Below are positions 1 to 64,000 of a stretch of DNA of 64,000 nt, in pieces. Source of the stretch: Mariprofundus sp. EBB-1 (lineage in GTDB: Bacteria > Pseudomonadota > Zetaproteobacteria > Mariprofundales > Mariprofundaceae); NCBI RefSeq assembly GCF_003665155.1, contig NZ_RCFQ01000010.1, positions 1 to 64,000 of the forward strand. Direction: 5' to 3'. Below the pieces are notes generated by a model. The model saw nothing but the letters and a program-made list of their open reading frames with translations. It made no database searches and was not told the DNA's origin. How positions within the stretch are numbered: the stretch's first letter is position 1; every line of letters starts with the position of its first letter. A program made the position numbers and the translations under genes.

Positions 1-724
1 GCCCTGCTTCATCAGCAATAGCCAAAGCACGTTCCAATCTGGCTGGCGCTGAGCGGCCCATGCAACCATGTTCGGGATCACCATCAAAGGCATTCAACAT
101 GCCTTCAATCAGGGCTGTACGATCCACTTCCTCACCAATCAAATGCTCCTGAATATCCAACACATCACCTGCCACTTCACAAGCCAGTTCATGATGTTCC
201 AACCACAGTTCACGTACATTTCCACCGGCCTCAAGGCCAGCTATATTGGTGGTTAATATATAGAGATTTTTTAATACCAGTTCGAATAACAGCGCTGCTT
301 CACTATCAACAGTGACCACTGGAATACCCAACGTAGCAAGTGCATCCTGCAACAGCTTCGCAGACGCACCATGGGCAGGCGACTCAATTACCACCTTCGA
401 GTCCATGCCTTTTTTCTTCTCAAACCAGACCGAAATAACGGTTGGATCGATTAAACCGTGCTGAGCCCAGTCACGTGGTAACAACTCATTCTGCAATAGC
501 ACCAATCGATCACACCAGCTATCAGGTAGCTTGCTCAAGGTAGCATGCAGATCCTTTTCCGCTACGGCGACGATCACCATTTCAGGTTCGTTCACATCCG
601 ATGCAACTATTGCCATATCCATATCGCGCGTCACGGGCACCACCGGATAGCCGAGTTTCATCACTCCGCGTGCAAACACCGAACCTATTTCACCCATACC
701 GATTACTACTACTGGTTTATTCAT
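1..724 (-). CDS. NAD(P)-binding dehydrogenase/reductase, ketopantoate reductase-like (3' end outside window)
   Basis: The first 241 codons are visible; the C-terminus lies beyond the left edge. It starts at ATG 724, with GGAG a few bases upstream. The N-terminus is a Rossmann nucleotide-binding fold: VVVIGMGEIGSVFARG gives a GxGxxG loop near residues 9-14. The segment LVLLQNELLP resembles the central strand of the ketopantoate reductase/6-phosphogluconate dehydrogenase superfamily, where an Asn follows a hydrophobic strand. The substrate cannot be told: PanE-like, prephenate dehydrogenase-like and imine reductase-like proteins share these traits. It is transcribed away from the lipoprotein gene at 996, so the intervening 270 bases should hold divergent promoters. 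Confidence 0.7.
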   Translation of the reverse strand, partial: MNKPVVVIGMGEIGSVFARGVMKLGYPVVPVTRDMDMAIVASDVNEPEMVIVAVAEKDLHATLSKLPDSWCDRLVLLQNELLPRDWAQHGLIDPTVISVWFEKKKGMDSKVVIESPAHGASAKLLQDALATLGIPVVTVDSEAALLFELVLKNLYILTTNIAGLEAGGNVRELWLEHHELACEVAGDVLDIQEHLIGEEVDRTALIEGMLNAFDGDPEHGCMGRSAPARLERALAIADEAG

Positions 725-995
725 CACTTTCTCCTGCTCCACTATCAACAGATTCGCAGCTCAGGTTGACCGCCCGCAAACTCAATCGAAACCATACGGA
801 TTGCCTGATAAGGTTTCATCCCTTTATTCATTGCGTCCTTTCACTTCAACGCCAGGGCTTATCAAAATTACTTTTCAAGATTGAACATTTCGCCAATGAT
901 TATTATGCTCAATGGAATATAATCATCAGCGCGTGGGTGCAAACGTGATTCAACAGCCCCAACCCTGACATACTACACCTGACCTGGAGATGCTT

Positions 996-1814
996 ATGAA
1001 ACGTTATCTATCCATTGTGGCCATTGGCCTGCTCGCAAGCTGTGCCACCCCTTATCAGGAGCGCTCCGCAACACAGGGCGCTACTGTCGGTGCGGTCGCC
1101 GGTGCTGTCATCGGAGCCCAGAGCGATCAGTTTGTTGAAGGCGCCATTATTGGCGGTGTACTGGGTGGACTGGCCGGCGCAATGCTGGCAGATGACCGTG
1201 ATGACCGAATCCATGAATCTGCTCCGCGCTATCACCGTAGCAATTGCAGTCGTGGTGACATTTACTTCCAGCGAGCCCGCCATCAACGAAGGTTGGATCG
1301 CCGCATCACGCTAATGCGTCAAGGAATTGCTTATTGCCCCAACAACCCAGCTGCACACAATGATCTGGGCGTAGCCCTGATGCTCTGGGGCAACAACAAT
1401 GGTGCCCGCATGCATTTCCAACAGGCACTCAGATTCGATTCGCAATACTATCCTGCCCGCCACAATTTGCAGCGCATGCGCCGCTATCACGCACCTGCAC
1501 GTTACCAGCAACCAGATATGAGACCGGCGCAGAGAGAGCGGGTCGAAGAACGGCACGAACGGCGGAGAGATGATCGTCAACGCTACAACTATCGCCAGCA
1601 AAGACAGGACGCCGAACGAAACCACAGCTACACACGGCCGCAATCAAATCGCGACCGCCAGAACAACTATTATCAACAGCAAAAACAGAACGCCGAACGA
1701 AATAGCGACCACGCTAGACCACAATCAAACCGTGACCGGCAAAATAACGACTATCGTCAGGATGAAGAGGACGGTGACCACAATCGCCACTCGCGTGACC
1801 GCCGTGACGACTAA
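996..1814 (+). CDS. Glycine-zipper lipoprotein with TPR-like middle and Arg/Asn/Gln-rich repeat tail
   Basis: ATG 996 is preferred over ATG 990 because GGAG at 986-989 is then six bases away. The N-terminus MKRYLSIVAIGLLASC is a lipoprotein signal with the lipobox Cys at residue 16. A Gly/Ala-rich segment follows (GATVGAVAGAVIGAQ, then GAIIGGVLGGLAGAML), typical of glycine-zipper outer-membrane lipoproteins. The middle (NNPAAHNDLGVALMLWGN and the next helix) looks like one or two TPR units. The C-terminal 100 residues are very hydrophilic and contain two near copies of a roughly 27-residue repeat ending in RPQSNRDRQNN (nucleotides about 1580-1740). Likely anchored in the outer membrane; function unknown. 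Confidence 0.75.
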   Translation: MKRYLSIVAIGLLASCATPYQERSATQGATVGAVAGAVIGAQSDQFVEGAIIGGVLGGLAGAMLADDRDDRIHESAPRYHRSNCSRGDIYFQRARHQRRLDRRITLMRQGIAYCPNNPAAHNDLGVALMLWGNNNGARMHFQQALRFDSQYYPARHNLQRMRRYHAPARYQQPDMRPAQRERVEERHERRRDDRQRYNYRQQRQDAERNHSYTRPQSNRDRQNNYYQQQKQNAERNSDHARPQSNRDRQNNDYRQDEEDGDHNRHSRDRRDD

Positions 1815-1833
1815 AAACCGTCCCGCCGACAAG

Positions 1834-1970
1834 ACAATCGCATTAAATGCATAAAGGCTTTCACCGCCAAGGACGCAGAGTTACGCAAAGTAAAATCAGA
1901 AGCAACGCAACTACCAGCTAACAATCGCCTTCTCTGCGTAACTTCGCGTCCTTAGCGGTAAATTTTTGTC
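1834..1970. repeat. Dispersed repeat family A, element 1 (inverted-arm form)
   Basis: The gap 1815-2131 holds this element. ACAATCGCATTA at about 1834 is followed by an arm at 1860-1895 (CACCGCCAAGGACGCAGAG, then TTACGCAAAGTAAA). An inverted arm lies at 1931-1963 and ends in CCTTAGCGGTAAA. The arms pair over about 30 bases around a 35-base loop. Related elements lie at 8061, 18845, 33042 and 63312. A run of nine G at about 2050 lies just downstream; nothing else was recognised in the gap. Confidence 0.75.
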
Positions 1971-2131
1971 TTTGATCATTGAAGCGGTTCTCTCCGTCAA
2001 GCAGAATCGAGCTTGCGAAAGAAAAGGCCCTGCCTCACCGTGACGTGCAGGGGGGGGGCATTGTGCCGCAGGCGCAGCCAGTGAAAAATGCTAAATCAAA
2101 TCAGTAAACCCTGACCAGCAGACGATATCCA

Positions 2132-2674
2132 TCACAACAGTAACATTTTAAATCCAATCAAGATCAATACAACACCACCAAACAGTTCCGCCCTACTCTC
2201 AAGCCAGGTGCCGCTGCGAAACCCGATGAACACACCCAATGCACTGAATATGAACGTAATAACACCTATTAGAAAACAGGCCAAGAAAGGATCTACAGGT
2301 AGTAAGGTTAGTGAGAAACCAGCCGCCATCGCATCGATACTGGTGGCAACCGCCAGCATCAGCATCACCTTGTGGGTGATGCGCCTAATCTCTTCTTCAA
2401 CCCCTTCACCAAAGGATTCCCAGATCATCTTACCGCCAATCAGGACAAGCAGAGTAAACGCAATCCAGGGTGCATAATCTTCAACCCAGCCCAACACACC
2501 ATGTCCGGCCATATAACCGATCAACGGCATCAAACCCTGAAACAAACCGAACCATACGCCCGCCATCAAAGCAAGTGTCATGCGTTTCTCTCTGTCCGAT
2601 TTGGAGCCCAATCCAATGGATACAGCAAATGCATCCATGGCCAGCGCCACAGAGAGCACAATTACTTCCAGCAT
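2132..2674 (-). CDS. mntP: Manganese efflux pump MntP
   Basis: A polytopic inner-membrane protein of about 180 residues, the usual MntP size, built of six hydrophobic segments in two repeats of three. The family's acidic motifs are present: [14 protein letters not shown] in the first helix and [11 protein letters not shown] in the fourth, whose Asp residues are thought to bind Mn(II). The start is ATG 2674, one base after the stop of the upstream oxidoreductase (TAA 2678-2676), so the gene ends the redox cassette operon. Mn export may matter in a metal-rich habitat; that is inference. No yybP-ykoY riboswitch can lie directly upstream, since coding sequence abuts it. Confidence 0.92.
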
Positions 2675-2675
2675 T

Positions 2676-3890
2676 TTATAACCAATTCTTTTGGGAATAA
2701 TCTCCACGCATCAGGCGCTGCATACTGATTGCTGCAATCTGTCGTCCCCACTTAAACTCTTTATACAGTTTGAGAAATGACCAGATATCTTTCATCACCT
2801 TGATGCGGTCAGCCATTGGCAGCGCCATCAAGGCTTTAGGAAAGTCAGCCTCATGTGGTTTATCAAACGCAATCTTCAAAGGATTCCACTGATCTGTAGT
2901 GCGGCGTACTTCCGAAGCAATGTTCTGCCTGTAAATATCCTGCACAGGCTTGTTTCTGAGCATGGCATCCACCACCGACTCGCCCGCAATCGCACCGGAA
3001 TGCAGCGCGCAACTCATGCCCTCACCAATCATATTCAGGAAACCGGTCGCTTGACCTGTGATCAACACACGTCCTTTACCAAACACATAGCGGTTGATTA
3101 ACGATGGGCCAAAGTTTTCTGAACAGCCTTCATGATCATCATCGGCTGGTTTCAAGCGCACACCATGTTTCTCTTCAAAATATTTAGCCACATACAGGTG
3201 CCTGTCGTGAAACTTATCACCGATTTTATAGCCGACTCCAACGATCTGACGCCCATCACGGGCATGACTCCAGGTATAATGACCCAGATCAGGATGAAAC
3301 CAGAAATGGAAGTAGGCCTCATCCAGTGGACAATCGATGATCTCATGGAACTTTTGGCCAACAAAGAACATCGGAATCTGTTTATGATAAGCCGGGTAGA
3401 GCGAGCGCAGCACTGGTGACACCGGCCCATCAGCCCCAATCAGATACCGTGCTTTTAGCGTAAACGCCTCACCGCCTCGTTTCCGCGCCGTGACCATCAC
3501 ATGATCATCATGCTGCTGTTGTGACAAAAAGGAGGTGTCATCCATCACTTCAGCACCACTCTGCTCAATCGCCCAGTGATCTGAATATTTACGATGCAGA
3601 TGCGGTGTAGGGCCACCAAAGAAATCCATCGGCATCTCAACTCTGCTGGGGAAATGAAAAGTCACCCCCTTACACGAGGTTGGTTCATGCAATATGTTGC
3701 GCGGTAAAGGACCAAAATTCTCTAACAAAAAACGATGACCGCGAGGGGAAAGAATACCGCTACAGATCTTGTGGCGTGGCAGCTGTTGTTTTTCCACAAT
3801 CACTGTCTCCAAACCCGCATCCACCAGCCGCTTGGCCGCCGCCGCTGCTGCAAGGCTTGCTCCAACAATTACCACATCCACACTACGCAT
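2676..3890 (-). CDS. Geranylgeranyl reductase-like FAD-dependent oxidoreductase
   Basis: About 404 residues. The N-terminus ([21 protein letters not shown]) is a FAD-binding Rossmann fold close to the digeranylgeranylglycerophospholipid reductase/halogenase-like flavoproteins. It is followed by [10 protein letters not shown] and the later [10 protein letters not shown], the GD motif of the PHBH-type fold. The C-terminal part contains [21 protein letters not shown], matching the family's GDAAG-type FAD ribose site with Gln in place of Asp. ATG 3890 overlaps the stop of the upstream 4Fe-4S gene. An alternative GTG at 3902 lies too near its AGGA. The three-gene context suggests reduction of a lipid or quinone-like substrate; the substrate is unknown. 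Confidence 0.8.
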
Positions 3891-4527
3891 GCTTTTTCTC
3901 ACTCCTGATTAAATCGCTCAGACAGATTACCGGTTTACCGCTCAGTTGCGCTAGCATTACCTGATCAGCCGGATTTTCAACAATAACACGCTCAAAGCTA
4001 CGCCCCTGCATCAGCCACTGGATCTGCGATGTCACATCAAACATCCCGCACTGATCTGCCCTGCTGCCAATGCCTGTTGCTATCGCCATGCGATTCAGAT
4101 CCAAATTCATCTGGCATCCTGTAGCCTTTCTCAACACATCATAGTGGGCTAAGCGCTGGGCATAGTGCGTATGAAAAGGACGCGCATCAATAATGAACAG
4201 ATCATCTGCTGTGAGATGCATCTGCAGACTGACATCCCTGTGCGTATCAACGTGATCAGACTCGATATCAGGTTCAGGTTCGGGGGCACATTCTGATCGC
4301 AAGGAGGAAATCATCGCACTCAAATCAATCTGTTCAGGGCAGAGCAGATCACAAGCACCACAGTCGATGCAGGTCGACACCTCTTCTGCAATATCTTCAG
4401 CTACCGCGCCATGTTGCAACGCTTTAGCGATGCCCTGTGGGCTAAACCGCACATCGCGTTTTTGCAACCACATCGGACAGGAGAGCAGACATAACGCACA
4501 ACCATGACAATCAGAATAGGAAGCCAT
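3883..4527 (-). CDS. Two-cluster 4Fe-4S protein, GlpC/HdrC-like
   Basis: A 214-residue soluble protein with two N-terminal ferredoxin-type motifs, DCHGCALCLLSCP (about residues 7-19) and CIDCGACDLLCP (about residues 53-64). Each supplies Cys for one [4Fe-4S] cluster. The remaining 140 residues lack the CCG domains of GlcF or GlpC, so the protein is a shortened relative: an electron-transfer subunit rather than a full heterodisulfide-type subunit. It overlaps the FAD oxidase stop by one base and the next flavoprotein by eight, so the three are translationally coupled. It probably passes electrons between the two flavoproteins or to a membrane acceptor. Confidence 0.8.
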   Translation of the reverse strand: MASYSDCHGCALCLLSCPMWLQKRDVRFSPQGIAKALQHGAVAEDIAEEVSTCIDCGACDLLCPEQIDLSAMISSLRSECAPEPEPDIESDHVDTHRDVSLQMHLTADDLFIIDARPFHTHYAQRLAHYDVLRKATGCQMNLDLNRMAIATGIGSRADQCGMFDVTSQIQWLMQGRSFERVIVENPADQVMLAQLSGKPVICLSDLIRSEKKHA

Positions 4528-6116
4528 TAAAATATCACATCCCTGTTCAATATCATGGCCGGATCAGCCTGTTTTTTGAGCGCCAGATGTTTCTCCACCA
4601 CCGCATCACCAAGCGCTCTGCGAATATACCCCTTCATCATGCCACCAAACCGGTAATAACTGGTTTCAAGCTCAACACCGACATCATAAATCTCATTCTT
4701 GAAGGATTGCAGGGTGTCACGGCTATATACCTGCCCCTCCTCATACATCGGCTCAAACTCACAGCCATAAGCAAAACCCTCGGCATCGGGGGGAATACTG
4801 GAAAGTTCATAATGGGCCTGATGATCATCCCGCAACTTAATGCCAACACAGTAGAGCGTGTAATAAGGAAAGTATTTACGGCACACGGCATTGCCACGTT
4901 CAACCGCCTCCACAAATTTCTCCGCATTGGTAGCCAAATCCGGAATCACCATATGCCGATCACCCCAGTGTTTCCAAACCGCGCGCGAAAACACCACCGT
5001 TCGATCATACATCTGACCATCATGCATATGGTGATTCGGTTGCAAATCAGGAAACAACTCTCGTTTGCGCCGCAACAGAAACAGCGCCTCTCGCCACTTC
5101 CACGGCCGCCATGCAAAGGAGGCAGCCAACCTCAAGCCAAACATCCATTCACCATAACCACGTAAGGCCGGTTTTATCTCCGCCAGAAATGCAGCTTCCC
5201 GCTCATCTGAATCGAATGCCACCAACAGCGTAATAGCTGAATCCATCATGGTGAGAATGCCGGTATAATCACAGCTTTGAGATCGGTCCAGTATCAACAG
5301 ATCTTCGACACAGGTGTGAAGGGATGAATAATAATAGTAGTGCATGCGTAAAGGGGTGTATGTTCGAATGCTCAGCGTCGCTTCGGTAATAATGCCAAAC
5401 TGTCCATAACCCAGAATAATGCGTTCAAACAGCTCGGCATTCACATTATCGGAACACTCAACAATCTCACCAGTGGGCGTTACCACCTGCAAGGAGATGG
5501 CCTGATCAGCACTGCAACCATGCTTGGCCGAGTTTACATCGATGCCACCCACACCAAGTGTACCACCAACTGACGATGTGAGATTGAGGGGAGCGGAGAG
5601 GTAATCGAGTCCATCACGACGCAGCACTTCAGCCAGATGATGCCAGAAAATGCCGGCCTGCGTGCGTACAGTCAGCGCTTGTTTATCTATTCCCAACACA
5701 CGGCTCATGCCTGTCATATCCAATAATAGCCCACCGAAAGCCACCGATTCACCTTCGGTCGTTAAACCACCGCCACGCACCGTCACAGGTACGCTAAACT
5801 GCTGAGCCGCTTTCATCAGCGCGGCTATCTGTTCAGCTGATTTCGCCACCACCACACCATGCGGCAAACCATACGCCAGCCCACCGGCATCCGTGACATA
5901 GGTGCCTGTTGAGGCACGCTGCTGGCGCACTTCAATCCCCTGCCCTGTAAGCTCTTGGACAAAGTCTGACCAGTGATCACCCTGCCAACGGCCGGGATTG
6001 GTCTGCTGACGCGGAATCCCCATCAAGGCATCGGGTGCTACCGGATCAGCAGGCAAACTGCTGATATTACATTCAGAACCACTCACTGTAGTAGACCGGG
6101 CCAATACATTCTCCAA
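4527..6116 (-). CDS. FAD-linked oxidase/dehydrogenase, PCMH (GlcD/cytokinin dehydrogenase-like) type
   Basis: A 529-residue flavoprotein of the vanillyl-alcohol-oxidase/PCMH superfamily. The FAD-binding region spans roughly residues 80-260: VPVTVRGGGLTTEGESVAFG, then APLNLTSSVGGTLGVGGI and VVTPTGEIVECS. The C-terminal half forms the substrate domain. The SVGGTLGVGG stretch resembles cytokinin-dehydrogenase-like and GlcD-like enzymes. No signal peptide was seen. It is the first gene of a coupled run with the 4Fe-4S protein and the geranylgeranyl-reductase-like flavoprotein. A 2-hydroxyacid or alcohol substrate is possible; sequence alone does not decide. Confidence 0.8.
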   Translation of the reverse strand: MENVLARSTTVSGSECNISSLPADPVAPDALMGIPRQQTNPGRWQGDHWSDFVQELTGQGIEVRQQRASTGTYVTDAGGLAYGLPHGVVVAKSAEQIAALMKAAQQFSVPVTVRGGGLTTEGESVAFGGLLLDMTGMSRVLGIDKQALTVRTQAGIFWHHLAEVLRRDGLDYLSAPLNLTSSVGGTLGVGGIDVNSAKHGCSADQAISLQVVTPTGEIVECSDNVNAELFERIILGYGQFGIITEATLSIRTYTPLRMHYYYYSSLHTCVEDLLILDRSQSCDYTGILTMMDSAITLLVAFDSDEREAAFLAEIKPALRGYGEWMFGLRLAASFAWRPWKWREALFLLRRKRELFPDLQPNHHMHDGQMYDRTVVFSRAVWKHWGDRHMVIPDLATNAEKFVEAVERGNAVCRKYFPYYTLYCVGIKLRDDHQAHYELSSIPPDAEGFAYGCEFEPMYEEGQVYSRDTLQSFKNEIYDVGVELETSYYRFGGMMKGYIRRALGDAVVEKHLALKKQADPAMILNRDVIF

Positions 6117-6141
6117 TTTCAGTTACCGTTTTCACGACTCT

Positions 6142-6324
6142 AACTATTCAAATTGCCTCTGGTTTGCGTGAGGCCAAGGAAAAAGCACGGAGTTTACGCC
6201 TGTAAGTCATTCGGGGCATCCATGCCCCTCTCAAGCAAGCTATCGCTTGTGCAAACAGCATCCTGCTTTTTTGTGAGTACTTTTGACGCGGGGGTCGCGT
6301 AAACCAGAGGTGAACTGAATAGTT
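6142..6324. mobile_element. MITE-like 183-bp element with ~28-bp imperfect terminal inverted repeats
   Basis: The left end AACTATTCAAATTGCCTCTG and following GTTTGCG is matched in reverse complement by the right end at 6296-6324. That end, read on the minus strand, is AACTATTCAGTTCACCTCTG then GTTTACGCG. Inside is a hairpin GGGGCATCCATGCCCC (6213-6228), shared with other gaps of the window. There is no credible coding capacity. The right end abuts the ettA stop codon (6325-6323). Confidence 0.6.
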
Positions 6325-7996
6325 ATACAACCAGTTTTTTGTATCTCATGCGATGCGGTTGTGTTGCATCTTCACCCAGACGTTTCTTCTTATCTGCTTC
6401 ATACTCTTCAAAGTTACCTTCGAACCACTCCACATGTCCCTCACCTTCAAAGGCCAGCATATGGGTAGCCACACGATCAAGGAACCAGCGGTCATGCGAG
6501 ATCACAATCGCACATCCGGCAAAATCAAGCAGTGCCTCTTCCAGTGCGCGCAATGTTTCAACATCAAGATCATTGGTCGGCTCATCGAGCAGCAACACAT
6601 TGCCACCTTCTTTCAACATTTTAGCCAGATGCACACGGTTGCGTTCACCACCGGATAACATACTTACCTTCTTCTGCTGATCGCCACCTTTAAAGTTGAA
6701 ACGACCACAATACGCGCGGCTCTGAACTTCAACCTTGCCCAGATACATCGTGTCAGATCCACCGGAAATCTCTTCCCAAACGGTTTTCTTATCATCAAGT
6801 GCATCACGGGATTGATCGACATAAGAGACATTCACGGTCTCACCCTTAGTCAACGTACCTGAATCTGGTGTATCCTGGCCGGTTAACATACGGAACAGGG
6901 TGGTTTTACCCGCACCATTGGCACCGATAATGCCGACAATACCACCACGTGGCAGACTGAAGTTAAGGTCTTCAACCAGCACTTTATCACCAAAAGCCTT
7001 ATTCACTGCTTCTGCATCAAAAACAATATCACCCAGACGCTCACCGGATGGAATAAAGATCTGCTTGGTTGCGTTGCGCTCCTGCGCTTCACGCCCGGCC
7101 AGTTCATCAAAGGCTTTCAGGCGTGCTTTTGATTTGGCATGACGCCCTTTGGTGCCGGCACGCACCCACTCCAACTCCTGCTTCATAGCTTTCTGGCGTG
7201 ATGATTCCTGCTTCTCTTCCACCGACAAGCGCTTCTCTTTCTGTTCCAACCAGCCGCTATAATTGCCTTCAAACGGAATACCACGACCGCGATCCAGTTC
7301 CAGAATCCAACCGGCCACATTATCAAGGAAATAACGGTCATGGGTTACGGCAACAACCGTACCGGGATAGTCATGCAGGAAACGCTCCAACCAGGCCACC
7401 GATTCAGCATCCAGATGGTTAGTCGGTTCATCCAACAGCAACATATCGGGGTTTGATAACAGCAGACGACACAGTGCGACACGACGACGCTCACCACCGG
7501 ATAGCTTGCTTACATCGGCATCCCATTCCGGCAGACGCAGCGCATCTGCCGCCACATCCAGTTTGCGGTCCAGGTTATGACCATCGCCAGCTTCAATGAA
7601 GTTTTCAAGTTTGGCCTGTTTGGCAGCAATCGCATCAAAATCGGCATCAGCTTCACCATACGCCGCATAGACTGCATCAAGTTCAGCCAACGCATCTTTC
7701 ATCGGCTGCACCGCTTCTTCAACATTTCCACGCACATCTTTTGTCTCATCGAGATCAGGTTCCTGCGACAGATAACCGATACGAATGCCCGGAGCAGGTC
7801 TTGCTTCACCAAGAATTTCAGTGTCCAGACCGGCCATGATTTTCAGCAGTGTCGATTTACCGGAACCATTGAGTCCCAACACGCCAATTTTGGCACCCGG
7901 AAAAAAAGAGAGATAAATATCTTTCAATATTTCCTTTTTATTGTCGACAACTTTGCCTACGCCTTCCATAGAATAGATATACTGATAATCGGCCAT
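6323..7996 (-). CDS. ettA: Energy-dependent translational throttle protein EttA (ABC-F)
   Basis: A 557-residue ABC-F ATPase with two nucleotide-binding domains and no membrane segments. Walker A motifs are GLNGSGKST and GANGAGKTT. The signatures are [20 protein letters not shown] and [18 protein letters not shown], each followed by [11 protein letters not shown] or [11 protein letters not shown]. The start [16 protein letters not shown] and the EttA-like arm insertion within the first domain separate it from Uup and YheS. EttA binds the ribosomal E site and gates the first peptide bond according to ATP/ADP. The start has GGAG upstream. It appears monocistronic, between two repeat elements. 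Confidence 0.95.
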
Positions 7997-8060
7997 AGTG
8001 ACACTCCTGAAAAAAGTCAGCGAAGCATAGCAGCTACGGGGCGATCTGAAAGATCAGCAT

Positions 8061-8275
8061 TATTTACCGCAGAGGACGCAAAGTTACGCAAAGTAAAACA
8101 AACAATATGTGTGCTTTTGGTGCCCTCTCATTGGCATGATAATTCTCATGTTTCATTGTCTGTTATTTTTATTCCATTACATTCTTATTGAGCCCTGTAA
8201 TACAATGCTTTTAACTTTCTCTGCGCAACTCTGCGGTGAATGTTTTTTTAAAAGGTTCTAATGCGATTGCCCTGC
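8061..8275. repeat. Dispersed repeat family A, element 2 (complete, two arms)
   Basis: This fills most of the gap 7997-8394. The left arm at 8063-8098 reads TTTACCGCAGAGGACGCAAA then GTTACGCAAAGTAAAA. The inverted right arm at 8216-8242 reads TTCTCTGCGCAACTCTGCGG then TGAATG. The outer terminus TTCTAATGCGATTGCCCTG (8256-8274) is the reverse complement of the terminus of element 5. The loop between the arms is about 115 bases and non-coding. Confidence 0.75.
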
Positions 8276-8394
8276 TAGAAAATTACCTACGCATTGGGCA
8301 AATAGGCTCCCCTTCTGTATGATGCCATAATCGTAGTGAATCTGTTGACTCACGCATGCTGCGTTATTGCGAATCAATCGCTACGCAGGTATTT

Positions 8395-9048
8395 ATGACA
8401 TCACTACGTGTTCGCTATCAAACCACCGAATTTGGTAACATTGATATTCACACCCGCGCTCTGCGTGACAATCAGGAATTCTCTGATGATGAAGGAATCG
8501 CAGAAGCATTAGGCATCTCTTCAGCCACATGGCCCTTGTTCGGTATTGTCTGGCCATCAGGCGAAATACTGGCGCATCTCATGGCTGATTTTAATATTGC
8601 CGGCAAAAGAATCCTTGAGGTGGGTTGTGGCATTGCGCTATCCAGCCTGCTACTCAATCATCGTCATGCCGACATCACAGCCACCGACTACCATCCGGAA
8701 GCAGGTAATTTTCTTCAGGAGAACACTGAATTAAATGATGATAAGGATATCCCATTCCTGCGTACAGGCTGGGAGGATGGCGATAGCACGCTGGGCGAAT
8801 TTGATCTCATTATCGGCAGTGATGTGTTGTATGAAACCGCTCATGCCGTGCTGTTATCGGAATTCATTAATCAGCATGCCAAAGCACATTGTGAAGTGAT
8901 TCTGGTGGACCCGGGACGAGGCCATCATGCCCCGTTCAGCAAAGCGATGGTAAAACTGGGTTACACTCATAGCCAGAGCAGACCTGAAAACACCGAATAT
9001 CTGGCAAAGCTTATGCCACGAGGGCAAATTCTGCGTTACCAGCGTTAG
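8395..9048 (+). CDS. Class I SAM-dependent methyltransferase, protein-lysine/ETFB-type
   Basis: About 217 residues from ATG 8395, which has AGG seven bases upstream; the longer reading from 8356 lacks such a site. Motif I is ILEVGCGIALSSLLL, followed by an acidic motif II (ITATDYHPEAG), FDLIIGSDVLYE and ILVDPGRG. ATWPLFGIVWPSGEILAHLM upstream of motif I is typical of the METTL20/ETFB-lysine and METTL21-like family 16 methyltransferases, so a protein lysine substrate is likely. The 3' end and the following 45 bases are duplicated at 11320-11378, with a second, decayed copy of part of this gene at 11236-11333. Confidence 0.8.
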   Translation: MTSLRVRYQTTEFGNIDIHTRALRDNQEFSDDEGIAEALGISSATWPLFGIVWPSGEILAHLMADFNIAGKRILEVGCGIALSSLLLNHRHADITATDYHPEAGNFLQENTELNDDKDIPFLRTGWEDGDSTLGEFDLIIGSDVLYETAHAVLLSEFINQHAKAHCEVILVDPGRGHHAPFSKAMVKLGYTHSQSRPENTEYLAKLMPRGQILRYQR

Positions 9049-9054
9049 TTCAGG

Positions 9055-9093
9055 CTAAGCGCTGACAACCAGATAACCCCAACCACCAAACAG
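9055..9093 (-). pseudogene. 3' remnant of a duplicate of the small membrane protein gene
   Basis: Read on the minus strand, these bases encode LFGGWGYLVVSA and a stop, exactly the C-terminus of the intact membrane protein at 11340-11543. The block 9035-9093 matches 11320-11378 at 58 of 59 positions. Upstream of this point the resemblance to the intact gene ends, so only the tail of the copy remains. Confidence 0.8.
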
Positions 9094-9148
9094 TGTAGTG
9101 GCTCATGCTCATAAAGGGTAGCGCCCCCCTTTAGCTTCTTTAGCTATA

Positions 9149-10963
9149 TCAACATTTACGTCGATCAACAATCATACTATTCCCCTCCAGTTTCTTCGAT
9201 TCATGCTTGATGGTGGCAATCACTTCCGATGCCTCTAGATGAGATTTAAACTTTCCAGGCGAACAAATCGTGGCACTCACCGAAAGGCTTGCCATGGCAA
9301 ACTCTCTGATATGACCCAAGCGGTCTGTTGACTCAATAAAACCAAGTTCTCTTTCGTGATCATTGTACAGTAATTGCGACTTCTCTGTGAATGATTGCAG
9401 CATGCTCCATACTCTCTGTTCCCATTCTGCTCCGGAAAGAATCATCACAAAATCATCACCACCGATATGGCCGACAAAATCCTTCTTCAATGCAGTTTTA
9501 CGCAACAACTCGGCAACAAGGCATATCATCTTATCACCACGTTCAAAACCATATTTGTCATTAAACGCCTTAAAATTATCCAGATCAAAATAACTCAGTA
9601 CAAAGGTAGCTTTCTTATCAATACGCTCTTGTATCTCACTGGCAATACGTACATTACCTGGCAGACTGGTTAATGGATTACTATGCAAAGCATGTACCAC
9701 CTGAGTTTGGGTAATTTTTTCCAGAAGTTTGCGAATGGATAGCATGCCTATGTAGCGCTCTCCGTCACACACAATAATGGGGCAATACACAAGGTTATAT
9801 GAGCGGCTAGTTGCCATCTGACTTGCATCTGAAAGAGAGTCTTCAACTTGAACGATAAGCGGATCTTTCAACATCAACTTCGAAACTGGAGCACGATTGT
9901 AAAGGCTATGCGCATATGGTTTGGAAAACTCATTCAGCAATGCATCACGGATAATTGCCCCAACCACTTTTCCATTCTCCAACACGGGCAAAGCCAATAG
10001 CTCCGGGTTGGATTGAAAGGTGTTCAGAACAGATGTTAACTTATCGGTCGCAAAACAAGCATCAGTCCTGTCCAACTGTAGCGAACCAATGCGTTCAATA
10101 TTACATTGTATTCTCGCATCAATATTACTGTTTGCTGCAAGGCCTGAGTTCAGCAGCAACTTATCGCTCGTTTCCAACAACACATCAGGAATATGTTCTA
10201 TGGCTTCTTGCTGAGGCATGCCCAGCAAATAGCCCTGCCCAAAAGCAATGTCCATTCTTTGAATAAACATCAAATCATCAGCGCTTTCAACGCCTTCGGC
10301 GATAACCTTACAACCAACACGTGCTGCCAGATCAGTAATTAACTTTACAAACTCAGCTTCCACACAGTCTGCTTTCACACCTGATACAAAAAACTTATCC
10401 AACTTCAGATAATCCGGCTGAAGCTCTGCCAGCAGGCGCAGGTTTGAATAGCCCGCACTCAAATCATCCATAGCAATCGAAAAACCCAGATCCCGATAAT
10501 AATTCACAGCTTGCTTGAGACTAGCGATATCCGTTTGTTGATGTTCTGTAAGCTCAAGAATAACCCGGTCACTGCTCAATCCAACTTCCTGCAACATCTG
10601 TAGCGTACGACCACTACGGAAATTCATATTGACTAAAACACTAGGGCAAATATTAAGCGCAAGCTTCCCCGAAATATTACGATTTACAAAGTTTTCTACG
10701 GCTTTACGTCGACATAAATAATCCAGTTCACTAGCCAGTTGATGATGATATGCTATTTCAAACAGTCTTTCGGGGTTAAATAGCTCTGAGTCAACCGGAC
10801 CACGTGACAAAGCCTCATAAGCAAATATCGAATGATCACCAAGATCAAAGACCGGTTGAAACAAGGTGTTAATATCTTGCCGATCAATGATACCCAACAA
10901 CTCTTCTTTTAACTGTTGAGATTTATCTCCCATGTCATCCTTGCTCAATTGCAATGCTTGCAT
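9149..10963 (-). CDS. EAL-CBS-CBS-GGDEF cyclic-di-GMP protein
   Basis: From ATG 10963 (GAGGTG just upstream) it has about 604 residues. The N-terminal EAL domain carries the catalytic set: EALSRGP, LALNICPS, ILELTEH, AMDDLSAGYSNLRL, YLKLDK, IAEGVES and GQGYLLG. It is therefore likely an active c-di-GMP phosphodiesterase. Two CBS-like units follow (about residues 300-420), which usually bind adenosyl nucleotides. The C-terminal GGDEF domain has FDLDNFKAFND and HIGGDDFVMIL; GGDDF is a non-standard active-site form, so cyclase activity is doubtful. No membrane segments, so cytosolic. It sits between the two halves of a duplicated segment, which suggests insertion or rearrangement there. Confidence 0.88.
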   Translation of the reverse strand: MQALQLSKDDMGDKSQQLKEELLGIIDRQDINTLFQPVFDLGDHSIFAYEALSRGPVDSELFNPERLFEIAYHHQLASELDYLCRRKAVENFVNRNISGKLALNICPSVLVNMNFRSGRTLQMLQEVGLSSDRVILELTEHQQTDIASLKQAVNYYRDLGFSIAMDDLSAGYSNLRLLAELQPDYLKLDKFFVSGVKADCVEAEFVKLITDLAARVGCKVIAEGVESADDLMFIQRMDIAFGQGYLLGMPQQEAIEHIPDVLLETSDKLLLNSGLAANSNIDARIQCNIERIGSLQLDRTDACFATDKLTSVLNTFQSNPELLALPVLENGKVVGAIIRDALLNEFSKPYAHSLYNRAPVSKLMLKDPLIVQVEDSLSDASQMATSRSYNLVYCPIIVCDGERYIGMLSIRKLLEKITQTQVVHALHSNPLTSLPGNVRIASEIQERIDKKATFVLSYFDLDNFKAFNDKYGFERGDKMICLVAELLRKTALKKDFVGHIGGDDFVMILSGAEWEQRVWSMLQSFTEKSQLLYNDHERELGFIESTDRLGHIREFAMASLSVSATICSPGKFKSHLEASEVIATIKHESKKLEGNSMIVDRRKC

Positions 10964-11060
10964 TCCATCACCTCTATTATCGTTGACTATAAGTATCGCC
11001 AAGATCATGACATTAGAGTGACATTGATTTACAACGGATGAACCTTAACGACTAAGAACC

Positions 11061-11215
11061 CTAAATCTTGAACATTGAAGTTGTTTCCACCCTTAATCTG
11101 CTTTGAAGGAGTTCAATAAGATCTTCTTTATCTACTGGAATGGGGTAATCTGTCAATATATCGACAGCTGACCAGACATGGACTTTTCCGTATCCAATGG
11201 GCTGAAATCATGGCA
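11061..11215 (-). pseudogene. Frameshifted C-terminal remnant of a NUDIX hydrolase paralogue
   Basis: Minus-strand translation gives HVWSAVDILTDYPIPVDKED and onward to a TAG stop at 11063-11061. The intact NUDIX gene at 14314-14727 has HVWATVDTLTDYPMPDANDA at the same place. Just upstream, CHDFSPLDTE matches CHDLSPLNTE of the intact gene but lies in another frame, so one base has been lost. The NUDIX box and the N-terminal half are absent. Confidence 0.78.
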
Positions 11216-11235
11216 TTCAAAACGATGAAATACGC

Positions 11236-11333
11236 GGGCGAATTCGACCTTATTATCGGCAGTGATTGTATTGTATGAGAGCCATCATGCCCCTTTCAGC
11301 AAAGCGATGGTAAAATTGGGTTACCAGCGTTAG
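11236..11333 (+). pseudogene. Internally deleted remnant of a methyltransferase paralogue
   Basis: The fragments GEFDLIIGSD, HHAPFSKAMVKLGY and the terminal QR-stop of the gene at 8395-9048 appear here in order but in different frames. About 80 and 70 bases are missing between them. The nucleotide match continues past the stop into the small membrane gene. The fragment is non-functional. Confidence 0.8.
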
Positions 11334-11339
11334 TTCAGG

Positions 11340-11543
11340 CTAAGCGCTGACAACCAAATAACCCCAACCACCAAACAGAAATGCTGATGCAAAGCTAATA
11401 AAAGCCGCCCACAACATGCCGCGTACAAGTTGTTTGCGCCCAACCTGATGCGCCTTCCAGGCAAACCAGACACAGAAACATCCGATGGGAATGGATAACA
11501 GCAGAAATAGGACCAATAACATGCCCGCAAGAGTATTCTTCAA
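11340..11543 (-). CDS. Small two-helix membrane protein of unknown function
   Basis: A 67-residue protein with two hydrophobic stretches, LAGMLLVLFLLLSIPIGCFC (residues 5-24) and a second one around residues 44-65. They are joined by a short basic link (KAHQVGRKQLVRG), giving a probable helical hairpin in the inner membrane. No family was recognised. It converges with the methyltransferase remnant, and the same convergent arrangement is partly preserved at 9035-9093, so the gene was present in both copies of a duplicated segment and survives in this one. Confidence 0.6.
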   Translation of the reverse strand: MKNTLAGMLLVLFLLLSIPIGCFCVWFAWKAHQVGRKQLVRGMLWAAFISFASAFLFGGWGYLVVSA

Positions 11544-11728
11544 ACCTTAACTAACCCAGCATCTTTTACATTCACCAACATCGTACTCTTCTTGCGCCCT
11601 TGCTCCCTATTGGATATTTCCTTATTTTTCAACAGACTCGATACATACAACCCATGCAATACAACAAATGGTTTATTCCTCAATATCCTTCCCTACTATA
11701 TGCGCCCATCGAACAACGGAGATCAGCT

Positions 11729-12295
11729 ATGCGCAACTCGATCAAAATAATTACTACACTACTTGCACTGGGCTTTAGCACACCTGCACCGGCGGCCGGA
11801 GAGCATTATGTCGGAGCCGGTACAGGCGCATTTAGCCTAAACAATGGTATCAATACGGACACAGTGTTCGGTGCTTACATGCTTATTGGTCACCACTTCA
11901 ATGAATACTTCAGTGCTGAAGTGCGTCTGGGTGCGACTGCCAGCAGCGATAGTGGTGATGCGATCACTCCTAAAGCCAAGCAACGCATGGATTTTGTTGC
12001 CCATTATATCAAACCACAGATAGCATTAAGTGAATCACTTACCGCATATGCGCTGGCCGGATTCGCGGTGGTGCACGGCAGCTATCAGGCAACGACCGGA
12101 GCCAAACAGAGCAAGACCCGCATCAGTTATGCCTATGGCGCCGGATTGAGCTATCAGGCCAACGATGATTATTCCATCGATACCGAGATCACACACATGC
12201 TTGGTAAAGCCGGCAATTCAGCCGCCAGCATCAACACCGGATACAAAGGGCTTGAAGCCAACACATATACGGCCGCCATCAAATATCACTTTTAA
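11729..12295 (+). CDS. Outer-membrane beta-barrel protein (OmpA/porin-like small barrel)
   Basis: The start is ATG 11729 with GGAG at the right distance; the longer frame from 11600 has no ribosome site. A signal peptide, MRNSIKIITTLLALGFSTPA with cleavage near APAAGEHY, precedes about 165 residues of alternating strands. The protein ends in AAIKYHF, the C-terminal Phe signature recognised by the BAM complex. Length and layout fit an eight-stranded barrel of the OMP_b-brl type. The role is unknown. It precedes the phosphate transport genes by about 120 bases, and co-transcription is possible but not shown. Confidence 0.82.
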   Translation: MRNSIKIITTLLALGFSTPAPAAGEHYVGAGTGAFSLNNGINTDTVFGAYMLIGHHFNEYFSAEVRLGATASSDSGDAITPKAKQRMDFVAHYIKPQIALSESLTAYALAGFAVVHGSYQATTGAKQSKTRISYAYGAGLSYQANDDYSIDTEITHMLGKAGNSAASINTGYKGLEANTYTAAIKYHF

Positions 12296-12412
12296 AACAG
12301 CCGCACGCATATCTGACATGCTCTATTTATAAGGCAAAAACCGTCGCACTTCATTTATTGGCTGGTTAACTAATTAAGCATAAGATAAGCCTTCAGACAA
12401 GAGGCGAATACT

Positions 12413-13462
12413 ATGAATAGCCTGATCCTAATTACTGTCGCAACGATCATCGTACTGGTGATATTTGATTACACCAACGGTTTTCATGATGCATCCAATG
12501 TAATTGCCACGGTCATCGCCTCGCGTGCCATGACACCACTTCAGGCTGTGCTCGTAGTCGGATTCTTTGAATTTCTTGGTCCCCTGCTGGGTGGTACTGC
12601 CGTTGCAGATACCATCGGTAGCTTAATCGATATTTCAACACTGCAAGCCCTACCCTCCATAAGTATCATCCTGTGCGGCGTGATTGCAGCGGTCACATGG
12701 AATATCATCACATGGCGAATTGGCATCCCCTCGTCCTCCTCTCATGCGCTGGTTGGCGGACTCATTGGCGCTGTACTGGTATCTGTAGGCAGTGAACATA
12801 TCGTATGGGGCATCAATGAACTGGGGAATGGCCATATCATCGGTGTTTTCAAGGTAATTCTGGCGCTACTTCTCAGTCCAATTCTCGGCTTCTGGGTCGG
12901 TTTTATCATCCACCGCTGGGCGGGTATTCTACTGCGTAGTGCGCCCATACAGGTGAATCAGAAGCTGCGCCGCATTCAGTTTGTCACTACCGCAGCACTG
13001 GCATTTGCGCATGGTGCTAACGATGCGCAGAAAAGTATGGGAGTGATTACGCTGGTACTGTTGCTAGGGGGATTCATTCCACAGTTTCAAGTTCCATTCT
13101 GGGTTGTCCTGCTTTGCGCAATGGCAATCACACTCGGCATCATGTCCGGCGGCTGGCGTATTGTGAGAACAGTTGGCTTCGGTATCTACAAAATCAGGCC
13201 ACTACATGCCGTCAATGCCCAGGTCACAGCCGGTTTGGTTATCTTTTCTGCCGCAGTGATGGGCGGCCCCGTATCCACCACGCATGTGGTTAGCTCATCC
13301 ATCATGGGTATCGGTGCCTCCGAACGGCCGCGTGCTGTACGATGGAACAAAGCAGGCGATATTGTCAGCACCTGGATCATCACTATTCCGGGGGCAGCTG
13401 TCATCGCCGCATTCACTTATGTACTGTTGGATCAAGGATTAGTCCTGGCTACAGGAGGGTGA
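12413..13462 (+). CDS. Low-affinity inorganic phosphate transporter, PiT family
   Basis: A 349-residue inner-membrane permease with about ten hydrophobic helices. Both halves carry the PiT signature: FDYTNGFHDASNVIATVIAS at the N-terminus and ALAFAHGANDAQKSMGVI in the middle. Asn-Asp residues of these GxNDxx-like motifs bind phosphate. SSSHALVGGLIGA and PVSTTHVVSSSIMG are the paired inverted-repeat helices. It probably symports metal-phosphate or phosphate with H+ or Na+. The next gene starts two bases after the stop and encodes the DUF47 partner commonly found beside this type of Pit. Confidence 0.94.
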   Translation: MNSLILITVATIIVLVIFDYTNGFHDASNVIATVIASRAMTPLQAVLVVGFFEFLGPLLGGTAVADTIGSLIDISTLQALPSISIILCGVIAAVTWNIITWRIGIPSSSSHALVGGLIGAVLVSVGSEHIVWGINELGNGHIIGVFKVILALLLSPILGFWVGFIIHRWAGILLRSAPIQVNQKLRRIQFVTTAALAFAHGANDAQKSMGVITLVLLLGGFIPQFQVPFWVVLLCAMAITLGIMSGGWRIVRTVGFGIYKIRPLHAVNAQVTAGLVIFSAAVMGGPVSTTHVVSSSIMGIGASERPRAVRWNKAGDIVSTWIITIPGAAVIAAFTYVLLDQGLVLATGG

Positions 13463-13463
13463 T

Positions 13464-14165
13464 ATGGACACATCAATCAAAGATCTACTAAAACAACTGG
13501 TGGACCGGGTAATACCGCCCATGCCGGATTTTTTCGCCCTTATCAATGAACAATGCGACCTCTGCCTGCACACCATGACCATATTCATCACCTACATGGA
13601 ACGCGGCGATGCCGACACAGCAGCCGAAATTCGCAGTTTGGAAAAACAGGGCGACAAACTCAAACGACGCAATAATCATATATTGGACAAGGCATTCACC
13701 ACCCCCATGGATCGTGAAGACATCTATGATGCCATCACCAGCATTGATGACATTATCAACTATGCTAAAACCACCGTGCGCGAGATGGAGGTGCTGGAAC
13801 TGCAGCCGGACCGACATATGCTTGAGATGGCCATCGAACTTCACCGCGGAGCAAAGGCACTGCAACGCGGATTTGCCACGCTATCCACCGAACCTGCCCA
13901 CGCAGAGCACGATGCCATGGCCGCACGCAAGGCAGAACGCAGAATTGAAGAGGTATATCGCCGATCAATCGCGGAATTATTTCACACCGAAGCCATGTTG
14001 AAAAAGATCCCCGGTGACAATGGCTGCGGTGAACACCAGCTGATGGCACTGGCTATCATTGATATTTTTAAACATCGGGAAATCTATCGCCATATGTCGA
14101 ATAGCGCAGATCGCCTTGCTCATGCCGCAGACAAGCTCATCGACATTATCGTCAAAATTTCCTGA
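13464..14165 (+). CDS. DUF47/PhoU-like phosphate transport accessory protein
   Basis: A 233-residue all-helical cytosolic protein of the TIGR00153/DUF47 family, distantly related to PhoU. Features include IRSLEKQGDKLKRRNNHILD and AFTTPMDREDIYDAITSIDD, which contain the acidic ExxxD-type metal-binding motifs of PhoU-like helical bundles. Its start has GGAGGGTGAT directly upstream, within the end of the Pit gene, indicating translational coupling. Such proteins are encoded beside PiT transporters and are thought to modulate their uptake. Confidence 0.92.
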   Translation: MDTSIKDLLKQLVDRVIPPMPDFFALINEQCDLCLHTMTIFITYMERGDADTAAEIRSLEKQGDKLKRRNNHILDKAFTTPMDREDIYDAITSIDDIINYAKTTVREMEVLELQPDRHMLEMAIELHRGAKALQRGFATLSTEPAHAEHDAMAARKAERRIEEVYRRSIAELFHTEAMLKKIPGDNGCGEHQLMALAIIDIFKHREIYRHMSNSADRLAHAADKLIDIIVKIS

Positions 14166-14313
14166 TCCCCATCGTCACGCATCACAGAGATGAACATTAG
14201 CGTTTGCGATACAATTCACTGAGACTTAATTAGATACCCTGGCGATAGATGCTTTTTTCAACTGCAAGCGCTTGCATCGGTGAATGACATAACAATGAGA
14301 AGTATCCGGAGGT

Positions 14314-14727
14314 TTACAGAACAGTTTTACCCTCAACACCGAACCGTCCTTTAATCGCTGCAATAAATGCATCGTTAGCATCTGGCATGGGGTAATCTGT
14401 CAATGTATCGACAGTTGCCCAAACATGGGGTGATTCCGTATTCAACGGGCTGAGATCGTGGCACACACAGCTGAATAGTTCAAACTGCAACAGCCGATCA
14501 GGATATTCATAGCTCTGCTTGCAAAGACTTTCCCACGCCGTGGCATCAAGGCCTGCCTCTTCTTTGAGTTCGCGCATGGCTGCTGCTTGGTTTTTTTCTC
14601 CGGCTTCGACTTTGCCTCCGGGGAATGACCACAGACCACCACAATGTGTGTCATCATTCCTTTTCAATAACAGCACATTGCCCTTGTCATCAAAGGGGGC
14701 AATCAAAACTATGGTTTGAAATATCAT
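14314..14727 (-). CDS. NUDIX hydrolase, MutT-like
   Basis: A 137-residue protein with a complete NUDIX box, GGKVEAGEKNQAAAMRELKE followed by EAGL, fitting GX5EX7REUXEEXGU. The neighbouring GLWSFPGGK is typical of 8-oxo-dGTP-type MutT enzymes, which hydrolyse damaged or excess nucleoside diphosphate compounds. The true substrate is unassigned. It seems to stand alone on the minus strand. A frameshifted C-terminal fragment of a paralogue lies at 11061-11215, with the same HVW..VD.LTDYP segment. Confidence 0.88.
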   Translation of the reverse strand: MIFQTIVLIAPFDDKGNVLLLKRNDDTHCGGLWSFPGGKVEAGEKNQAAAMRELKEEAGLDATAWESLCKQSYEYPDRLLQFELFSCVCHDLSPLNTESPHVWATVDTLTDYPMPDANDAFIAAIKGRFGVEGKTVL

Positions 14728-14734
14728 ATTAGAT

Positions 14735-14905
14735 TCCAGCCAGGAGGGCTGGCGAATCCGTAAGGATTCGTAAGCTGATGCAAACTCGCATGTTTGTATC
14801 TGCGTCAGCGAGCAATAGGGGCAACAAAAGGCAAGGAGCCAGTTTGGACGGCTGCCAAGCCGCCTGGAAGGCGAAGACCATGGACGACCTGAGTCAATGC
14901 CTTTT
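14735..14905. repeat. Cluster of short palindromes upstream of the NUDIX gene and downstream of argJ
   Basis: Several consecutive hairpins are visible. GCCAGGAGGGCTGGC is followed by CGAATCCGTAAGGATTCG (14753-14770). A longer imperfect stem runs from CTGATGCAAAC to GTTTGTATCTGCGTCAG. CAAAAGGCA near 14824 is matched by TGCCTTTTG near 14900. The density of inverted repeats suggests a REP/BIME-like or decayed mobile element rather than a plain terminator. Confidence 0.5.
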
Positions 14906-14919
14906 GCGGATGTTTCAAA

Positions 14920-16125
14920 CTAGGTACGGTACTCCGCATTGATGGTGATATATTCGTGGGTAAAATCACCTGTCCAGACGCGCGCAGATGCATCGCCCAT
15001 ACCTAGATTCAACGTAATGGAAAACTCAGCCTGCGCAAAGACAGCCATACCATCTGTATCACGATAATCGGCATGCAGATTGCCCTTCTCCATCATCACC
15101 ACATCATCACAACGCAAGGAGATCTTATCCGCTTCAAAATTGATACCGGCATTACCAGCGGCAGCAACAATGCGTCCCCAGTTGGCATCGGAACCGGCAA
15201 AGGCGGTTTTCACCAGCGGGGAGATCGCAATCGTGCGTGCCACATGACGCGCTTCATCAACACTCTCGGCACCTTCGACATTGATTGTTACAAATTTACT
15301 AACACCTTCACCATCGCGCACAATCATCTGAGCCAGTTCAATGCATAACGCAGTCAACGCGACTTCAAATGCGGATGTATCCTGAAGCGGGGCATAACCA
15401 AGACCCAGACCACTGGCAAGCAGATAGACTGTATCATTGGTCGATGTATCACCATCCACACTGATCGAGTTAAAGGACTGATCCACCACCCGCTTGATCA
15501 TAGCTTGCAGTTGAGCCTGAGAAAGCGGTGCATCGGTAGCGATAAAGCCAAGCATGGTCGCCATATTCGGGTGAATCATACCGCTACCCTTGGAGATACC
15601 GGTGATGGTGTAATCACCCACCTTACGACTGCTCCACTTGGCATAGGTATCGGTAGTACGAATCGCATTGGCAGCCTGCATCCAGTCGGATTCAGAAGCC
15701 GCTGCGTCTTCAATGCCTTCCACGATACGATCAATCGGGAATGGTGTGCCTATCACACCGGTAGAAGCAGACAACACCTGATCAGATGAAACCTTCAGAA
15801 CATTGGCGGCAGTGGATATCATCATCTGCGCCCACTCTTCTTCACGGATACCTGTAGCGGCATTGGCATTGCCACTATTGGCAACAATAGCACGCACCTG
15901 TGTGCCGTTCAGGTTGATCGTCTGCTCACCCAGGTCAACACAAGCAGCCCGCAAGCGGTTCTGCGTAAATGTGCCTGCGGCATGACAATCCACATCCGCC
16001 ACAATCATGGTTAAATCGGTGCGTTTACCTTTTAGATCTGCTGATTTCACGCCACACGACGCTGTACCAATACGAAAACCCGGAACAGGTAATGCAGGAC
16101 TTAATTCAGGCGCATTAACCGGCAT
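14920..16125 (-). CDS. argJ: Bifunctional glutamate N-acetyltransferase/ornithine acetyltransferase ArgJ
   Basis: A 401-residue enzyme of the cyclic arginine pathway that transfers acetyl from N-acetylornithine to glutamate. GFRIGTASCGVKSADLKGKR marks the N-terminal domain. GISKGSGMIHPNMATMLGFI contains the autocleavage site, where the Thr after NMA becomes the nucleophile of the beta chain. AGSDANWGRIVAAAGNAGI is the conserved C-terminal region. The ATG overlaps the secA stop as TAATG (16127-16123), so the gene is coupled to secA. That linkage is seen in some proteobacteria but has no obvious functional reason. Confidence 0.95.
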   Translation of the reverse strand: MPVNAPELSPALPVPGFRIGTASCGVKSADLKGKRTDLTMIVADVDCHAAGTFTQNRLRAACVDLGEQTINLNGTQVRAIVANSGNANAATGIREEEWAQMMISTAANVLKVSSDQVLSASTGVIGTPFPIDRIVEGIEDAAASESDWMQAANAIRTTDTYAKWSSRKVGDYTITGISKGSGMIHPNMATMLGFIATDAPLSQAQLQAMIKRVVDQSFNSISVDGDTSTNDTVYLLASGLGLGYAPLQDTSAFEVALTALCIELAQMIVRDGEGVSKFVTINVEGAESVDEARHVARTIAISPLVKTAFAGSDANWGRIVAAAGNAGINFEADKISLRCDDVVMMEKGNLHADYRDTDGMAVFAQAEFSITLNLGMGDASARVWTGDFTHEYITINAEYRT

Positions 16126-18770
16126 TAGCCGTGCTTACCATGACACTGTTTATACTTTTTACCCGAACCACAGGGACATGGATCATTGCGTCCAACTTTT
16201 GGATGTTCGCGTTTATAAGTGTGTTGCGCTTCCGGCTCATCTTCTTCACCAAGATTATAGTTCACAGGCGTACTTTCCTGAGGCTCTTCAACCAAAGGCT
16301 CTTCCTGTTCAACCTGCACACGATGCATGGCTATCATGGTTTCTTCACGCACTTTATCCAGCATCGTTTCAAACAGTTCAAACGATTCGCGTTTGTACTC
16401 CTGAATCGGCTGTTTCTGAGCATAACCACGCAGACCAACACTTTGACGCAGGTGATCCATGGCCAGCAGATGTTCTTTCCACAGATGATCGAAGATCTGT
16501 AAGACAAGGTATTTTTCAAAATGACGCATCTGCTCAGCGCCGGTGATCTCTTCTTTGGCAGCCATATGCGCCGTTAATGCAGCATGAATCTTTCCAGCCA
16601 TATCCTCAGCGGTATCCACATCGTCGTGTTCCAACCAAAGCTTAGGGTCGGCTTCAACTGTAAAGCGCTCATTCAACGCATCACGCAATTCATCCAGCGC
16701 CCACTCTTCCGTGTGACCATGTAAAAACTCAGTCACCAAACGGCCAGACAGATCAGCCTGCATATCGTCAACCACGTCGGTCACATCATCCGCTTCCAAC
16801 AGTTCACGGCGCTGAGAATAGACCACATCACGCTGCTGATTCATCACATCATCATATTCCAGTAGCTGTTTACGCACATCAAAGTTGCGCCCTTCCACTT
16901 TCTTCTGTGAGTTTTCAATCGCTTTGGTTACCCACGGATGTTCAATCGCTTCACCCTCTTCAAAGCCCAGCTTGGTCATCATGGACTGCATCTTTTCGCC
17001 ACCGAAAATACGCATAAGATCATCATCCAGTGACAGATAGAAACGGGTCAGCCCCGGATCACCCTGACGACCGGCACGACCACGCAACTGATTATCAATA
17101 CGGCGTGATTCATGACGCTCGGTACCGAGAATATGCAGACCACCTGCTTCAACCACTTCAATATGTTCAGCCGCACAAGCTTCACGGATCTCTTTTGCTT
17201 TTACTTCACGATCAGCATCAGATAATTTAGCCGGTAGTGCCGCAATCAGCATATCCGGATTACCACCAAGCATAATATCAGTACCACGACCGGCCATATT
17301 GGTGGCAATGGTCACCGCCCCTTTACGCCCTGCCTGTGACACAATTTCCGCTTCACGCGCATGCTGTTTGGCATTCAATACTTCATGTTTGATGCCGCGC
17401 TTGGTCAATTCTTCTGATAAAACCTCGGATTTTTCGATGGAGATCGTACCAACAAGGATCGGCGCATTGGTTTTATGCAACGATTCGATATCGGTAATGA
17501 TGGCACTGTATTTATCAGCTGCATCACGATAAATAACATCCGGCATATCTTGACGAATCATATCGCGATTGGTTGGAACAATGACCACTTCAAGTTTGTA
17601 AATTTTATGAAATTCTTCCGCTTCGGTATCGGCAGTACCGGTCATACCGGCCAGTTTATCGTACATACGGAAATAGTTCTGGAATGTAATCGAAGCCAGC
17701 GTCTGGTTTTCCGGCTGAACCGTCACATTCTCTTTGGCCTCCAGAGCCTGATGCTGACCATCAGAATAACGACGACCAGGCATCATACGACCAGTAAACT
17801 CATCAATAATGACCACTTCATCATCGCGCACGATATAATCTACTTCACGGGTAAACAGGGTATTGGCACGCAAACACTGGGTTGCGGCATGCATCAAATT
17901 TACATTCTCCGGGTCATACAGTGTGCCCTCAGGCATAAGATTTGCATCACGGAATAGCTGCTCCATATGTTCATTACCTAGCTCGGTAAAAGAAACAGCT
18001 TTGTCTTTTTCATCTTTCTCATAATCTTCTTCTACCAGCTGCTTGATCAACGCATCTGTCTGACCATATAGCTCACCGGCGGCTTCAGCAGGACCTGAGA
18101 TAATCAATGGCGTACGTGCTTCATCGACCAGAATAGAGTCGACCTCATCGACAATCGCATAGTGATGACCGCGTTGCACCAGATCTTCTTTGTTAAAAGC
18201 CATATTATCGCGCAGGTAATCAAAACCGAACTCGTTATTGGTACCATAAGTGATATCGGCAGCATAAGCCGCGCGACGTTCCTCGCTTGGAATACCATTG
18301 ACAATCACACCGGTTGAAAGACCAAGAAAACCATACAACTCGCCCATATGCTCAGCATCACGCTTGGCCAGATAATCATTCACGGTCACCACATGTGCGC
18401 CTTTACCGGACAAAGCATTAAGATAAACAGCCAATGTCGCCATCAGTGTTTTACCTTCACCTGTTTTCATTTCAGCGATTTTACCCTGATTAAGAATCCC
18501 AGCGCCGATCAGCTGCACATCAAAATGACGCATACCTAACACGCGCGAGGAAGCCTCACGCACCACGGCAAATGCTTCTGGCAACAGATCGTCAACAGTA
18601 GCGCCATCATTCAAACGACCACGAAACTCTTCTGTTTTTGCAGCCAGAGCCTCGTCCGATAGAGCCTGAACATCAGCCTCAAAATCATTCACTTGCTTGG
18701 CGATCGGCCACAGGTCTTTAAGCAAACGCTCATTACGACTGCCAAACAGCTTGGTTAAAATACTAAACAT
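16125..18770 (-). CDS. secA: Preprotein translocase ATPase SecA
   Basis: From ATG 18770 (GGAG ten bases upstream) it has 881 residues, the normal length. Features in order: [16 protein letters not shown] (Walker A), [20 protein letters not shown] (Walker B), the preprotein cross-linking region, [16 protein letters not shown] and [13 protein letters not shown] of the second motor domain, and the helical scaffold. The C-terminus [20 protein letters not shown] is the Zn-binding SEC-C motif that contacts SecB. It drives export through SecYEG. Its upstream region holds repeat family A element 3. Confidence 0.97.
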
Positions 18771-18844
18771 GATGATGAGGCTCCAAAAAAAAACTAAGGA
18801 TGCTCGTAAGTCAACAGAGCATCCAAGGCGCGCGAGGCTAGCAT

Positions 18845-19080
18845 GGGCAATCGCACGCACCAAGCAAGGCTTTATTTTGAGTATAAAACAGTTAAAACCT
18901 TTTCACCGCGAAGTACGCAGAGTTACGCAAAGTAAAATCAAAAATAGATACAATATTCACCGCAGGCGCGAAGTGAAGCCAAAGTAGATGCAATCTACTT
19001 ATATTACGCTCCGGTTAGCATTTTGTACTCAACATTATACCGGTTTTTCTGCGTACTCCGGGTCTCTGCGGTGAAACATG
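18845..19080. repeat. Dispersed repeat family A, element 3
   Basis: It occupies the gap between secA and hisS (18771-19110). GGGCAATCGCA at 18845 resembles the outer terminus seen elsewhere. The left arm at 18899-18938 includes TTTTCACCGCGAAGTACGCA then GAGTTACGCAAAGTAAAATC. A second, shorter copy ATTCACCGCAGGCGCGAAG starts at about 18954. The inverted right arm at 19046-19080 includes CTGCGTACTCCGGGTCTCTG then CGGTGAAACATG. Any secA promoter must be within or beside it. Confidence 0.7.
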
Positions 19081-19110
19081 CTGAATCATGATAGTACGCC
19101 AGAGAGCTGT

Positions 19111-20352
19111 TTATTTCTGTAAGGCTCCCACCAATTGGTCAACATCCAGCTGCTTCTGCTCGCCTGTGGCCATCTCTTTTAAGGTGATGCGATTCTGCTG
19201 CATCTCTTCATCACCGATGACAACCACAAAACGCGCACCTTCACGATCAGCCACTTTAAACTGACGTTTAGCACTACCACCACCGCAATGCACAACAGTA
19301 AAACCTTCCGCACGCAGAGCTGCGCCCTGCTGCATCGAATAGCCAAGCACAGACTCACCCAGTGCTACAACCGCCACATCAACCAGCGCTGTATCAGACG
19401 CTGCTAGCAACATACCCAGACGTTCAAGACCTGCAGCAAAACCGATGGCAGAGGTAGCTGGTCCTCCAAGTTCAGACACCAGGCCATCGTAGCGACCACC
19501 GGCCAGCACCGTCCCCTGTGAACCCAATTGATCGGTTACAATTTCAAAGGCAGTTCGGTTATAATAATCCAAGCCACGCACAATGCGGGCATTGATATGA
19601 TACGGCACAGCCAGTGCATTCAAACCTGATTTCAGACCGCTGAAATGCGTATCACAAGCCTCGCACAGATGGTCAATCATTTCCGGCGCATCATTCAACT
19701 GCGTCTGACACGACACCTCTTTGCAATCAAGCACCCGCATTGGGTTTTTCTCCATACGGTCAACACAGGTTTCACACAGGTGCTCTTTGCGTGCATGCAA
19801 ATAATCGAGCAGCACTTCACGGTAACCAGGGCGACAATCAGCACAACCCAGAGAATTGATCTCTAAGGTTAACCCTGCAATGCCCAATTCGGATAAGAAG
19901 CTATGCGCCATAGCCAAAATTTCGGCGTCTTCCAACGGGCCATTGGCACCAAACATCTCCACACCAATCTGCTGGAATTGTCTTAAACGCCCTTTTTGCG
20001 GCCGCTCACGACGAAACATCGGACCAATATAAAACCAACGCTGGCTGCCTGAACGTGTTAAACCGCCTTGCAGATAAGCACGCACAGCACCTGCCGTTCC
20101 CTCAGGCCGCAGACAGATATTGTCTCCACCCTGATCGCTGAAGGCATACATCTCTTTAGATACAATATCGGTGGCTTCACCAATTGAGCGCACAAACAGC
20201 TCGGTCGGTTCCAACACAGGCAGGCGCACTTCAGAAAAGGCATAGGTGCCAAACACTTTCCGGGCAGCTGTTTCTACCCGCTGCCACAACCGCACCTCAG
20301 CAGGTAATCCATCATGAATACCACGAATACTTTGTAATTTCTTCACTGCCAC
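19111..20352 (-). CDS. hisS: Histidyl-tRNA synthetase HisS
   Basis: A 413-residue class II aminoacyl-tRNA synthetase. Visible marks are KLQSIRGIHDGLPAEVRLWQ at the N-terminus, motif 2 (WFYIGPMFRRERPQKGRLRQ, then FQQIGVEMFG) and the HisA signature ARIVRGLDYYNRTAFEIV. AGGRYDGLVSELGG and AIGFAAGLERLGML form motif 3. A C-terminal anticodon-binding domain follows. The start is GTG at 20352, sharing its G with the ispG stop (TAGTG). GGAGAG lies upstream, so hisS is translationally coupled to ispG at the end of the operon. Confidence 0.96.
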   Translation of the reverse strand: MAVKKLQSIRGIHDGLPAEVRLWQRVETAARKVFGTYAFSEVRLPVLEPTELFVRSIGEATDIVSKEMYAFSDQGGDNICLRPEGTAGAVRAYLQGGLTRSGSQRWFYIGPMFRRERPQKGRLRQFQQIGVEMFGANGPLEDAEILAMAHSFLSELGIAGLTLEINSLGCADCRPGYREVLLDYLHARKEHLCETCVDRMEKNPMRVLDCKEVSCQTQLNDAPEMIDHLCEACDTHFSGLKSGLNALAVPYHINARIVRGLDYYNRTAFEIVTDQLGSQGTVLAGGRYDGLVSELGGPATSAIGFAAGLERLGMLLAASDTALVDVAVVALGESVLGYSMQQGAALRAEGFTVVHCGGGSAKRQFKVADREGARFVVVIGDEEMQQNRITLKEMATGEQKQLDVDQLVGALQK

Positions 20353-21467
20353 TAGCTTTTCTCTCCATTGCCGTCTAACGCTGCCTGACGCACAAGCGCG
20401 GCACGCCGCTCCACATCTTCCACCAGCTGATCAATCATATTGCCTGTCTTCACTTTTTCCGACTTTTCGCCATCACGGTACATCATATGAACCGGATACC
20501 CACCGGTAATGCCTACATCCACCTCTTTGGCTTCACCGGGACCGTTTACCACACAGCCGATCACCGCCACATCGATATTTTCCTGAATATGCGCCAGCCG
20601 CTCTTCAAGTTCTGCCACAATCTCAATCACATTGAATTTCTGACGCGCACAGCTCGGGCAAGCGATCAAGTTTACACCGCGATGGCGCAACCCCAAAGAT
20701 TTTAAAATTTCAAAACCAACCTTCACCTCTTCTTCCGGCTCGGCTGCCAGCGACACACGAATGGTATCACCAATGCCATCGGCCAATAGCAGGCCAAGAC
20801 CAATGGATGATTTTACAGTACCGCCAAAACGGCTACCTGATTCTGTAATGCCCAGATGCAGCGGATAATCCACTATCTTAGCAAGCTTGCGATAAGCAGC
20901 CACAGTCATCGGAATATTACTGGCCTTGAGAGATACCTTGATATCATTGAAATGCATATCTTCTAAAATATGAATATGATTTAAGGCCGATTCAACCATC
21001 GCATCGGCACAGGGTTCGCCGTATTTTTCATTCAACTCTTTTTCCAACGAACCTGCGTTCACACCGATGCGAATCGAAACACCGCGCTCCGCACTGGCTT
21101 TCACCACGCGCTCAACGCGATCACGCCCTCCGATATTACCCGGATTCAGACGTAGGCCATGCACCCCTGCATCCAGTGATGCCAGAGCCATTTTGTAGCT
21201 AAAGTGAATATCCGCAATAATCGGTACCTGTGTCTGGTTTAAAATCTCAGGCATGGCTGCAGCAGATTCAGGATCAGGTACAGAAATACGTACAATGTCA
21301 GCTCCGGCCTCTTGCAGGCGTAGCACTTGTGCCACCGTGGCATCAATATCCGTGGTCAGCGTATTGGTCATGGACTGTACGGCGACAGGTGCATTGCCAC
21401 CAACCGTGACACTTCCCACTTGAATTTCCCTGCTTTGACGACGCTGTAACACTATCTGATCACGCAT
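20352..21467 (-). CDS. ispG: 4-hydroxy-3-methylbut-2-en-1-yl diphosphate synthase IspG (GcpE)
   Basis: About 371 residues from ATG 21467; GAGGAGGAATAAG just upstream is a strong ribosome site inside the end of the previous gene. The enzyme reduces methylerythritol cyclodiphosphate to HMBPP in the MEP isoprenoid pathway, using a [4Fe-4S] cluster. The cluster Cys are visible in LIACPSCARQKFN and VAVIGCVVNGPGEAKEVDVG, followed by the conserved Glu. The TIM-barrel half is marked by VAVQSMTNTLT and GLRLNPGNIG. It sits directly upstream of hisS, a common proteobacterial pair. Confidence 0.96.
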   Translation of the reverse strand: MRDQIVLQRRQSREIQVGSVTVGGNAPVAVQSMTNTLTTDIDATVAQVLRLQEAGADIVRISVPDPESAAAMPEILNQTQVPIIADIHFSYKMALASLDAGVHGLRLNPGNIGGRDRVERVVKASAERGVSIRIGVNAGSLEKELNEKYGEPCADAMVESALNHIHILEDMHFNDIKVSLKASNIPMTVAAYRKLAKIVDYPLHLGITESGSRFGGTVKSSIGLGLLLADGIGDTIRVSLAAEPEEEVKVGFEILKSLGLRHRGVNLIACPSCARQKFNVIEIVAELEERLAHIQENIDVAVIGCVVNGPGEAKEVDVGITGGYPVHMMYRDGEKSEKVKTGNMIDQLVEDVERRAALVRQAALDGNGEKS

Positions 21468-21468
21468 C

Positions 21469-22686
21469 TTATTCCTCCTCAGAAATTGGGCCGTTTGGTC
21501 TTTTGCTATGCATTGAAACCGAACCATTCTCTAGCTTCTGGTCACGTAACAAATTCAAACGTTCTTTCAGCTGTTTCGCCCGGCGTAAAGATTCCTGATA
21601 TTCGGACTTTTCCGGCCTCATTGCCACCGCATCACCCCAATAGTCAATGGCCTTGTCCAGCTTCTCTTGCGCAAATGCCTTACTACCCTGTGCAAATAAT
21701 TTAGCAGACTCTTTATCCAGCTGCGTCTGAATCTGTGCCAACAGTTTTTCCGCATTCCTGCCACCATTACGCCGATACACCTGAGCAAATTGTCTGGCCT
21801 GAATCAAATCACCAGAGTTAATGCTTTCCAGCACCTGTTTCTCACTCATTTTTTGAGGCATTCTCAGGCGTTTCCCAGTTACAACCTTTTTCACCCCAGC
21901 CTGTTTCAACGATGGGATAATCAAACCTTTTGGCATGGATTTTCGTATTTCCACCACTATTTTTGTAGCCTGAGCACTACCCGGCTGCAAGCGCACATAC
22001 GATTCAATCTCTACATAAGCAATTTCAGGTAAATTCTTACTCAGGAATCGTCGTGCTTCCCGAAAGGCATGATCTGCCCGTTCATCCAGTAGATCATTAT
22101 AATGCTCCCGCATACGCGCAAACACTTCATCACTGGGGGCCACACCCTTGGGATTCTCATAAGCACTGGCATCAGCCAATAACACACTATCCTCTTTTCG
22201 ACGTTGCTTCAGCATTTGATCAAAACGAACCTGGCGCATATTGAGCTTCATCTGCTCACGCTTCTTAACCATCTTTTCCGGTTTAATCGTCACTGTTCTG
22301 GCCTGATCATAAGCCCACATAGCCGCCGCCCAGCGGCCATGTTTTTCGTGTTCACTGGCAGCCCTGAGATAATGTAAAAACACCCGTCGCCTGGCCGGCT
22401 CAATTTTCTGTTTTAAAAAACGATACGATTCCACATAGTCACGATGTGATTTATCCATAGCCAACACTCGGGCCCGAGCACGCATAATGCGGCCACTATC
22501 ATAATCATGCTGAATAAGCGTCAACGTATTCATGATACCAATAGCTTCACTACCTTGTTCAAACAGATCGAGCATCGAATTACTATCAGCGAGCATACCA
22601 TTTTGGCCATGTGCTCCGGACTGACACCCGTTCAATAATCCTGCCAAACAGATCATAGCCATGATATGCAATCTGTTTTTATGCAT
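21469..22686 (-). CDS. Lipoprotein with TPR-like helical repeats
   Basis: About 405 residues from ATG 22686. The longer frame from 22866 runs inside the cyclase gene and is rejected. MHKNRLHIMAMICLAGLLNG then C is a lipoprotein signal. The rest is helical and charged with TPR-like units (AASEHEKHGRWAAAMWAYDQ, KAFAQEKLDKAIDYWGDAVA MRP). Its start overlaps the cyclase stop by eight bases, and its stop lies one base before ispG. It corresponds in place to the RodZ/PilF-like TPR genes often found before ispG, but carries no PilF or RodZ hallmark. Likely a periplasmic scaffold partnered with the cyclase; this is inference. Confidence 0.7.
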   Translation of the reverse strand: MHKNRLHIMAMICLAGLLNGCQSGAHGQNGMLADSNSMLDLFEQGSEAIGIMNTLTLIQHDYDSGRIMRARARVLAMDKSHRDYVESYRFLKQKIEPARRRVFLHYLRAASEHEKHGRWAAAMWAYDQARTVTIKPEKMVKKREQMKLNMRQVRFDQMLKQRRKEDSVLLADASAYENPKGVAPSDEVFARMREHYNDLLDERADHAFREARRFLSKNLPEIAYVEIESYVRLQPGSAQATKIVVEIRKSMPKGLIIPSLKQAGVKKVVTGKRLRMPQKMSEKQVLESINSGDLIQARQFAQVYRRNGGRNAEKLLAQIQTQLDKESAKLFAQGSKAFAQEKLDKAIDYWGDAVAMRPEKSEYQESLRRAKQLKERLNLLRDQKLENGSVSMHSKRPNGPISEEE

Positions 22687-24232
22687 CTCTCTGGCCCTCA
22701 CTCGCAGCTTGTGAATCCAGACGCGTTGCGTCCACCATATCTTCGATGGCTTGACGCGCCTCCTGACTCTCCAAATACACCATACCAACTTCCAGAGGCT
22801 GACTGATACCCTTGATATCACACATACCAATAGAACAAAATTCAAATCCATCACCCAGCAGATCAAAGTTATGTCTGGACATGATCAATTTATCGCCATC
22901 ACCCAGCCCTGCCATACGAGAAGCTACATTTACCGCATCACCGATCACTGTATATTCCAAACGCTGAGCTGCACCAATATTTCCCACAATGGCCTGACCT
23001 GAATTTAAACCGACTCTGAATCGAATAGGTTCACCTTCACCACCGTTCAAACCCAGTTTCTGGCATGCCTGCACCATGGCCAAGCCCGCCAATGCCGCAT
23101 GCCGCACATGATGTTGATCATTCTCAGGATGATTGAATACAGCCATCACCGCATCGCCAATATATTTATCCACATGGCCCCCATAGTGGGTCACAATACG
23201 ATGAAACAGTTCAAAATATTGATTAAGCACCGTAACAACTTTGGCAGTATCCGTCGATTCAGAGAAGTGTGCAAAGCAGACCATGTCGGCAAACAACACA
23301 GAGACTTCCTGCTTCCGACTTTTCATCTCAGCATCAGCACTTTCAAACACATCTGATACCAATTTGGGATTGAGATATCGGCCAAACACACCGCGCAACT
23401 CTTCTTTGTGCGCCAAACCACGTACCATTTCATTAAATTGTCTCAGGGCATCGGACAGCTCATCATTACCTTGCTCCGGCAATTGCACTGTATAATCACC
23501 ATCAGAGACCTTGGCTGCTGCAGCGGCCAGCATTTCAATAGGATGAGCCATGCGCCCTGCAATCCAATAGACCAATAGAGATGAAAACAGCACCACAAGC
23601 ACAGCGGCCACAAAAATCGTCTGGGACAACTTCCCTGCCATTTCTGCCCATGCCCGTTCTGAGAAGCGAACTGCCACAGTGCCCATCGAGGTTTTGTCAT
23701 ACATCACTGATTTTGCGTACCACAGCGTTTTTACAGGCAGTTGTACCACTGTTTTCGTCGCATGGAGTTTCTTCAAGACACCCTTAGATGTGCGATCAGA
23801 AACTTTAATGGAGCCAAAAGCTATAACTTGACCATCAGGAAAACGAATCAACATACCCAGAACGGCAGGCACTTTATCCATAAAGCGCTGTGCAATGATA
23901 TCGGTTTCGCTACTACTGCCAGACAACATCGGCAGTTTAAATTCATCGGTCAGTCGATCAACCTGCAACTCGGCCTGCGCTGCCTGACTGTTGATCCATG
24001 CGTCATGCTCAACGTCCAAAACAATGACATACAGCACAAGCACCGCCAGCGTCACCGCAAAACCGACAAGTCCTGTCCAGCGCCAGCGAATAGGAATACG
24101 TGGATTCACCCACCCGGATTCACGAGGCTGTTGGTCAGCTTTAGGGGCTTGTTCTGCGGTTTGCTCTACGCTTTGTTCTACTAATCGCACTGGCAGGGCC
24201 GACTCTGAAGATATGGTGTCATCATTTTGCAC
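22679..24232 (-). CDS. Membrane-bound class III adenylate/guanylate cyclase with HAMP domain
   Basis: A 517-residue protein. TM1 at about residues 53-72 (GLVGFAVTLAVLVLYVIVLD) is followed by a periplasmic sensor of some 130 residues. TM2 is at about 208-226 (IFVAAVLVVLFSSLLVYWIA), followed by a HAMP domain. The cyclase domain has metal-binding Asp residues in SVLFADMVCFAHFSE and YIGDAVMAVFN, and the Lys in HVDKYIGD. LEYTVIGDAVNVASRMAG holds the substrate and transition-state residues. Product cAMP is likelier than cGMP from the Lys/Thr pair, but unproven. The start appears to be GTG 24232. It heads the operon with the TPR lipoprotein, ispG and hisS. Confidence 0.88.
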   Translation of the reverse strand: MQNDDTISSESALPVRLVEQSVEQTAEQAPKADQQPRESGWVNPRIPIRWRWTGLVGFAVTLAVLVLYVIVLDVEHDAWINSQAAQAELQVDRLTDEFKLPMLSGSSSETDIIAQRFMDKVPAVLGMLIRFPDGQVIAFGSIKVSDRTSKGVLKKLHATKTVVQLPVKTLWYAKSVMYDKTSMGTVAVRFSERAWAEMAGKLSQTIFVAAVLVVLFSSLLVYWIAGRMAHPIEMLAAAAAKVSDGDYTVQLPEQGNDELSDALRQFNEMVRGLAHKEELRGVFGRYLNPKLVSDVFESADAEMKSRKQEVSVLFADMVCFAHFSESTDTAKVVTVLNQYFELFHRIVTHYGGHVDKYIGDAVMAVFNHPENDQHHVRHAALAGLAMVQACQKLGLNGGEGEPIRFRVGLNSGQAIVGNIGAAQRLEYTVIGDAVNVASRMAGLGDGDKLIMSRHNFDLLGDGFEFCSIGMCDIKGISQPLEVGMVYLESQEARQAIEDMVDATRLDSQAASEGQRDA

Positions 24233-24555
24233 AGCACAACCCTAACCAAAGTCCCATATTGAACAATGCCAGACACGCATTAAAGACAAAAAGAAGATGA
24301 ATCCATGCTAATTTATTAACTTCTACCAAAAATATTCACCTCATCCATGAGATTCGTCTTAGCTTCCTGCCACATGCTCAATCAACAAAACCATCTTTCC
24401 CTTGGGATCGTGAAGTGAGCAATAGTAAGTGTCGGCACACAGAGATATCAGAAATAAGCCCCAAATATCAAAAATGTAATTTTTCTTTCACTTACAAATC
24501 AACACTTAGATGCTCGCGTTGACAGGCTTTTCATATATTGTCTGAGAGCGCTGAA
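24233..24555. other. Gene-free stretch, nothing recognised
   Basis: 323 AT-rich bases between the cyclase start and the 3' end of the Rossmann-GGDEF gene. It should contain the promoter of the cyclase-lipoprotein-ispG-hisS operon, but I see no convincing promoter match, RNA gene or repeat arm. Confidence 0.5.
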
Positions 24556-25455
24556 TTAAGCAGAGCCTGAAACTACTGTTTGCGTCGTACACACGCGCTT
24601 TCGCCCGGCTAATTTAGCGGCATACATGCATTCATCAGCCACCGCCAACAACTGCTCAGAGAGTGGTTCAACGCCAAGCTTCTGATCATTATAATCAAGG
24701 GTGGCGACACCAGCGGAGAATGAGATGTGTATCGCCGCACCACTTTCAAGCACAAGTGATAATTCAGAGATATTTTTCAACCACTGCTCTGCAGCCAGGC
24801 GAGCCCCGGTCAAATCCGTATGAGGCAACAAAACAACAAACTCTTCACCACCCCAACGTCCAACGATATCACCCTCGCGCACGCCCTCTTTTAACATTGT
24901 CGCCATCTTTGATAGCACCAGATCACCGGCAGCATGACCATGCACATCATTCACCTGTTTAAAGTGATCAAGATCAAACATCACCAACGTATAAGGATGA
25001 TGATAACGCAAGGCTTGCGATACTCCCCGGTACAACTGTTCCATGACATAACGGCGGTTAAACAAGCCGGTTAACGCATCATGACTGGCCTGAAACTGAA
25101 GCTCCGCTTTAGCATTTTTTAGATTTGTGACCATGCGCCAGATCAGGCTGGCTTCCAAACCTCCAATCACACCACCAGCGCCCAATGCTTCTGATGAAAT
25201 AGATTCAATCATCTCATTGCCTGTCATATTAAAAGCCACACAAGGTGACGACTCACGTAAAGCTTGCACAACATCGGTATATACATTGATCCCATGTTCT
25301 CTGGCCAAGTCCAAACCCGGCGCATTTGGATCCCTGTCCGCAATGGCAATGACTTCAACCAGACGTTCACCGAGTAACATCTCCAGAATTGCGCTGCCTC
25401 CACGCCCTGCGCCAAGAATCACTGCACGATGTGGATCTTCTTTTAATGTAGTCAT
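24556..25455 (-). CDS. Diguanylate cyclase with N-terminal NAD(P)-binding Rossmann domain
   Basis: A 299-residue cytosolic fusion. Residues 10-105 form a Rossmann domain: AVILGAGRGGSAILEMLL has GxGxxG at 15-20, followed by VEVIAIADRDPNAPG with the acidic end of strand 2, as in NAD-binding domains. A short helix (about 105-122) joins a GGDEF domain with SHDALTGLFNRR, MFDLDHFKQVND and RWGGEEFVVLLP (GGEEF 202-206). An inhibitory RxxD site lies at 193-196. All catalytic residues look intact, so an active, product-inhibited diguanylate cyclase is expected. GAGGTGAT precedes the ATG. The fusion suggests that redox cofactor state may tune c-di-GMP; this is inference. Confidence 0.88.
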   Translation of the reverse strand: MTTLKEDPHRAVILGAGRGGSAILEMLLGERLVEVIAIADRDPNAPGLDLAREHGINVYTDVVQALRESSPCVAFNMTGNEMIESISSEALGAGGVIGGLEASLIWRMVTNLKNAKAELQFQASHDALTGLFNRRYVMEQLYRGVSQALRYHHPYTLVMFDLDHFKQVNDVHGHAAGDLVLSKMATMLKEGVREGDIVGRWGGEEFVVLLPHTDLTGARLAAEQWLKNISELSLVLESGAAIHISFSAGVATLDYNDQKLGVEPLSEQLLAVADECMYAAKLAGRKRVCTTQTVVSGSA

Positions 25456-25554
25456 ATCACCTCAAAAGCCTCATTCGTGAAGCTTCAAATTTATAAGGAA
25501 CAGGCTGAAAAGTCAGCATATCCATGAGCAAAGACACAACCGCAGTTTTGATGC

Positions 25555-25620
25555 TCGGCATCCATGCCTCTCACCACTGCGAGGCACCCTTCGCCGCCCC
25601 ATTCCACTATCCTGTGGAAT
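25555..25620. repeat. Hairpin cluster with the GGCATCCATGCC motif
   Basis: TCGGCATCCATGCCTC at about 25555-25570 is one copy of the hairpin also seen at 6213, 47121 and 47218. A second stem follows: ATTCCAC (25601-25607) pairs with GTGGAAT (25614-25620). The block lies between the divergent Rossmann-GGDEF and yhbY genes. Confidence 0.5.
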
Positions 25621-25735
25621 AGTGTCTTTTGTGGGCTGATTTTTGGCAGGAGCCAATACATCAGCATCTCCCTAGATTGAGCAAATTATATGCCATAACA
25701 CATCTTGTTGTTAGCATTCGCGAGTGGAGAAGACT

Positions 25736-26014
25736 ATGACCCTAAACAATCAACAAAGAAAGACCCTTAAAGCAAAAGCTCATCACCTCAAGCCACTCAT
25801 CAGAGTTGGGCAAAAAGGCATTACAGACACACTTGTTGAAGAGACCATACAGACTTTGGACAGGCATGAGTTGATCAAAGTACATATTGCCAATGATGAT
25901 CGAGAAGAACGCAACAACGCGGCAGAAGAGCTCGCCTCTCGCTGCCAGGCTGTCATTGTTCATCAGATCGGCAAGACGTGTATTTTATTCAAAGAGCAAA
26001 TCTCTGCTGCATGA
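25736..26014 (+). CDS. yhbY: RNA-binding protein YhbY (CRM domain, ribosome assembly)
   Basis: About 92 residues from ATG 25736, with GGAG just upstream; a GTG at 25724 is in frame but is itself upstream of that site. The whole protein is a CRM domain, including LKPLIRVGQKGITDTLVEE (the GxxG loop contacts RNA) and HELIKVHIANDD. The C-terminal strand is AVIVHQIGKTCILFKE. YhbY associates with pre-50S particles. It overlaps the BolA-like gene as ATGA. Confidence 0.93.
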   Translation: MTLNNQQRKTLKAKAHHLKPLIRVGQKGITDTLVEETIQTLDRHELIKVHIANDDREERNNAAEELASRCQAVIVHQIGKTCILFKEQISAA

Positions 26015-26268
26015 GTAATACCTGTGAAAAAATAAAAGAAATACTAGAGGCAACATTTCAACCTGAATCTTTACATATTGAAGATGAATCATGGAAACAT
26101 GCCGGCCATGCCGGCGTCAAAGAGCATGGCGGAGGCCACTTTGTCGTACGCATTGCATCAAATAAGTTTCATGGATTGGCCCGCACCCAAAGCCACCGCA
26201 TGATTTTTCAAGCCTTAAACTCACTATTCCCTAAATCCATCCATGCATTAACTATTAAGATCGAATAA
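26011..26268 (+). CDS. BolA/IbaG family protein
   Basis: About 85 residues from ATG 26011, which overlaps the yhbY stop. The BolA fold is visible: IKEILEATFQPESLHIEDES, then WKHAGHAGVKEHGGGHFVVR with the conserved His-Ala-Gly and GGHF loops, and the helix with FHGLARTQSHRMIFQALNSL. It lacks the Cys of the IbaG/YrbA type near the Fe-S ligand, while the His residues remain. BolA proteins partner monothiol glutaredoxins in Fe-S trafficking. None is encoded in this window. Confidence 0.88.
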   Translation: MSNTCEKIKEILEATFQPESLHIEDESWKHAGHAGVKEHGGGHFVVRIASNKFHGLARTQSHRMIFQALNSLFPKSIHALTIKIE

Positions 26269-26367
26269 ACAACCGCATATACTGCAGTAACCGATCACTC
26301 TGGCCTGTTTCTTGCATGTATTTCATTTTGAAAGCATCACACAAGAACATCACAACAGGGTTGTCCT

Positions 26368-26754
26368 ATGAAGATTCAAAACAGTACTCCGGTCTCCGGC
26401 AAAACGACACAGACTACCAAGCGTAGCACGGCGAATGGCCTGTTCGGCCAACTGCTTGATGCTGAATCCCAGCAAACAGATCAACCCCAGAATCACAGCG
26501 CTCAAACAACAGATACAAGAGCACCTATGCAGGAAGCATGGCACACCCTTGAAGAGAGCGTAACGCTGCTTGATGAAGCGATGCAGTGCATCGAGTCAGG
26601 CGATAGCCCTCCTCAAAAATTAATACAAGACATTGAACACTTACGTGCCCTGTTAAGGGTCCAGGTGGCATCCGGTGGCTCCGCGATAGAATTAAAACAG
26701 GCAGACACCCTGCTAGCTGTAGAAGCAGAACGTATTCGCGCCATGCAATCGTAA
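26368..26754 (+). CDS. Small cytosolic protein, FliX-like (class II flagellar assembly regulator?)
   Basis: 128 residues. The first 50 are polar and probably disordered. The C-terminal 70 (EESVTLLDEAMQCIESGD, then helices ending in DTLLAVEAERIRAMQS) form helices resembling FliX, a regulator that in alphaproteobacteria works with FlbD and supports P-ring assembly. The similarity is by pattern and length only, so the name is not applied. Its location upstream of a diguanylate cyclase and in the neighbourhood of flagellar genes fits. Confidence 0.5.
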   Translation: MKIQNSTPVSGKTTQTTKRSTANGLFGQLLDAESQQTDQPQNHSAQTTDTRAPMQEAWHTLEESVTLLDEAMQCIESGDSPPQKLIQDIEHLRALLRVQVASGGSAIELKQADTLLAVEAERIRAMQS

Positions 26755-26767
26755 GCGACGACCACAG

Positions 26768-28003
26768 ATGAACCAGAGAGATCTCATAGAACAGTTACTA
26801 GATGGCATGGATGAAATTCGTCCAATCGCACTTGCAGCAAGACCTGACGACCTAGAGCTACGCGCCACAACACGCGATATGATTGCTGCATTAGAAGACA
26901 TCAAACGTGCACCCGCCATCCCCGCCCCTACCTACGCATGGTTATGTCATCTCACCTCGAAACTACTTGATGCCGAGCATGGTGCACTACTTAAACCAAC
27001 TGCTGACGGACTCATCCCAGACACCGCGCAACAAGCATTAAGTCAACATATTGAACAGCGTCAAATGCTGTTGATGCAAGCCCTGCAAGACATACCCGCC
27101 ACCCACTTTTTACTCGATCAAAGTAGTGAAATGATTGGCAACAAGGCTAATAGCGATACTCCTTTGCAAGCCAAAGCAAAACATTTAGTCCAACTATTGC
27201 GTGACCATCTACAGCACGATACAGATTTAAAAAATGAGATTCAGCAACTCATCGAAGCATTCAACCCATCCCTTTCTGCCCTATCTAGCCTGCTCGAACA
27301 GGCTGGAGAAGATTCACCCGAATTAAAACAGGCCCAACAAATACTGGCTCAAAAATTACCTGATAACATTGAAGATGCCAGAGCTCTGCTGGAGAGTGCC
27401 CATCATAGTATTTTGCAAGCAGGCACCAAATTAGTCAGCGCCAGCGCAAAATTAACAGAGACCATTCAGGTACAAGTTGAAAAACTGTCCACACTTTCAA
27501 GTAAGCTGGAACAAGCCGAATCAGAAGCACGTAATGACCCTTTAACCGGATTAGCGAACAGACGAGCTCTGGCTGAATACTTAAAAGAGCTGGGACAAAA
27601 AGGTTTCTGTTTTCTAGTCATCGACATTGATCATTTTAAAAACATCAACGACACCCATGGTCATGATGTAGGCGATGAAATTCTGCAGCAGCTTGCCATC
27701 ATTCTACAAACCAATATTCGCAACACTGATCTTGCCTCCCGCATCGGAGGAGAAGAGTTCTGCATTATATTTGCAGCCGCATCAGTCGACATCAGCCTCA
27801 AACTGGCAGATAAACTACGTTTATCTATTGAAACACATACATTCAAAACCCAGCAGGGCCCACTCAATATTACAGTCAGTATCGGGCTGGCTGAACATAT
27901 TGTCGGTCAACCATCCAGCCACACATTCAAAGCAGCGGATAAGGCCTTGTATCAATCCAAACGCAATGGCCGCAACCAGGTAACTATTATCCCCACTGCA
28001 TAG
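26768..28003 (+). CDS. Diguanylate cyclase with long helical N-terminal region
   Basis: A 411-residue cytosolic protein without membrane segments. Residues 1-250 are almost entirely helical and end in a coiled coil (about 215-255) of the kind that transmits dimer signals. The GGDEF domain starts at NDPLTGLANRRALAEYL, with VIDIDHFKNINDTHGHDVGD and SRIGGEEFCIIF (GGEEF 327-331). An RxxD inhibitory site is at 318-321. All catalytic residues are present. It starts 14 bases after the FliX-like gene and is probably co-transcribed with it. Input signal unknown. Confidence 0.9.
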   Translation: MNQRDLIEQLLDGMDEIRPIALAARPDDLELRATTRDMIAALEDIKRAPAIPAPTYAWLCHLTSKLLDAEHGALLKPTADGLIPDTAQQALSQHIEQRQMLLMQALQDIPATHFLLDQSSEMIGNKANSDTPLQAKAKHLVQLLRDHLQHDTDLKNEIQQLIEAFNPSLSALSSLLEQAGEDSPELKQAQQILAQKLPDNIEDARALLESAHHSILQAGTKLVSASAKLTETIQVQVEKLSTLSSKLEQAESEARNDPLTGLANRRALAEYLKELGQKGFCFLVIDIDHFKNINDTHGHDVGDEILQQLAIILQTNIRNTDLASRIGGEEFCIIFAAASVDISLKLADKLRLSIETHTFKTQQGPLNITVSIGLAEHIVGQPSSHTFKAADKALYQSKRNGRNQVTIIPTA

Positions 28004-28394
28004 GCAAACTAAGCAGATGGCGCATGGCGAAACAGAAAGATTCCCTAGACGAGGAATTCACACGAATGATCAGAAGGTCTGTGTGACCGTAGGAAAACCT
28101 GTGCTGCATAGCAAGGTACCCCCCCCAGGAGGGATAAATAATTATCATGAAATTTGCGAAGTCACTGCCCTCAGGCAGGCTTTCCAGCTTTAGCATTCAC
28201 CTGATAGCAAATGCTTGTCATCGCCATGAAAAGAAAGCAGTCATTCGTGACCAGATATTTTTAACTCAGTAATTTCGAACAGTTGCCATATATTGACAGT
28301 TTCCGCTCATGTGCAATGAACTAAAAAAGCGCTTATGATATCATAAGCGCCCTTTCTTTTAGCCACAATCCAAACAGTTATTTAGCAACCACTC
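28004..28394. other. Gene-free stretch between convergent genes; holds a terminator
   Basis: 391 bases. A run of eight C lies at about 28119-28126. The only feature I can support is the perfect palindrome at 28329-28350. A 41-codon frame at 28147-28272 has an AGGAGG but at a distance of 13 bases, and is not accepted as a gene. Confidence 0.5.
28322..28350 (-). terminator. Intrinsic terminator of the c-di-GMP/REC operon
   Basis: GCGCTTATGATATCATAAGC plus GC is a perfect 22-base palindrome at 28329-28350. On the minus strand it is followed at once by six T (28328-28323). It lies 45 bases after the PilZ gene stop. On the plus strand CCCTTTCTTTT follows, so it may also serve the convergent GGDEF gene. 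Confidence 0.85.
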
Positions 28395-28964
28395 CTATCT
28401 GTTTTTATTCTCTGCTCTGATGGTTTCACGATGACGGCGATAAACATATTTAGAGATTGTATCTTCCTCATCATCACAGCGATAATAAAATTTTATGCCT
28501 ACCTGCTGCTTTGTCCCCTTTGGCCTGGGCGCACGTACAACAGTCCCCACCAACTCAAGAATAGAAGGGGGAAATAAGGGTAACATCAGATTAATGGCTA
28601 CTGCATCACCAAGTTTGTAATGTTTATCTGTTACAAAGCTAATACCTGTCACACTCAAATTAACCGGCCGTTCCTGCATATTTCCATGGCTGGCATCATT
28701 CAGCATATTCACACCGATAAGGTAATTCAGTTTAGCATCCAGAGCCTCAATCGCCTGCGACATTTCAGGGTTAACCTGATTCTGTTCGCCGGAAAAAAGA
28801 TCTCGCCCTACCATTTGACGCAGCATGCCGTTCTGACGCGATCGAACCCCCACCTTGGTTTTATTCACTTCAAACTCTTCAGCTGTTAAGCGATCTTCAC
28901 TAAGGGGAATCACATCATTGATTCTAAAATCCTGCCTACCATTATCATTACTGTTTTCAGCCAT
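28395..28964 (-). CDS. PilZ-domain protein with an insertion between its two c-di-GMP motifs
   Basis: 189 residues. RQDFR at 10-14 fits the RxxxR motif and NLSVTGISF near 103-111 fits [DN]xSxxG, the two elements that clamp c-di-GMP. In ordinary PilZ domains they lie about 25-30 residues apart. Here about 85 helical residues come between. The C-terminal strands VGTVVRAPRPKG and VGIKFYYR complete the barrel. Tetrameric PilZ proteins with inserted helices are known, so this may be similar. It overlaps the HD-GYP gene by eight bases and has AGAGGTG upstream, pairing a c-di-GMP receptor with a c-di-GMP hydrolase. Confidence 0.78.
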   Translation of the reverse strand: MAENSNDNGRQDFRINDVIPLSEDRLTAEEFEVNKTKVGVRSRQNGMLRQMVGRDLFSGEQNQVNPEMSQAIEALDAKLNYLIGVNMLNDASHGNMQERPVNLSVTGISFVTDKHYKLGDAVAINLMLPLFPPSILELVGTVVRAPRPKGTKQQVGIKFYYRCDDEEDTISKYVYRRHRETIRAENKNR

Positions 28965-30576
28965 TATTTCGCACCTCTGTTTTCACTGAAATTAAAGCAG
29001 ACAATGGCATCACACCATCACTATCAAGAACATCTTCCGCTTGCGTACTCACAACACCGCGCTCAATTGCCGCAATTGCCACCGCTACCACTTGTGGATC
29101 AAATTGTGTGCCAGCATTGTTTTTAAGTTGCTCCACACAAAAAGACAAGGATCTTGCCATACGATAAACACGATGTGTGGTCATTGCATCAATGGCATCA
29201 GCCACACAAACAATACGCGCATCAAAAGGAATATCTTCGCCGGCCAACTTATCCGGATAACCAAAACCATCATAACGCTCATGATGATGACGCAACATCT
29301 GGCGCTCTCGAACCATCGTATCCATATTGGATAGAATATTATCTCCAATGGCCGGATGTGCTTTCATAATTGCGAACTCTTGCTCTGTATAACGGTCCGG
29401 TTTCAACAACACCGCATCGGGAATACCACATTTGCCAATATCATGTAGCAAACCTCCGGTACGAATCAAATCCACATGATCAGAATCAAGGCCAAGATCT
29501 GCAGCAAGCACCGCTGATAACTCTCCCACGCGCGCTGAATGATCACGTGTATAACGATCACGCGCTTCCAGTGACCGCACCAGTGCGATTAATGTGTCCC
29601 GCATATTGGCGGCCAGCGCTGCGTGCACGGCGCGATTATCCAACAAGGTGTCGAGTTTCTTGACCAGTAGCCCAAGCATTTGACGGGTTTCACTTTTCAA
29701 CGGCATGGAAACGGTTGGGTTGAGCAAGCACAACACCCCCATTGCCACACCCTGTAAACGCACTGACACCGCCACAAATTGGTCAGACTCCAAACCTGGC
29801 CAACAGATGCTCAAGCCTTCTCCAAGAGCAGACTGATGAAACTCCTCATCACCATTCATTAAAGGCTGAAACACTGTTTCAGCCAGATCACAAGATGCAG
29901 GCAACCCTTCCATATCTTCCGACGCCACCATCACCAGCCTATGCTGCTGACGCTCAAACAGAGCCATATATCCGCTCTGAGCATGCACTGCATCCATACC
30001 TATGGTTAAGGCTCGCGCACACACTGCCGACACATCATTTTGAGCAGGCATTTCATCAAACATGCGATAGACCAACCCCATCCGACGATCCATTTCAAAC
30101 ATTTCAGGCAACAGCTTATCTGATGGGCGGTTTGAGACTTGAGCGGATAATTGCTCAGCAGGTCGATTCGAAAGACCTGAGCTATCCGATTGCAAAGTGG
30201 TTCCTTCATCGCCATTCAGCATGTCATTCAAACAATCGAGAAACACGTTTGGCTCAAAAGGCTTGGCTAATACATGATCAATTCCAAGCGCAGTAGCCTG
30301 CTTCATTCGCGCAGATGTCAAAAAACCACTCATTAGAATCGTAGGTGGAAGTGCCAAACCACCGACGACACTATTTTCAAGAAATTCCAGTGCATTCCCA
30401 TCACCCAGACTCATATCAGTGATTAGTCCATCCCAATATTGTTCAGATAAGACAACACCAGCTTCCTGCAGACTACCCACCTGTGAAATCTCAACATCCA
30501 AGCCAAGCCCACCGATGATTTCGGCAACCACTTCACGAACAGCGGGTTGATCTTCTATAATGAGAAGCTTCAACAT
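28957..30576 (-). CDS. Response regulator REC-GAF-HD-GYP, probable c-di-GMP phosphodiesterase
   Basis: About 539 residues from ATG 30576, which shares a base with the upstream stop (TGATG). REC occupies about residues 1-120 (LLIIEDQPAVREVV, phospho-acceptor Asp in LITDMSLGDG, Lys in LAKPFEP). A GAF-like domain lies at about 165-320. The HD-GYP domain has LIRTGGLLHDIGKCGIPD, MKAHPAIGDNIL, LRHHHERYDGFGYPDKL and ARIVCVADAIDAMTTHR. The metal ligands and GYP loop are complete, so hydrolysis of c-di-GMP to GMP is expected. No cognate kinase gene is present in the window. Confidence 0.92.
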   Translation of the reverse strand: MLKLLIIEDQPAVREVVAEIIGGLGLDVEISQVGSLQEAGVVLSEQYWDGLITDMSLGDGNALEFLENSVVGGLALPPTILMSGFLTSARMKQATALGIDHVLAKPFEPNVFLDCLNDMLNGDEGTTLQSDSSGLSNRPAEQLSAQVSNRPSDKLLPEMFEMDRRMGLVYRMFDEMPAQNDVSAVCARALTIGMDAVHAQSGYMALFERQQHRLVMVASEDMEGLPASCDLAETVFQPLMNGDEEFHQSALGEGLSICWPGLESDQFVAVSVRLQGVAMGVLCLLNPTVSMPLKSETRQMLGLLVKKLDTLLDNRAVHAALAANMRDTLIALVRSLEARDRYTRDHSARVGELSAVLAADLGLDSDHVDLIRTGGLLHDIGKCGIPDAVLLKPDRYTEQEFAIMKAHPAIGDNILSNMDTMVRERQMLRHHHERYDGFGYPDKLAGEDIPFDARIVCVADAIDAMTTHRVYRMARSLSFCVEQLKNNAGTQFDPQVVAVAIAAIERGVVSTQAEDVLDSDGVMPLSALISVKTEVRNNG

Positions 30577-31061
30577 CAATGATTGCCTACTTTATTCTGG
30601 CCATAAGCTCGAACCACCATATCTCCTCCAGGCTGAACTGCCTCCACTGGCTTCACAGTTTCGCCATTAAGAAGTTTATAACGTGCAAGTAAGCGTTGAT
30701 AACGTGCTGCATTGTCCAAGCGAACCCGAATCTCAGGCAATTGAAATGGTTTACTGACAAAATCGTAAGCGCCTTGCTCTACAGCGTGCAAAGCATTTTC
30801 AATGCCAGAGTAACCGGTCATCAACATGATAAGTGTATCAGGCATATGTTCATGAATATGACGCAACAGTGTCAAACCATCGGCCCCCGGCATAACAATA
30901 TCACTGAGTACCAGATCAAAATGCTCCTCTTGCAATGCTTGCAAGGCGCTGTCACCACGGTGATGCACAACCAGATCGTAACCTGCTTCTGAAAGGTATT
31001 CCTCTAATAAAGAGGCCAAAGCCTCATCATCTTCAGCCAACAGTAGCCGGGGTTTCTCCAC
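30576..31061 (-). CDS. Single-domain response regulator (REC)
   Basis: 161 residues: a full receiver domain (LLLAEDDEALASLLEEYL, Asp in LVLSDIVMPGADGL, Thr in MLMTGYSG, Lys in FVSKPFQ) plus a 40-residue tail with no output domain. The start codon is GTG 31061, with GGAGG lying inside the last codons of the preceding small gene, so expression is coupled. It shares the operon with the REC-GAF-HD-GYP and PilZ genes and may act as a phosphate sink or CheY-like output. Interaction partners are not visible. Confidence 0.88.
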   Translation of the reverse strand: MEKPRLLLAEDDEALASLLEEYLSEAGYDLVVHHRGDSALQALQEEHFDLVLSDIVMPGADGLTLLRHIHEHMPDTLIMLMTGYSGIENALHAVEQGAYDFVSKPFQLPEIRVRLDNAARYQRLLARYKLLNGETVKPVEAVQPGGDMVVRAYGQNKVGNH

Positions 31062-31063
31062 AC

Positions 31064-31318
31064 TTAGCCTCCGTAGTTATCATTCTTCTTATAGAGGTTA
31101 AGCAAGTGTGATTCCAAAGCGCGTTCGCCGGGCTTATTGTAAGACTGAATTTGAGATTCAGTAGAAGGAGTTTGCTGACTGTGCGAAGAAGAAATACTTA
31201 CCTTATCCAGCTTAACTGGCTGAGCAGGAGGATTTTGCTTTGCAACAGATGAGCCTTTCCCATTCTGCTGCAACAAGCGGTTAATTAAACCATCGACGGG
31301 TTGAATACTAATAGCCAT
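31064..31318 (-). CDS. Small hydrophilic protein, FlgM-like?
   Basis: 84 residues from ATG 31318 (AGG upstream at 8 bases; a TTG six bases earlier is the alternative). It is polar and probably disordered at the N-terminus. The segment KLDKVSISSSHSQ resembles the [DK]xVxIS motif of FlgM-type anti-sigma-28 and related flagellar peptides, and the end is helical (ERALESHLLNLYKKND). It is shorter than usual FlgM, and no sigma-28 gene is here to support the idea. First gene of the REC/HD-GYP/PilZ operon. Confidence 0.45.
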   Translation of the reverse strand: MAISIQPVDGLINRLLQQNGKGSSVAKQNPPAQPVKLDKVSISSSHSQQTPSTESQIQSYNKPGERALESHLLNLYKKNDNYGG

Positions 31319-31638
31319 GTGCAAACCTCCATCGTGGTAAAGTATAATATTTCTATACGAGATCTATCGGCGGTGATATCTGCGACTTTAATAATTTATA
31401 AGCGTCAAAAGAATATTCCTTATGCACAAAGAGCTTAAACACCCCATAGAGTCCATAAAACAACATGAACCCAAGCTCAAAACAGATCGAAATTAAACTA
31501 TAAAACAACCGCTTAGCATACCTCCACACAGGAAAACCAAAGCTACAATATTCAGAATGCTTGCTTTTAAAATGTTGTGCGTCATTATTTTGACTTTCAC
31601 ACACCATTCGAAGACCGACGACAAAGGGGCCGCCAATC
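31319..31638. other. Divergent intergenic region upstream of the flagellar regulators
   Basis: 320 AT-rich bases between the small FlgM-like gene (minus) and the NtrC-type regulator (plus). It must contain divergent promoters. I looked for a GG-N10-GC sigma-54 site and a TAAA-N15-GCCGATAA sigma-28 site and saw none that is convincing. The 108-codon minus-strand frame overlapping it is not accepted. Confidence 0.45.
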
Positions 31639-33027
31639 GTGAAACAATCTGCATTTATCCTGCTGGTTGAAGACAACAATGAATTTCGTGAAATTTTAAA
31701 GGAATCACTGGAGTCATCCGGATTTCATGTCACGGCTGCCGCTAACGCCAATCGCGCTCGCGAAGCGATGAATATTGGTAAATTTGATTTAACGCTGCTT
31801 GATGTGCGCTTACCAGACGGCAATGGCATTGAGTTGATGCGTGAATTTCGCCAAAGCGACCCTGATATGGGCATCATCATCATGACCGGCTACGCCGAAA
31901 TAGACACGGCTGTAGATGCCGTTCGCCTTGGAGCCAATGATTTTTTAAAAAAACCATTTGATATCGATGAGCTGCTTGTTCGCATTGGCGAACTCATGAA
32001 AAACAGACAGCTTAAAAAAGACAATCACTCCCTGCGTGCACAAATCCATAGTCAGCATGCCCATGATGGACTGAGTGGCCAATGCGATTCTATCCGAAAA
32101 CTGCAGGAAACCATCAAGCTACTGGGAGACTCGGACAGCACCGTACTGATATCGGGAGAATCAGGCAGCGGTAAAGAGGTCCTGGCTAAAGCACTGCATA
32201 AAAGTGGCACCCGTTCCCGCAAACCACTGGTTTCTATCAACTGCGGAGCCATACCGGAAGAACTGCTTGAGTCTGAACTATTCGGCCACGTGAAAGGTGC
32301 TTTCACCGGAGCTATTCGCTCCCGTCCCGGGCGCTTTGAAATTGCCAATGGCGGCACCATCTTCCTGGATGAAATTGGCGACATGAGCCCCAAACTGCAA
32401 GTAAAACTACTGCGCGTGCTACAAGAGCGATGCTTTGAACCGGTCGGCAGCCAGCAAAGTATTGAAGTCAATGTGCGCGTCATTGCTGCAACCCATAGGG
32501 ATTTAGAAAAAGAAATTGCCGGCGGACGTTTCCGAGAGGATCTATATTACAGGCTTAATGTCATTCCGCTCACCCTTGCCCCCTTAAGAGAGCGTGGTGA
32601 GGACATTATTTTATTGGCCGAACATTTCATTCAACGCTTCAATAAAGACAAAGGCGCAGAAATCACAAGCATCTCGGATGATGCCAGCCGCGCCATGCTA
32701 AATTATAAGTGGCCTGGCAACGTGCGCGAATTACAAAATCTTATCGAGCGCGTCACTACCCTGAAGCGGCAAGGTGTTCTGGAGCTGGAAGATCTACCCA
32801 GCCGCATGATTAGTGATAAAGACAGAGTACTACAAAGCTTTCAGATGGATGTTAAAACAGCCAGCAGCATCGACTTAAAAGCCACAGTAGATGAATTTGA
32901 GAGTCATCTTATTCTCTCTGCCCTGCAACGGTTCGACTGGAACAAAAACAGAGCCGCCAATTTTTTGGCGATGAATCGCACTACATTGGTTGAAAAAATA
33001 AAGAAGAAAGGCCTGCAACCAAGCTAA
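31639..33027 (+). CDS. Sigma-54-dependent response regulator, NtrC family (FlrC/FleR-like)
   Basis: 462 residues. REC (1-120) is complete: FILLVEDNNEFREIL, Asp in LTLLDVRLPDGNG, Lys in FLKKPFD. The AAA+ domain has Walker A GESGSGKE, the sigma-54 contact loop GAFTGA, Walker B GGTIFLDEIGDM and FREDLYYRLNVIPL. The C-terminal helix-turn-helix (WNKNRAANFLAMNRTTLVEK) is Fis-like. The start is GTG 31639. By position next to the flagellar run it is likely the FlrC/FleR-type activator of class III genes; its FlrB-type kinase is not in the window. Confidence 0.9.
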   Translation: MKQSAFILLVEDNNEFREILKESLESSGFHVTAAANANRAREAMNIGKFDLTLLDVRLPDGNGIELMREFRQSDPDMGIIIMTGYAEIDTAVDAVRLGANDFLKKPFDIDELLVRIGELMKNRQLKKDNHSLRAQIHSQHAHDGLSGQCDSIRKLQETIKLLGDSDSTVLISGESGSGKEVLAKALHKSGTRSRKPLVSINCGAIPEELLESELFGHVKGAFTGAIRSRPGRFEIANGGTIFLDEIGDMSPKLQVKLLRVLQERCFEPVGSQQSIEVNVRVIAATHRDLEKEIAGGRFREDLYYRLNVIPLTLAPLRERGEDIILLAEHFIQRFNKDKGAEITSISDDASRAMLNYKWPGNVRELQNLIERVTTLKRQGVLELEDLPSRMISDKDRVLQSFQMDVKTASSIDLKATVDEFESHLILSALQRFDWNKNRAANFLAMNRTTLVEKIKKKGLQPS

Positions 33028-33041
33028 TCAAGTCCAAAAAT

Positions 33042-33219
33042 ATCGTATTAGCATTTCCACCGCAAAGTACGTCAAATATCACCCTTGAAAAAGTAGAGCT
33101 ATGTAGGCGATCACTATAAATAACTCCACACAAATGACGTCCAACACACTAAAATATAAAGGTTTACCTGTGTGTTTTGCGACAAATATTTTTAAATATT
33201 CTAATGCGATGGCCCTGCC
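33042..33219. repeat. Dispersed repeat family A, element 4 (degenerate)
   Basis: ATCGTATTAGCATTTCCACC then GCAAAGTACGTCAAA (33042-33076) is a worn left side. TTCTAATGCGATGGCCCTGCC (about 33200-33219) is the outer terminus, as in element 2. The inner right arm is lost. It fills most of the gap before the TPR protein gene. Confidence 0.6.
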
Positions 33220-33254
33220 CCGGCATCCGGCATGGATCTTGCGTTTAAATTGTC

Positions 33255-35240
33255 ATGTTGCGTATTTTTTTCATGACCATATTACTGCTATCAAGCTTCC
33301 CTTATTCAGCAATCAGCCAGGAAGATGGTGCTACTCAGGCAGCTCACGCCTATCTGAACAGTGGTAACCCTAAACAAGCCATCAAAACAGCTCAGCGTAT
33401 ATTAAAACAAAGCAACCAATCTCCAACGGATCGATTGAACTTACTCAATCTTATTGCACAAGCTGAAATCATGCGCACCAGTTTCAGGCACTTTGAGAAA
33501 ATAGACAATGCCACCCAAGCCATTAATGTTGTACTTAAAGAGTTTCCGGCCAGCGCAGAAGCCATCGAATTACGCTGGAAACTAGCCTGGATTTATTGGA
33601 AATCCGGAAATAAAAAAATGGCTATCACGGCCGCGCGCGAGATCATCACCCAAGATCAACAGCCTAGCAGCCTTCGCCGTGCCTGGTTGTTAATGGCTCG
33701 CATTCATATACAGCTAAGAAACTTTTCCTATGCCCGAAGTGATCTCTTGCAATACGGATTACAGGTAACCAATAAAAGCCGCGATCAGGCCATTGGCATG
33801 GCATGGATGGCTATTATTGATATCGGCGAGAATCGCCCAGATATCGCGCTCAAAAACTTCAAGACCGTCTACAAAAAGTGGCCGGACTTAATCGCCGATG
33901 AGCCCGAACTGTTTTCCGCCTATATTCAATTGATGCATCAGGCTGACAATGACCCCGATACATTACAAATGTGCGAACTATTTATTGGTAAATATATTGA
34001 AACCGAACATGCTGCCCCCATTCGACTCATACATGCTGATCTTCTGGCTAAAGATAAGACCAATATTAAAAAAGCTATCAAGGAATACAGTATATTGTCC
34101 GCCGCTCAGGCAGAAACAATGATTGGCAGGCAAGCGTTCATGCGTAAGCTAATGCTAGAGTTCAAAGATGAAACGGCGCGTGACAAACTTATTCCTGTCA
34201 TGATATCACTTAAAAAAATAGCTACGACCAACCAGTTATCCATTATTGAAGATGAAGCGATTCTGGATCTGGCGCGATTGTGGGTGCGCTTGCAAAAAGA
34301 GGACAATAATAAGGTTAATGAAGGCAAAACTACGCAAAGTGCATTTCCCGCTCTACAAGCTTATGCGCGTGCCTCCGCATCTCTCAATAGCCATATTGCC
34401 AAAGCAGCCTCACATGAAGGAATGCTATGGATGAATAAAAGTATTGAAAAAGCAATTTCTAAAAAAGACTGGATCAAATCTGTCAACATATGGCGCCAGT
34501 TTCCACAACTGCGCCCGGGAAATAATCAATCTCAAGAGCTGCGCTTGGGTATTGCCCACGCCATGCGCATGCTAATGCTCTTTGATGGAGCTGAAGAGAT
34601 ATTAAACACGCTATATAAAGAAAACAAACACAGTATCCGAGGTGAGCACACCATGCTTGAGCTGGCCTATTTATGGATGGATCGACAGGACCCATCCGGG
34701 GTAAACAATGTCTTACGCTGGCTTAACCGCCATGAATTCAGTATGTATCGGCCAGAGATGTTACTGATTGTTGCACGCATGCAGCTTGCCCAGAAACATG
34801 CTGAGCAAGCTCGGCAGACACTCTCATCCGTACGTCCTGATGATATGACAAATGAATCACGTCTATCATATTGGCAAACAAAAGCAGCCATATCGGAGTC
34901 TTTATCACAATGGCATAGCGCCGCACGGGCGTGGGAAAAATATCGCCAAAGCAACGGTGCTGATGCTGCCCGTGGACTACATAAACAAGCCATTAATTTA
35001 TTTGCAGCACTGGAATTCGCACAAGCATTCAAACTATTCCAACAAACTGCGCAAGAAAACCGTAATGCCGAATGGGAATACCACATGGGAATATGTCAAA
35101 TACGCACCGGTGAAACAAAGCAAGGCACTGAGCGACTGCAAAAGCTTGCCGCCAACAGCGCAGGTGGAAGATTCACATCGCTGGCAAAATTAACTCTGGC
35201 AGATGAACAAGCCGGTTTATTATTGGGAGAAAGACCATGA
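33255..35240 (+). CDS. Large periplasmic TPR protein in the flagellar regulatory locus
   Basis: 661 residues. MLRIFFMTILLLSSFPYSAI is a signal peptide with likely cleavage before QEDGATQ. The rest is a superhelix of TPR-like units, e.g. AHAYLNSGNPKQAIKTAQRI, LAWIYWKSGNKKMAITAARE, LLMARIHIQLRNFSYARSDL and EWEYHMGICQIRTGETKQGT. No catalytic domain. It overlaps the next regulator gene as ATGA (35237-35240), so it is co-expressed with a sigma-54 activator. It may be a scaffold for the flagellar basal body or envelope, comparable in role to MotK/FlgT-like accessory proteins; this is only a guess. Confidence 0.75.
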   Translation: MLRIFFMTILLLSSFPYSAISQEDGATQAAHAYLNSGNPKQAIKTAQRILKQSNQSPTDRLNLLNLIAQAEIMRTSFRHFEKIDNATQAINVVLKEFPASAEAIELRWKLAWIYWKSGNKKMAITAAREIITQDQQPSSLRRAWLLMARIHIQLRNFSYARSDLLQYGLQVTNKSRDQAIGMAWMAIIDIGENRPDIALKNFKTVYKKWPDLIADEPELFSAYIQLMHQADNDPDTLQMCELFIGKYIETEHAAPIRLIHADLLAKDKTNIKKAIKEYSILSAAQAETMIGRQAFMRKLMLEFKDETARDKLIPVMISLKKIATTNQLSIIEDEAILDLARLWVRLQKEDNNKVNEGKTTQSAFPALQAYARASASLNSHIAKAASHEGMLWMNKSIEKAISKKDWIKSVNIWRQFPQLRPGNNQSQELRLGIAHAMRMLMLFDGAEEILNTLYKENKHSIRGEHTMLELAYLWMDRQDPSGVNNVLRWLNRHEFSMYRPEMLLIVARMQLAQKHAEQARQTLSSVRPDDMTNESRLSYWQTKAAISESLSQWHSAARAWEKYRQSNGADAARGLHKQAINLFAALEFAQAFKLFQQTAQENRNAEWEYHMGICQIRTGETKQGTERLQKLAANSAGGRFTSLAKLTLADEQAGLLLGERP

Positions 35241-36592
35241 GCCTATCCAATGTCAGTATGATCGGATTTCCCGCCCATGAAGAAGCCGAATTGCGCGTAC
35301 AATTTGGAGAACTACTCCCACAAACCCATATTGAGTCACTTCCCATTGAGGGTGTTCAGGCCGATTTAAGCGCTGATGCCTTGATTTTCATATGGGATAG
35401 TATCACTTCACCCTCTATCGTCCGCCGTCTGTTTGAAGCCAACCCACAAGCCAATATTGTTATCATTACCGATAGTGGAGAGAGCGAACGTGGTGCTAAT
35501 CTTATGCATTTGGGGGCAATTGATTACAGATTGATGCCTGTACCTGATGAAGTCCTGGAAATTTACATTCGTAAAAGCGGCCATCAGAGCGCCTTGGCCA
35601 AACAGGCGGATGTACAAAAAACCAAGGCTAACAACACACATGAGATGTTTGTCACCGAAGACTTAGAAACACGCCGACTTCTCGACCGTGTTGCCCTGAT
35701 AGCACCAAGCAATGCTTCAGTTCTGGTTGTCGGCGAATCAGGAACAGGAAAAGAACGATTGTCGCGCTATGTGCATGCCTGCTCAAATCGGGAGAATGCC
35801 AACTTTATCGCCATCAATTGCGCTGCTATTCCTGAAGGCGTGCTGGAAGCTGAGCTGTTCGGCCATGAAAAAGGCGCTTTTACCGGAGCCACTTCTGCTC
35901 GTCCCGGTAAATTCGAGTTGGCACATAAAGGCACACTACTACTCGATGAAATCACTGAAATGCCGGTTCATCTACAAGCCAAATTATTGCGAGTACTGCA
36001 AGAAGGTGAAGTTGACCGCTTAGGTGGCAATAAGCCCGTTAAAATTGATGTGCGTGTCATTGCCACCAGCAACAGGGATCTGACAAAAGCTGTGCAGGAA
36101 GGATCTTTCCGTCAGGATCTCTATTACCGCCTTAATGTCGTCTGCATTCAATTACCTCCATTGCGCCAGCGCAATAATGATGTCAAACCTTTAGCGCTTC
36201 ATTTTCTGCAACGCTTTTCAGAGATGTATGGCAGGCCAGCACCAAGGTTATCACCGCAAGCCATTGATCAACTGCAGCGTTATGCATGGCCGGGCAATGC
36301 ACGCGAATTAGAAAACTGCATGCATCGCGCCTTCTTAATGGCTGTAGACGAACTGATTATACCCGAACACCTCTGCCTTGATGACCCCATGGCGGCCAAT
36401 ATGACGCATGAGCAAGGTGATGCAGTGCAAGCGGGTGTCTCGATCCGAGATATGGAGCGCACGCTCATCGAAAAAACGCTGGTGCATGTGCAAGGTAATC
36501 GTACGGAAGCAGCCCAATTGCTTGGCATAAGCATCCGAACACTGCGCAATAAACTCCACACCTACGATTCTGGCATGGCATTTGCTGGATAG
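35237..36592 (+). CDS. Sigma-54 activator with degenerate receiver (FleQ/FlrA/FlbD-like)
   Basis: 451 residues. The first 120 look like a receiver fold (VSMIGFPAHEEAELRVQFGE, then IVIITDSGESERGAN) but lack the acidic pair after strand 1 and the Lys after strand 5 (RLMPVPDE). Control by phosphorylation is therefore unlikely, as in FleQ. The AAA+ domain is intact: GESGTGKE, GAFTGA, GTLLLDEITEM, FRQDLYYRLNVVCI. The C-terminus QGNRTEAAQLLGISIRTLRN is a Fis-type helix-turn-helix. It ends 94 bases before flgB and is the natural candidate for the master activator of the following flagellar run. FleQ-type proteins also bind c-di-GMP, which would fit the neighbourhood. Confidence 0.87.
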   Translation: MSLSNVSMIGFPAHEEAELRVQFGELLPQTHIESLPIEGVQADLSADALIFIWDSITSPSIVRRLFEANPQANIVIITDSGESERGANLMHLGAIDYRLMPVPDEVLEIYIRKSGHQSALAKQADVQKTKANNTHEMFVTEDLETRRLLDRVALIAPSNASVLVVGESGTGKERLSRYVHACSNRENANFIAINCAAIPEGVLEAELFGHEKGAFTGATSARPGKFELAHKGTLLLDEITEMPVHLQAKLLRVLQEGEVDRLGGNKPVKIDVRVIATSNRDLTKAVQEGSFRQDLYYRLNVVCIQLPPLRQRNNDVKPLALHFLQRFSEMYGRPAPRLSPQAIDQLQRYAWPGNARELENCMHRAFLMAVDELIIPEHLCLDDPMAANMTHEQGDAVQAGVSIRDMERTLIEKTLVHVQGNRTEAAQLLGISIRTLRNKLHTYDSGMAFAG

Positions 36593-36686
36593 GGTTTAGG
36601 CGATGGTAAAAAATTGACGATCACACTGCCATCCCCTCATTAATAAACGATGTACCAGCGAAGGAACGCCGGCAGGGAGTGTAAAC

Positions 36687-37088
36687 ATGGACATGTTCGG
36701 CAGCGGTTTTCAACGTCTTGAATCATCATTAATAGCGCGTGAAAAAATGCAAAGTTCTATCACCAGCAATATTGCTAATGCTGATACACCAAACTACAAG
36801 GCGGACAAACGAAACTTTGCTGACTTTTTAGCGGACCAGAACAATCTTGGAAGCCATTCAAAAGCCGCCACCACCCATGCAAGGCATTTTGCAGAGACCA
36901 ATACCTCTTCCCTATTGGGCAGTAACATTTATCAACAAGAAAATTCACGCAAAATTGATGGCAACAGCGTAAACCTTCAATCTGAAATGGCCCGTATGTC
37001 CGAAAATCAACTGATGCATGAGCTTTCCATGCGCCTGGTTAAAGGCCGCTTGACTGGTTTGATGAACGCCATCAAGGAAGGAAGGTAA
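36687..37088 (+). CDS. flgB: Flagellar basal-body rod protein FlgB
   Basis: 133 residues, the typical size. It has the N-terminal rod-protein signature (about residues 17-35: KMQSSITSNIANADTPNYKA) and C-terminal amphipathic helix with SENQLMHELSMRLVKGRLTG. FlgB is the proximal rod subunit, exported by the flagellar type III apparatus without a Sec signal. GGGAGT lies upstream of the ATG. First gene of the structural run flgB-flgC-fliE-fliF-fliG-fliH-fliI-fliJ-motE. Confidence 0.94.
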   Translation: MDMFGSGFQRLESSLIAREKMQSSITSNIANADTPNYKADKRNFADFLADQNNLGSHSKAATTHARHFAETNTSSLLGSNIYQQENSRKIDGNSVNLQSEMARMSENQLMHELSMRLVKGRLTGLMNAIKEGR

Positions 37089-37094
37089 ACGCTC

Positions 37095-37544
37095 ATGGCC
37101 AATGATCTTCTATCTTCTATGCATATCAGCGCTGCTGGTATGACTGCCCAACGCACACGTATGGATATTGTCTCTGAAAATATTGCTAACGCAGAATCCA
37201 CGCGCACTGAGAATGGTGGCGGCCCATACAAACGCCGACAAGTTGTATTTCAGGCAGTTACACCGCAACAAACATTTTCACATGTGTTCAATAGCGCTTT
37301 TCAGCCTGATAAACATCAGTCAGTCAAAGCCGCTTATATTGCAGAGGACAATAAGCCATTTCGCGAAGTATATGACCCATCTCACCCTGATGCAGATAGC
37401 AATGGCATTGTAAAAATGCCCAATGTTAATCCCGTTCAAGAGATGGTCGACATGAATGGCGCTGCCAGAAGCTTTGAAGCCAATGTTACTACTATGGAAG
37501 CATCCAAACGGATGTTTTTAAAATCACTCGAATTACTTCGATAG
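37095..37544 (+). CDS. flgC: Flagellar basal-body rod protein FlgC
   Basis: 149 residues. The N-terminal signature SAAGMTAQRTRMDIVSENIA then NAESTRTENGG and the C-terminal MVDMNGAARSFEANVTTMEA then SKRMFLKSLELL are those of FlgC. Proximal rod component, exported by the flagellar secretion system. Six bases separate it from flgB, and GGAAGGTAA is the ribosome site. Confidence 0.95.
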   Translation: MANDLLSSMHISAAGMTAQRTRMDIVSENIANAESTRTENGGGPYKRRQVVFQAVTPQQTFSHVFNSAFQPDKHQSVKAAYIAEDNKPFREVYDPSHPDADSNGIVKMPNVNPVQEMVDMNGAARSFEANVTTMEASKRMFLKSLELLR

Positions 37545-37553
37545 GAGTTCCGC

Positions 37554-37871
37554 ATGAATATTCATGGATATCAATCCTCACCCGGGCCTAGCTCAATCAC
37601 GACTCCCGGCAACAATTTTCAGGATGTCGGCAAAACAGCTTCCTCTGGGGAAAAAAACTTCGCCACGCTATTGCAGGCATACACTCAACAGGTCAACAAT
37701 GATGTCAAAACAGCCGCAAAAGGTGCCGAAGGACTTGCAACAGGCGAAGTGCATAATACCTCGGAAACGCTATTAGCCATTAAAAAGGCTGACCTATCAT
37801 TTCAATTGATGCTTGGCGTACGCAACAAACTGGTTGATGCATATCGCGAAATTATCCGCATGCAGGTATAG
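37554..37871 (+). CDS. fliE: Flagellar hook-basal body protein FliE
   Basis: 105 residues. The C-terminal half is typical FliE: VHNTSETLLAIKKADLSFQL then MLGVRNKLVDAYREIIRMQV. It joins the MS ring to the rod and is the first substrate of the export gate. GGAGTTCCGC precedes the ATG, nine bases after the flgC stop. Confidence 0.95.
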   Translation: MNIHGYQSSPGPSSITTPGNNFQDVGKTASSGEKNFATLLQAYTQQVNNDVKTAAKGAEGLATGEVHNTSETLLAIKKADLSFQLMLGVRNKLVDAYREIIRMQV

Positions 37872-37930
37872 CACCCAACACATCACCACATTTTACAGGC
37901 AGATTAAAGCATATATAGAGGTGCACCATT

Positions 37931-39568
37931 ATGGCTGACGGATTGACGCCACATACACAGACGGCAAATCAAATGAACCCGACACTGGTTGACCCGGGCA
38001 ATCATGAAATTGGTCAGGGCGCTACCATTCAAGTGCCACAGGTGTTAGCTAAATATAGAAGAATCATGTTGTTCACTGCTGCCAGCCTGATGCTGGCGGG
38101 TTTTGTTAGCCTGGTATTATGGTCATCGGAAAAACCTTACCGGTCTGTTTATGCCGGTATGGCAGAAAAAGATGCCGCATCCGTAGTAGAGTTATTACAA
38201 AAAGAACACATCCCTTATCGTTTAGAAGGTGGCGGCACAGTCATGGTGCCAGAGGATCAGGTTTATCAGGTACGTCTTAAATTGGCCGGACAGGGGGTGA
38301 CACCATCAGGCAACACCGGCTTTGAAATTTTCGACCAGAGCAATGAATTCGGGCTTAGTGACTTCACCCGTAAAATTAACCTACAGCGTGCTCTTCAAGG
38401 AGAATTGGCACGCACCATCGAAGTGATGCCACAAGTGCATACTGCCCGCATTCACCTGGTTCTGGCTAAAGAATCTGCATTTGCAGAGCGTGATCGCAAA
38501 GCAACTGCTTCCGTCATGCTGCAGCTTGCCGGCGGACAGCGCCTACCCAAGAAAACAGTGGTCGCTATCCAAAACCTTGTTGCTGCCAGCATTCCTAATT
38601 TGGATCAAAGCAGTGTCAGTGTCGTTGATGCCTCCGGCACACTGTTATCAAGCAATGAAAAAGAAGCCCCAATGTCTGAAGGCCAAACGATGCAAGAGTA
38701 CCAAGGCAAACTGGAACAACGCATGGAGCAACGTATATCCGGTATGTTGGAGCAAATAGTTGGTGAAGGGCAAGCCGTAGTACGCGTTTCTGCTGATATT
38801 AACCGTGAGTTTGTTGACCAGAACAACACCCGCTATAATCCGGATGAACAGGTCTTACGTAGTCGAAAATCCAGTACAGAACAACGCACTTCAACCAGTG
38901 GTGCAGCTCTAGGTGTACCAGGCCTGGCTTCCAATACCCCCGGCGCTAATGGCACAGCCAACAATGCTGGCACTCAACCGAAGGATCTTGCCAAACGCAC
39001 CGAAGATGTGAACAATTTTGAAATAAGCAGCACCCAGGAACATCGCGTTATCCCCTTTGGCAGTATCCAGAAATTATCTGTAGCCACCATTGTCGGAGGT
39101 CACTACAAAACCGACGATAAGGGTGAGCAAACATTCACTGCCCGCAGCAAGGAAGAGATTGCTGATATACAAAAATTAATTGAACGTGCCATGGGATTTG
39201 ATGAAGACCGGGGTGACACGGTCAGTGTTCAAAGTATGCCCTTGATAGATATTGCCAGCGTAGTAGATAGCGAAGCACTCACCGCTTCAGAAAACCGGGT
39301 CTTTTATATGCAGGTTGCCCGCTACAGTCTTGCTGCGCTAGCGCTGTTATTGTTGGCCTGGTTTGTACTGCGCCCACTGGCAACACGCATTCAGGAATCT
39401 GCCGCCAATGACGATGAGCAAAACAAGGCAGGATCTGCCAACAACCCGAATCACCTTACCAACGAGGCAATGTCGCGCCTGGCCAACATGGAACAAGTCA
39501 AACACAGTATTCATCAAGAGCCAGACCGCGCCAATAAAGTATTCCGTGAATGGGTAGATCCGGCATGA
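37931..39568 (+). CDS. fliF: Flagellar MS-ring protein FliF
   Basis: 545 residues. TM1 at about residues 46-66 (IMLFTAASLMLAGFVSLVLW) precedes the YscJ-like ring-building domains (RSVYAGMAEKDAASVVELLQ; TPSGNTGFEIFDQSNEFGLS). A central linker rich in Gly, Asn and Thr (TSGAALGVPGLASNTPGANG) separates a second ring domain. TM2 lies at about 455-475 (VARYSLAALALLLLAWFVLR), and the cytoplasmic tail binds FliG. Its TGA overlaps the fliG ATG (ATGA). The RBS is GAGGTG. Confidence 0.96.
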   Translation: MADGLTPHTQTANQMNPTLVDPGNHEIGQGATIQVPQVLAKYRRIMLFTAASLMLAGFVSLVLWSSEKPYRSVYAGMAEKDAASVVELLQKEHIPYRLEGGGTVMVPEDQVYQVRLKLAGQGVTPSGNTGFEIFDQSNEFGLSDFTRKINLQRALQGELARTIEVMPQVHTARIHLVLAKESAFAERDRKATASVMLQLAGGQRLPKKTVVAIQNLVAASIPNLDQSSVSVVDASGTLLSSNEKEAPMSEGQTMQEYQGKLEQRMEQRISGMLEQIVGEGQAVVRVSADINREFVDQNNTRYNPDEQVLRSRKSSTEQRTSTSGAALGVPGLASNTPGANGTANNAGTQPKDLAKRTEDVNNFEISSTQEHRVIPFGSIQKLSVATIVGGHYKTDDKGEQTFTARSKEEIADIQKLIERAMGFDEDRGDTVSVQSMPLIDIASVVDSEALTASENRVFYMQVARYSLAALALLLLAWFVLRPLATRIQESAANDDEQNKAGSANNPNHLTNEAMSRLANMEQVKHSIHQEPDRANKVFREWVDPA

Positions 39569-40566
39569 AAAAAGCCAAACAATTAACCGGCGAAGACAAA
39601 GCCGCTATTCTGCTCTTCGCGCTTGGGCCGGAAGCTTCAGCTCCACTAGTACAGAATATGGATGATAAAATGTTAAGGCGCTTGGGCAGTCGCATGGCCG
39701 ACCTGGGCAAAATTGAAACCGACGTACTCAATTCGGTCATTGATGAATACTTAGAAATGCATCGCTCTGAGGATCCGCTGATGCGCTCCGGGCACAATGA
39801 TGTGGTCTCTCTGTTTCGCTATGCCATCGAACAGGATCGTGCTGATCGTATATTATCAGAAATGAACACACCTAAAACATTGACCATATGGGAAAAACTA
39901 TCACGCCTGAAACCGGCAATGATTGCCAATTCTATTGCTGATGAACATCCACAAACCATCGCGCTTATTCTGGCTCATATTGATTCGGGTGTAGCCAGCC
40001 GGGTTATTGCGCTCCTTCCTGAAGAGATGCAGCTATCGGTTGTGATTCGCATGTCTAAAATTGATACCGTGCCTAAAGAGCTGGTGCGCGACATCGAAGA
40101 AACACTCGAGAAAGAACTTGCCGATATGCAGGGTGAGTCAGGTATTAGTCTGGATGGTATGGTCAGTGTGGTAGATATCCTCAAAGGACTCGAAAAAGAT
40201 GTTGCACGGCCCATCCTTGATCAATTACGCGACAGAGATGAAGCCCTCTTTGCACAAGTAGATAGGTTGTTACTGATTTTTGAGGATCTTGTAGAATTAT
40301 CAGATCGCGACATTCAAACTATTCTCAAACACATCTCTTCCGATGACCTTGTCAAAGCACTCAAAGGCAGTTCCGATGAAGTCGGAGATCGATTCTTTGA
40401 TAATATGTCGCAACGCGCGGCTGAAATTATGCGCGAAGATATGGCTGTCATGGGGCCAATGAAAGTTGCTGATGTAGAAGATGCGCAACAGATTGTACTC
40501 AAAATTATTCGCAAACTGGATGATGATGGCGCCATCACACTCAGCAGCACCGATGATATGGTATAA
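39565..40566 (+). CDS. fliG: Flagellar motor switch protein FliG
   Basis: 333 residues from ATG 39565, overlapping fliF; the in-frame ATG 39550 lies within fliF and is less likely. Domains: N-terminal FliF-binding (LTGEDKAAILLFALGPEASA), middle (EHPQTIALILAHIDSGVASR), and C-terminal (LVELSDRDIQTILKHISSDD; REDMAVMGPMKVADVEDAQQ). The C-terminal domain carries the charged torque helix that meets MotA. Complete and typical. Confidence 0.96.
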   Translation: MKKAKQLTGEDKAAILLFALGPEASAPLVQNMDDKMLRRLGSRMADLGKIETDVLNSVIDEYLEMHRSEDPLMRSGHNDVVSLFRYAIEQDRADRILSEMNTPKTLTIWEKLSRLKPAMIANSIADEHPQTIALILAHIDSGVASRVIALLPEEMQLSVVIRMSKIDTVPKELVRDIEETLEKELADMQGESGISLDGMVSVVDILKGLEKDVARPILDQLRDRDEALFAQVDRLLLIFEDLVELSDRDIQTILKHISSDDLVKALKGSSDEVGDRFFDNMSQRAAEIMREDMAVMGPMKVADVEDAQQIVLKIIRKLDDDGAITLSSTDDMV

Positions 40567-40571
40567 GAGAG

Positions 40572-41258
40572 ATGAGTAGCCTTACCCCCCTTACTTTTCC
40601 GGAAGATCATCGTGAATCAACTCAATCGCGCAGTGCGTTCCCCTTCAGTCCCATTGATGCAAACCTATCCACATCGCCTAGTTTGAATACGAACCGCATG
40701 CAACAGTTGGAAAGCATGCTTAAAGAGGTACAGGGCAGAGCCGAAATTGTCGAAAAAGAAGCCTATGAAAAAGCTTATCTGGCCGGAGAAAAAGCAGGTA
40801 TGGAATTGGGCCGTAAGCGTGGTGAACAGATTCTTGAATCGTTACAGGAAACACTAAAAGAGACCGAAACCTCACTGGTCAGCATTCAACAATCCTTCGC
40901 AGAGGCAGCTATGGATGTTGCCAAACATATTGCCGAGGCCATCGTCGGTGAAACCATTAAAGCAGATCAGAACAGCTTATTGAACATTGCCAAACAGGCC
41001 TCAGATCAGCTTCCAGATAACACCGGCCTGCGTATTGCAATTTCACCGGATGATTATTCCAGTTTCCAGCGTTTGCTTGAAGATGAAGGATCCATGCTCG
41101 CCTTGAAACGTGATGCGACAGTCAAAAGTGGCACATGCAGAGTTATTACAAACCAACAGGATATTCTCATTGATCCTATTGCCGCCGTAGGCGATTATCT
41201 CAACACACTGCGACCAGTCCTGCTTGATGCATCAGCCCCCGACAAAGATGCCCAATAG
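40572..41258 (+). CDS. fliH: Flagellar assembly protein FliH
   Basis: 228 residues. The N-terminal 45 are variable, followed by a long coiled coil with spaced Gly (EKAYLAGEKAGMELGRKRGE, the GxxxG-type repeat of FliH). The C-terminal domain has AAMDVAKHIAEAIVGETIKA and RIAISPDDYSSFQRLLED. FliH dimers hold the ATPase FliI at the export gate and share ancestry with the peripheral stalk of F-type ATPases. The end overlaps the start of fliI. Confidence 0.88.
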   Translation: MSSLTPLTFPEDHRESTQSRSAFPFSPIDANLSTSPSLNTNRMQQLESMLKEVQGRAEIVEKEAYEKAYLAGEKAGMELGRKRGEQILESLQETLKETETSLVSIQQSFAEAAMDVAKHIAEAIVGETIKADQNSLLNIAKQASDQLPDNTGLRIAISPDDYSSFQRLLEDEGSMLALKRDATVKSGTCRVITNQQDILIDPIAAVGDYLNTLRPVLLDASAPDKDAQ

Positions 41259-42627
41259 CCATAAACCATTTCTCTGGGATGCAGCACAGCGTCAACAGCT
41301 ACTACAGCAACACCATGAACATAATGCGTTTCCTGTGCGTGGCAAAGTACATAAAGTGCTGGGACCAATGCTGGAAGCAACCGGTTTACCATCAAGCATT
41401 GGGCACGCTTGCAAAATCCATTGCAGTACAGGTCATAGTATCGAAGCAGAGATGATCGGATTTCGCGGTGATTATTCGCTACTAATGCCAGTTGGTAGCA
41501 CACGCGGCATAGCCCCCGGAGATGCAATCACACCACTTGCTACGACTCCATCCATTGAGGTCAGTGAGCACCTGTTAGGCCGCGTACTTGATGGCATGGG
41601 CAATCCCATGGACAATTTACCACTACAATCAAATACTTTTTTATCTTCAAAACATACCTATGCACTACATGGTAAACGTCTGAATCCATTCTTTCGTCAT
41701 ATTATTGACACACCTATGAATCTGGGTGTTCGTGCCATGGATGCCTGCCTGCCTATGGGCTGGGGACAGCGTTTGGGGCTATTTGCAGGAGCTGGAGTCG
41801 GTAAAAGTAGCCTGTTAGGTATGTTAGCACGCAATTCAGATGCTGATATTAATGTTATTGCTCTGGTCGGCGAACGTAGTCGCGAAGTACGTGAGTTTCT
41901 CGATCTTGCACTCGGGGCTGAGGCGTTGCAACACAGCGTGGTCATAGTCGCCACATCAGATATGCCCCCCGTACTTAGACTGCGCGCAGCCAATATGGCG
42001 ACTACCATCGCTGAAGCATTCCGATCAGATGGAAAACGGGTACTACTACTGATGGATAGCTTAACCAGAGTAGCCCAGGCCCAGCGTGAAATTGGACTGA
42101 TGCTTGGTGAACCCCCTACCAGCAAAGGTTATACCCCCTCCTGCTTTTCTATTCTTGCTGAACTACTTGAACGCTCTGGCCCGGGAGAAGGTGATAGTGG
42201 TGATATCAGCGCTTTTTATACGGTGTTGGTGGAAGGTGATGACCTGCAAGCAGATCCCATTGCTGATGCCTCCATGGCTGTGCTTGACGGACACGTTATT
42301 CTTGACCGCAACCTGTCAGAACAAGGGCATTACCCTGCTATTAGCATCCTAAAAAGCGTCAGCCGACTGGATGCACAACTAAGTACTCCGGAAGCACTGC
42401 AAGCTATGCGCACCTTACGTCAAAAACTTGCCATCTATGAACGCATGGAAGATATGATTTCAGTAGGCGCATATGAAACAGGAAGCAATCCGGAACTTGA
42501 TAATATTATCACCTTATTGCCTGATATACGTCAATTTTTGCAACAACAGACACATTCTGTTTGCACCAGAGAGAATTCGGCACAACGATTGCTAGAACTT
42601 GTAAGTAGGTTGGTAGTTCACAGCTAA
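41227..42627 (+). CDS. fliI: Flagellum-specific ATP synthase FliI
   Basis: About 466 residues of the F1-beta-like export ATPase. Walker A is GLFAGAGVGKSSLLGMLARN, followed by ALVGERSREVREFLD, Walker B RVLLLMDSLTRVAQAQREIG and GYTPSCFSILAELLERSGPG. LGRVLDGMGNPMDN and the C-terminal YERMEDMISVGAYETGSNPE fit FliI rather than the ATP synthase subunits. Both possible ATG starts, 41227 and 41248, lie inside fliH, and neither has a strong ribosome site, so coupling to fliH translation is likely. Confidence 0.95.
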   Translation: MHQPPTKMPNSHKPFLWDAAQRQQLLQQHHEHNAFPVRGKVHKVLGPMLEATGLPSSIGHACKIHCSTGHSIEAEMIGFRGDYSLLMPVGSTRGIAPGDAITPLATTPSIEVSEHLLGRVLDGMGNPMDNLPLQSNTFLSSKHTYALHGKRLNPFFRHIIDTPMNLGVRAMDACLPMGWGQRLGLFAGAGVGKSSLLGMLARNSDADINVIALVGERSREVREFLDLALGAEALQHSVVIVATSDMPPVLRLRAANMATTIAEAFRSDGKRVLLLMDSLTRVAQAQREIGLMLGEPPTSKGYTPSCFSILAELLERSGPGEGDSGDISAFYTVLVEGDDLQADPIADASMAVLDGHVILDRNLSEQGHYPAISILKSVSRLDAQLSTPEALQAMRTLRQKLAIYERMEDMISVGAYETGSNPELDNIITLLPDIRQFLQQQTHSVCTRENSAQRLLELVSRLVVHS

Positions 42628-42644
42628 CATACAAGGAGACAAGC

Positions 42645-43085
42645 ATGAAACTCAGCACGTCCAAAATACTGGCTCAGCTCAGCGAACAGGATCGCAAGAA
42701 AGTAGAGCTTGAGCTGTCTGAATTACATGCACATAAACAACGACTCATACAACAACAAAAAGACGTTCTCTCCCGGATACGGCAACTTAATGTACAGCGT
42801 GACCAAGTCATGAAAAAACGTAATACAGCATCCCTGCTGCAAGACTTTAATCTCTCTATACAAGAACAGCATTCCATGCTTACACTTATTTACTCCGGCT
42901 TACACGACATTGAAGCACAACAACAAGAGTTATTGGAAAAATTCAATATAGCATTCCGCAAACATCACAATTGTGAAAAAACACATCAGAAGAATCAACG
43001 CCAGCAACGCCATAAAGCTGAACAGAAACAACAACGTCAGCTTGATGACCTCTTTGCCGCCCGTCGGCCTACGGCAGCACGTTAG
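42645..43085 (+). CDS. fliJ: Flagellar export protein FliJ
   Basis: 146 residues, nearly all coiled coil (EQDRKKVELELSELHAHKQR, then a Gln-rich central part and a Lys/Gln-rich tail). Its length, composition and place after fliI mark it as FliJ, which inserts into the FliI hexamer like the gamma shaft of F1. Sequence conservation of FliJ is low, so position carries much of the call. AAGGAGACAAGC precedes the ATG. Confidence 0.85.
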   Translation: MKLSTSKILAQLSEQDRKKVELELSELHAHKQRLIQQQKDVLSRIRQLNVQRDQVMKKRNTASLLQDFNLSIQEQHSMLTLIYSGLHDIEAQQQELLEKFNIAFRKHHNCEKTHQKNQRQQRHKAEQKQQRQLDDLFAARRPTAAR

Positions 43086-43094
43086 GAGATGAGT

Positions 43095-43784
43095 ATGCGA
43101 AAACTCTCCATCACTATGTTTGCAATCATTGGACTACTATTTGGCAGTAAAATAGGCCTGCATATTTGGCAGATATCCTCCGAATCTGGCAATACACAAA
43201 CGCCATCCACTCAATCAATCGTGGTGAATGAAATATCACTACCAGAATTACCAAAAAAACCTGTAATAACACAACCCAACGCTATTCACAGCATGACTGC
43301 TGCAGACTCGCTTGCTTTGATTGAATCCTATTTGATTCCTTCCGCCAACGCTGAGGTTTCATCTCAATCTACACATAAAAGTATTATTGAAGACAAAACA
43401 CTCAGCTCCTTACGGCAACTTAAAGATGGACTGGATCAACGTGCAGACACGCTTGATCAACGCGAACAACATCTGCAACAGGCCGAAGAGAAACTGAAAC
43501 GCCGCATCACTGAACTGGAGCAACTTGAAGCCAGTATTCAGCAGCGCTTGTCTGATGAGTCCAAAATTAAGAGCAAAAAAATGAAACGCCTTACTGCAGT
43601 CTATGAAGGCATGAAGCCTGATCGTGCCGCAGCCGTCATCTCCGGCATGGAATTAGTTACTGTTGTAAAAATATTTTTACTGATGGATGAAAAGAAGGTC
43701 GGTAAAATTCTCTCTTTTCTGCCCCCTGAAAAAGCAGTGGTCATTAGTCAGGCGCTTACCCGCCGTATCAGTTCAGTTAAATAA
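43095..43784 (+). CDS. MotE-family periplasmic flagellar chaperone
   Basis: About 229 residues from ATG 43095 (GGAG six bases away; ATG 43089 would be too close). An N-terminal membrane segment (LSITMFAIIGLLFGSKIGLH) is followed by a linker, a coiled coil (about 105-160) and a C-terminal MgtE-N-like domain. That domain has YEGMKPDRAAAVISGMELVT and KVGKILSFLPPEKAVVISQA. This is the MotE layout; MotE stabilises MotC in rhizobia and occurs after fliJ in many flagellar runs. It starts ten bases after the fliJ stop. Confidence 0.85.
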   Translation: MRKLSITMFAIIGLLFGSKIGLHIWQISSESGNTQTPSTQSIVVNEISLPELPKKPVITQPNAIHSMTAADSLALIESYLIPSANAEVSSQSTHKSIIEDKTLSSLRQLKDGLDQRADTLDQREQHLQQAEEKLKRRITELEQLEASIQQRLSDESKIKSKKMKRLTAVYEGMKPDRAAAVISGMELVTVVKIFLLMDEKKVGKILSFLPPEKAVVISQALTRRISSVK

Positions 43785-43787
43785 CAC

Positions 43788-43976
43788 ATGCGCTTGAAAT
43801 TGCCATTTACAGACAAGAACGGCATTTCCAGCCAGACAACATTGAGCACGGTTGATGATGCGTATAAACACCTTGCATCTGCAAATAATCTCACGAAAAA
43901 ATATCGTTGCAGAGCATTTGACGGATCATTTATGCAGCACTCCCATAAACAAGCAACACAAGTGAGCCCACGATGA
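43788..43976 (+). CDS. Small coupled ORF of unknown function between motE and the channel gene
   Basis: 62 codons. It begins three bases after the motE stop and its TGA overlaps the ATG of the channel gene as ATGA (43973-43976). That two-sided fit is what a real coupled gene in an operon looks like, and is the main support. The product is polar and basic, with no membrane helix and no recognised family. Its own ribosome site is weak. Confidence 0.5.
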   Translation: MRLKLPFTDKNGISSQTTLSTVDDAYKHLASANNLTKKYRCRAFDGSFMQHSHKQATQVSPR

Positions 43977-46834
43977 AAATACACAACTTACGTTCTGTCA
44001 TTGCCGACAAACCTCTATTTTATCATCACATGGAATGGATCCTGATGCACCCGCGCTTCGGCTTCCTGATGATGGGTCTGATCGCCCTCTCCTTTACGCA
44101 TAATCAAGTGCTGGCCACAGTGCTCTTTTTATTCTTTCTGGCCGAATTAGGACTCCGTATCGCCATCATCATCAACAAGCGTCAAACGAACCCCTACCGC
44201 TCATCGTTGAATCAAAAAATTGACGTACTGTTTCTTGTGCTCGATGTTATTGGTATTGCATCCCTGTTAATCACCATATTCAACATCCCGCTTGATGCTG
44301 AAAATATCGCTGCAGCACGCCTGATACGCGCTTGTTATCTATTGCGTACGCTACGCATGTTCCGTTATCTGGATCTGCAAAGCGCAATGTACTCGCCAAC
44401 CTACGGCATGCTGATTTCGCTTATTATCCTGCTCTCATTTTTTGTTGAAGATATCATGATGTGGATCATCATCATTTTCTTCTCAGTCGAACTTGCTGTT
44501 CGCATGATTATTATGCGCAACATCGAATATGATTCGAAACAAGATAAAATCATGGAGTGGCTTTACTGGTGGGTCGATACCATAGCGACGATCGTCATGA
44601 TCCCGGCATTCGCTTTCATCCCTTATGGTGCTGCACTGCGTATGTTACGACTGGTACGCCTGTTACGACCATGGATGGTCATTATTCGCAACCTTAAAGA
44701 TGTTCTGCGTGAAGGACAGTTCATGCAGGAGATCAATCTGATCGTATTGCTATTGGCTGTGCTTTCGATTGGCAGCGGTGTCATCGGCCATTATACTGTC
44801 AAAGCCTTTGATTATACTCAGGATGGCATCATCAACATGGCCGATGATGGCATGTTTGCCCCCATCTGGTTTGCTTTCCGCATGTTCACAGATCCGGGCA
44901 ATACTGTGCATTTTCCACAAGGTTCAGGCATTGCAATATTTTCCGTCGTCGCCGTCATTTTGGGCGTATTTATCTTTGCTTTTTTCATTGGTATCGGAGC
45001 ACATATTGTCTCCGGGCTAATGGCAAAATTGCGCAATGAACGCTTAAACATCACGAACCACATGGTGATGTTGGGTTGGTCCAACGTATCCCCATTCATT
45101 GTGGAGCAGCTAAAAATCATCTCTGAACGCAGCTTTTCAAATCTAAAGTTAGTGGTTCTTAATAATAGTGAAAAAACACCCGAAGCATTGATCGAACACA
45201 GTTGGGTCTCATACCGTTGGGGTGAAACCGAAGACAAAAACTCACTGAGACGCATCAACCTCAGCCATGCCAGACAGGTCACTATCAATGTGCCTGACGG
45301 GTTTGGCAGCTCAGATAACCTGGCTTTTGCAAGCTATGCTTTGATCGCCGTGCGAAAAGCCCACCCGAATATCTATGTCAATGTTACAACACCCGGGCTT
45401 GCTGCACCGCATCTCGATTCCCACAAACATATGTTACAGGTTGGATGGGATACCACCGACTTTTACAACAAACCGACAGTGGTTTTATCGCAAGCAGATG
45501 TGCGCGCCAATATGTTCAGAAACATTCTTGTCTATAAAGATTTTGATCAGGTCATGGAACGCATGATGATCCCTGAACGCACTGAGGATTCATCTCTGCA
45601 AATCTCAGAATGGGGCGGATTACTACAACATGAAGATGGTCAAATCACATTGACTCTGCCGGATGAAAGTCAGTCTATGCCAGTCACAAAACTAGCCGCC
45701 AAACTACTTCTTCGTGGTGTCACGCTTGTTGCGATAAGTGATGACGAGGGACACCCTCACCCTATCTATACACTCGATAAACTTAAATTACCGATGCAAA
45801 TACCTTCACTGCTTGGCATGGCCATCAGTGCCAACGCACTCTTCTCTGAATCGCTGTATGTCATCAAGCAGTGCGATCTTTATAGGGAAGAAACTCACAC
45901 TACATATAGTCTCGATTTGCAACCTACCCAAACACACAAGCACCTCAAACTGCTCATTACCGGCTGGGTAGGTAGCCTTCCACTACTATTACAACGCATG
46001 CTTGATGACTTTGACACCATCGAATTAACCTTAATTGATGACTTGAGTGAAGCCGAATGCACTGATCAGCTGGCATATCTCCGTCGACGCGTAAATGAAA
46101 CAGCCGGTGCGAATGAGCGCATTAAAATTGATATTGTACGCTGGAACTTTGCAGACATGAATTTCCTGCGCCCTTATGTCAAAAATGCCGATAAAATTCT
46201 GCTTTCACGTAGCCCTCATCTAAAGGCACATGCCTATGCGAGTATTTCTAGTGTACTTTCTCACCTGGTCACCATCATCAATGAGCAAGGCACCAATCCC
46301 GAGATTTACCCGGTATTGGAAAACAGGGCTCAAGCACAATTACTGCAGGAAGAGCTGCAACGATTTAATTTACCACATGAAATACATATCACTGTCCCCA
46401 GTGCGTTTTATGGCACGTATGCAGCCCATACCAGCTATCACATGTATAGAGTCGAAAATCCTGAAGCATATGAGCTACAACGCACCCTGCGCCATACTAT
46501 TGACGATATGATGGGTGATACAGGCGATACTGATGAGATGGACATTCAGGTTCTTAGTGTAAACAGCCCCCTTCCTGAAGATGCTGAAGCACTCTTTGCA
46601 CAACTATTGAGTGAGGGTTATGTCTGGATTGGTTATCGACTAAAAGATAGCTTTGTATGGAGCGACCCTATACAGAATGCCATTAGAAAGTTATTCCCAC
46701 GCGAAGAAGATTACTCATGTTTACGCCAGCACCAAATCATCATCAATCCTTTTGGCAACCCGGTATCACGTTACTCATGGACAGAGTTCAGAGAAAACAT
46801 CGTAGAATTGATTGTCATTTCTGAGCAAACTTAA
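43973..46834 (+). CDS. Putative ion channel: two tandem voltage-sensor-like modules, one pore, CASTOR/POLLUX-like regulatory region
   Basis: 953 residues. Module 1 (about 30-135) has S2 with E58 and R62, S3 with D84 and D91, and an S4-like helix with Arg at 116, 119, 125, 128 and 131, every third place. Module 2 (about 145-240) repeats this: E173/R177, D202, and Arg at 223, 226, 229 and 232. Then S5 (254-271), a pore loop with TDPGN (306-310) and S6 (320-345). The cytosolic part starts with NITNHMVMLGWSNVSPFIVE, like the RCK-type NAD-binding region of CASTOR/POLLUX/SYM8 channels, and seems to hold two such domains. It is coupled to the 62-codon ORF after motE. Ion selectivity is unknown; CASTOR-type pores pass Ca2+ or K+. 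Confidence 0.8.
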   Translation: MKIHNLRSVIADKPLFYHHMEWILMHPRFGFLMMGLIALSFTHNQVLATVLFLFFLAELGLRIAIIINKRQTNPYRSSLNQKIDVLFLVLDVIGIASLLITIFNIPLDAENIAAARLIRACYLLRTLRMFRYLDLQSAMYSPTYGMLISLIILLSFFVEDIMMWIIIIFFSVELAVRMIIMRNIEYDSKQDKIMEWLYWWVDTIATIVMIPAFAFIPYGAALRMLRLVRLLRPWMVIIRNLKDVLREGQFMQEINLIVLLLAVLSIGSGVIGHYTVKAFDYTQDGIINMADDGMFAPIWFAFRMFTDPGNTVHFPQGSGIAIFSVVAVILGVFIFAFFIGIGAHIVSGLMAKLRNERLNITNHMVMLGWSNVSPFIVEQLKIISERSFSNLKLVVLNNSEKTPEALIEHSWVSYRWGETEDKNSLRRINLSHARQVTINVPDGFGSSDNLAFASYALIAVRKAHPNIYVNVTTPGLAAPHLDSHKHMLQVGWDTTDFYNKPTVVLSQADVRANMFRNILVYKDFDQVMERMMIPERTEDSSLQISEWGGLLQHEDGQITLTLPDESQSMPVTKLAAKLLLRGVTLVAISDDEGHPHPIYTLDKLKLPMQIPSLLGMAISANALFSESLYVIKQCDLYREETHTTYSLDLQPTQTHKHLKLLITGWVGSLPLLLQRMLDDFDTIELTLIDDLSEAECTDQLAYLRRRVNETAGANERIKIDIVRWNFADMNFLRPYVKNADKILLSRSPHLKAHAYASISSVLSHLVTIINEQGTNPEIYPVLENRAQAQLLQEELQRFNLPHEIHITVPSAFYGTYAAHTSYHMYRVENPEAYELQRTLRHTIDDMMGDTGDTDEMDIQVLSVNSPLPEDAEALFAQLLSEGYVWIGYRLKDSFVWSDPIQNAIRKLFPREEDYSCLRQHQIIINPFGNPVSRYSWTEFRENIVELIVISEQT

Positions 46835-47054
46835 AAGCGTTAAATATGGTCGTGGATCATCATTATCAACTTCTACACAAAAAGGTGATGATCACTTGTT
46901 CACTATTGCTCAAATAATGCTTCTGCGATGTTATGTGTCACCTTAAAAGAGGGTTAACTTGATTTATATCGGTACACCCGCCATCACAATAAAACAGCTT
47001 TTGCAGAGAAATAGTGAGACCGGATAATTCACCTGGTTCATTAAAAAATAATTA

Positions 47055-47109
47055 CATAAAAAAAGCCTCCGATGTTTCCATCGAAGGCTTTCTATGTGGC
47101 GGAGCGGAC
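47055..47109. repeat. Direct repeat copy A: tRNA-Asp 3' end plus terminator
   Basis: These 55 bases are identical to 47330-47384. They include the last 13 bases of tRNA-Asp with its CCA (on the minus strand) and the hairpin terminator with its T-run. Copies are offset by 275 bases. The arrangement resembles an attachment-site duplication or a slipped/recombined tandem duplication. Confidence 0.88.
47058..47091 (-). terminator. Second copy of the tRNA-Asp terminator hairpin
   Basis: Minus-strand stem AAAGCCTTCGATG, loop GAAA and stem CATCGGAGGCTTT are followed by T residues. Identical to the terminator at 47333-47366. Confidence 0.75.
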
Positions 47110-47120
47110 AGAGACTACTT

Positions 47121-47231
47121 CGGGCATCCATGCCCTACGCCCTGCGGGCCGCCGTCGTACCTTCGGCGTTCGCATTGGCTTCCTGCCAATGCGTCGAACC
47201 CGAACACGGCTTACTTCAGGCATCCATGCCT
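47121..47231. repeat. Two GGCATCCATGCC hairpins between the direct repeats
   Basis: CGGGCATCCATGCCCT (47121-47136) and AGGCATCCATGCCT (47218-47231), each preceded by ACTTC, flank GC-rich inverted repeats (CGCCCTGCGGGCCGCC; CATTGGCTTCCTGCCAATG). The same core is at 6213 and 25555. This material fills the space between the duplicated tRNA tails. Confidence 0.6.
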
Positions 47232-47329
47232 TCCGCCCTCCGAGCCGTCACGCTGTAACGTTCAGATTGACTATCCTGACAATCTGTCTCACCCATCCAC
47301 TCAGTTCTTCTACAGCTCAAAATATATTG

Positions 47330-47384
47330 CATAAAAAAAGCCTCCGATGTTTCCATCGAAGGCTTTCTATGTGGCGGAGCGGAC
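47330..47384. repeat. Direct repeat copy B: tRNA-Asp 3' end plus terminator
   Basis: The native copy, continuous with tRNA-Asp. It is identical over 55 bases to 47055-47109. Confidence 0.88.
47333..47366 (-). terminator. Intrinsic terminator after tRNA-Asp
   Basis: On the minus strand a 13-base-pair stem (AAAGCCTTCGATG with CATCGGAGGCTTT, one G-T pair) and loop GAAA are followed by seven T. It lies six bases after the tRNA CCA end. Confidence 0.9.
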
Positions 47385-47448
47385 GGGACTCGAACCCGCG
47401 ACCTCCGGCGTGACAGGCCGGCATTCTAACCAACTGAACTACCGCTCC
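47372..47448 (-). tRNA. tRNA-Asp (GTC)
   Basis: A 77-base cloverleaf on the minus strand starting GGAGCGGTAGTTCAGTTGG. The anticodon loop CTGTCAC gives GTC. The T arm is CGCGGGTTCGAGTCCCG, and the acceptor closes as CCGCTCC, G, then encoded CCA. A terminator hairpin follows. Upstream in transcription is tRNA-Thr. Confidence 0.96.
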
Positions 47449-47547
47449 AGCGGTTCGGTGCGCAAAGTAATCATTTACGAACCTAAAATCAACCCTAAAG
47501 ATTGATCTCAAAACAAGCTTCATTTAACACGCTGAAACCTGCCAAAA

Positions 47548-47623
47548 TGGTGGGCGCTGCAGGGTTCGAACCTGCGACCTACGGCTTGTAAGGCCGTTGC
47601 TCTCCCAGCTGAGCTAAGCGCCC
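47548..47623 (-). tRNA. tRNA-Thr (TGT)
   Basis: 76 bases on the minus strand: GGGCGCTTAGCTCAGCTGGG at the 5' end, anticodon stem ACGGC/GCCGT with loop CTTGTAA (anticodon TGT), T arm GCAGGTTCGAACCCTGC and encoded CCA. It is about 100 bases before tRNA-Asp in the same direction, so the two are probably co-transcribed. Confidence 0.95.
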
Positions 47624-47656
47624 GAATAAAAACAAGGGCTTCCGTAGCCCTTGTTT
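47624..47656 (-). terminator. Intrinsic terminator of hup
   Basis: AACAAGGGCT and AGCCCTTGTT form a ten-base-pair stem (47631-47655) with a five-base loop. Read on the minus strand it is followed by TTTTATT. A second, weaker hairpin (GTGGG/CCCAC) precedes it just after the hup stop. Confidence 0.88.
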
Positions 47657-47686
47657 AAAGAAAGTGGGAAAACCCACTCTCGGGAT

Positions 47687-47959
47687 TTATTTAACTGCGT
47701 CTTTCAGAGCTTTACCAGCTTTGAATTTTGGAGCCTTTGAAGCCGCTACTTCGATTGCTTCACCCGTACGTGGGTTGCGCGCTGTGCGAGCTGCACGATC
47801 GGCTACTGAGAATGTACCAAATCCTACCAGGCTGACTGCATCGCCACCTGCTAAAGTACTTGTGATACCGCCAATAACTGCTTCAACAGCATCGCCTGCT
47901 GCTGCTTTACTCAAACCAGCTGATGATGCTACATGGTTAATCAATTCTGCTTTATTCAT
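47687..47959 (-). CDS. DNA-binding protein HU
   Basis: 90 residues from ATG 47959 (GGGAGGA upstream). [20 protein letters not shown] and [20 protein letters not shown] then [20 protein letters not shown] are the HU/IHF fold with the Pro-containing DNA-clasping arm (RNPRTGE). The protein ends KALKDAVK. Homodimeric HU of HupB type is expected from its place after lon (order clpP-clpX-lon-hup), and IHF is less likely. Nucleoid organisation. Confidence 0.94.
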
Positions 47960-48040
47960 CATTCCTCCCGCCACATTTAATGGGATGCGAACTATACGCA
48001 AGCTACCCCATGTCCTGTCAACTTATTTTTTATTATTTTG

Positions 48041-50503
48041 TTAATGTGCTACTGCCGGGTTATCGTCAACGTTATCAGGCAGTTTATCATCTAAATAAAT
48101 GCCTGCAACGAGCCCAGGAACAAAACTTGTGGCCATACTTATACCCACTGGCATTCGAGTCAAGGCATGGTCTAACACCTCATCCATATGACCCACAACA
48201 TGCACTTCAAGGCCTGCTAAAACATCTGCATGGATGTCCTTTAAATCCTTTGCGTTTTCCTCAGGGATGATCGCTTCAGTTAAACCTCCACGATGGGCTG
48301 CCAACAACTTCTCTTTAAGACCACCAATGGGTAAAGCCTTACCTCGCAGCGTGATCTCTCCGGTCATACAAACATGTTTCTTGACCGGAATACCTGTCAG
48401 GGCAGAAACAATCGATGTTGCCATCCCCAGGCCAGCAGATGGCCCATCTTTCGGAATAGCTCCTTCCGGGACATGCACATGAATATCTACATGTTGATGA
48501 AAGTCCGGTTTTAAACCCAAGGGTTCAGCACGCGAACGCACATAGGTCAAAGCTGCCTGAATAGACTCCTGCATGACATCGCCCAACTGACCAGTCACGG
48601 TCAATTTACCTTTACCGGGCATTAGGGCCGTTTCAATCTGAAGCAGCTCACCACCGACTTCCGTCCAGGCCAGCCCTGTCACCACACCTACCTGATCATG
48701 CTCTTCTGCCAGTCCGAATCTGTACTTGCGCACGCCTAGATAGGTTTCAATATCCGCAGCAGTTAAATTGAACGACCCCTTATTCTCTGATTGCACAACA
48801 TTGCGTGCGACTTTCCTGCACAGCTTGGCCAAGGTACGCGATAAACCACGCACACCAGCTTCACGGGTGTAATACCGCACCACTTCAGTCAATGCAGAAT
48901 CATCCAGACTAAGCTGAGATTCTTTCAATCCGTGGTTTTTACGCTGTTTTTCCAGCAGGTAACGACGTGCAATCTCGAACTTTTCACGCTCTGTATAACC
49001 TGAGATACGAATGATCTCCATACGATCCAATAATGGCCCCGGAATATTCAAGCTATTGGCAGTGGTAATAAACATCACTTCGGAGAGATCGTAATCCACT
49101 TCCATATAGTGATCATTAAAGGTGTGATTCTGCTCTGGATCCAATACTTCCAACAATGCAGAAGATGGATCTCCACGGAAATCAGCCCCTAATTTATCTA
49201 TCTCGTCAAACAAAAAGAGTGGGTTTTTGGTGCCCGCTTTTTTCATCGACTGAATCACTTTACCCGGCATGGAACCAATATAGGTACGGCGATGACCACG
49301 AATTTCAGCTTCATCACGCACACCACCCAAACTCATGCGCACATATTCACGCTTAGTCGCGCGTGCAATAGATTTAGCCAGGGATGTTTTACCTACACCC
49401 GGAGGGCCCACAAAACAGAGAATCGGGCCTTTCATTTTACGCACCAGTTTAAGTACAGCCAAATGCTCCAGCACACGTTCTTTGACCTTTTCCAGACCAA
49501 AATGATCTTCATCCAGCACCTTTTCAGCTACTGTAATGTTTTTCCCAACACGTGAACGTTTTTTCCATGGAATATCAAGCAACCAATCCAGATAGTTGCG
49601 CACCACCGTTGCTTCCGAACTCATCGCCGGCATCATTTTCAAACGTTTAAACTCTGTTTCAGCCTTCTCTTTTGCTTCAGTGCTCAAGCCTGATTTTTGA
49701 ATTTTCTCTTCCAACTGCTGCAGATCACTTTCGCCATCTTCATCACCCAGCTCTTTCTGAATCGCCTTCATCTGCTCAGACAGGTAATAATCGCGCTGGC
49801 TCTTCTCCATCTGACGCTTCACACGGCCACGGATGCGCTTATCCACCTGCATCAGTTCCATCTCATCTTCCATGTGTCCATACAAACGTTCCAGACGCTC
49901 AGTAACACTTGCGATTTCAAGCAGAGCCTGCTTCTCCTCAACCTTAAGGTTCAGGTGCGCTGCAATGGTATCAGCCAGCTTATCCGGCTCATCAACTGCT
50001 GAGACAGACACCATCACTTCAGGAGGCAGCTTCTTATTCAACTTCACATAGGCTTCAAACTTTTGAATCAGCGAGCGCGCCACATTCTCCTGCTCACGTT
50101 CATCCTCGCTCACTTCAGGCATCAAGGTATAGTGACCACACAGATAGTCCTCTTGTGAGGTCAATTCATCGACCAACAAGCGGGGGCCACCTTCAACCAA
50201 CACCTTGATCGTACCATCAGGTAACTTTAGCAGCTGCAGAATATTGCCGAGTGTGCCAACGCCGTACAGTTCATCAGCACCAGGGTCATCATGAGAAGCA
50301 TCTTTTTGCGCCAGCAGCAAAATCTTTTTATCAGAGGCCATCACCTCTTCCAGTGCTTTGACTGATTTATCGCGGCCAACAAACAATGGCACAATCATAT
50401 GTGGAAACACGACAATATCGCGCAATGGCAGAACGGGAAGAACTCCCTCCTGCTCGGATTCAGCGTTCAAATCTTTGGCTTCGTCATTTACCCATTCGGC
50501 CAC
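48041..50503 (-). CDS. lon: ATP-dependent protease Lon
   Basis: About 820 residues. The start is best placed at GTG 50503, because AGGAG lies six bases upstream; the ATG at 50530 has no such site. The N-terminal substrate domain ([20 protein letters not shown]) is followed by coiled coil and the AAA+ module ([35 protein letters not shown]). The protease domain has catalytic Ser in [20 protein letters not shown] and Lys in [20 protein letters not shown]. It degrades misfolded and regulatory proteins. Part of tig-clpP-clpX-lon-hup. Confidence 0.97.
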
Positions 50504-50665
50504 GTGGTACTCCTCATTACAGAAAAACATGCCGCTCCGGGCATATTAAGATACATACAATTCAGCAAAACTTCAGCGCATATACTGGCCGATTGCATGC
50601 TAATTTTATTCAACACTATTCATGTTTCTATTCAGAACACTCTGGTGCAAACACCCAGGTGAGCT

Positions 50666-51937
50666 TCAGGATGCAGCCTCAATGGGCTGAGCATCACCAT
50701 CACCCGCCAACAATAACAGCGGTTTGCTCTTTCCTTCCACAGCATCACGATTCACGATACACTTCTCTACACCTGTCATGGTTGGAATATCATACATCAC
50801 ATCCAGCATCACCGATTCCAGGATTGCACGCAATCCACGCGCGCCTGTTTTACGTTCTATCGCTTTTTCTGCAATAGCTTCAAGTGCGCCATCACTAAAG
50901 GATAACTCAACACCATCGTAAGCCATCAAGGCACCGAACTGTTTGGTCAATGCATTTTTTGGTTCAGTTAAAATACGCAACAGAGCCTCTTTATCCAATT
51001 GACTCAATGTTGCAACAGCCGGCAAACGACCTACCAGTTCAGGGATCAGTCCGAATTTAATCAGATCTTCCGGCTCCACCTGACTTAAGGTGACACCAAT
51101 ATCTTTTTCATCTTCAGTCGATACTTCTGCGCCAAAACCAATCGATCGGCCCTTACCTTTAGCTTCAATCAATTTTTCCAAGCCAGCGAACGCACCACCA
51201 AGCACAAACAGTATATTGGTAGTATCTACCTGCATGAATTCTTGTTGTGGATGCTTACGCCCACCTTGTGGTGGTACTGCCGCGACAGTACCTTCAATCA
51301 ATTTCAACAGCGCCTGCTGAACGCCTTCACCGGACACATCACGGGTAATCGAAGGACCTTCAGCCTTACGTGATAATTTATCCACTTCATCAATATAAAC
51401 GATACCGCGCTGGGCTTTCTCAATATCGTAATCCGCCGCCTGTAACAGCTTCAGGATAATGTTCTCCACATCTTCACCGACATAACCTGCTTCAGTCAGA
51501 GTCGTTGCATCAGCCATCACAAATGGCACATCAAACACACGTGCCAGGGTTTGTGCCAACAGTGTTTTACCACATCCCGTCGGGCCTAATAACAGCACAT
51601 TGGATTTGGAAATTTCGACTTCGTCTTTTTCATTATGCGCAATACGTTTGTAGTGGTTATAGACAGCGACCGACAACAATCGTTTAGAGGATTCCTGACC
51701 AATAACATACTCATCAAGAAAAGCTTTGATTTCTGATGGGCGAGGGAGACCAGTCTCTTCCTTGATCTCTTTTTTATCATCGGACAACTCTTCAACGATA
51801 ATTTCGTTGCATAACTCAATGCATTCATCACAGATAAACACAGTAGGGCCGGCAATTAATTTTTTCACATCATGCTGTGATTTTCCGCAGAATGAGCAAA
51901 ATAAAGTATTGTCGCCACTGCTACTCTGAGTCGTCAT
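50666..51937 (-). CDS. clpX: ClpXP protease ATP-binding subunit ClpX
   Basis: About 423 residues from ATG 51937 with GGAGG upstream, overlapping the end of clpP by 17 bases. The N-terminal zinc-binding domain has [15 protein letters not shown] and [11 protein letters not shown]. The AAA+ domain has [40 protein letters not shown] and the pore and IGF-type loops ([10 protein letters not shown] is near). The C-terminal domain has [20 protein letters not shown]. It unfolds substrates for ClpP. Confidence 0.97.
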
Positions 51938-52544
51938 CCGAACCTCCGGCTGCGCCCAATTCTGCACGGGAAGACAGCACATCATCAACCAAACCGTAAT
52001 CTTTCGCCTGTTGTGCGGTCAAGAAATAATCCCGCTCCACATCATCAGATAATTTTTCCAACGGCTGCCCTGTATGCTCTGCCATCATCTCATTGAGTCG
52101 CTGCTTAAGACTTAAAATTTCACGTGCATGAATTTCGATGTCAGTGGCCTGACCCTGAAAACCACCCAGAGGCTGATGGATCATAATGCGCGAATTAGGT
52201 AGGGAAAAGCGTTTTCCTTTTGCCCCCGCCGCCAACAAATGGGCGCCCATACTAGCAGCCTGACCGATACAAAGTGTGGAAACATCACAACGGATATATT
52301 GCATGGTATCATAAATTGCCATACCAGCAGTCACCAAGCCACCCGGACTATTGATATACAGGTAGATGTCCTTATCAGGAGATTCAGATTCCAAGAATAA
52401 CAACTGGGCGACAATCAAGTTAGACATATGATCGTCAACCTGACCATTCAGAAAAATAATGCGCTCTTTAAGCAGACGAGAAAAGATATCGTAAGAACGC
52501 TCTCCTCGGGCAGTATGCTCAACAACAACCGGAACTAGACTCAT
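51921..52544 (-). CDS. clpP: ATP-dependent Clp protease proteolytic subunit ClpP
   Basis: 207 residues. The catalytic Ser is in [20 protein letters not shown] and the His in [20 protein letters not shown]. The Asp lies in the segment [21 protein letters not shown]-terminal [20 protein letters not shown] is typical, including the short propeptide-like start. AGGAGAACAC precedes the ATG. It forms the 14-mer chamber of ClpXP/ClpAP. Confidence 0.97.
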
Positions 52545-52669
52545 GTGTTCTCCTGTTTAATCAAACGGCTTATAGCCACCCAATCATCAAAACTCTGCGA
52601 CTCACCATAAAGCCAATGATCAATAAAACAATATTTTGCAAAAGTCATTCCTGAATCAAAGCGACCTTT

Positions 52670-53995
52670 TTATTGTGCTTGCTCGGCTTGCCAATCTGAT
52701 AGTGATGTATTCGCGGCTGTGGTTGTAGCCTTCTCAACAAGATAAGCGATACATTTACGCTCAAGCAGAGCATCCTGCATAGATGCAACCTGCTCTTTCT
52801 GGCTCTTGATCCATGCTTTAAACTGATCGCGCTGCTCTTCAGGATACTGCTGTGATTGACGATCCATCTCCGCTTCCAACTCAGCATCATCCACATTCAG
52901 ATCCGCTTTTTCGCGCACCTGCTGCAACAAAATCGATAATTTCAAACCACGCTCAGAACGTGTGCGAATTTCCTGAATGAACGCTTCATCCTTAAGCATT
53001 TCTTCTGGCGTTTCCATGCCCTGTTCTTTCATGTTGGCCAATACACGCTTAGCCGACTCCTGCATATCCTGCGCGATCAATGGCTCAGGTAACTCCATGG
53101 CATTGGCTGCGATCAAGGCATCCAGCGCTGCATCGCGTGTAGTGCTATAAGACGCCTGCTCAGCTTCTTCAGCCAAACGTTTCTGAGCATCCGCATTCAA
53201 GGCAGCACCATCTTCAAATCCAACCAGAACTGCCAACTCATCTTCATTTTTGGCGGTGATTGGCTTGCCTACAGTCTTAATATGCGTAGCAAACTCAGCT
53301 GCTTTACCAGCCAGGTGGGCTGCCTGATAATCTTCCGGAAAACTCACTGTGACAACAACATCATCACCGGCCTTCTTACCGATCAACTGCTCTTCAAAGC
53401 CCGGTATAAAACGTGCTTCACCCAACACCAGCGGCACATCTTCACCCTTACCACCATCAAATGCTTCACCATCAATAGAACCGACAAAGTCGATATGTAA
53501 CTGATCACCATTTTCAGAAGCACGTTCTGCTTCAATCTCAAATTTTACCTGCGATTTCATTAAACGCTCAATAACCTGTTCAATATCAGCATTTTCAACA
53601 GTTACAGTAGTTTCATTGAATGCCAGCTTACTCACATCAGCCAATTCTACTTCCGGCCAGGTAGCTACTTTCATGGTGAATTCAAAACCTTCTGCAGACT
53701 GTACGGATGGAATATCGATCATAGGCTGCACAGCAGGCTTCAAACCGGATGATTCTATGGCTGTGACATAATGTGACTGAATCAGTGCAGATACTGTTTC
53801 TTCATGAATCTTAGGACCGAACTGCTTCTTAATGACATGAGCAGGTGTTTTACCCGGACGGAAACCCGGTAATTTAGCCTGGCTAGTGAGTTTTTTCATC
53901 TGGTCAGCATACACGCGATCATATTCGCCCTGTGCTACAGTAACATGTACTTCGTATTCATGCGTTGCAAGTTCTTTCACATCGGTCTTAATCAT
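52670..53995 (-). CDS. tig: Trigger factor (ribosome-bound chaperone)
   Basis: About 441 residues from ATG 53995 (GGAG at six bases); the longer frame runs back into tRNA-Leu. The ribosome-binding signature LPGFRPGKTPAHVIKKQFG is at about residues 42-60. The FKBP-type prolyl isomerase domain (about 150-245: DQLHIDFVGSIDGEAFDGGK; FIPGFEEQLIGKKAGDDVVV) is followed by the helical arms. Heads the tig-clpP-clpX-lon-hup set, transcribed just after the terminator of tRNA-Leu. Confidence 0.96.
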   Translation of the reverse strand: MIKTDVKELATHEYEVHVTVAQGEYDRVYADQMKKLTSQAKLPGFRPGKTPAHVIKKQFGPKIHEETVSALIQSHYVTAIESSGLKPAVQPMIDIPSVQSAEGFEFTMKVATWPEVELADVSKLAFNETTVTVENADIEQVIERLMKSQVKFEIEAERASENGDQLHIDFVGSIDGEAFDGGKGEDVPLVLGEARFIPGFEEQLIGKKAGDDVVVTVSFPEDYQAAHLAGKAAEFATHIKTVGKPITAKNEDELAVLVGFEDGAALNADAQKRLAEEAEQASYSTTRDAALDALIAANAMELPEPLIAQDMQESAKRVLANMKEQGMETPEEMLKDEAFIQEIRTRSERGLKLSILLQQVREKADLNVDDAELEAEMDRQSQQYPEEQRDQFKAWIKSQKEQVASMQDALLERKCIAYLVEKATTTAANTSLSDWQAEQAQ

Positions 53996-54015
53996 TGAAT
54001 TCTCCATTCGGACAT

Positions 54016-54049
54016 TAAAAAAAGGATGCTCTGAAAAATCAGAACATCC
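54016..54049 (-). terminator. Intrinsic terminator after tRNA-Leu
   Basis: Minus strand: GGATGTTCTGA and TCAGAGCATCC pair around TTTT and are followed by seven T. It lies between tRNA-Leu and tig, separating the tRNA from the protease/chaperone genes. Confidence 0.85.
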
Positions 54050-54056
54050 ATATGTA

Positions 54057-54140
54057 TGGTACGAGGGGGGGGACTCGAACCCCCACATCATGGATACTGG
54101 TACCTAAAACCAGCGCGTCTACCAATTCCGCCACCCTCGC
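54057..54140 (-). tRNA. tRNA-Leu (TAG)
   Basis: 84 bases on the minus strand starting GCGAGGGTGGCGGAATTGGT. Anticodon stem CTGGT/ACCAG with loop TTTAGGT gives TAG. A class II variable arm (TATCCATGATG region) and T arm GGGGGTTCGAGTCCCCC follow, with an encoded CCA. The first acceptor pair is G-T. The upstream flank 54141-54387 has no other feature I can identify. Confidence 0.94.
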
Positions 54141-54387
54141 ATATAAAAAACGTTGTAGCTAAAAAGTAGTGACTGCTTAATATTACAACAGTCAAAACCA
54201 ACCGAAAAGAGGAGTGAAGTAAAAGCCACTCCGCCAAAACGGATGCGAATCATGCCACCAGCTTAAGCGAAATCAAGAACTCTCACGTCACAAACCAGAA
54301 AAACAGACAAAAGCCAACGCAAACGAGTACCTTTTAAACATCATCACACCCACGCATACAACGCGGCTTACGGAAATGACACGGCCT

Positions 54388-54786
54388 TCACGCTGTTGAA
54401 TCAAGCATCCTAGCGGTCACATCCATCTCAACTAGCGCCCCTAACGGCAATGCCGCTACTGCCACTGTCGCTCGCGCAGGTCGGTGCTCACCCAGCCAGT
54501 CTGCATAAATAGCATTCACTTTGGGAAAATCATTCATATCCACAAGGAATATATTTACTTTCAGAATATCATTCAAATCTGCTCCTGCTTCAGCCAGCAC
54601 AGCAGTCAAATTTTTTGTCACCTGTTGAGCCTGAGATTCCACACCATCACCCACAAGCGTGCCCTTTTGGGGATCAAGGCCAATTTGACCGGAAGCGTAC
54701 AACACACCACCGGATACTACCGCCTGACTATATGCCCCCACAGCTTTAGGTGCCTGTTCTGAATGAATCACTTTAATCACACTCAT
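54388..54786 (-). CDS. RidA family reactive intermediate/imine deaminase
   Basis: 132 residues, the standard size. It has the family core: AVGAYSQAVVSGGVLYASGQ then IGLDPQKGTL, and GEHRPARATVAVAALPLGAL then VEMDVTA, with the Arg that binds the carboxylate of 2-aminoacrylate. It hydrolyses enamine/imine by-products of PLP enzymes. The ATG overlaps the spoT stop as ATGA, so it is the last gene of the ferredoxin-gmk-rpoZ-spoT run. Confidence 0.93.
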   Translation of the reverse strand: MSVIKVIHSEQAPKAVGAYSQAVVSGGVLYASGQIGLDPQKGTLVGDGVESQAQQVTKNLTAVLAEAGADLNDILKVNIFLVDMNDFPKVNAIYADWLGEHRPARATVAVAALPLGALVEMDVTARMLDSTA

Positions 54787-56921
54787 TTTTCACTTCCTTT
54801 CTTGTGATGATTTCGGCCGGCAAAGAAGTCACGCAGCGTTTCACCCAGCGCACGAGTCTCCGGCTTACCACTTAGACCAATACGATTACGTCGACTCACG
54901 CTCACAATACCGTCAATAGACTTGATAGCTCGCAGCACACGCGCCAAATGCACACGATCTTCCACTTCAACAAGGTATAGCAGCTCGGTCATCGAACCGC
55001 CACGCTGATTTAATTTCAAATCTTCAATGCTCGAACCCGCATCAGCAATACAGCGTGTCACATCCGCCAGCATGCCGCGCCTATTGAGCGAACGGGTTTC
55101 AATCCCTGTCCTGAACAACTGTCCCGGTTGAGGCTGCCAATCCACTTCAAGCCAATCCAATGACTCACCATCCATCACCGCACTGCATTTACTGTGATGT
55201 AATGTCATGCCTTCACTGGCATTCAGATGCCCCACCACACTATCTCCAGGAATAGGATGACAACATTCAGCCGCATGCATGTAGGTGCGTTTCATACCCG
55301 TCAACTTAAATGGCAACGAACGCTTCTGCGGCATTGCATCAAACAGCGTATGTATAGCGAGAACACCACTGCCTAAACGCATCTTGAGTTCATTGATATC
55401 AGCACACCCACATAAGGTCAGCACTTCAGCACTAACATCCTTAACGCCCACGCTTTCTTGCAGAATTTTCTCTCCCATACGAATACTGCTATGCCGCTCC
55501 TGCCGGCGGAACCACTGGCGAATAGCCTGCTTCGCTCTTGGCGTCTTAACATATTGCAGCCATTGACGGCTAGGGGTTTGATCAGGACTGGTCATCACTT
55601 CAATCTGATCACCGTTGCGTAACCGCGCGGAGAAATCAGACACTTCACCATTGATACGCACGCCCACACAATGCTGTCCTACATCTGTATGTACTGCGTA
55701 AGCAAAATCGAGTGGCTTCGCACCACGCGGCAAGGAATAAATATCTCCATCAGGACTGAATACATACACTTCTCTCACGAACAGATCCAGGCGCACATTT
55801 TCAAGCAATTCACCTGGATTATCAGCGTCCTTAAGCACCTTCGTCAGTTGCTTCAGCCACTGGAAACTATCTTGATCTTTGCTATCGACCCCTTTTTTAT
55901 ACACCCAATGCGCCGCGACGCCATCTTCAGCGTACACATGCATTGCCTCGGTACGAATCTGTACTTCTATACGAAAGTTTTCAGGCCCGATAACCACCGT
56001 ATGCAGAGACTGATAGCCATTGGGTTTTGGTATGGCGATATAGTCCTTAAAGCGCCCCGGCACAGGCCTATACAGGCTATGCACCACACCAAGAGCCTGG
56101 TAACACGTTGTCATATCTTCAACAATCACCCGGAAGGCTAATAGATCAAAAATCTCTTCAAAGTTCACATGCTTGCGCTGCATTTTTTCATGGATGCTAT
56201 ACAGATGCTTCATGCGCCCCTGCACCTCGGCTTTTAAGCCCTGCCGCAAAAGCGCCTGCTGAATCACACTTTCCAAACGTTCACGCGTTTGGTTCAAGCC
56301 CTCCAGGCGATCCTGGATTTCTGCCAGCAGAGCTTTGTAAGCATCTGTCTCCAAGTAAGAGAAGACCAAATCTTCCATCTCTTGCTTGATCCAGTGAATG
56401 CCAAGACGATGGGCGAGAGGCGCATAAATCTCCAGTGTCTCTTCACCAATAGCTTTGCGCTTATGTTCCGGCATAAATCCAAGCGTACGCATATTATGCA
56501 GACGATCCGCCAGCTTCACGATCAACACACGTAAATCTTTAGCGGTCGCTAAGATCATCTTGCGGAAGTTTTCCGCCTGCTTCTGCTCTTTAGATGAGAA
56601 ATGAATCTTACCGATTTTGGTCACACCATCGACAAGACCTGCCACATCAGCACCAAAATGCCGCTCAACATCAGCCAGACTTACGTTGGTATCTTCAACG
56701 GTATCGTGTAGTAAGCCTGTAATAATAGTAGATGCATCCATACCCAGACTGGATAAAATATCGGCAACAGCCAAAGGATGCGTGATATACGACTCACCGG
56801 AATTACGGACTTGGCCAGCATGTGCATGCGCTGCAAACACATAAGCCTGATTGATAAGATCAATATCAGCATTTGGTGCGTATGCAGCTACGCGTTCAGT
56901 AATTTCATAAATTCGGCTCAT
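54783..56921 (-). CDS. spoT: Bifunctional (p)ppGpp synthetase/hydrolase, RelA/SpoT family
   Basis: 712 residues. The HD hydrolase domain is intact (ESYITHPLAVADILSSLGMD; GLLHDTVEDTNVSLADVERH). The synthetase domain is intact (GRFKDYIAIPKPNGYQSLHT; EVQIRTEAMHVYAEDGVAAH). TGS (VRLDLFVREVYVFSPDGDIY) and a C-terminal ACT domain follow. Both catalytic halves look complete, so a dual-function Rsh is expected; no separate RelA is in the window. It follows rpoZ and gmk, the usual proteobacterial set. Confidence 0.95.
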   Translation of the reverse strand: MSRIYEITERVAAYAPNADIDLINQAYVFAAHAHAGQVRNSGESYITHPLAVADILSSLGMDASTIITGLLHDTVEDTNVSLADVERHFGADVAGLVDGVTKIGKIHFSSKEQKQAENFRKMILATAKDLRVLIVKLADRLHNMRTLGFMPEHKRKAIGEETLEIYAPLAHRLGIHWIKQEMEDLVFSYLETDAYKALLAEIQDRLEGLNQTRERLESVIQQALLRQGLKAEVQGRMKHLYSIHEKMQRKHVNFEEIFDLLAFRVIVEDMTTCYQALGVVHSLYRPVPGRFKDYIAIPKPNGYQSLHTVVIGPENFRIEVQIRTEAMHVYAEDGVAAHWVYKKGVDSKDQDSFQWLKQLTKVLKDADNPGELLENVRLDLFVREVYVFSPDGDIYSLPRGAKPLDFAYAVHTDVGQHCVGVRINGEVSDFSARLRNGDQIEVMTSPDQTPSRQWLQYVKTPRAKQAIRQWFRRQERHSSIRMGEKILQESVGVKDVSAEVLTLCGCADINELKMRLGSGVLAIHTLFDAMPQKRSLPFKLTGMKRTYMHAAECCHPIPGDSVVGHLNASEGMTLHHSKCSAVMDGESLDWLEVDWQPQPGQLFRTGIETRSLNRRGMLADVTRCIADAGSSIEDLKLNQRGGSMTELLYLVEVEDRVHLARVLRAIKSIDGIVSVSRRNRIGLSGKPETRALGETLRDFFAGRNHHKKGSEK

Positions 56922-56972
56922 AATTCAGAGCAATCGCTCAGAAAGCCTCTAAATAGACAAAAAGTGCGAAAA

Positions 56973-57236
56973 TCAGGCTGCGCCTTCAGCACCTTCTTCT
57001 TCTGCAAAAGCAGCCTGTCGGCGACGCTCCTGATCATCCTGCTCGAACAGTGAATCCCATGACACAAAACCTTCACCCATTTCACGCAATGCCTGTACAG
57101 CAGGCTTATCACCTTCGGTTTCAAGCATTGCAGGCAGGCCATTCAATAACTGACGGGCACGGCGCGCTGAAAGTAAAACCATTTCAAAACGATTAGGGTA
57201 ATAACGAACACAATCTTCTACAGTAACACGAGCCAT
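56973..57236 (-). CDS. rpoZ: RNA polymerase omega subunit RpoZ
   Basis: 87 residues from ATG 57236 (GGAGGT upstream). MARVTVEDCVRYYPNRFEMV then LLSARRARQLLNG is the omega signature; the C-terminus is acidic and Ala-rich. Omega helps fold beta-prime and is part of the ppGpp site, and it lies between gmk and spoT as in many proteobacteria. Confidence 0.94.
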   Translation of the reverse strand: MARVTVEDCVRYYPNRFEMVLLSARRARQLLNGLPAMLETEGDKPAVQALREMGEGFVSWDSLFEQDDQERRRQAAFAEEEGAEGAA

Positions 57237-57356
57237 CAGGCTTACCTCCAAACAAAAAAACAATGAATATGGTCTGGAAGATAGGAGTGGACAGGCAAAT
57301 TGCAACCACAGAACTATAAAAACACTTTACAATGTAGTAATCTGAGGTGCTTATAC

Positions 57357-58162
<806 letters not shown>

Positions 58163-58210
58163 CTATAAAACGCCTGTAGCGAAAGCCTGCGAGCATGCAC
58201 GCGACACCCA

Positions 58211-59230
58211 TTACGCGCCATCACCTTCATACAGGATCAACCATGGTTCAGAGCTGTTTTTCCGTGCCATATAAAGTTGTTTGTGACTCTCTGCATTAAA
58301 ATCATTCGATTGATAACGTTGGTTAAACACAACCAACACAGCCTCACCGTCTTGCCCCTTATCAGCACTCGGAATGATCTTTATATCCGATAACGTAACC
58401 TTGATAAACGATTTACTACCGTTCACCCGCCGTTTGTATGCAACCCAGGAGTTATAATCATGTTTCAAGGTTTTGAATGATTTATGATAATGCCTCAGGT
58501 AGGCCTTACTATCGCGTGACTCCCAATCTTCACGCCAGATTTCTATAGCAGCACGCACCGATTGATAAACATCCGCCGGAGACGACTCCTTGCTCTCAAC
58601 CACAACAGCTGGCGCAGGCTCTACTTTCGTATTTTGCGACGCTTTTGGCTCCGCTGAGACATGGGTTTCAGTTGGCTGCGGCGTCACGGCAGCACGAGGC
58701 TGCACCAGGCTGGCCACCTTGACCGGAGCAATGGCCACCTCTTTAACGACAGCAGGCTTATGCACTACAGCTTGCAAGGCAGAAGGTTTTGCGCTGCTCA
58801 CGCGTTCCACAAATGCATTTAAACGCGTATTGGCCTTATCCAAACCGTCTGTGATACGTGCCCGTTTGAGTGCTCCAATATCATCATTCACCGCATGCGC
58901 ATAATGGCCAGCCCGATCCGCGGCCTCAACAGACTGTCGGCGATACGCCTCAGCCTTGATTAAGGCTGCCAACTGATTTTTCTTCACGGCCTCTGTATTT
59001 AAAAAGGCCAACGCTTGAGCTGTACTGCCCTGGTTCATTGCCATCGTCGCCAGAAAAATTTCCCGCTCCCCTAATGCCAGCGACTGCACCACTTCACTAT
59101 CACCGGATTTAAGTAACTGATAAACATCCTGCTTACTCATTCGACTGGCAGTAGCATCGGTCACTTGTAAGGGAATACACAACCAAGCTAACACCAATAA
59201 AAACAGATATTTCGTCTGCATTTTTTTCAT
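58211..59230 (-). CDS. Periplasmic protein with C-terminal Cds6/SnoaL-like domain
   Basis: 339 residues. A signal peptide (MQTKYLFLLVLAWLCIPLQV) is followed by a helical region, then a Pro/Ala/Val-rich linker (about 165-215). The C-terminal 115-residue NTF2-like domain has VRAAIEIWREDWESRDSKAY, NGSKSFIKVTLSDIKII and a final PWLILYEGD. Such domains occur in L,D-transpeptidase-associated Cds6 proteins and TPR envelope proteins. Its ATG overlaps the M14 peptidase stop, so both probably act on cell wall material; that functional link is inference. Confidence 0.7.
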   Translation of the reverse strand: MKKMQTKYLFLLVLAWLCIPLQVTDATASRMSKQDVYQLLKSGDSEVVQSLALGEREIFLATMAMNQGSTAQALAFLNTEAVKKNQLAALIKAEAYRRQSVEAADRAGHYAHAVNDDIGALKRARITDGLDKANTRLNAFVERVSSAKPSALQAVVHKPAVVKEVAIAPVKVASLVQPRAAVTPQPTETHVSAEPKASQNTKVEPAPAVVVESKESSPADVYQSVRAAIEIWREDWESRDSKAYLRHYHKSFKTLKHDYNSWVAYKRRVNGSKSFIKVTLSDIKIIPSADKGQDGEAVLVVFNQRYQSNDFNAESHKQLYMARKNSSEPWLILYEGDGA

Positions 59231-60528
59231 TCCTCGCCTACCGAACCTTTAATTTCTACCATCGAATCATGTTGGCCTGAAATAACTGGCATGGCCGCTA
59301 TTTCAGCCTTCTCTTTTTCATTCAACCGCGGTGATGCCAACAACATCTGTGTCGTTTCATCAAATGCCCCATACCCCTTCATGGTCACATCCTTGGGAAT
59401 GTTATATCGCAACCAACGCACCAAATCCATCCACATCTTTGAAATATCTTGCGCTGCAGGCATAGAACCTGCCGAGGCTAATTCAACCGTAATCACAGGA
59501 ATATCATGCTGTTTACCAGCAAAATTACCGAGAGAACCGGGGAAAGCACCTAGTCGCTTCAAGCGCAGAGAACCCATTTTACCCGGTGCAACTGGAGGCC
59601 CATCATAATCAAGCAAACCATAAGGCGCATGCACAGAGATAATGGCATCAGGCTTAAATGTACGAATCTCTTCATATAACCAGCGACTCTCGGGCTCACT
59701 CAGTGGTTCAACACCAGGATTCCGACGTGGATCATTGCCTGTTTGATGCCAATAAACCCCGGTATTCTTGTACCAATCAGGTGTAGGCATATTGCGATTC
59801 AAATCAACACCGCGCGCATTCAGTCGAGCAGAAGGGCTACTAAGCAACAAACCATCCGGGTTCATCAACGGTGAGACATGCCAGTGAAACAGGCCTGAAT
59901 GATATTTATCCAAGGTTTGCATCCACTTGAACACCACACTGACAGAGGCGTATTCATCGCCATGCATACCACCAATCAACAATACCCGCGCAATAGGTTT
60001 ACGCTGTTCCAACAGCGGTGGATACTCCTTGATCAATATTGCCTGCCCCCTGACAGAGCGTTCGCCAGTATCAGTCAGGTGAACAGCCAGGCAATGCTTA
60101 ATCGTTACACTGCCAAGTTTTTTTCCTATTCTAGTGCACTCATCAACCATCGGATCGGTGGCTATTTTACTCTCACTGATTGCAGGTTTGATTTCACTAA
60201 TTACAGGTTTGGGCTCACTGACTACTGGCTTGATCTCACTGATTGAAGGTTTGCTCTCACTGGCTACAGGCTTGGCCTCACTGATCGCAGATCTATCCTC
60301 TGTCCTTGCAACTCCAGCCTCAACGAATGCTGCCTGAGCCTCGGGAGCTCCGGCTGATGCACCCTTTGCCAAAACCGATTCAACATGAACAGATAACACC
60401 GTCATTAGCACAGCTACAACACAACAAAAGTATGAAAAAGAACGAGACAAAGGCAACTCCACTGATATACGTCGAACGATAACTATCGGATGCTGATGTG
60501 CCAATGACCAGGCGAGATCTCTTTTCAA
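59227..60528 (-). CDS. Exported M14-family zinc carboxypeptidase, MpaA/murein peptide-like
   Basis: About 433 residues. The first start codon is TTG 60528; an in-frame GTG nearer the signal segment (SYFCCVVAVLMTVLSVHV) is equally possible. A linker holds six heptapeptides of the form [IV]SExKP[VA] (residues 82-123, nucleotides 60160-60285), probably a spacer across the periplasm. In the catalytic domain, GGMHGDEYASVSVVFKWMQT gives the zinc His and Glu, IISVHAPYGLLDYDGP the second His, and VITVELASAGSMPAAQD the general-base Glu. The small Gly-rich, MpaA-like fold suggests release of meso-diaminopimelate from peptidoglycan peptides. Confidence 0.8.
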   Translation of the reverse strand: MKRDLAWSLAHQHPIVIVRRISVELPLSRSFSYFCCVVAVLMTVLSVHVESVLAKGASAGAPEAQAAFVEAGVARTEDRSAISEAKPVASESKPSISEIKPVVSEPKPVISEIKPAISESKIATDPMVDECTRIGKKLGSVTIKHCLAVHLTDTGERSVRGQAILIKEYPPLLEQRKPIARVLLIGGMHGDEYASVSVVFKWMQTLDKYHSGLFHWHVSPLMNPDGLLLSSPSARLNARGVDLNRNMPTPDWYKNTGVYWHQTGNDPRRNPGVEPLSEPESRWLYEEIRTFKPDAIISVHAPYGLLDYDGPPVAPGKMGSLRLKRLGAFPGSLGNFAGKQHDIPVITVELASAGSMPAAQDISKMWMDLVRWLRYNIPKDVTMKGYGAFDETTQMLLASPRLNEKEKAEIAAMPVISGQHDSMVEIKGSVGEE

Positions 60529-60552
60529 CGGCTCGCCTGCGAAAACAAGGTG

Positions 60553-61413
60553 CTATGCAACACGCGCAACAAAATGCTTTTGCGCCAACAATTGCAAACC
60601 GGACAATGTCAGATGAGGCAGGTGATGATCTACCTCGGGCAAATCAGCAATCAGTAGTGAAACCAGCCCCCCGGTAGCAATCACCGGAGCATGTAGATAA
60701 CCGGGCTCCCGTTTCAATCGCTTAATCAGGCCAGAGATAGCATCCACCGCCGCCCAGTAACTACCGGACTGCAGACTACTGGTGGTATCACGCCCAATCA
60801 GCACTTCAGTGCGTTGAATCGAGACTTCCGGCAGCTTGGCAGCACGACGACATAGTGCCGTAAGTGCCAACTCAACGCCCGGCAAAATAAGCCCTCCGGC
60901 GTAATGACCATTCGGTGAAATCATATCAAATGTCGTCGCTGTACCGCAATCCATCACAATGGCCGGCGAACCGAACAACTCACGCGCGGCAACCGCATTC
61001 ACAATACGATCTGCCCCGACCTCTCGAGGGTTTTTGTAATCCACCGCCATACCGGTTTTCACATCAGCAGAACCGACAAAAATAGCCCGTTTACCACAAA
61101 CACGCTGACAAGCATCTGCCAGCGTCACATCCAGATGCGGCACCACACTGGCAACCATAATACCCTGCACCTGATCAGCGGCCAGGCCCGACTGTTCGAA
61201 CATACCGTGTAACTGCAAAGCCAATTCATCAGATGTAAGTTGACGCTCACTGGATAGACGCCAGTGGGTGATCAGCATATCCCCCTCAAACAGTCCAAAT
61301 ACCATTTGCGTGTTGCCAATATCCACCACCAGTAGCCTTTGCTGCTTTTCCACAGAGATTGGATTCATATCTTTTTCGCTCTTCTCATTTCCGCACAATT
61401 CATTTTCAATCAT
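60553..61413 (-). CDS. coaX: Type III pantothenate kinase CoaX
   Basis: 286 residues. ASKHA-fold motifs are visible: LLVVDIGNTQMVFGLFEGD (phosphate 1), GADRIVNAVAARELFGSPAI (with the catalytic Asp), MDCGTATTFDMIS (phosphate 2) and YAGGLILPGVELALTALCRR. It makes 4-phosphopantothenate for CoA. It begins at ATG 61413, overlapping the birA stop; an internal ATG 61368 is possible. birA-coaX pairing is common in bacteria. Confidence 0.95.
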   Translation of the reverse strand: MIENELCGNEKSEKDMNPISVEKQQRLLVVDIGNTQMVFGLFEGDMLITHWRLSSERQLTSDELALQLHGMFEQSGLAADQVQGIMVASVVPHLDVTLADACQRVCGKRAIFVGSADVKTGMAVDYKNPREVGADRIVNAVAARELFGSPAIVMDCGTATTFDMISPNGHYAGGLILPGVELALTALCRRAAKLPEVSIQRTEVLIGRDTTSSLQSGSYWAAVDAISGLIKRLKREPGYLHAPVIATGGLVSLLIADLPEVDHHLPHLTLSGLQLLAQKHFVARVA

Positions 61414-62369
61414 AACAATTCCAAATCTCCGGCAATAATACGCTGAACACCCGCGTCGGTTTTCAATAGCAGCGCCCCATCATCATCCAAAGCACTCGCC
61501 ACACCTTCAATATAACCATTACCATGATGCACGCGCACCTTATCGCCCGACGCTGCATGCGCCTGCCACCAAGCCTTACGCAACGGAGCAAAACCATGCT
61601 TCAGGTATATCTCATACCATTGATCCAATGCACTCAACACAGCAACAGCAATCTCAAGCTTGTTGATACGCTGATGTGAAATACTCTCCATATCTGTCAC
61701 TTTTTGCGTGATATCAGCAGGCCAACCATCCATTGGTGATTTCAAGTTAATACCAAAACCGAGTACTACAGCATTTACCCGACCGGGCTCCGCCCGCATC
61801 TCAGTAAGAATACCGGCCACTTTTGCACCGCCGCACAACAGGTCATTGGGCCACTTGATACGTATATCCGGAGCATAGTTACTTAATGCATCGTGCAGCG
61901 CTACAGCCGTCAACAATGACAACTGCGGCACGTGTTCAGGTGCCAAATCAGGCCGCAACAACACGCTTCCAGCCAGCGATTCAGGCATCGTGTGCCATCG
62001 GCGTCCTAGACGCCCCTTACCACTCAACTGCCGGTTAGCAAAAATAACCAAGCCTTCATCAGCACCGGCTTCTGCCTGCTGCATAATATCCTGATTGGTC
62101 GAACCGGTCTCTTCCAACACCAGCACATGCTGGCCAATACGCTGGGTAGAAAGCTTTGCCTGCAACAGACCTGCGCTAAACACATTCGATTTCAACACAT
62201 AACCTTTGCCTGCATGTGCCTGAATATCGGCACCGCTCTTTTTTAGTACTTGAATATGTTTCCATACCCCCGTACGCGACAGCCCCAATTCCCTTGCTAA
62301 ATCATCACCTGAAACAGGAGAACCGCTCATCCCCAGTCGGGTCAGGATATGTTCACGCGCCTGATGCAT
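61410..62369 (-). CDS. birA: Biotin-protein ligase/biotin operon repressor BirA
   Basis: About 319 residues from ATG 62369 (AGG six bases away). Upstream in-frame codons belong to nadC. The N-terminal winged helix (about 1-60: DDLARELGLSRTGVWKHIQV) suggests a bifunctional repressor. The ligase domain has TGSTNQDIMQQAEAG, FANRQLSGKGRLGRRWHTMP (the GRGRxGR-type biotinyl-AMP loop as SGKGRLGR) and KWPNDLLCGGAKVAGILTEM. A C-terminal SH3-like domain follows. It attaches biotin to acetyl-CoA carboxylase. Confidence 0.94.
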   Translation of the reverse strand: MHQAREHILTRLGMSGSPVSGDDLARELGLSRTGVWKHIQVLKKSGADIQAHAGKGYVLKSNVFSAGLLQAKLSTQRIGQHVLVLEETGSTNQDIMQQAEAGADEGLVIFANRQLSGKGRLGRRWHTMPESLAGSVLLRPDLAPEHVPQLSLLTAVALHDALSNYAPDIRIKWPNDLLCGGAKVAGILTEMRAEPGRVNAVVLGFGINLKSPMDGWPADITQKVTDMESISHQRINKLEIAVAVLSALDQWYEIYLKHGFAPLRKAWWQAHAASGDKVRVHHGNGYIEGVASALDDDGALLLKTDAGVQRIIAGDLELL

Positions 62370-63261
62370 TCGCATCCTGTTGTGCGTTGATAATACGCAT
62401 GGATAGATCAAGTGATGGTGCGGAGTGGGTGATTGCTCCAATGGCAATGCGATTGACACCCGTCAAGGCATAATCATGGGCATTATGCAGGGTAATATTA
62501 CCACTGGCTTCAAGTAGAATAGAATCAGGCACCAGGCCCCTGGCCTGCGAAACGGTCGCTGGTGACATATTATCCAACAAAATAATGTCAGGACAAACGG
62601 CAACCGCCTCACTCACCTCCTGCAGTGTTTCACATTCCACTTCAATCCAGCTGTCATGCCCAGCCTGATAGCATGCATGAATGGCATCGGTAATCGAACC
62701 GCAGGCTTCAATATGATTTTCCTTGATAAGCATACCACTGCGTAAATCCATGCGATGATTTACACCACCGCCATGCAATACAGCTTGCTTCTCCAAATGC
62801 CGGAAACCCGGCGTAGTCTTTCGCGTATCTGCAATTTTGCAGTCCGTGTCCGCAACAGCATCGACAAATTGTCCGGTCGCCGTCGCAATGCCCGACAGGT
62901 GTTGTAAAAAATTCAAGGCGGTGCGCTCTGCTGCCAGCAATGAACGTACTGAACCATGCAGTTCACAAATCAGATCCCCTACTTGCACACGATCCGCATC
63001 AGCACAGCGCCAGTCACACACTATACTTGCGTCCACAGCTGCAAACACAGCATTTGCCAGTGATACACCTGAGAGTGTGCCTGCCGACTTGGCAGTAATG
63101 GTCGCCGTACCAACCATATCAGCAGCAATCGTCGCAACGGCTGTCAGATCATCAAATACAGCATCTTCTTGCAATGCGGCCTGAATGAGATCGAGAGGGA
63201 GATCAGCGGGGTGTTTGTCTGTAATCGGCCCGTCCGAGGCCATGTCAGATGAAATATTCAT
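62353..63261 (-). CDS. nadC: Nicotinate-nucleotide pyrophosphorylase (quinolinate phosphoribosyltransferase) NadC
   Basis: 302 residues. Marks of the family: LIQAALQEDAVFDDLTAVAT at the N-terminus, LLAAERTALNFLQHLSGIAT, and ADTRKTTPGFRHLEKQAVLH then GGGVNHRMDL with the quinolinate-binding Arg and His. IEVECETLQEVSEAV and LLDNMSPATV complete the barrel. It makes nicotinate mononucleotide from quinolinate and PRPP in NAD synthesis. It overlaps birA by 17 bases. Confidence 0.95.
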   Translation of the reverse strand: MNISSDMASDGPITDKHPADLPLDLIQAALQEDAVFDDLTAVATIAADMVGTATITAKSAGTLSGVSLANAVFAAVDASIVCDWRCADADRVQVGDLICELHGSVRSLLAAERTALNFLQHLSGIATATGQFVDAVADTDCKIADTRKTTPGFRHLEKQAVLHGGGVNHRMDLRSGMLIKENHIEACGSITDAIHACYQAGHDSWIEVECETLQEVSEAVAVCPDIILLDNMSPATVSQARGLVPDSILLEASGNITLHNAHDYALTGVNRIAIGAITHSAPSLDLSMRIINAQQDANASGA

Positions 63262-63311
63262 GGAGCAACCCTAAGAATCAGCCCAATGAATGGAAGCAAG
63301 GATTCATGGCC

Positions 63312-63380
63312 CTATAGGGCAATCGTATTAAACAGATAAAAACATTCACCGCAAAGGACGCAGAGTGACGCAAAGTAAAG
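63312..63380. repeat. Dispersed repeat family A, element 5 (half element)
   Basis: GGGCAATCGTATTA (63317-63330), a 12-base spacer and CATTCACCGCAAAGGACGCA then GAGTGACGCAAAGTAAAG (63343-63380). This is the reverse complement of the right side of element 2. No inverted right arm follows. Downstream, TCATTCCCGAGTTCC and GGAATCCAGGG (about 63442-63477) form another imperfect inverted repeat. Confidence 0.7.
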
Positions 63381-63517
63381 GCAAAAAAAGGCACTCCGAC
63401 TTCTTACGTTCTGGGTTATTATTCAGCACTGTTCACCAAGCAGTCATTCCCGAGTTCCTCTATCAGGAATCCAGGGTCTGACCTATAAACCCCCATTTTC
63501 GAGGAGATGGTGAATAT

Positions 63518-64000
63518 TTATTCAGAGATTTTCAATGCCTGGAAACGAAGCTTTAACTGCATCATATCCTGCCAGCTTTTTTGCTTCTGACGCGGAGAAC
63601 GTAACAGATAAGCAGGATGATAGGTCACCCACACCGGAATACCCTGAAATTCGTGCCAGCTACCACGCAACGCACCCAGCGTGTCATCCGTTTTAAGTAC
63701 CGTTTGCGCCGCTACGCGACCCAGCAAGCAGATCATTTTAGGCTGAATAATATCCAGCTGTTGCTCAAACCAGAGTTTGCACGCCTGCACCTCATCCGGC
63801 CTTGGATCACGATTATTGGGCGGACGGCACTTGATGCTATTCATTATATAAACATTATCACGGTCCATACCGATGGCATGCAACATGCGATCCAACAGTG
63901 GACCGGAACGGCCAACAAACGGCTCACCCTGAAGGTCTTCATCTTGCCCGGGCGCCTCACCCACAAACAACAGATCCGCGTGAGAATTACCAGCTCCAAA
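63518..64000 (-). CDS. Family 4 uracil-DNA glycosylase (5' end outside window)
   Basis: The last 160 residues are visible; the reading frame runs off the right edge. FVGEAPGQDEDLQGEPFVGR and SGPLLDRML form the uracil-binding motif A (GEAPGxxED). YIMNSIKCRPPNNRDPRPDE and YHPAYLLRSPRQKQ are motif B. The Cys that ligate a [4Fe-4S] cluster in this family include the one in KCRPP and others further along or upstream (one pair would be outside the window). It starts base-excision repair of deaminated cytosine. Confidence 0.92.
   Translation of the reverse strand, partial: FGAGNSHADLLFVGEAPGQDEDLQGEPFVGRSGPLLDRMLHAIGMDRDNVYIMNSIKCRPPNNRDPRPDEVQACKLWFEQQLDIIQPKMICLLGRVAAQTVLKTDDTLGALRGSWHEFQGIPVWVTYHPAYLLRSPRQKQKSWQDMMQLKLRFQALKISE

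Follow-up and report, generated by a model that had tools for sequence, protein, structure and literature searches.

The window analysed here, a stretch of 64,000 nucleotides from the genome of a Zetaproteobacterium near Mariprofundus, carries on its forward strand an open reading frame with an ATG start (positions 43973 to 46834) that is real and encodes a protein of 953 amino acids. The best outside match of this protein was found in a Mariprofundus MAG (96% identity), and its orthologues in the Zetaproteobacteria, whose genes we designate type A channel genes, are 53-96% identical to it. Directly upstream and on the same strand lie flgB, flgC, fliE, fliF, fliG, fliH, fliI, fliJ and motE (36687 to 43784). 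The names from flgB to fliJ are presumptive, as they were given by sequence recognition without a profile test; the motE product is an MgtE_N-like coiled coil. We found no terminator-like site in the gap between motE and the channel gene of the window, and a sigma-54-like site (TGGCATGGCATTTGCT, 36571 to 36586, forward strand), which is a pattern match only, precedes flgB. Downstream of the channel gene the operon is broken, and HU, two tRNAs and a repeat come next. The segment from 47044 to 47623, where fliK, flgD and flgE are missing, contains two near-identical 66-nt repeats with a terminator-like palindrome, tRNA-Asp and tRNA-Val, and is likely a rearrangement point.

The predicted protein possesses the layout sensor-sensor-pore-RCK-RCK, an architecture that is well supported by the evidence given below. 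Two voltage-sensor modules come first, the one comprising S1-S4 (residues 20-131, approximately; 44030 to 44365) and the other S1'-S4' (residues 142-241, approximately; 44396 to 44695). Their key residues are F55-x2-E58-x3-R62, D84, D91 and the S4 residues R116, R119, Y122, R125, R128 and R131 in module 1, and F170-x2-E173-x3-R177, E195, D202 and the S4 residues R223, R226, R229 and R232 in module 2. The pore domain follows, with S5, a pore helix and S6 (residues 249-355, approximately; 44717 to 45037) and the putative selectivity filter T306-D307-P-G-N310 (44888 to 44902). The remainder consists of an RCK1-like domain that starts with NHMVMLGWS (45038 to 45892; GWS motif at residues 368-370) and an RCK2-like domain that starts with LLITGWVGSLP (45935 to 46831), all of these features being encoded on the forward strand. 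With two modules ahead of a single pore, the protein departs from the customary one sensor per pore, a layout that is typical of the voltage-gated superfamily without strictly defining it, and is hence a variant.

Conservation of the sensor residues was assessed in alignments of 13 rows (A1), 33 rows with 42-77% identity to the window protein (A2), and 50 rows restricted to the transmembrane (TM) region (A3). All 33 homologues of A2 possess F55, E58, R62, D91, R116, R119, Y122, R125, R128 and R131 of module 1, as well as F170, E173, R177, E195, D202, R223, R226 and R229 of module 2, while R232 is either R or K. The S2 motif F-x2-E-x3-R, which we take to be the charge-transfer centre as in Shaker (F290, E293, R297), the S3 acid and the R-x2-R ladder of S4 are present in both modules in 31-33 of these 33 proteins. 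The sensor-defining residues rank among the most conserved of the entire protein in A2, and in either module those that serve as gating charges or in charge transfer were observed to be near-invariant in the 33 homologues and largely so in the 50 sequences. A first-pass annotation, made from the sequence alone, had named E58/R62, E173/R177, D84/D91/D202, the arginines of both S4 helices and TDPGN at 306-310, and we found each of them as numbered. Its set of S3 acids was incomplete for module 2, where E195 pairs with D202 at the same spacing as D84 and D91 in module 1. D84 is D or E in 49 of the 50 sequences. An invariant tyrosine, Tyr122, stands in the middle of the module 1 ladder.

When the profiles of module 1 and module 2 were compared with hhalign, they aligned over their full length with a score of 45.5. 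Control profiles with shuffled columns scored at most 10.9, those shuffled in five blocks at most 18.4 (60 shuffles of each type), and the reversed profile scored 1.9. The two modules are, as judged from this profile alignment, homologous to each other; chance resemblance as the source of the internal repeat was considered and rejected, because no shuffled control approached the score obtained. A search of all PDB sequences with the profile of the TM region (A3) returned 21 matches (E up to 1), of which the top 20 are all voltage-gated K+ channels or MthK. KvAP was matched over S1-S6 by profile positions 136-340, i.e., module 2 and the pore (E 0.0024), and KCNQ2 by positions 37-121, i.e., module 1 (E 0.015); KCNQ1 and Kv1.2-2.1 were also found, and MthK was matched over the pore and the start of its RCK. 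These matches link the modules to known sensors at the level of observed homology.

PF00520 matched four of the 33 homologues at E up to 0.1, with a best value of 1.1e-9. In the relative L057 it reached 26.2 bits against a cut-off of 25, in two stretches that cover module 2 and the pore (S2'-S6); module 1 alone was matched in L060 (3.2e-5) and L055 (0.0025). The window protein itself was without a PF00520 match in the Pfam search, Pfam and NCBIfam yielded nothing above cut-off when it was used alone, and a single-sequence phmmer search of the PDB gave chance matches only. The PF00520 search that the first-pass annotation had proposed as a check therefore succeeded for each module separately in relatives and failed for the window protein. 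The absence of any ion-channel profile hit, which would have spoken against the annotation, did not materialise, since relatives and family profiles match channels, though the window protein alone matches no channel profile.

We modelled residues 1-365 with AlphaFold2 (mean pLDDT 81) and obtained eight helices arranged as 4 + 4, followed by S5, a pore helix and S6. The helices span residues 27-40, 45-72, 78-102 and 109-126 in module 1, residues 142-155, 161-183, 189-208 and 219-246 in module 2, and residues 249-275, 295-306 (pore helix) and 318-355 in the pore domain. Of the PDB structures that Foldseek matched to this model, the top 50 belong without exception to the KCNQ, Kv, Shaker or MlotiK1 channels, with probabilities of 0.98-1.00. 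Their E-values (>1e-3) and TM-scores (0.3-0.4) were weak, since a query of ten helices fails to superpose in its entirety, and individual bundles were not inspected for their geometry. With this reservation, the model contains the two four-helix sets, and a model lacking S1-S4 bundles, which would have refuted the earlier claim, was not obtained. Internal homology, the KCNQ2 and KvAP profile matches, PF00520 in relatives and the model all uphold its central proposal that a pair of sensor modules in tandem precedes a single pore; likewise, the KvAP match over S1-S6, the model and hhalign place an S5-P-S6 pore behind the second sensor. A crossing parity of 4 + 4 + 2 with the C-terminal RCK domains inside fits this anatomy. 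A full-length model built with 13 close orthologues was poor (pLDDT 53), and no conclusion was drawn from it; the RCK assignment therefore rests on sequence.

The C-terminal part had been annotated as CASTOR/POLLUX-like. Homology to these channels held up, membership in their Pfam family did not: PF06241, which the annotation had itself proposed as a check, matched neither the window protein nor the 33 homologues nor anything else in the source genome. From PF06241 proteins collected across the phylum we took eight bacterial CASTOR/POLLUX-type proteins (A4), which match CASTOR structures at 5.5e-90 and for which hydropathy indicates no more than two TM helices. The hhalign comparison of A2 with A4 gave a colinear alignment with a probability of 98.0 (E 2.3e-13) and 527 columns that run from S5 past the filter and the GWS/RCK1 region to the second GW motif of RCK2, where the RCK2-like start is aligned with LLIGWNHR of the second RCK of the bacterial proteins. 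With the A1 profile, RCK1 of DMI1 is matched at E 0.5, and the GWS motif is part of that alignment. Slo-like_RCK, the best RCK profile, appeared below its cut-off in 15 of the 33 homologues (best 1.9e-4), and for the RCK2-like domain there was no Pfam match. With homology observed from pore to RCK2, the C-terminal 700 residues are, on this profile evidence, a diverged CASTOR/POLLUX core, distantly related to PF06241 proteins and not one of them.

The putative filter T-D-P-G-N shares D and GN with A-D265-S/A-G-N-H-A of CASTOR, which has been reported as a Ca2+-regulated Ca2+ channel (PMC6697748). In six of the 33 homologues A replaces the filter D. A paralogue clade (L055, L056, L057, L060, L082, L084) possesses MAAGN rather than TDPGN and may differ in selectivity or be non-conducting. 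The protein might act as a membrane-potential sensor that conducts barely or not at all, its S4 helices being moved by voltage and its RCK ring signalling by contact to chemotaxis or motor proteins. The MAAGN clade without an acidic filter residue would suit such a mode of action, given that D265N abolishes the current of CASTOR (PMC6697748), and so would the close linkage of the genes to MCP and CheA-CheW genes. Since no type A or B protein departs from GN in the filter, D307 is kept in most proteins and S5-P-S6 is highly conserved, we regard signalling with little or no conduction as improbable.

Each part of the window channel is found in known systems. Bacterial CASTOR/POLLUX-type proteins (2TM and two RCKs, PF06241; e.g., L069 7276-9180) and plant CASTOR/DMI1 have a comparable pore with a D-x-G filter, a GWS-type RCK1 and a GW-type RCK2; however, they lack S1-S4 sensors, with two TM helices in the bacterial and four predicted in the plant proteins, whereas the window protein has two modules and no PF06241 match. 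The 6TM channels KvAP, KCNQ and MlotiK1, which are voltage-gated or of the CNG type, share S1-S4 with a charge-transfer centre and S5-P-S6 but have one sensor per pore domain without a tandem second; the filter of K+ channels is TVGYG. BK/Slo1 and MthK likewise combine a pore with an RCK gating ring; MthK is devoid of sensors, BK possesses a single one (plus S0), and their filters differ from that of the window channel. Two-pore channels (TPC) contain two sensors in one chain, yet in the order sensor-pore-sensor-pore, with two pores rather than one. When the open literature, without subscription papers, was searched for channels in which a tandem, double or additional sensor precedes a single pore, none emerged; the results concerned two-pore channels, the dimer of Hv1 and unrelated subjects. 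As far as we can tell, it is the order sensor-sensor-pore-RCK-RCK and its link to motility that are new.

The channel family is present in 53 of 73 Zetaproteobacteria genomes. In a set of 397 genomes from across the phylum, the sole match outside the class was an ordinary 2TM CASTOR/POLLUX-type protein, and no relative was found on plasmids. A distant clade of paralogues (type C; 1000-1700 amino acids) is set apart in the tree by a branch with full support; its members have 23-27% identity in the TM region (22 sequences) and keep both modules, and their long C-terminal extensions contain no recognisable domain. Overlapping matches in type C proteins had suggested extra sensor copies, which we rejected, as the overlap represents one split alignment in register.

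Type C bears on whether both modules function. Only sensor 2 might work with the pore, module 1 being a structural or regulatory pseudo-sensor for subunit contacts or partner binding, so that the protein would behave as a one-sensor channel. Module 2 alone is contiguous with S5, and in module 1 the invariant Tyr122 replaces a basic residue, as would be expected from such an arrangement. A vestigial module should, however, decay first, whereas the module 1 S4 of type C stays R-R-Y-R-R(-R) and that of module 2 is down to R223 and R226. It is therefore not module 1 that is decaying, and we consider its reduction to a pseudo-sensor unlikely. Sensor bundles independent of a pore occur in nature, as Hv1 illustrates, and this counts in favour of the possibility that the sensors themselves conduct protons. 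Hv1 requires an S1 aspartate, but neither module has a conserved acidic residue within S1 (positions 27-45 and 142-161; types A and B); we rejected proton conduction by the sensors as scarcely credible.

In many loci across genera, type A genes are located 3' of flgB-flgC-fliE-F-G-H-I-J-motE and 5' of fliK-flgD-flgE; FliK, FlgD and FlgE were confirmed by Pfam in L072. In genus g6 (L072, L073) it is the upstream side of the operon that is broken, and the channel gene stays with fliK-flgD-flgE. A small ORF of about 155 amino acids without a Pfam match is found between motE and the channel gene in two genera (L010 7511-7978; also L012). The type B genes L051, L052, L058 and L059 adjoin cheA, and L051, L052 and L059 also cheW. 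Type C genes had an MCP gene directly upstream in all six neighbourhoods examined and cheA downstream in five of them. In genus g4 and for some paralogues (L006, L078, L055, L060) the channel gene lies away from motility genes; in a g4 genome its neighbour (L078 6352-8115) encodes a GGDEF-EAL protein (c-di-GMP turnover).

Co-occurrence was scored for channel types A and B in 39 genomes that were at least 90% complete. The channel was present in 24 of 26 genomes with native FliG and in none of 13 without it (Fisher p 1.3e-8, kinship ignored). Counted among the latter were G017, G042 and G044, which have a different FliG (41-44% identity; at C14:86130, C1:123190 and C1:2094164, respectively) and no channel; their flagellar system has apparently been replaced. 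In a Lon tree, six supported independent pairs differ in the native flagellum, and the channel was concordant in 5.4 of them on average and opposed in none (p 0.03-0.06). A shared operon place makes joint loss easy. Flagellar genes are listed among those specific to stalk formers (PMC8250860), and a stalk-forming lifestyle that underlies both channel and flagellum is a possible confounder.

The coupling to a flagellar run that had been inferred from the window alone is consequently stronger than first claimed, as operon place across genera, chemotaxis-linked paralogues, co-occurrence and tree pairs are all observed; a role in motility remains an inference. A housekeeping cation channel that maintains the balance of K+ or divalent ions, or acts as a safety valve, could have come to lie in a flagellar operon by chance, and the genes away from motility loci in g4 and among the paralogues are what one would then expect to see. 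Such a coincidence would have to be reconciled with adjacency in several genera, the chemotaxis neighbours of other paralogues, two different operon breakpoints (window versus L072/L073) after both of which the channel remained with flagellar genes, and its absence from genomes without a native flagellum. We give it very little credence.

We consider it probable that the protein is the subunit of a tetrameric cation channel, a member of the voltage-gated superfamily with two tandem sensors, one pore and two CASTOR/POLLUX-type RCK domains, which is voltage-gated, probably also ligand-gated, and linked to motility. Tetramer formation, conduction, selectivity, voltage response, ligand and any effect on swimming are inferred, without functional data. 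Each chain would have its N-terminus inside, cross the membrane 4 + 4 + 2 times and end inside, and in the tetramer a single pore would be surrounded by eight sensors and joined to a gating ring in the cytosol. A change in membrane potential would move S4 of sensor 2, which would pull on the S4-S5 linker and open the cation pore. Sensor 1, which is better conserved than sensor 2 across the paralogues, would move in the same field and might tune, bias or gate sensor 2, and a ligand in the cytosol (Ca2+, if the analogy with CASTOR holds) would provide a further signal through the RCK ring. Made together with the native flagellar apparatus, the channel may act on the motor or the Che pathway through cation entry or voltage feedback. 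For an iron oxidiser with a microaerophilic way of life, membrane potential would report the local redox supply, and voltage-to-swimming coupling would therefore amount to energy taxis, from which such an organism could benefit. That two functional tandem sensors per pore and a CASTOR-type RCK ring constitute a membrane-potential sensor within the flagellar apparatus and the chemotaxis machinery of Zetaproteobacteria, the paralogues being tied to the motor and to receptor arrays, is a more tentative proposal, to which we assign slightly less than an even chance.

A precedent is NaVBP, a voltage-gated channel of alkaliphilic Bacillus that functions in both motility and chemotaxis (Ito et al., 2004, cited in PMC4225499). 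Unlike the window channel, NaVBP is a single-sensor Nav channel without RCK domains. We know of no flagellar operon location for its gene. A sensor-sensor-pore channel represents a natural experiment on the control of a single gate by two S4 helices in series, and it is a candidate for the way in which evolution adds and duplicates sensors. Its place among flagellar and chemotaxis genes provides a named gene with which direct use of membrane voltage in bacterial steering, a long-standing question, becomes testable; how Mariprofundus PV-1 matches its motility to chemical gradients has, according to PMC3179512, yet to be established. A type C gene (L020 7805-10729, contig C23) is present in the source genome as well; like L065-L070, it encodes a DPG filter and is located directly 3' of an MCP gene.
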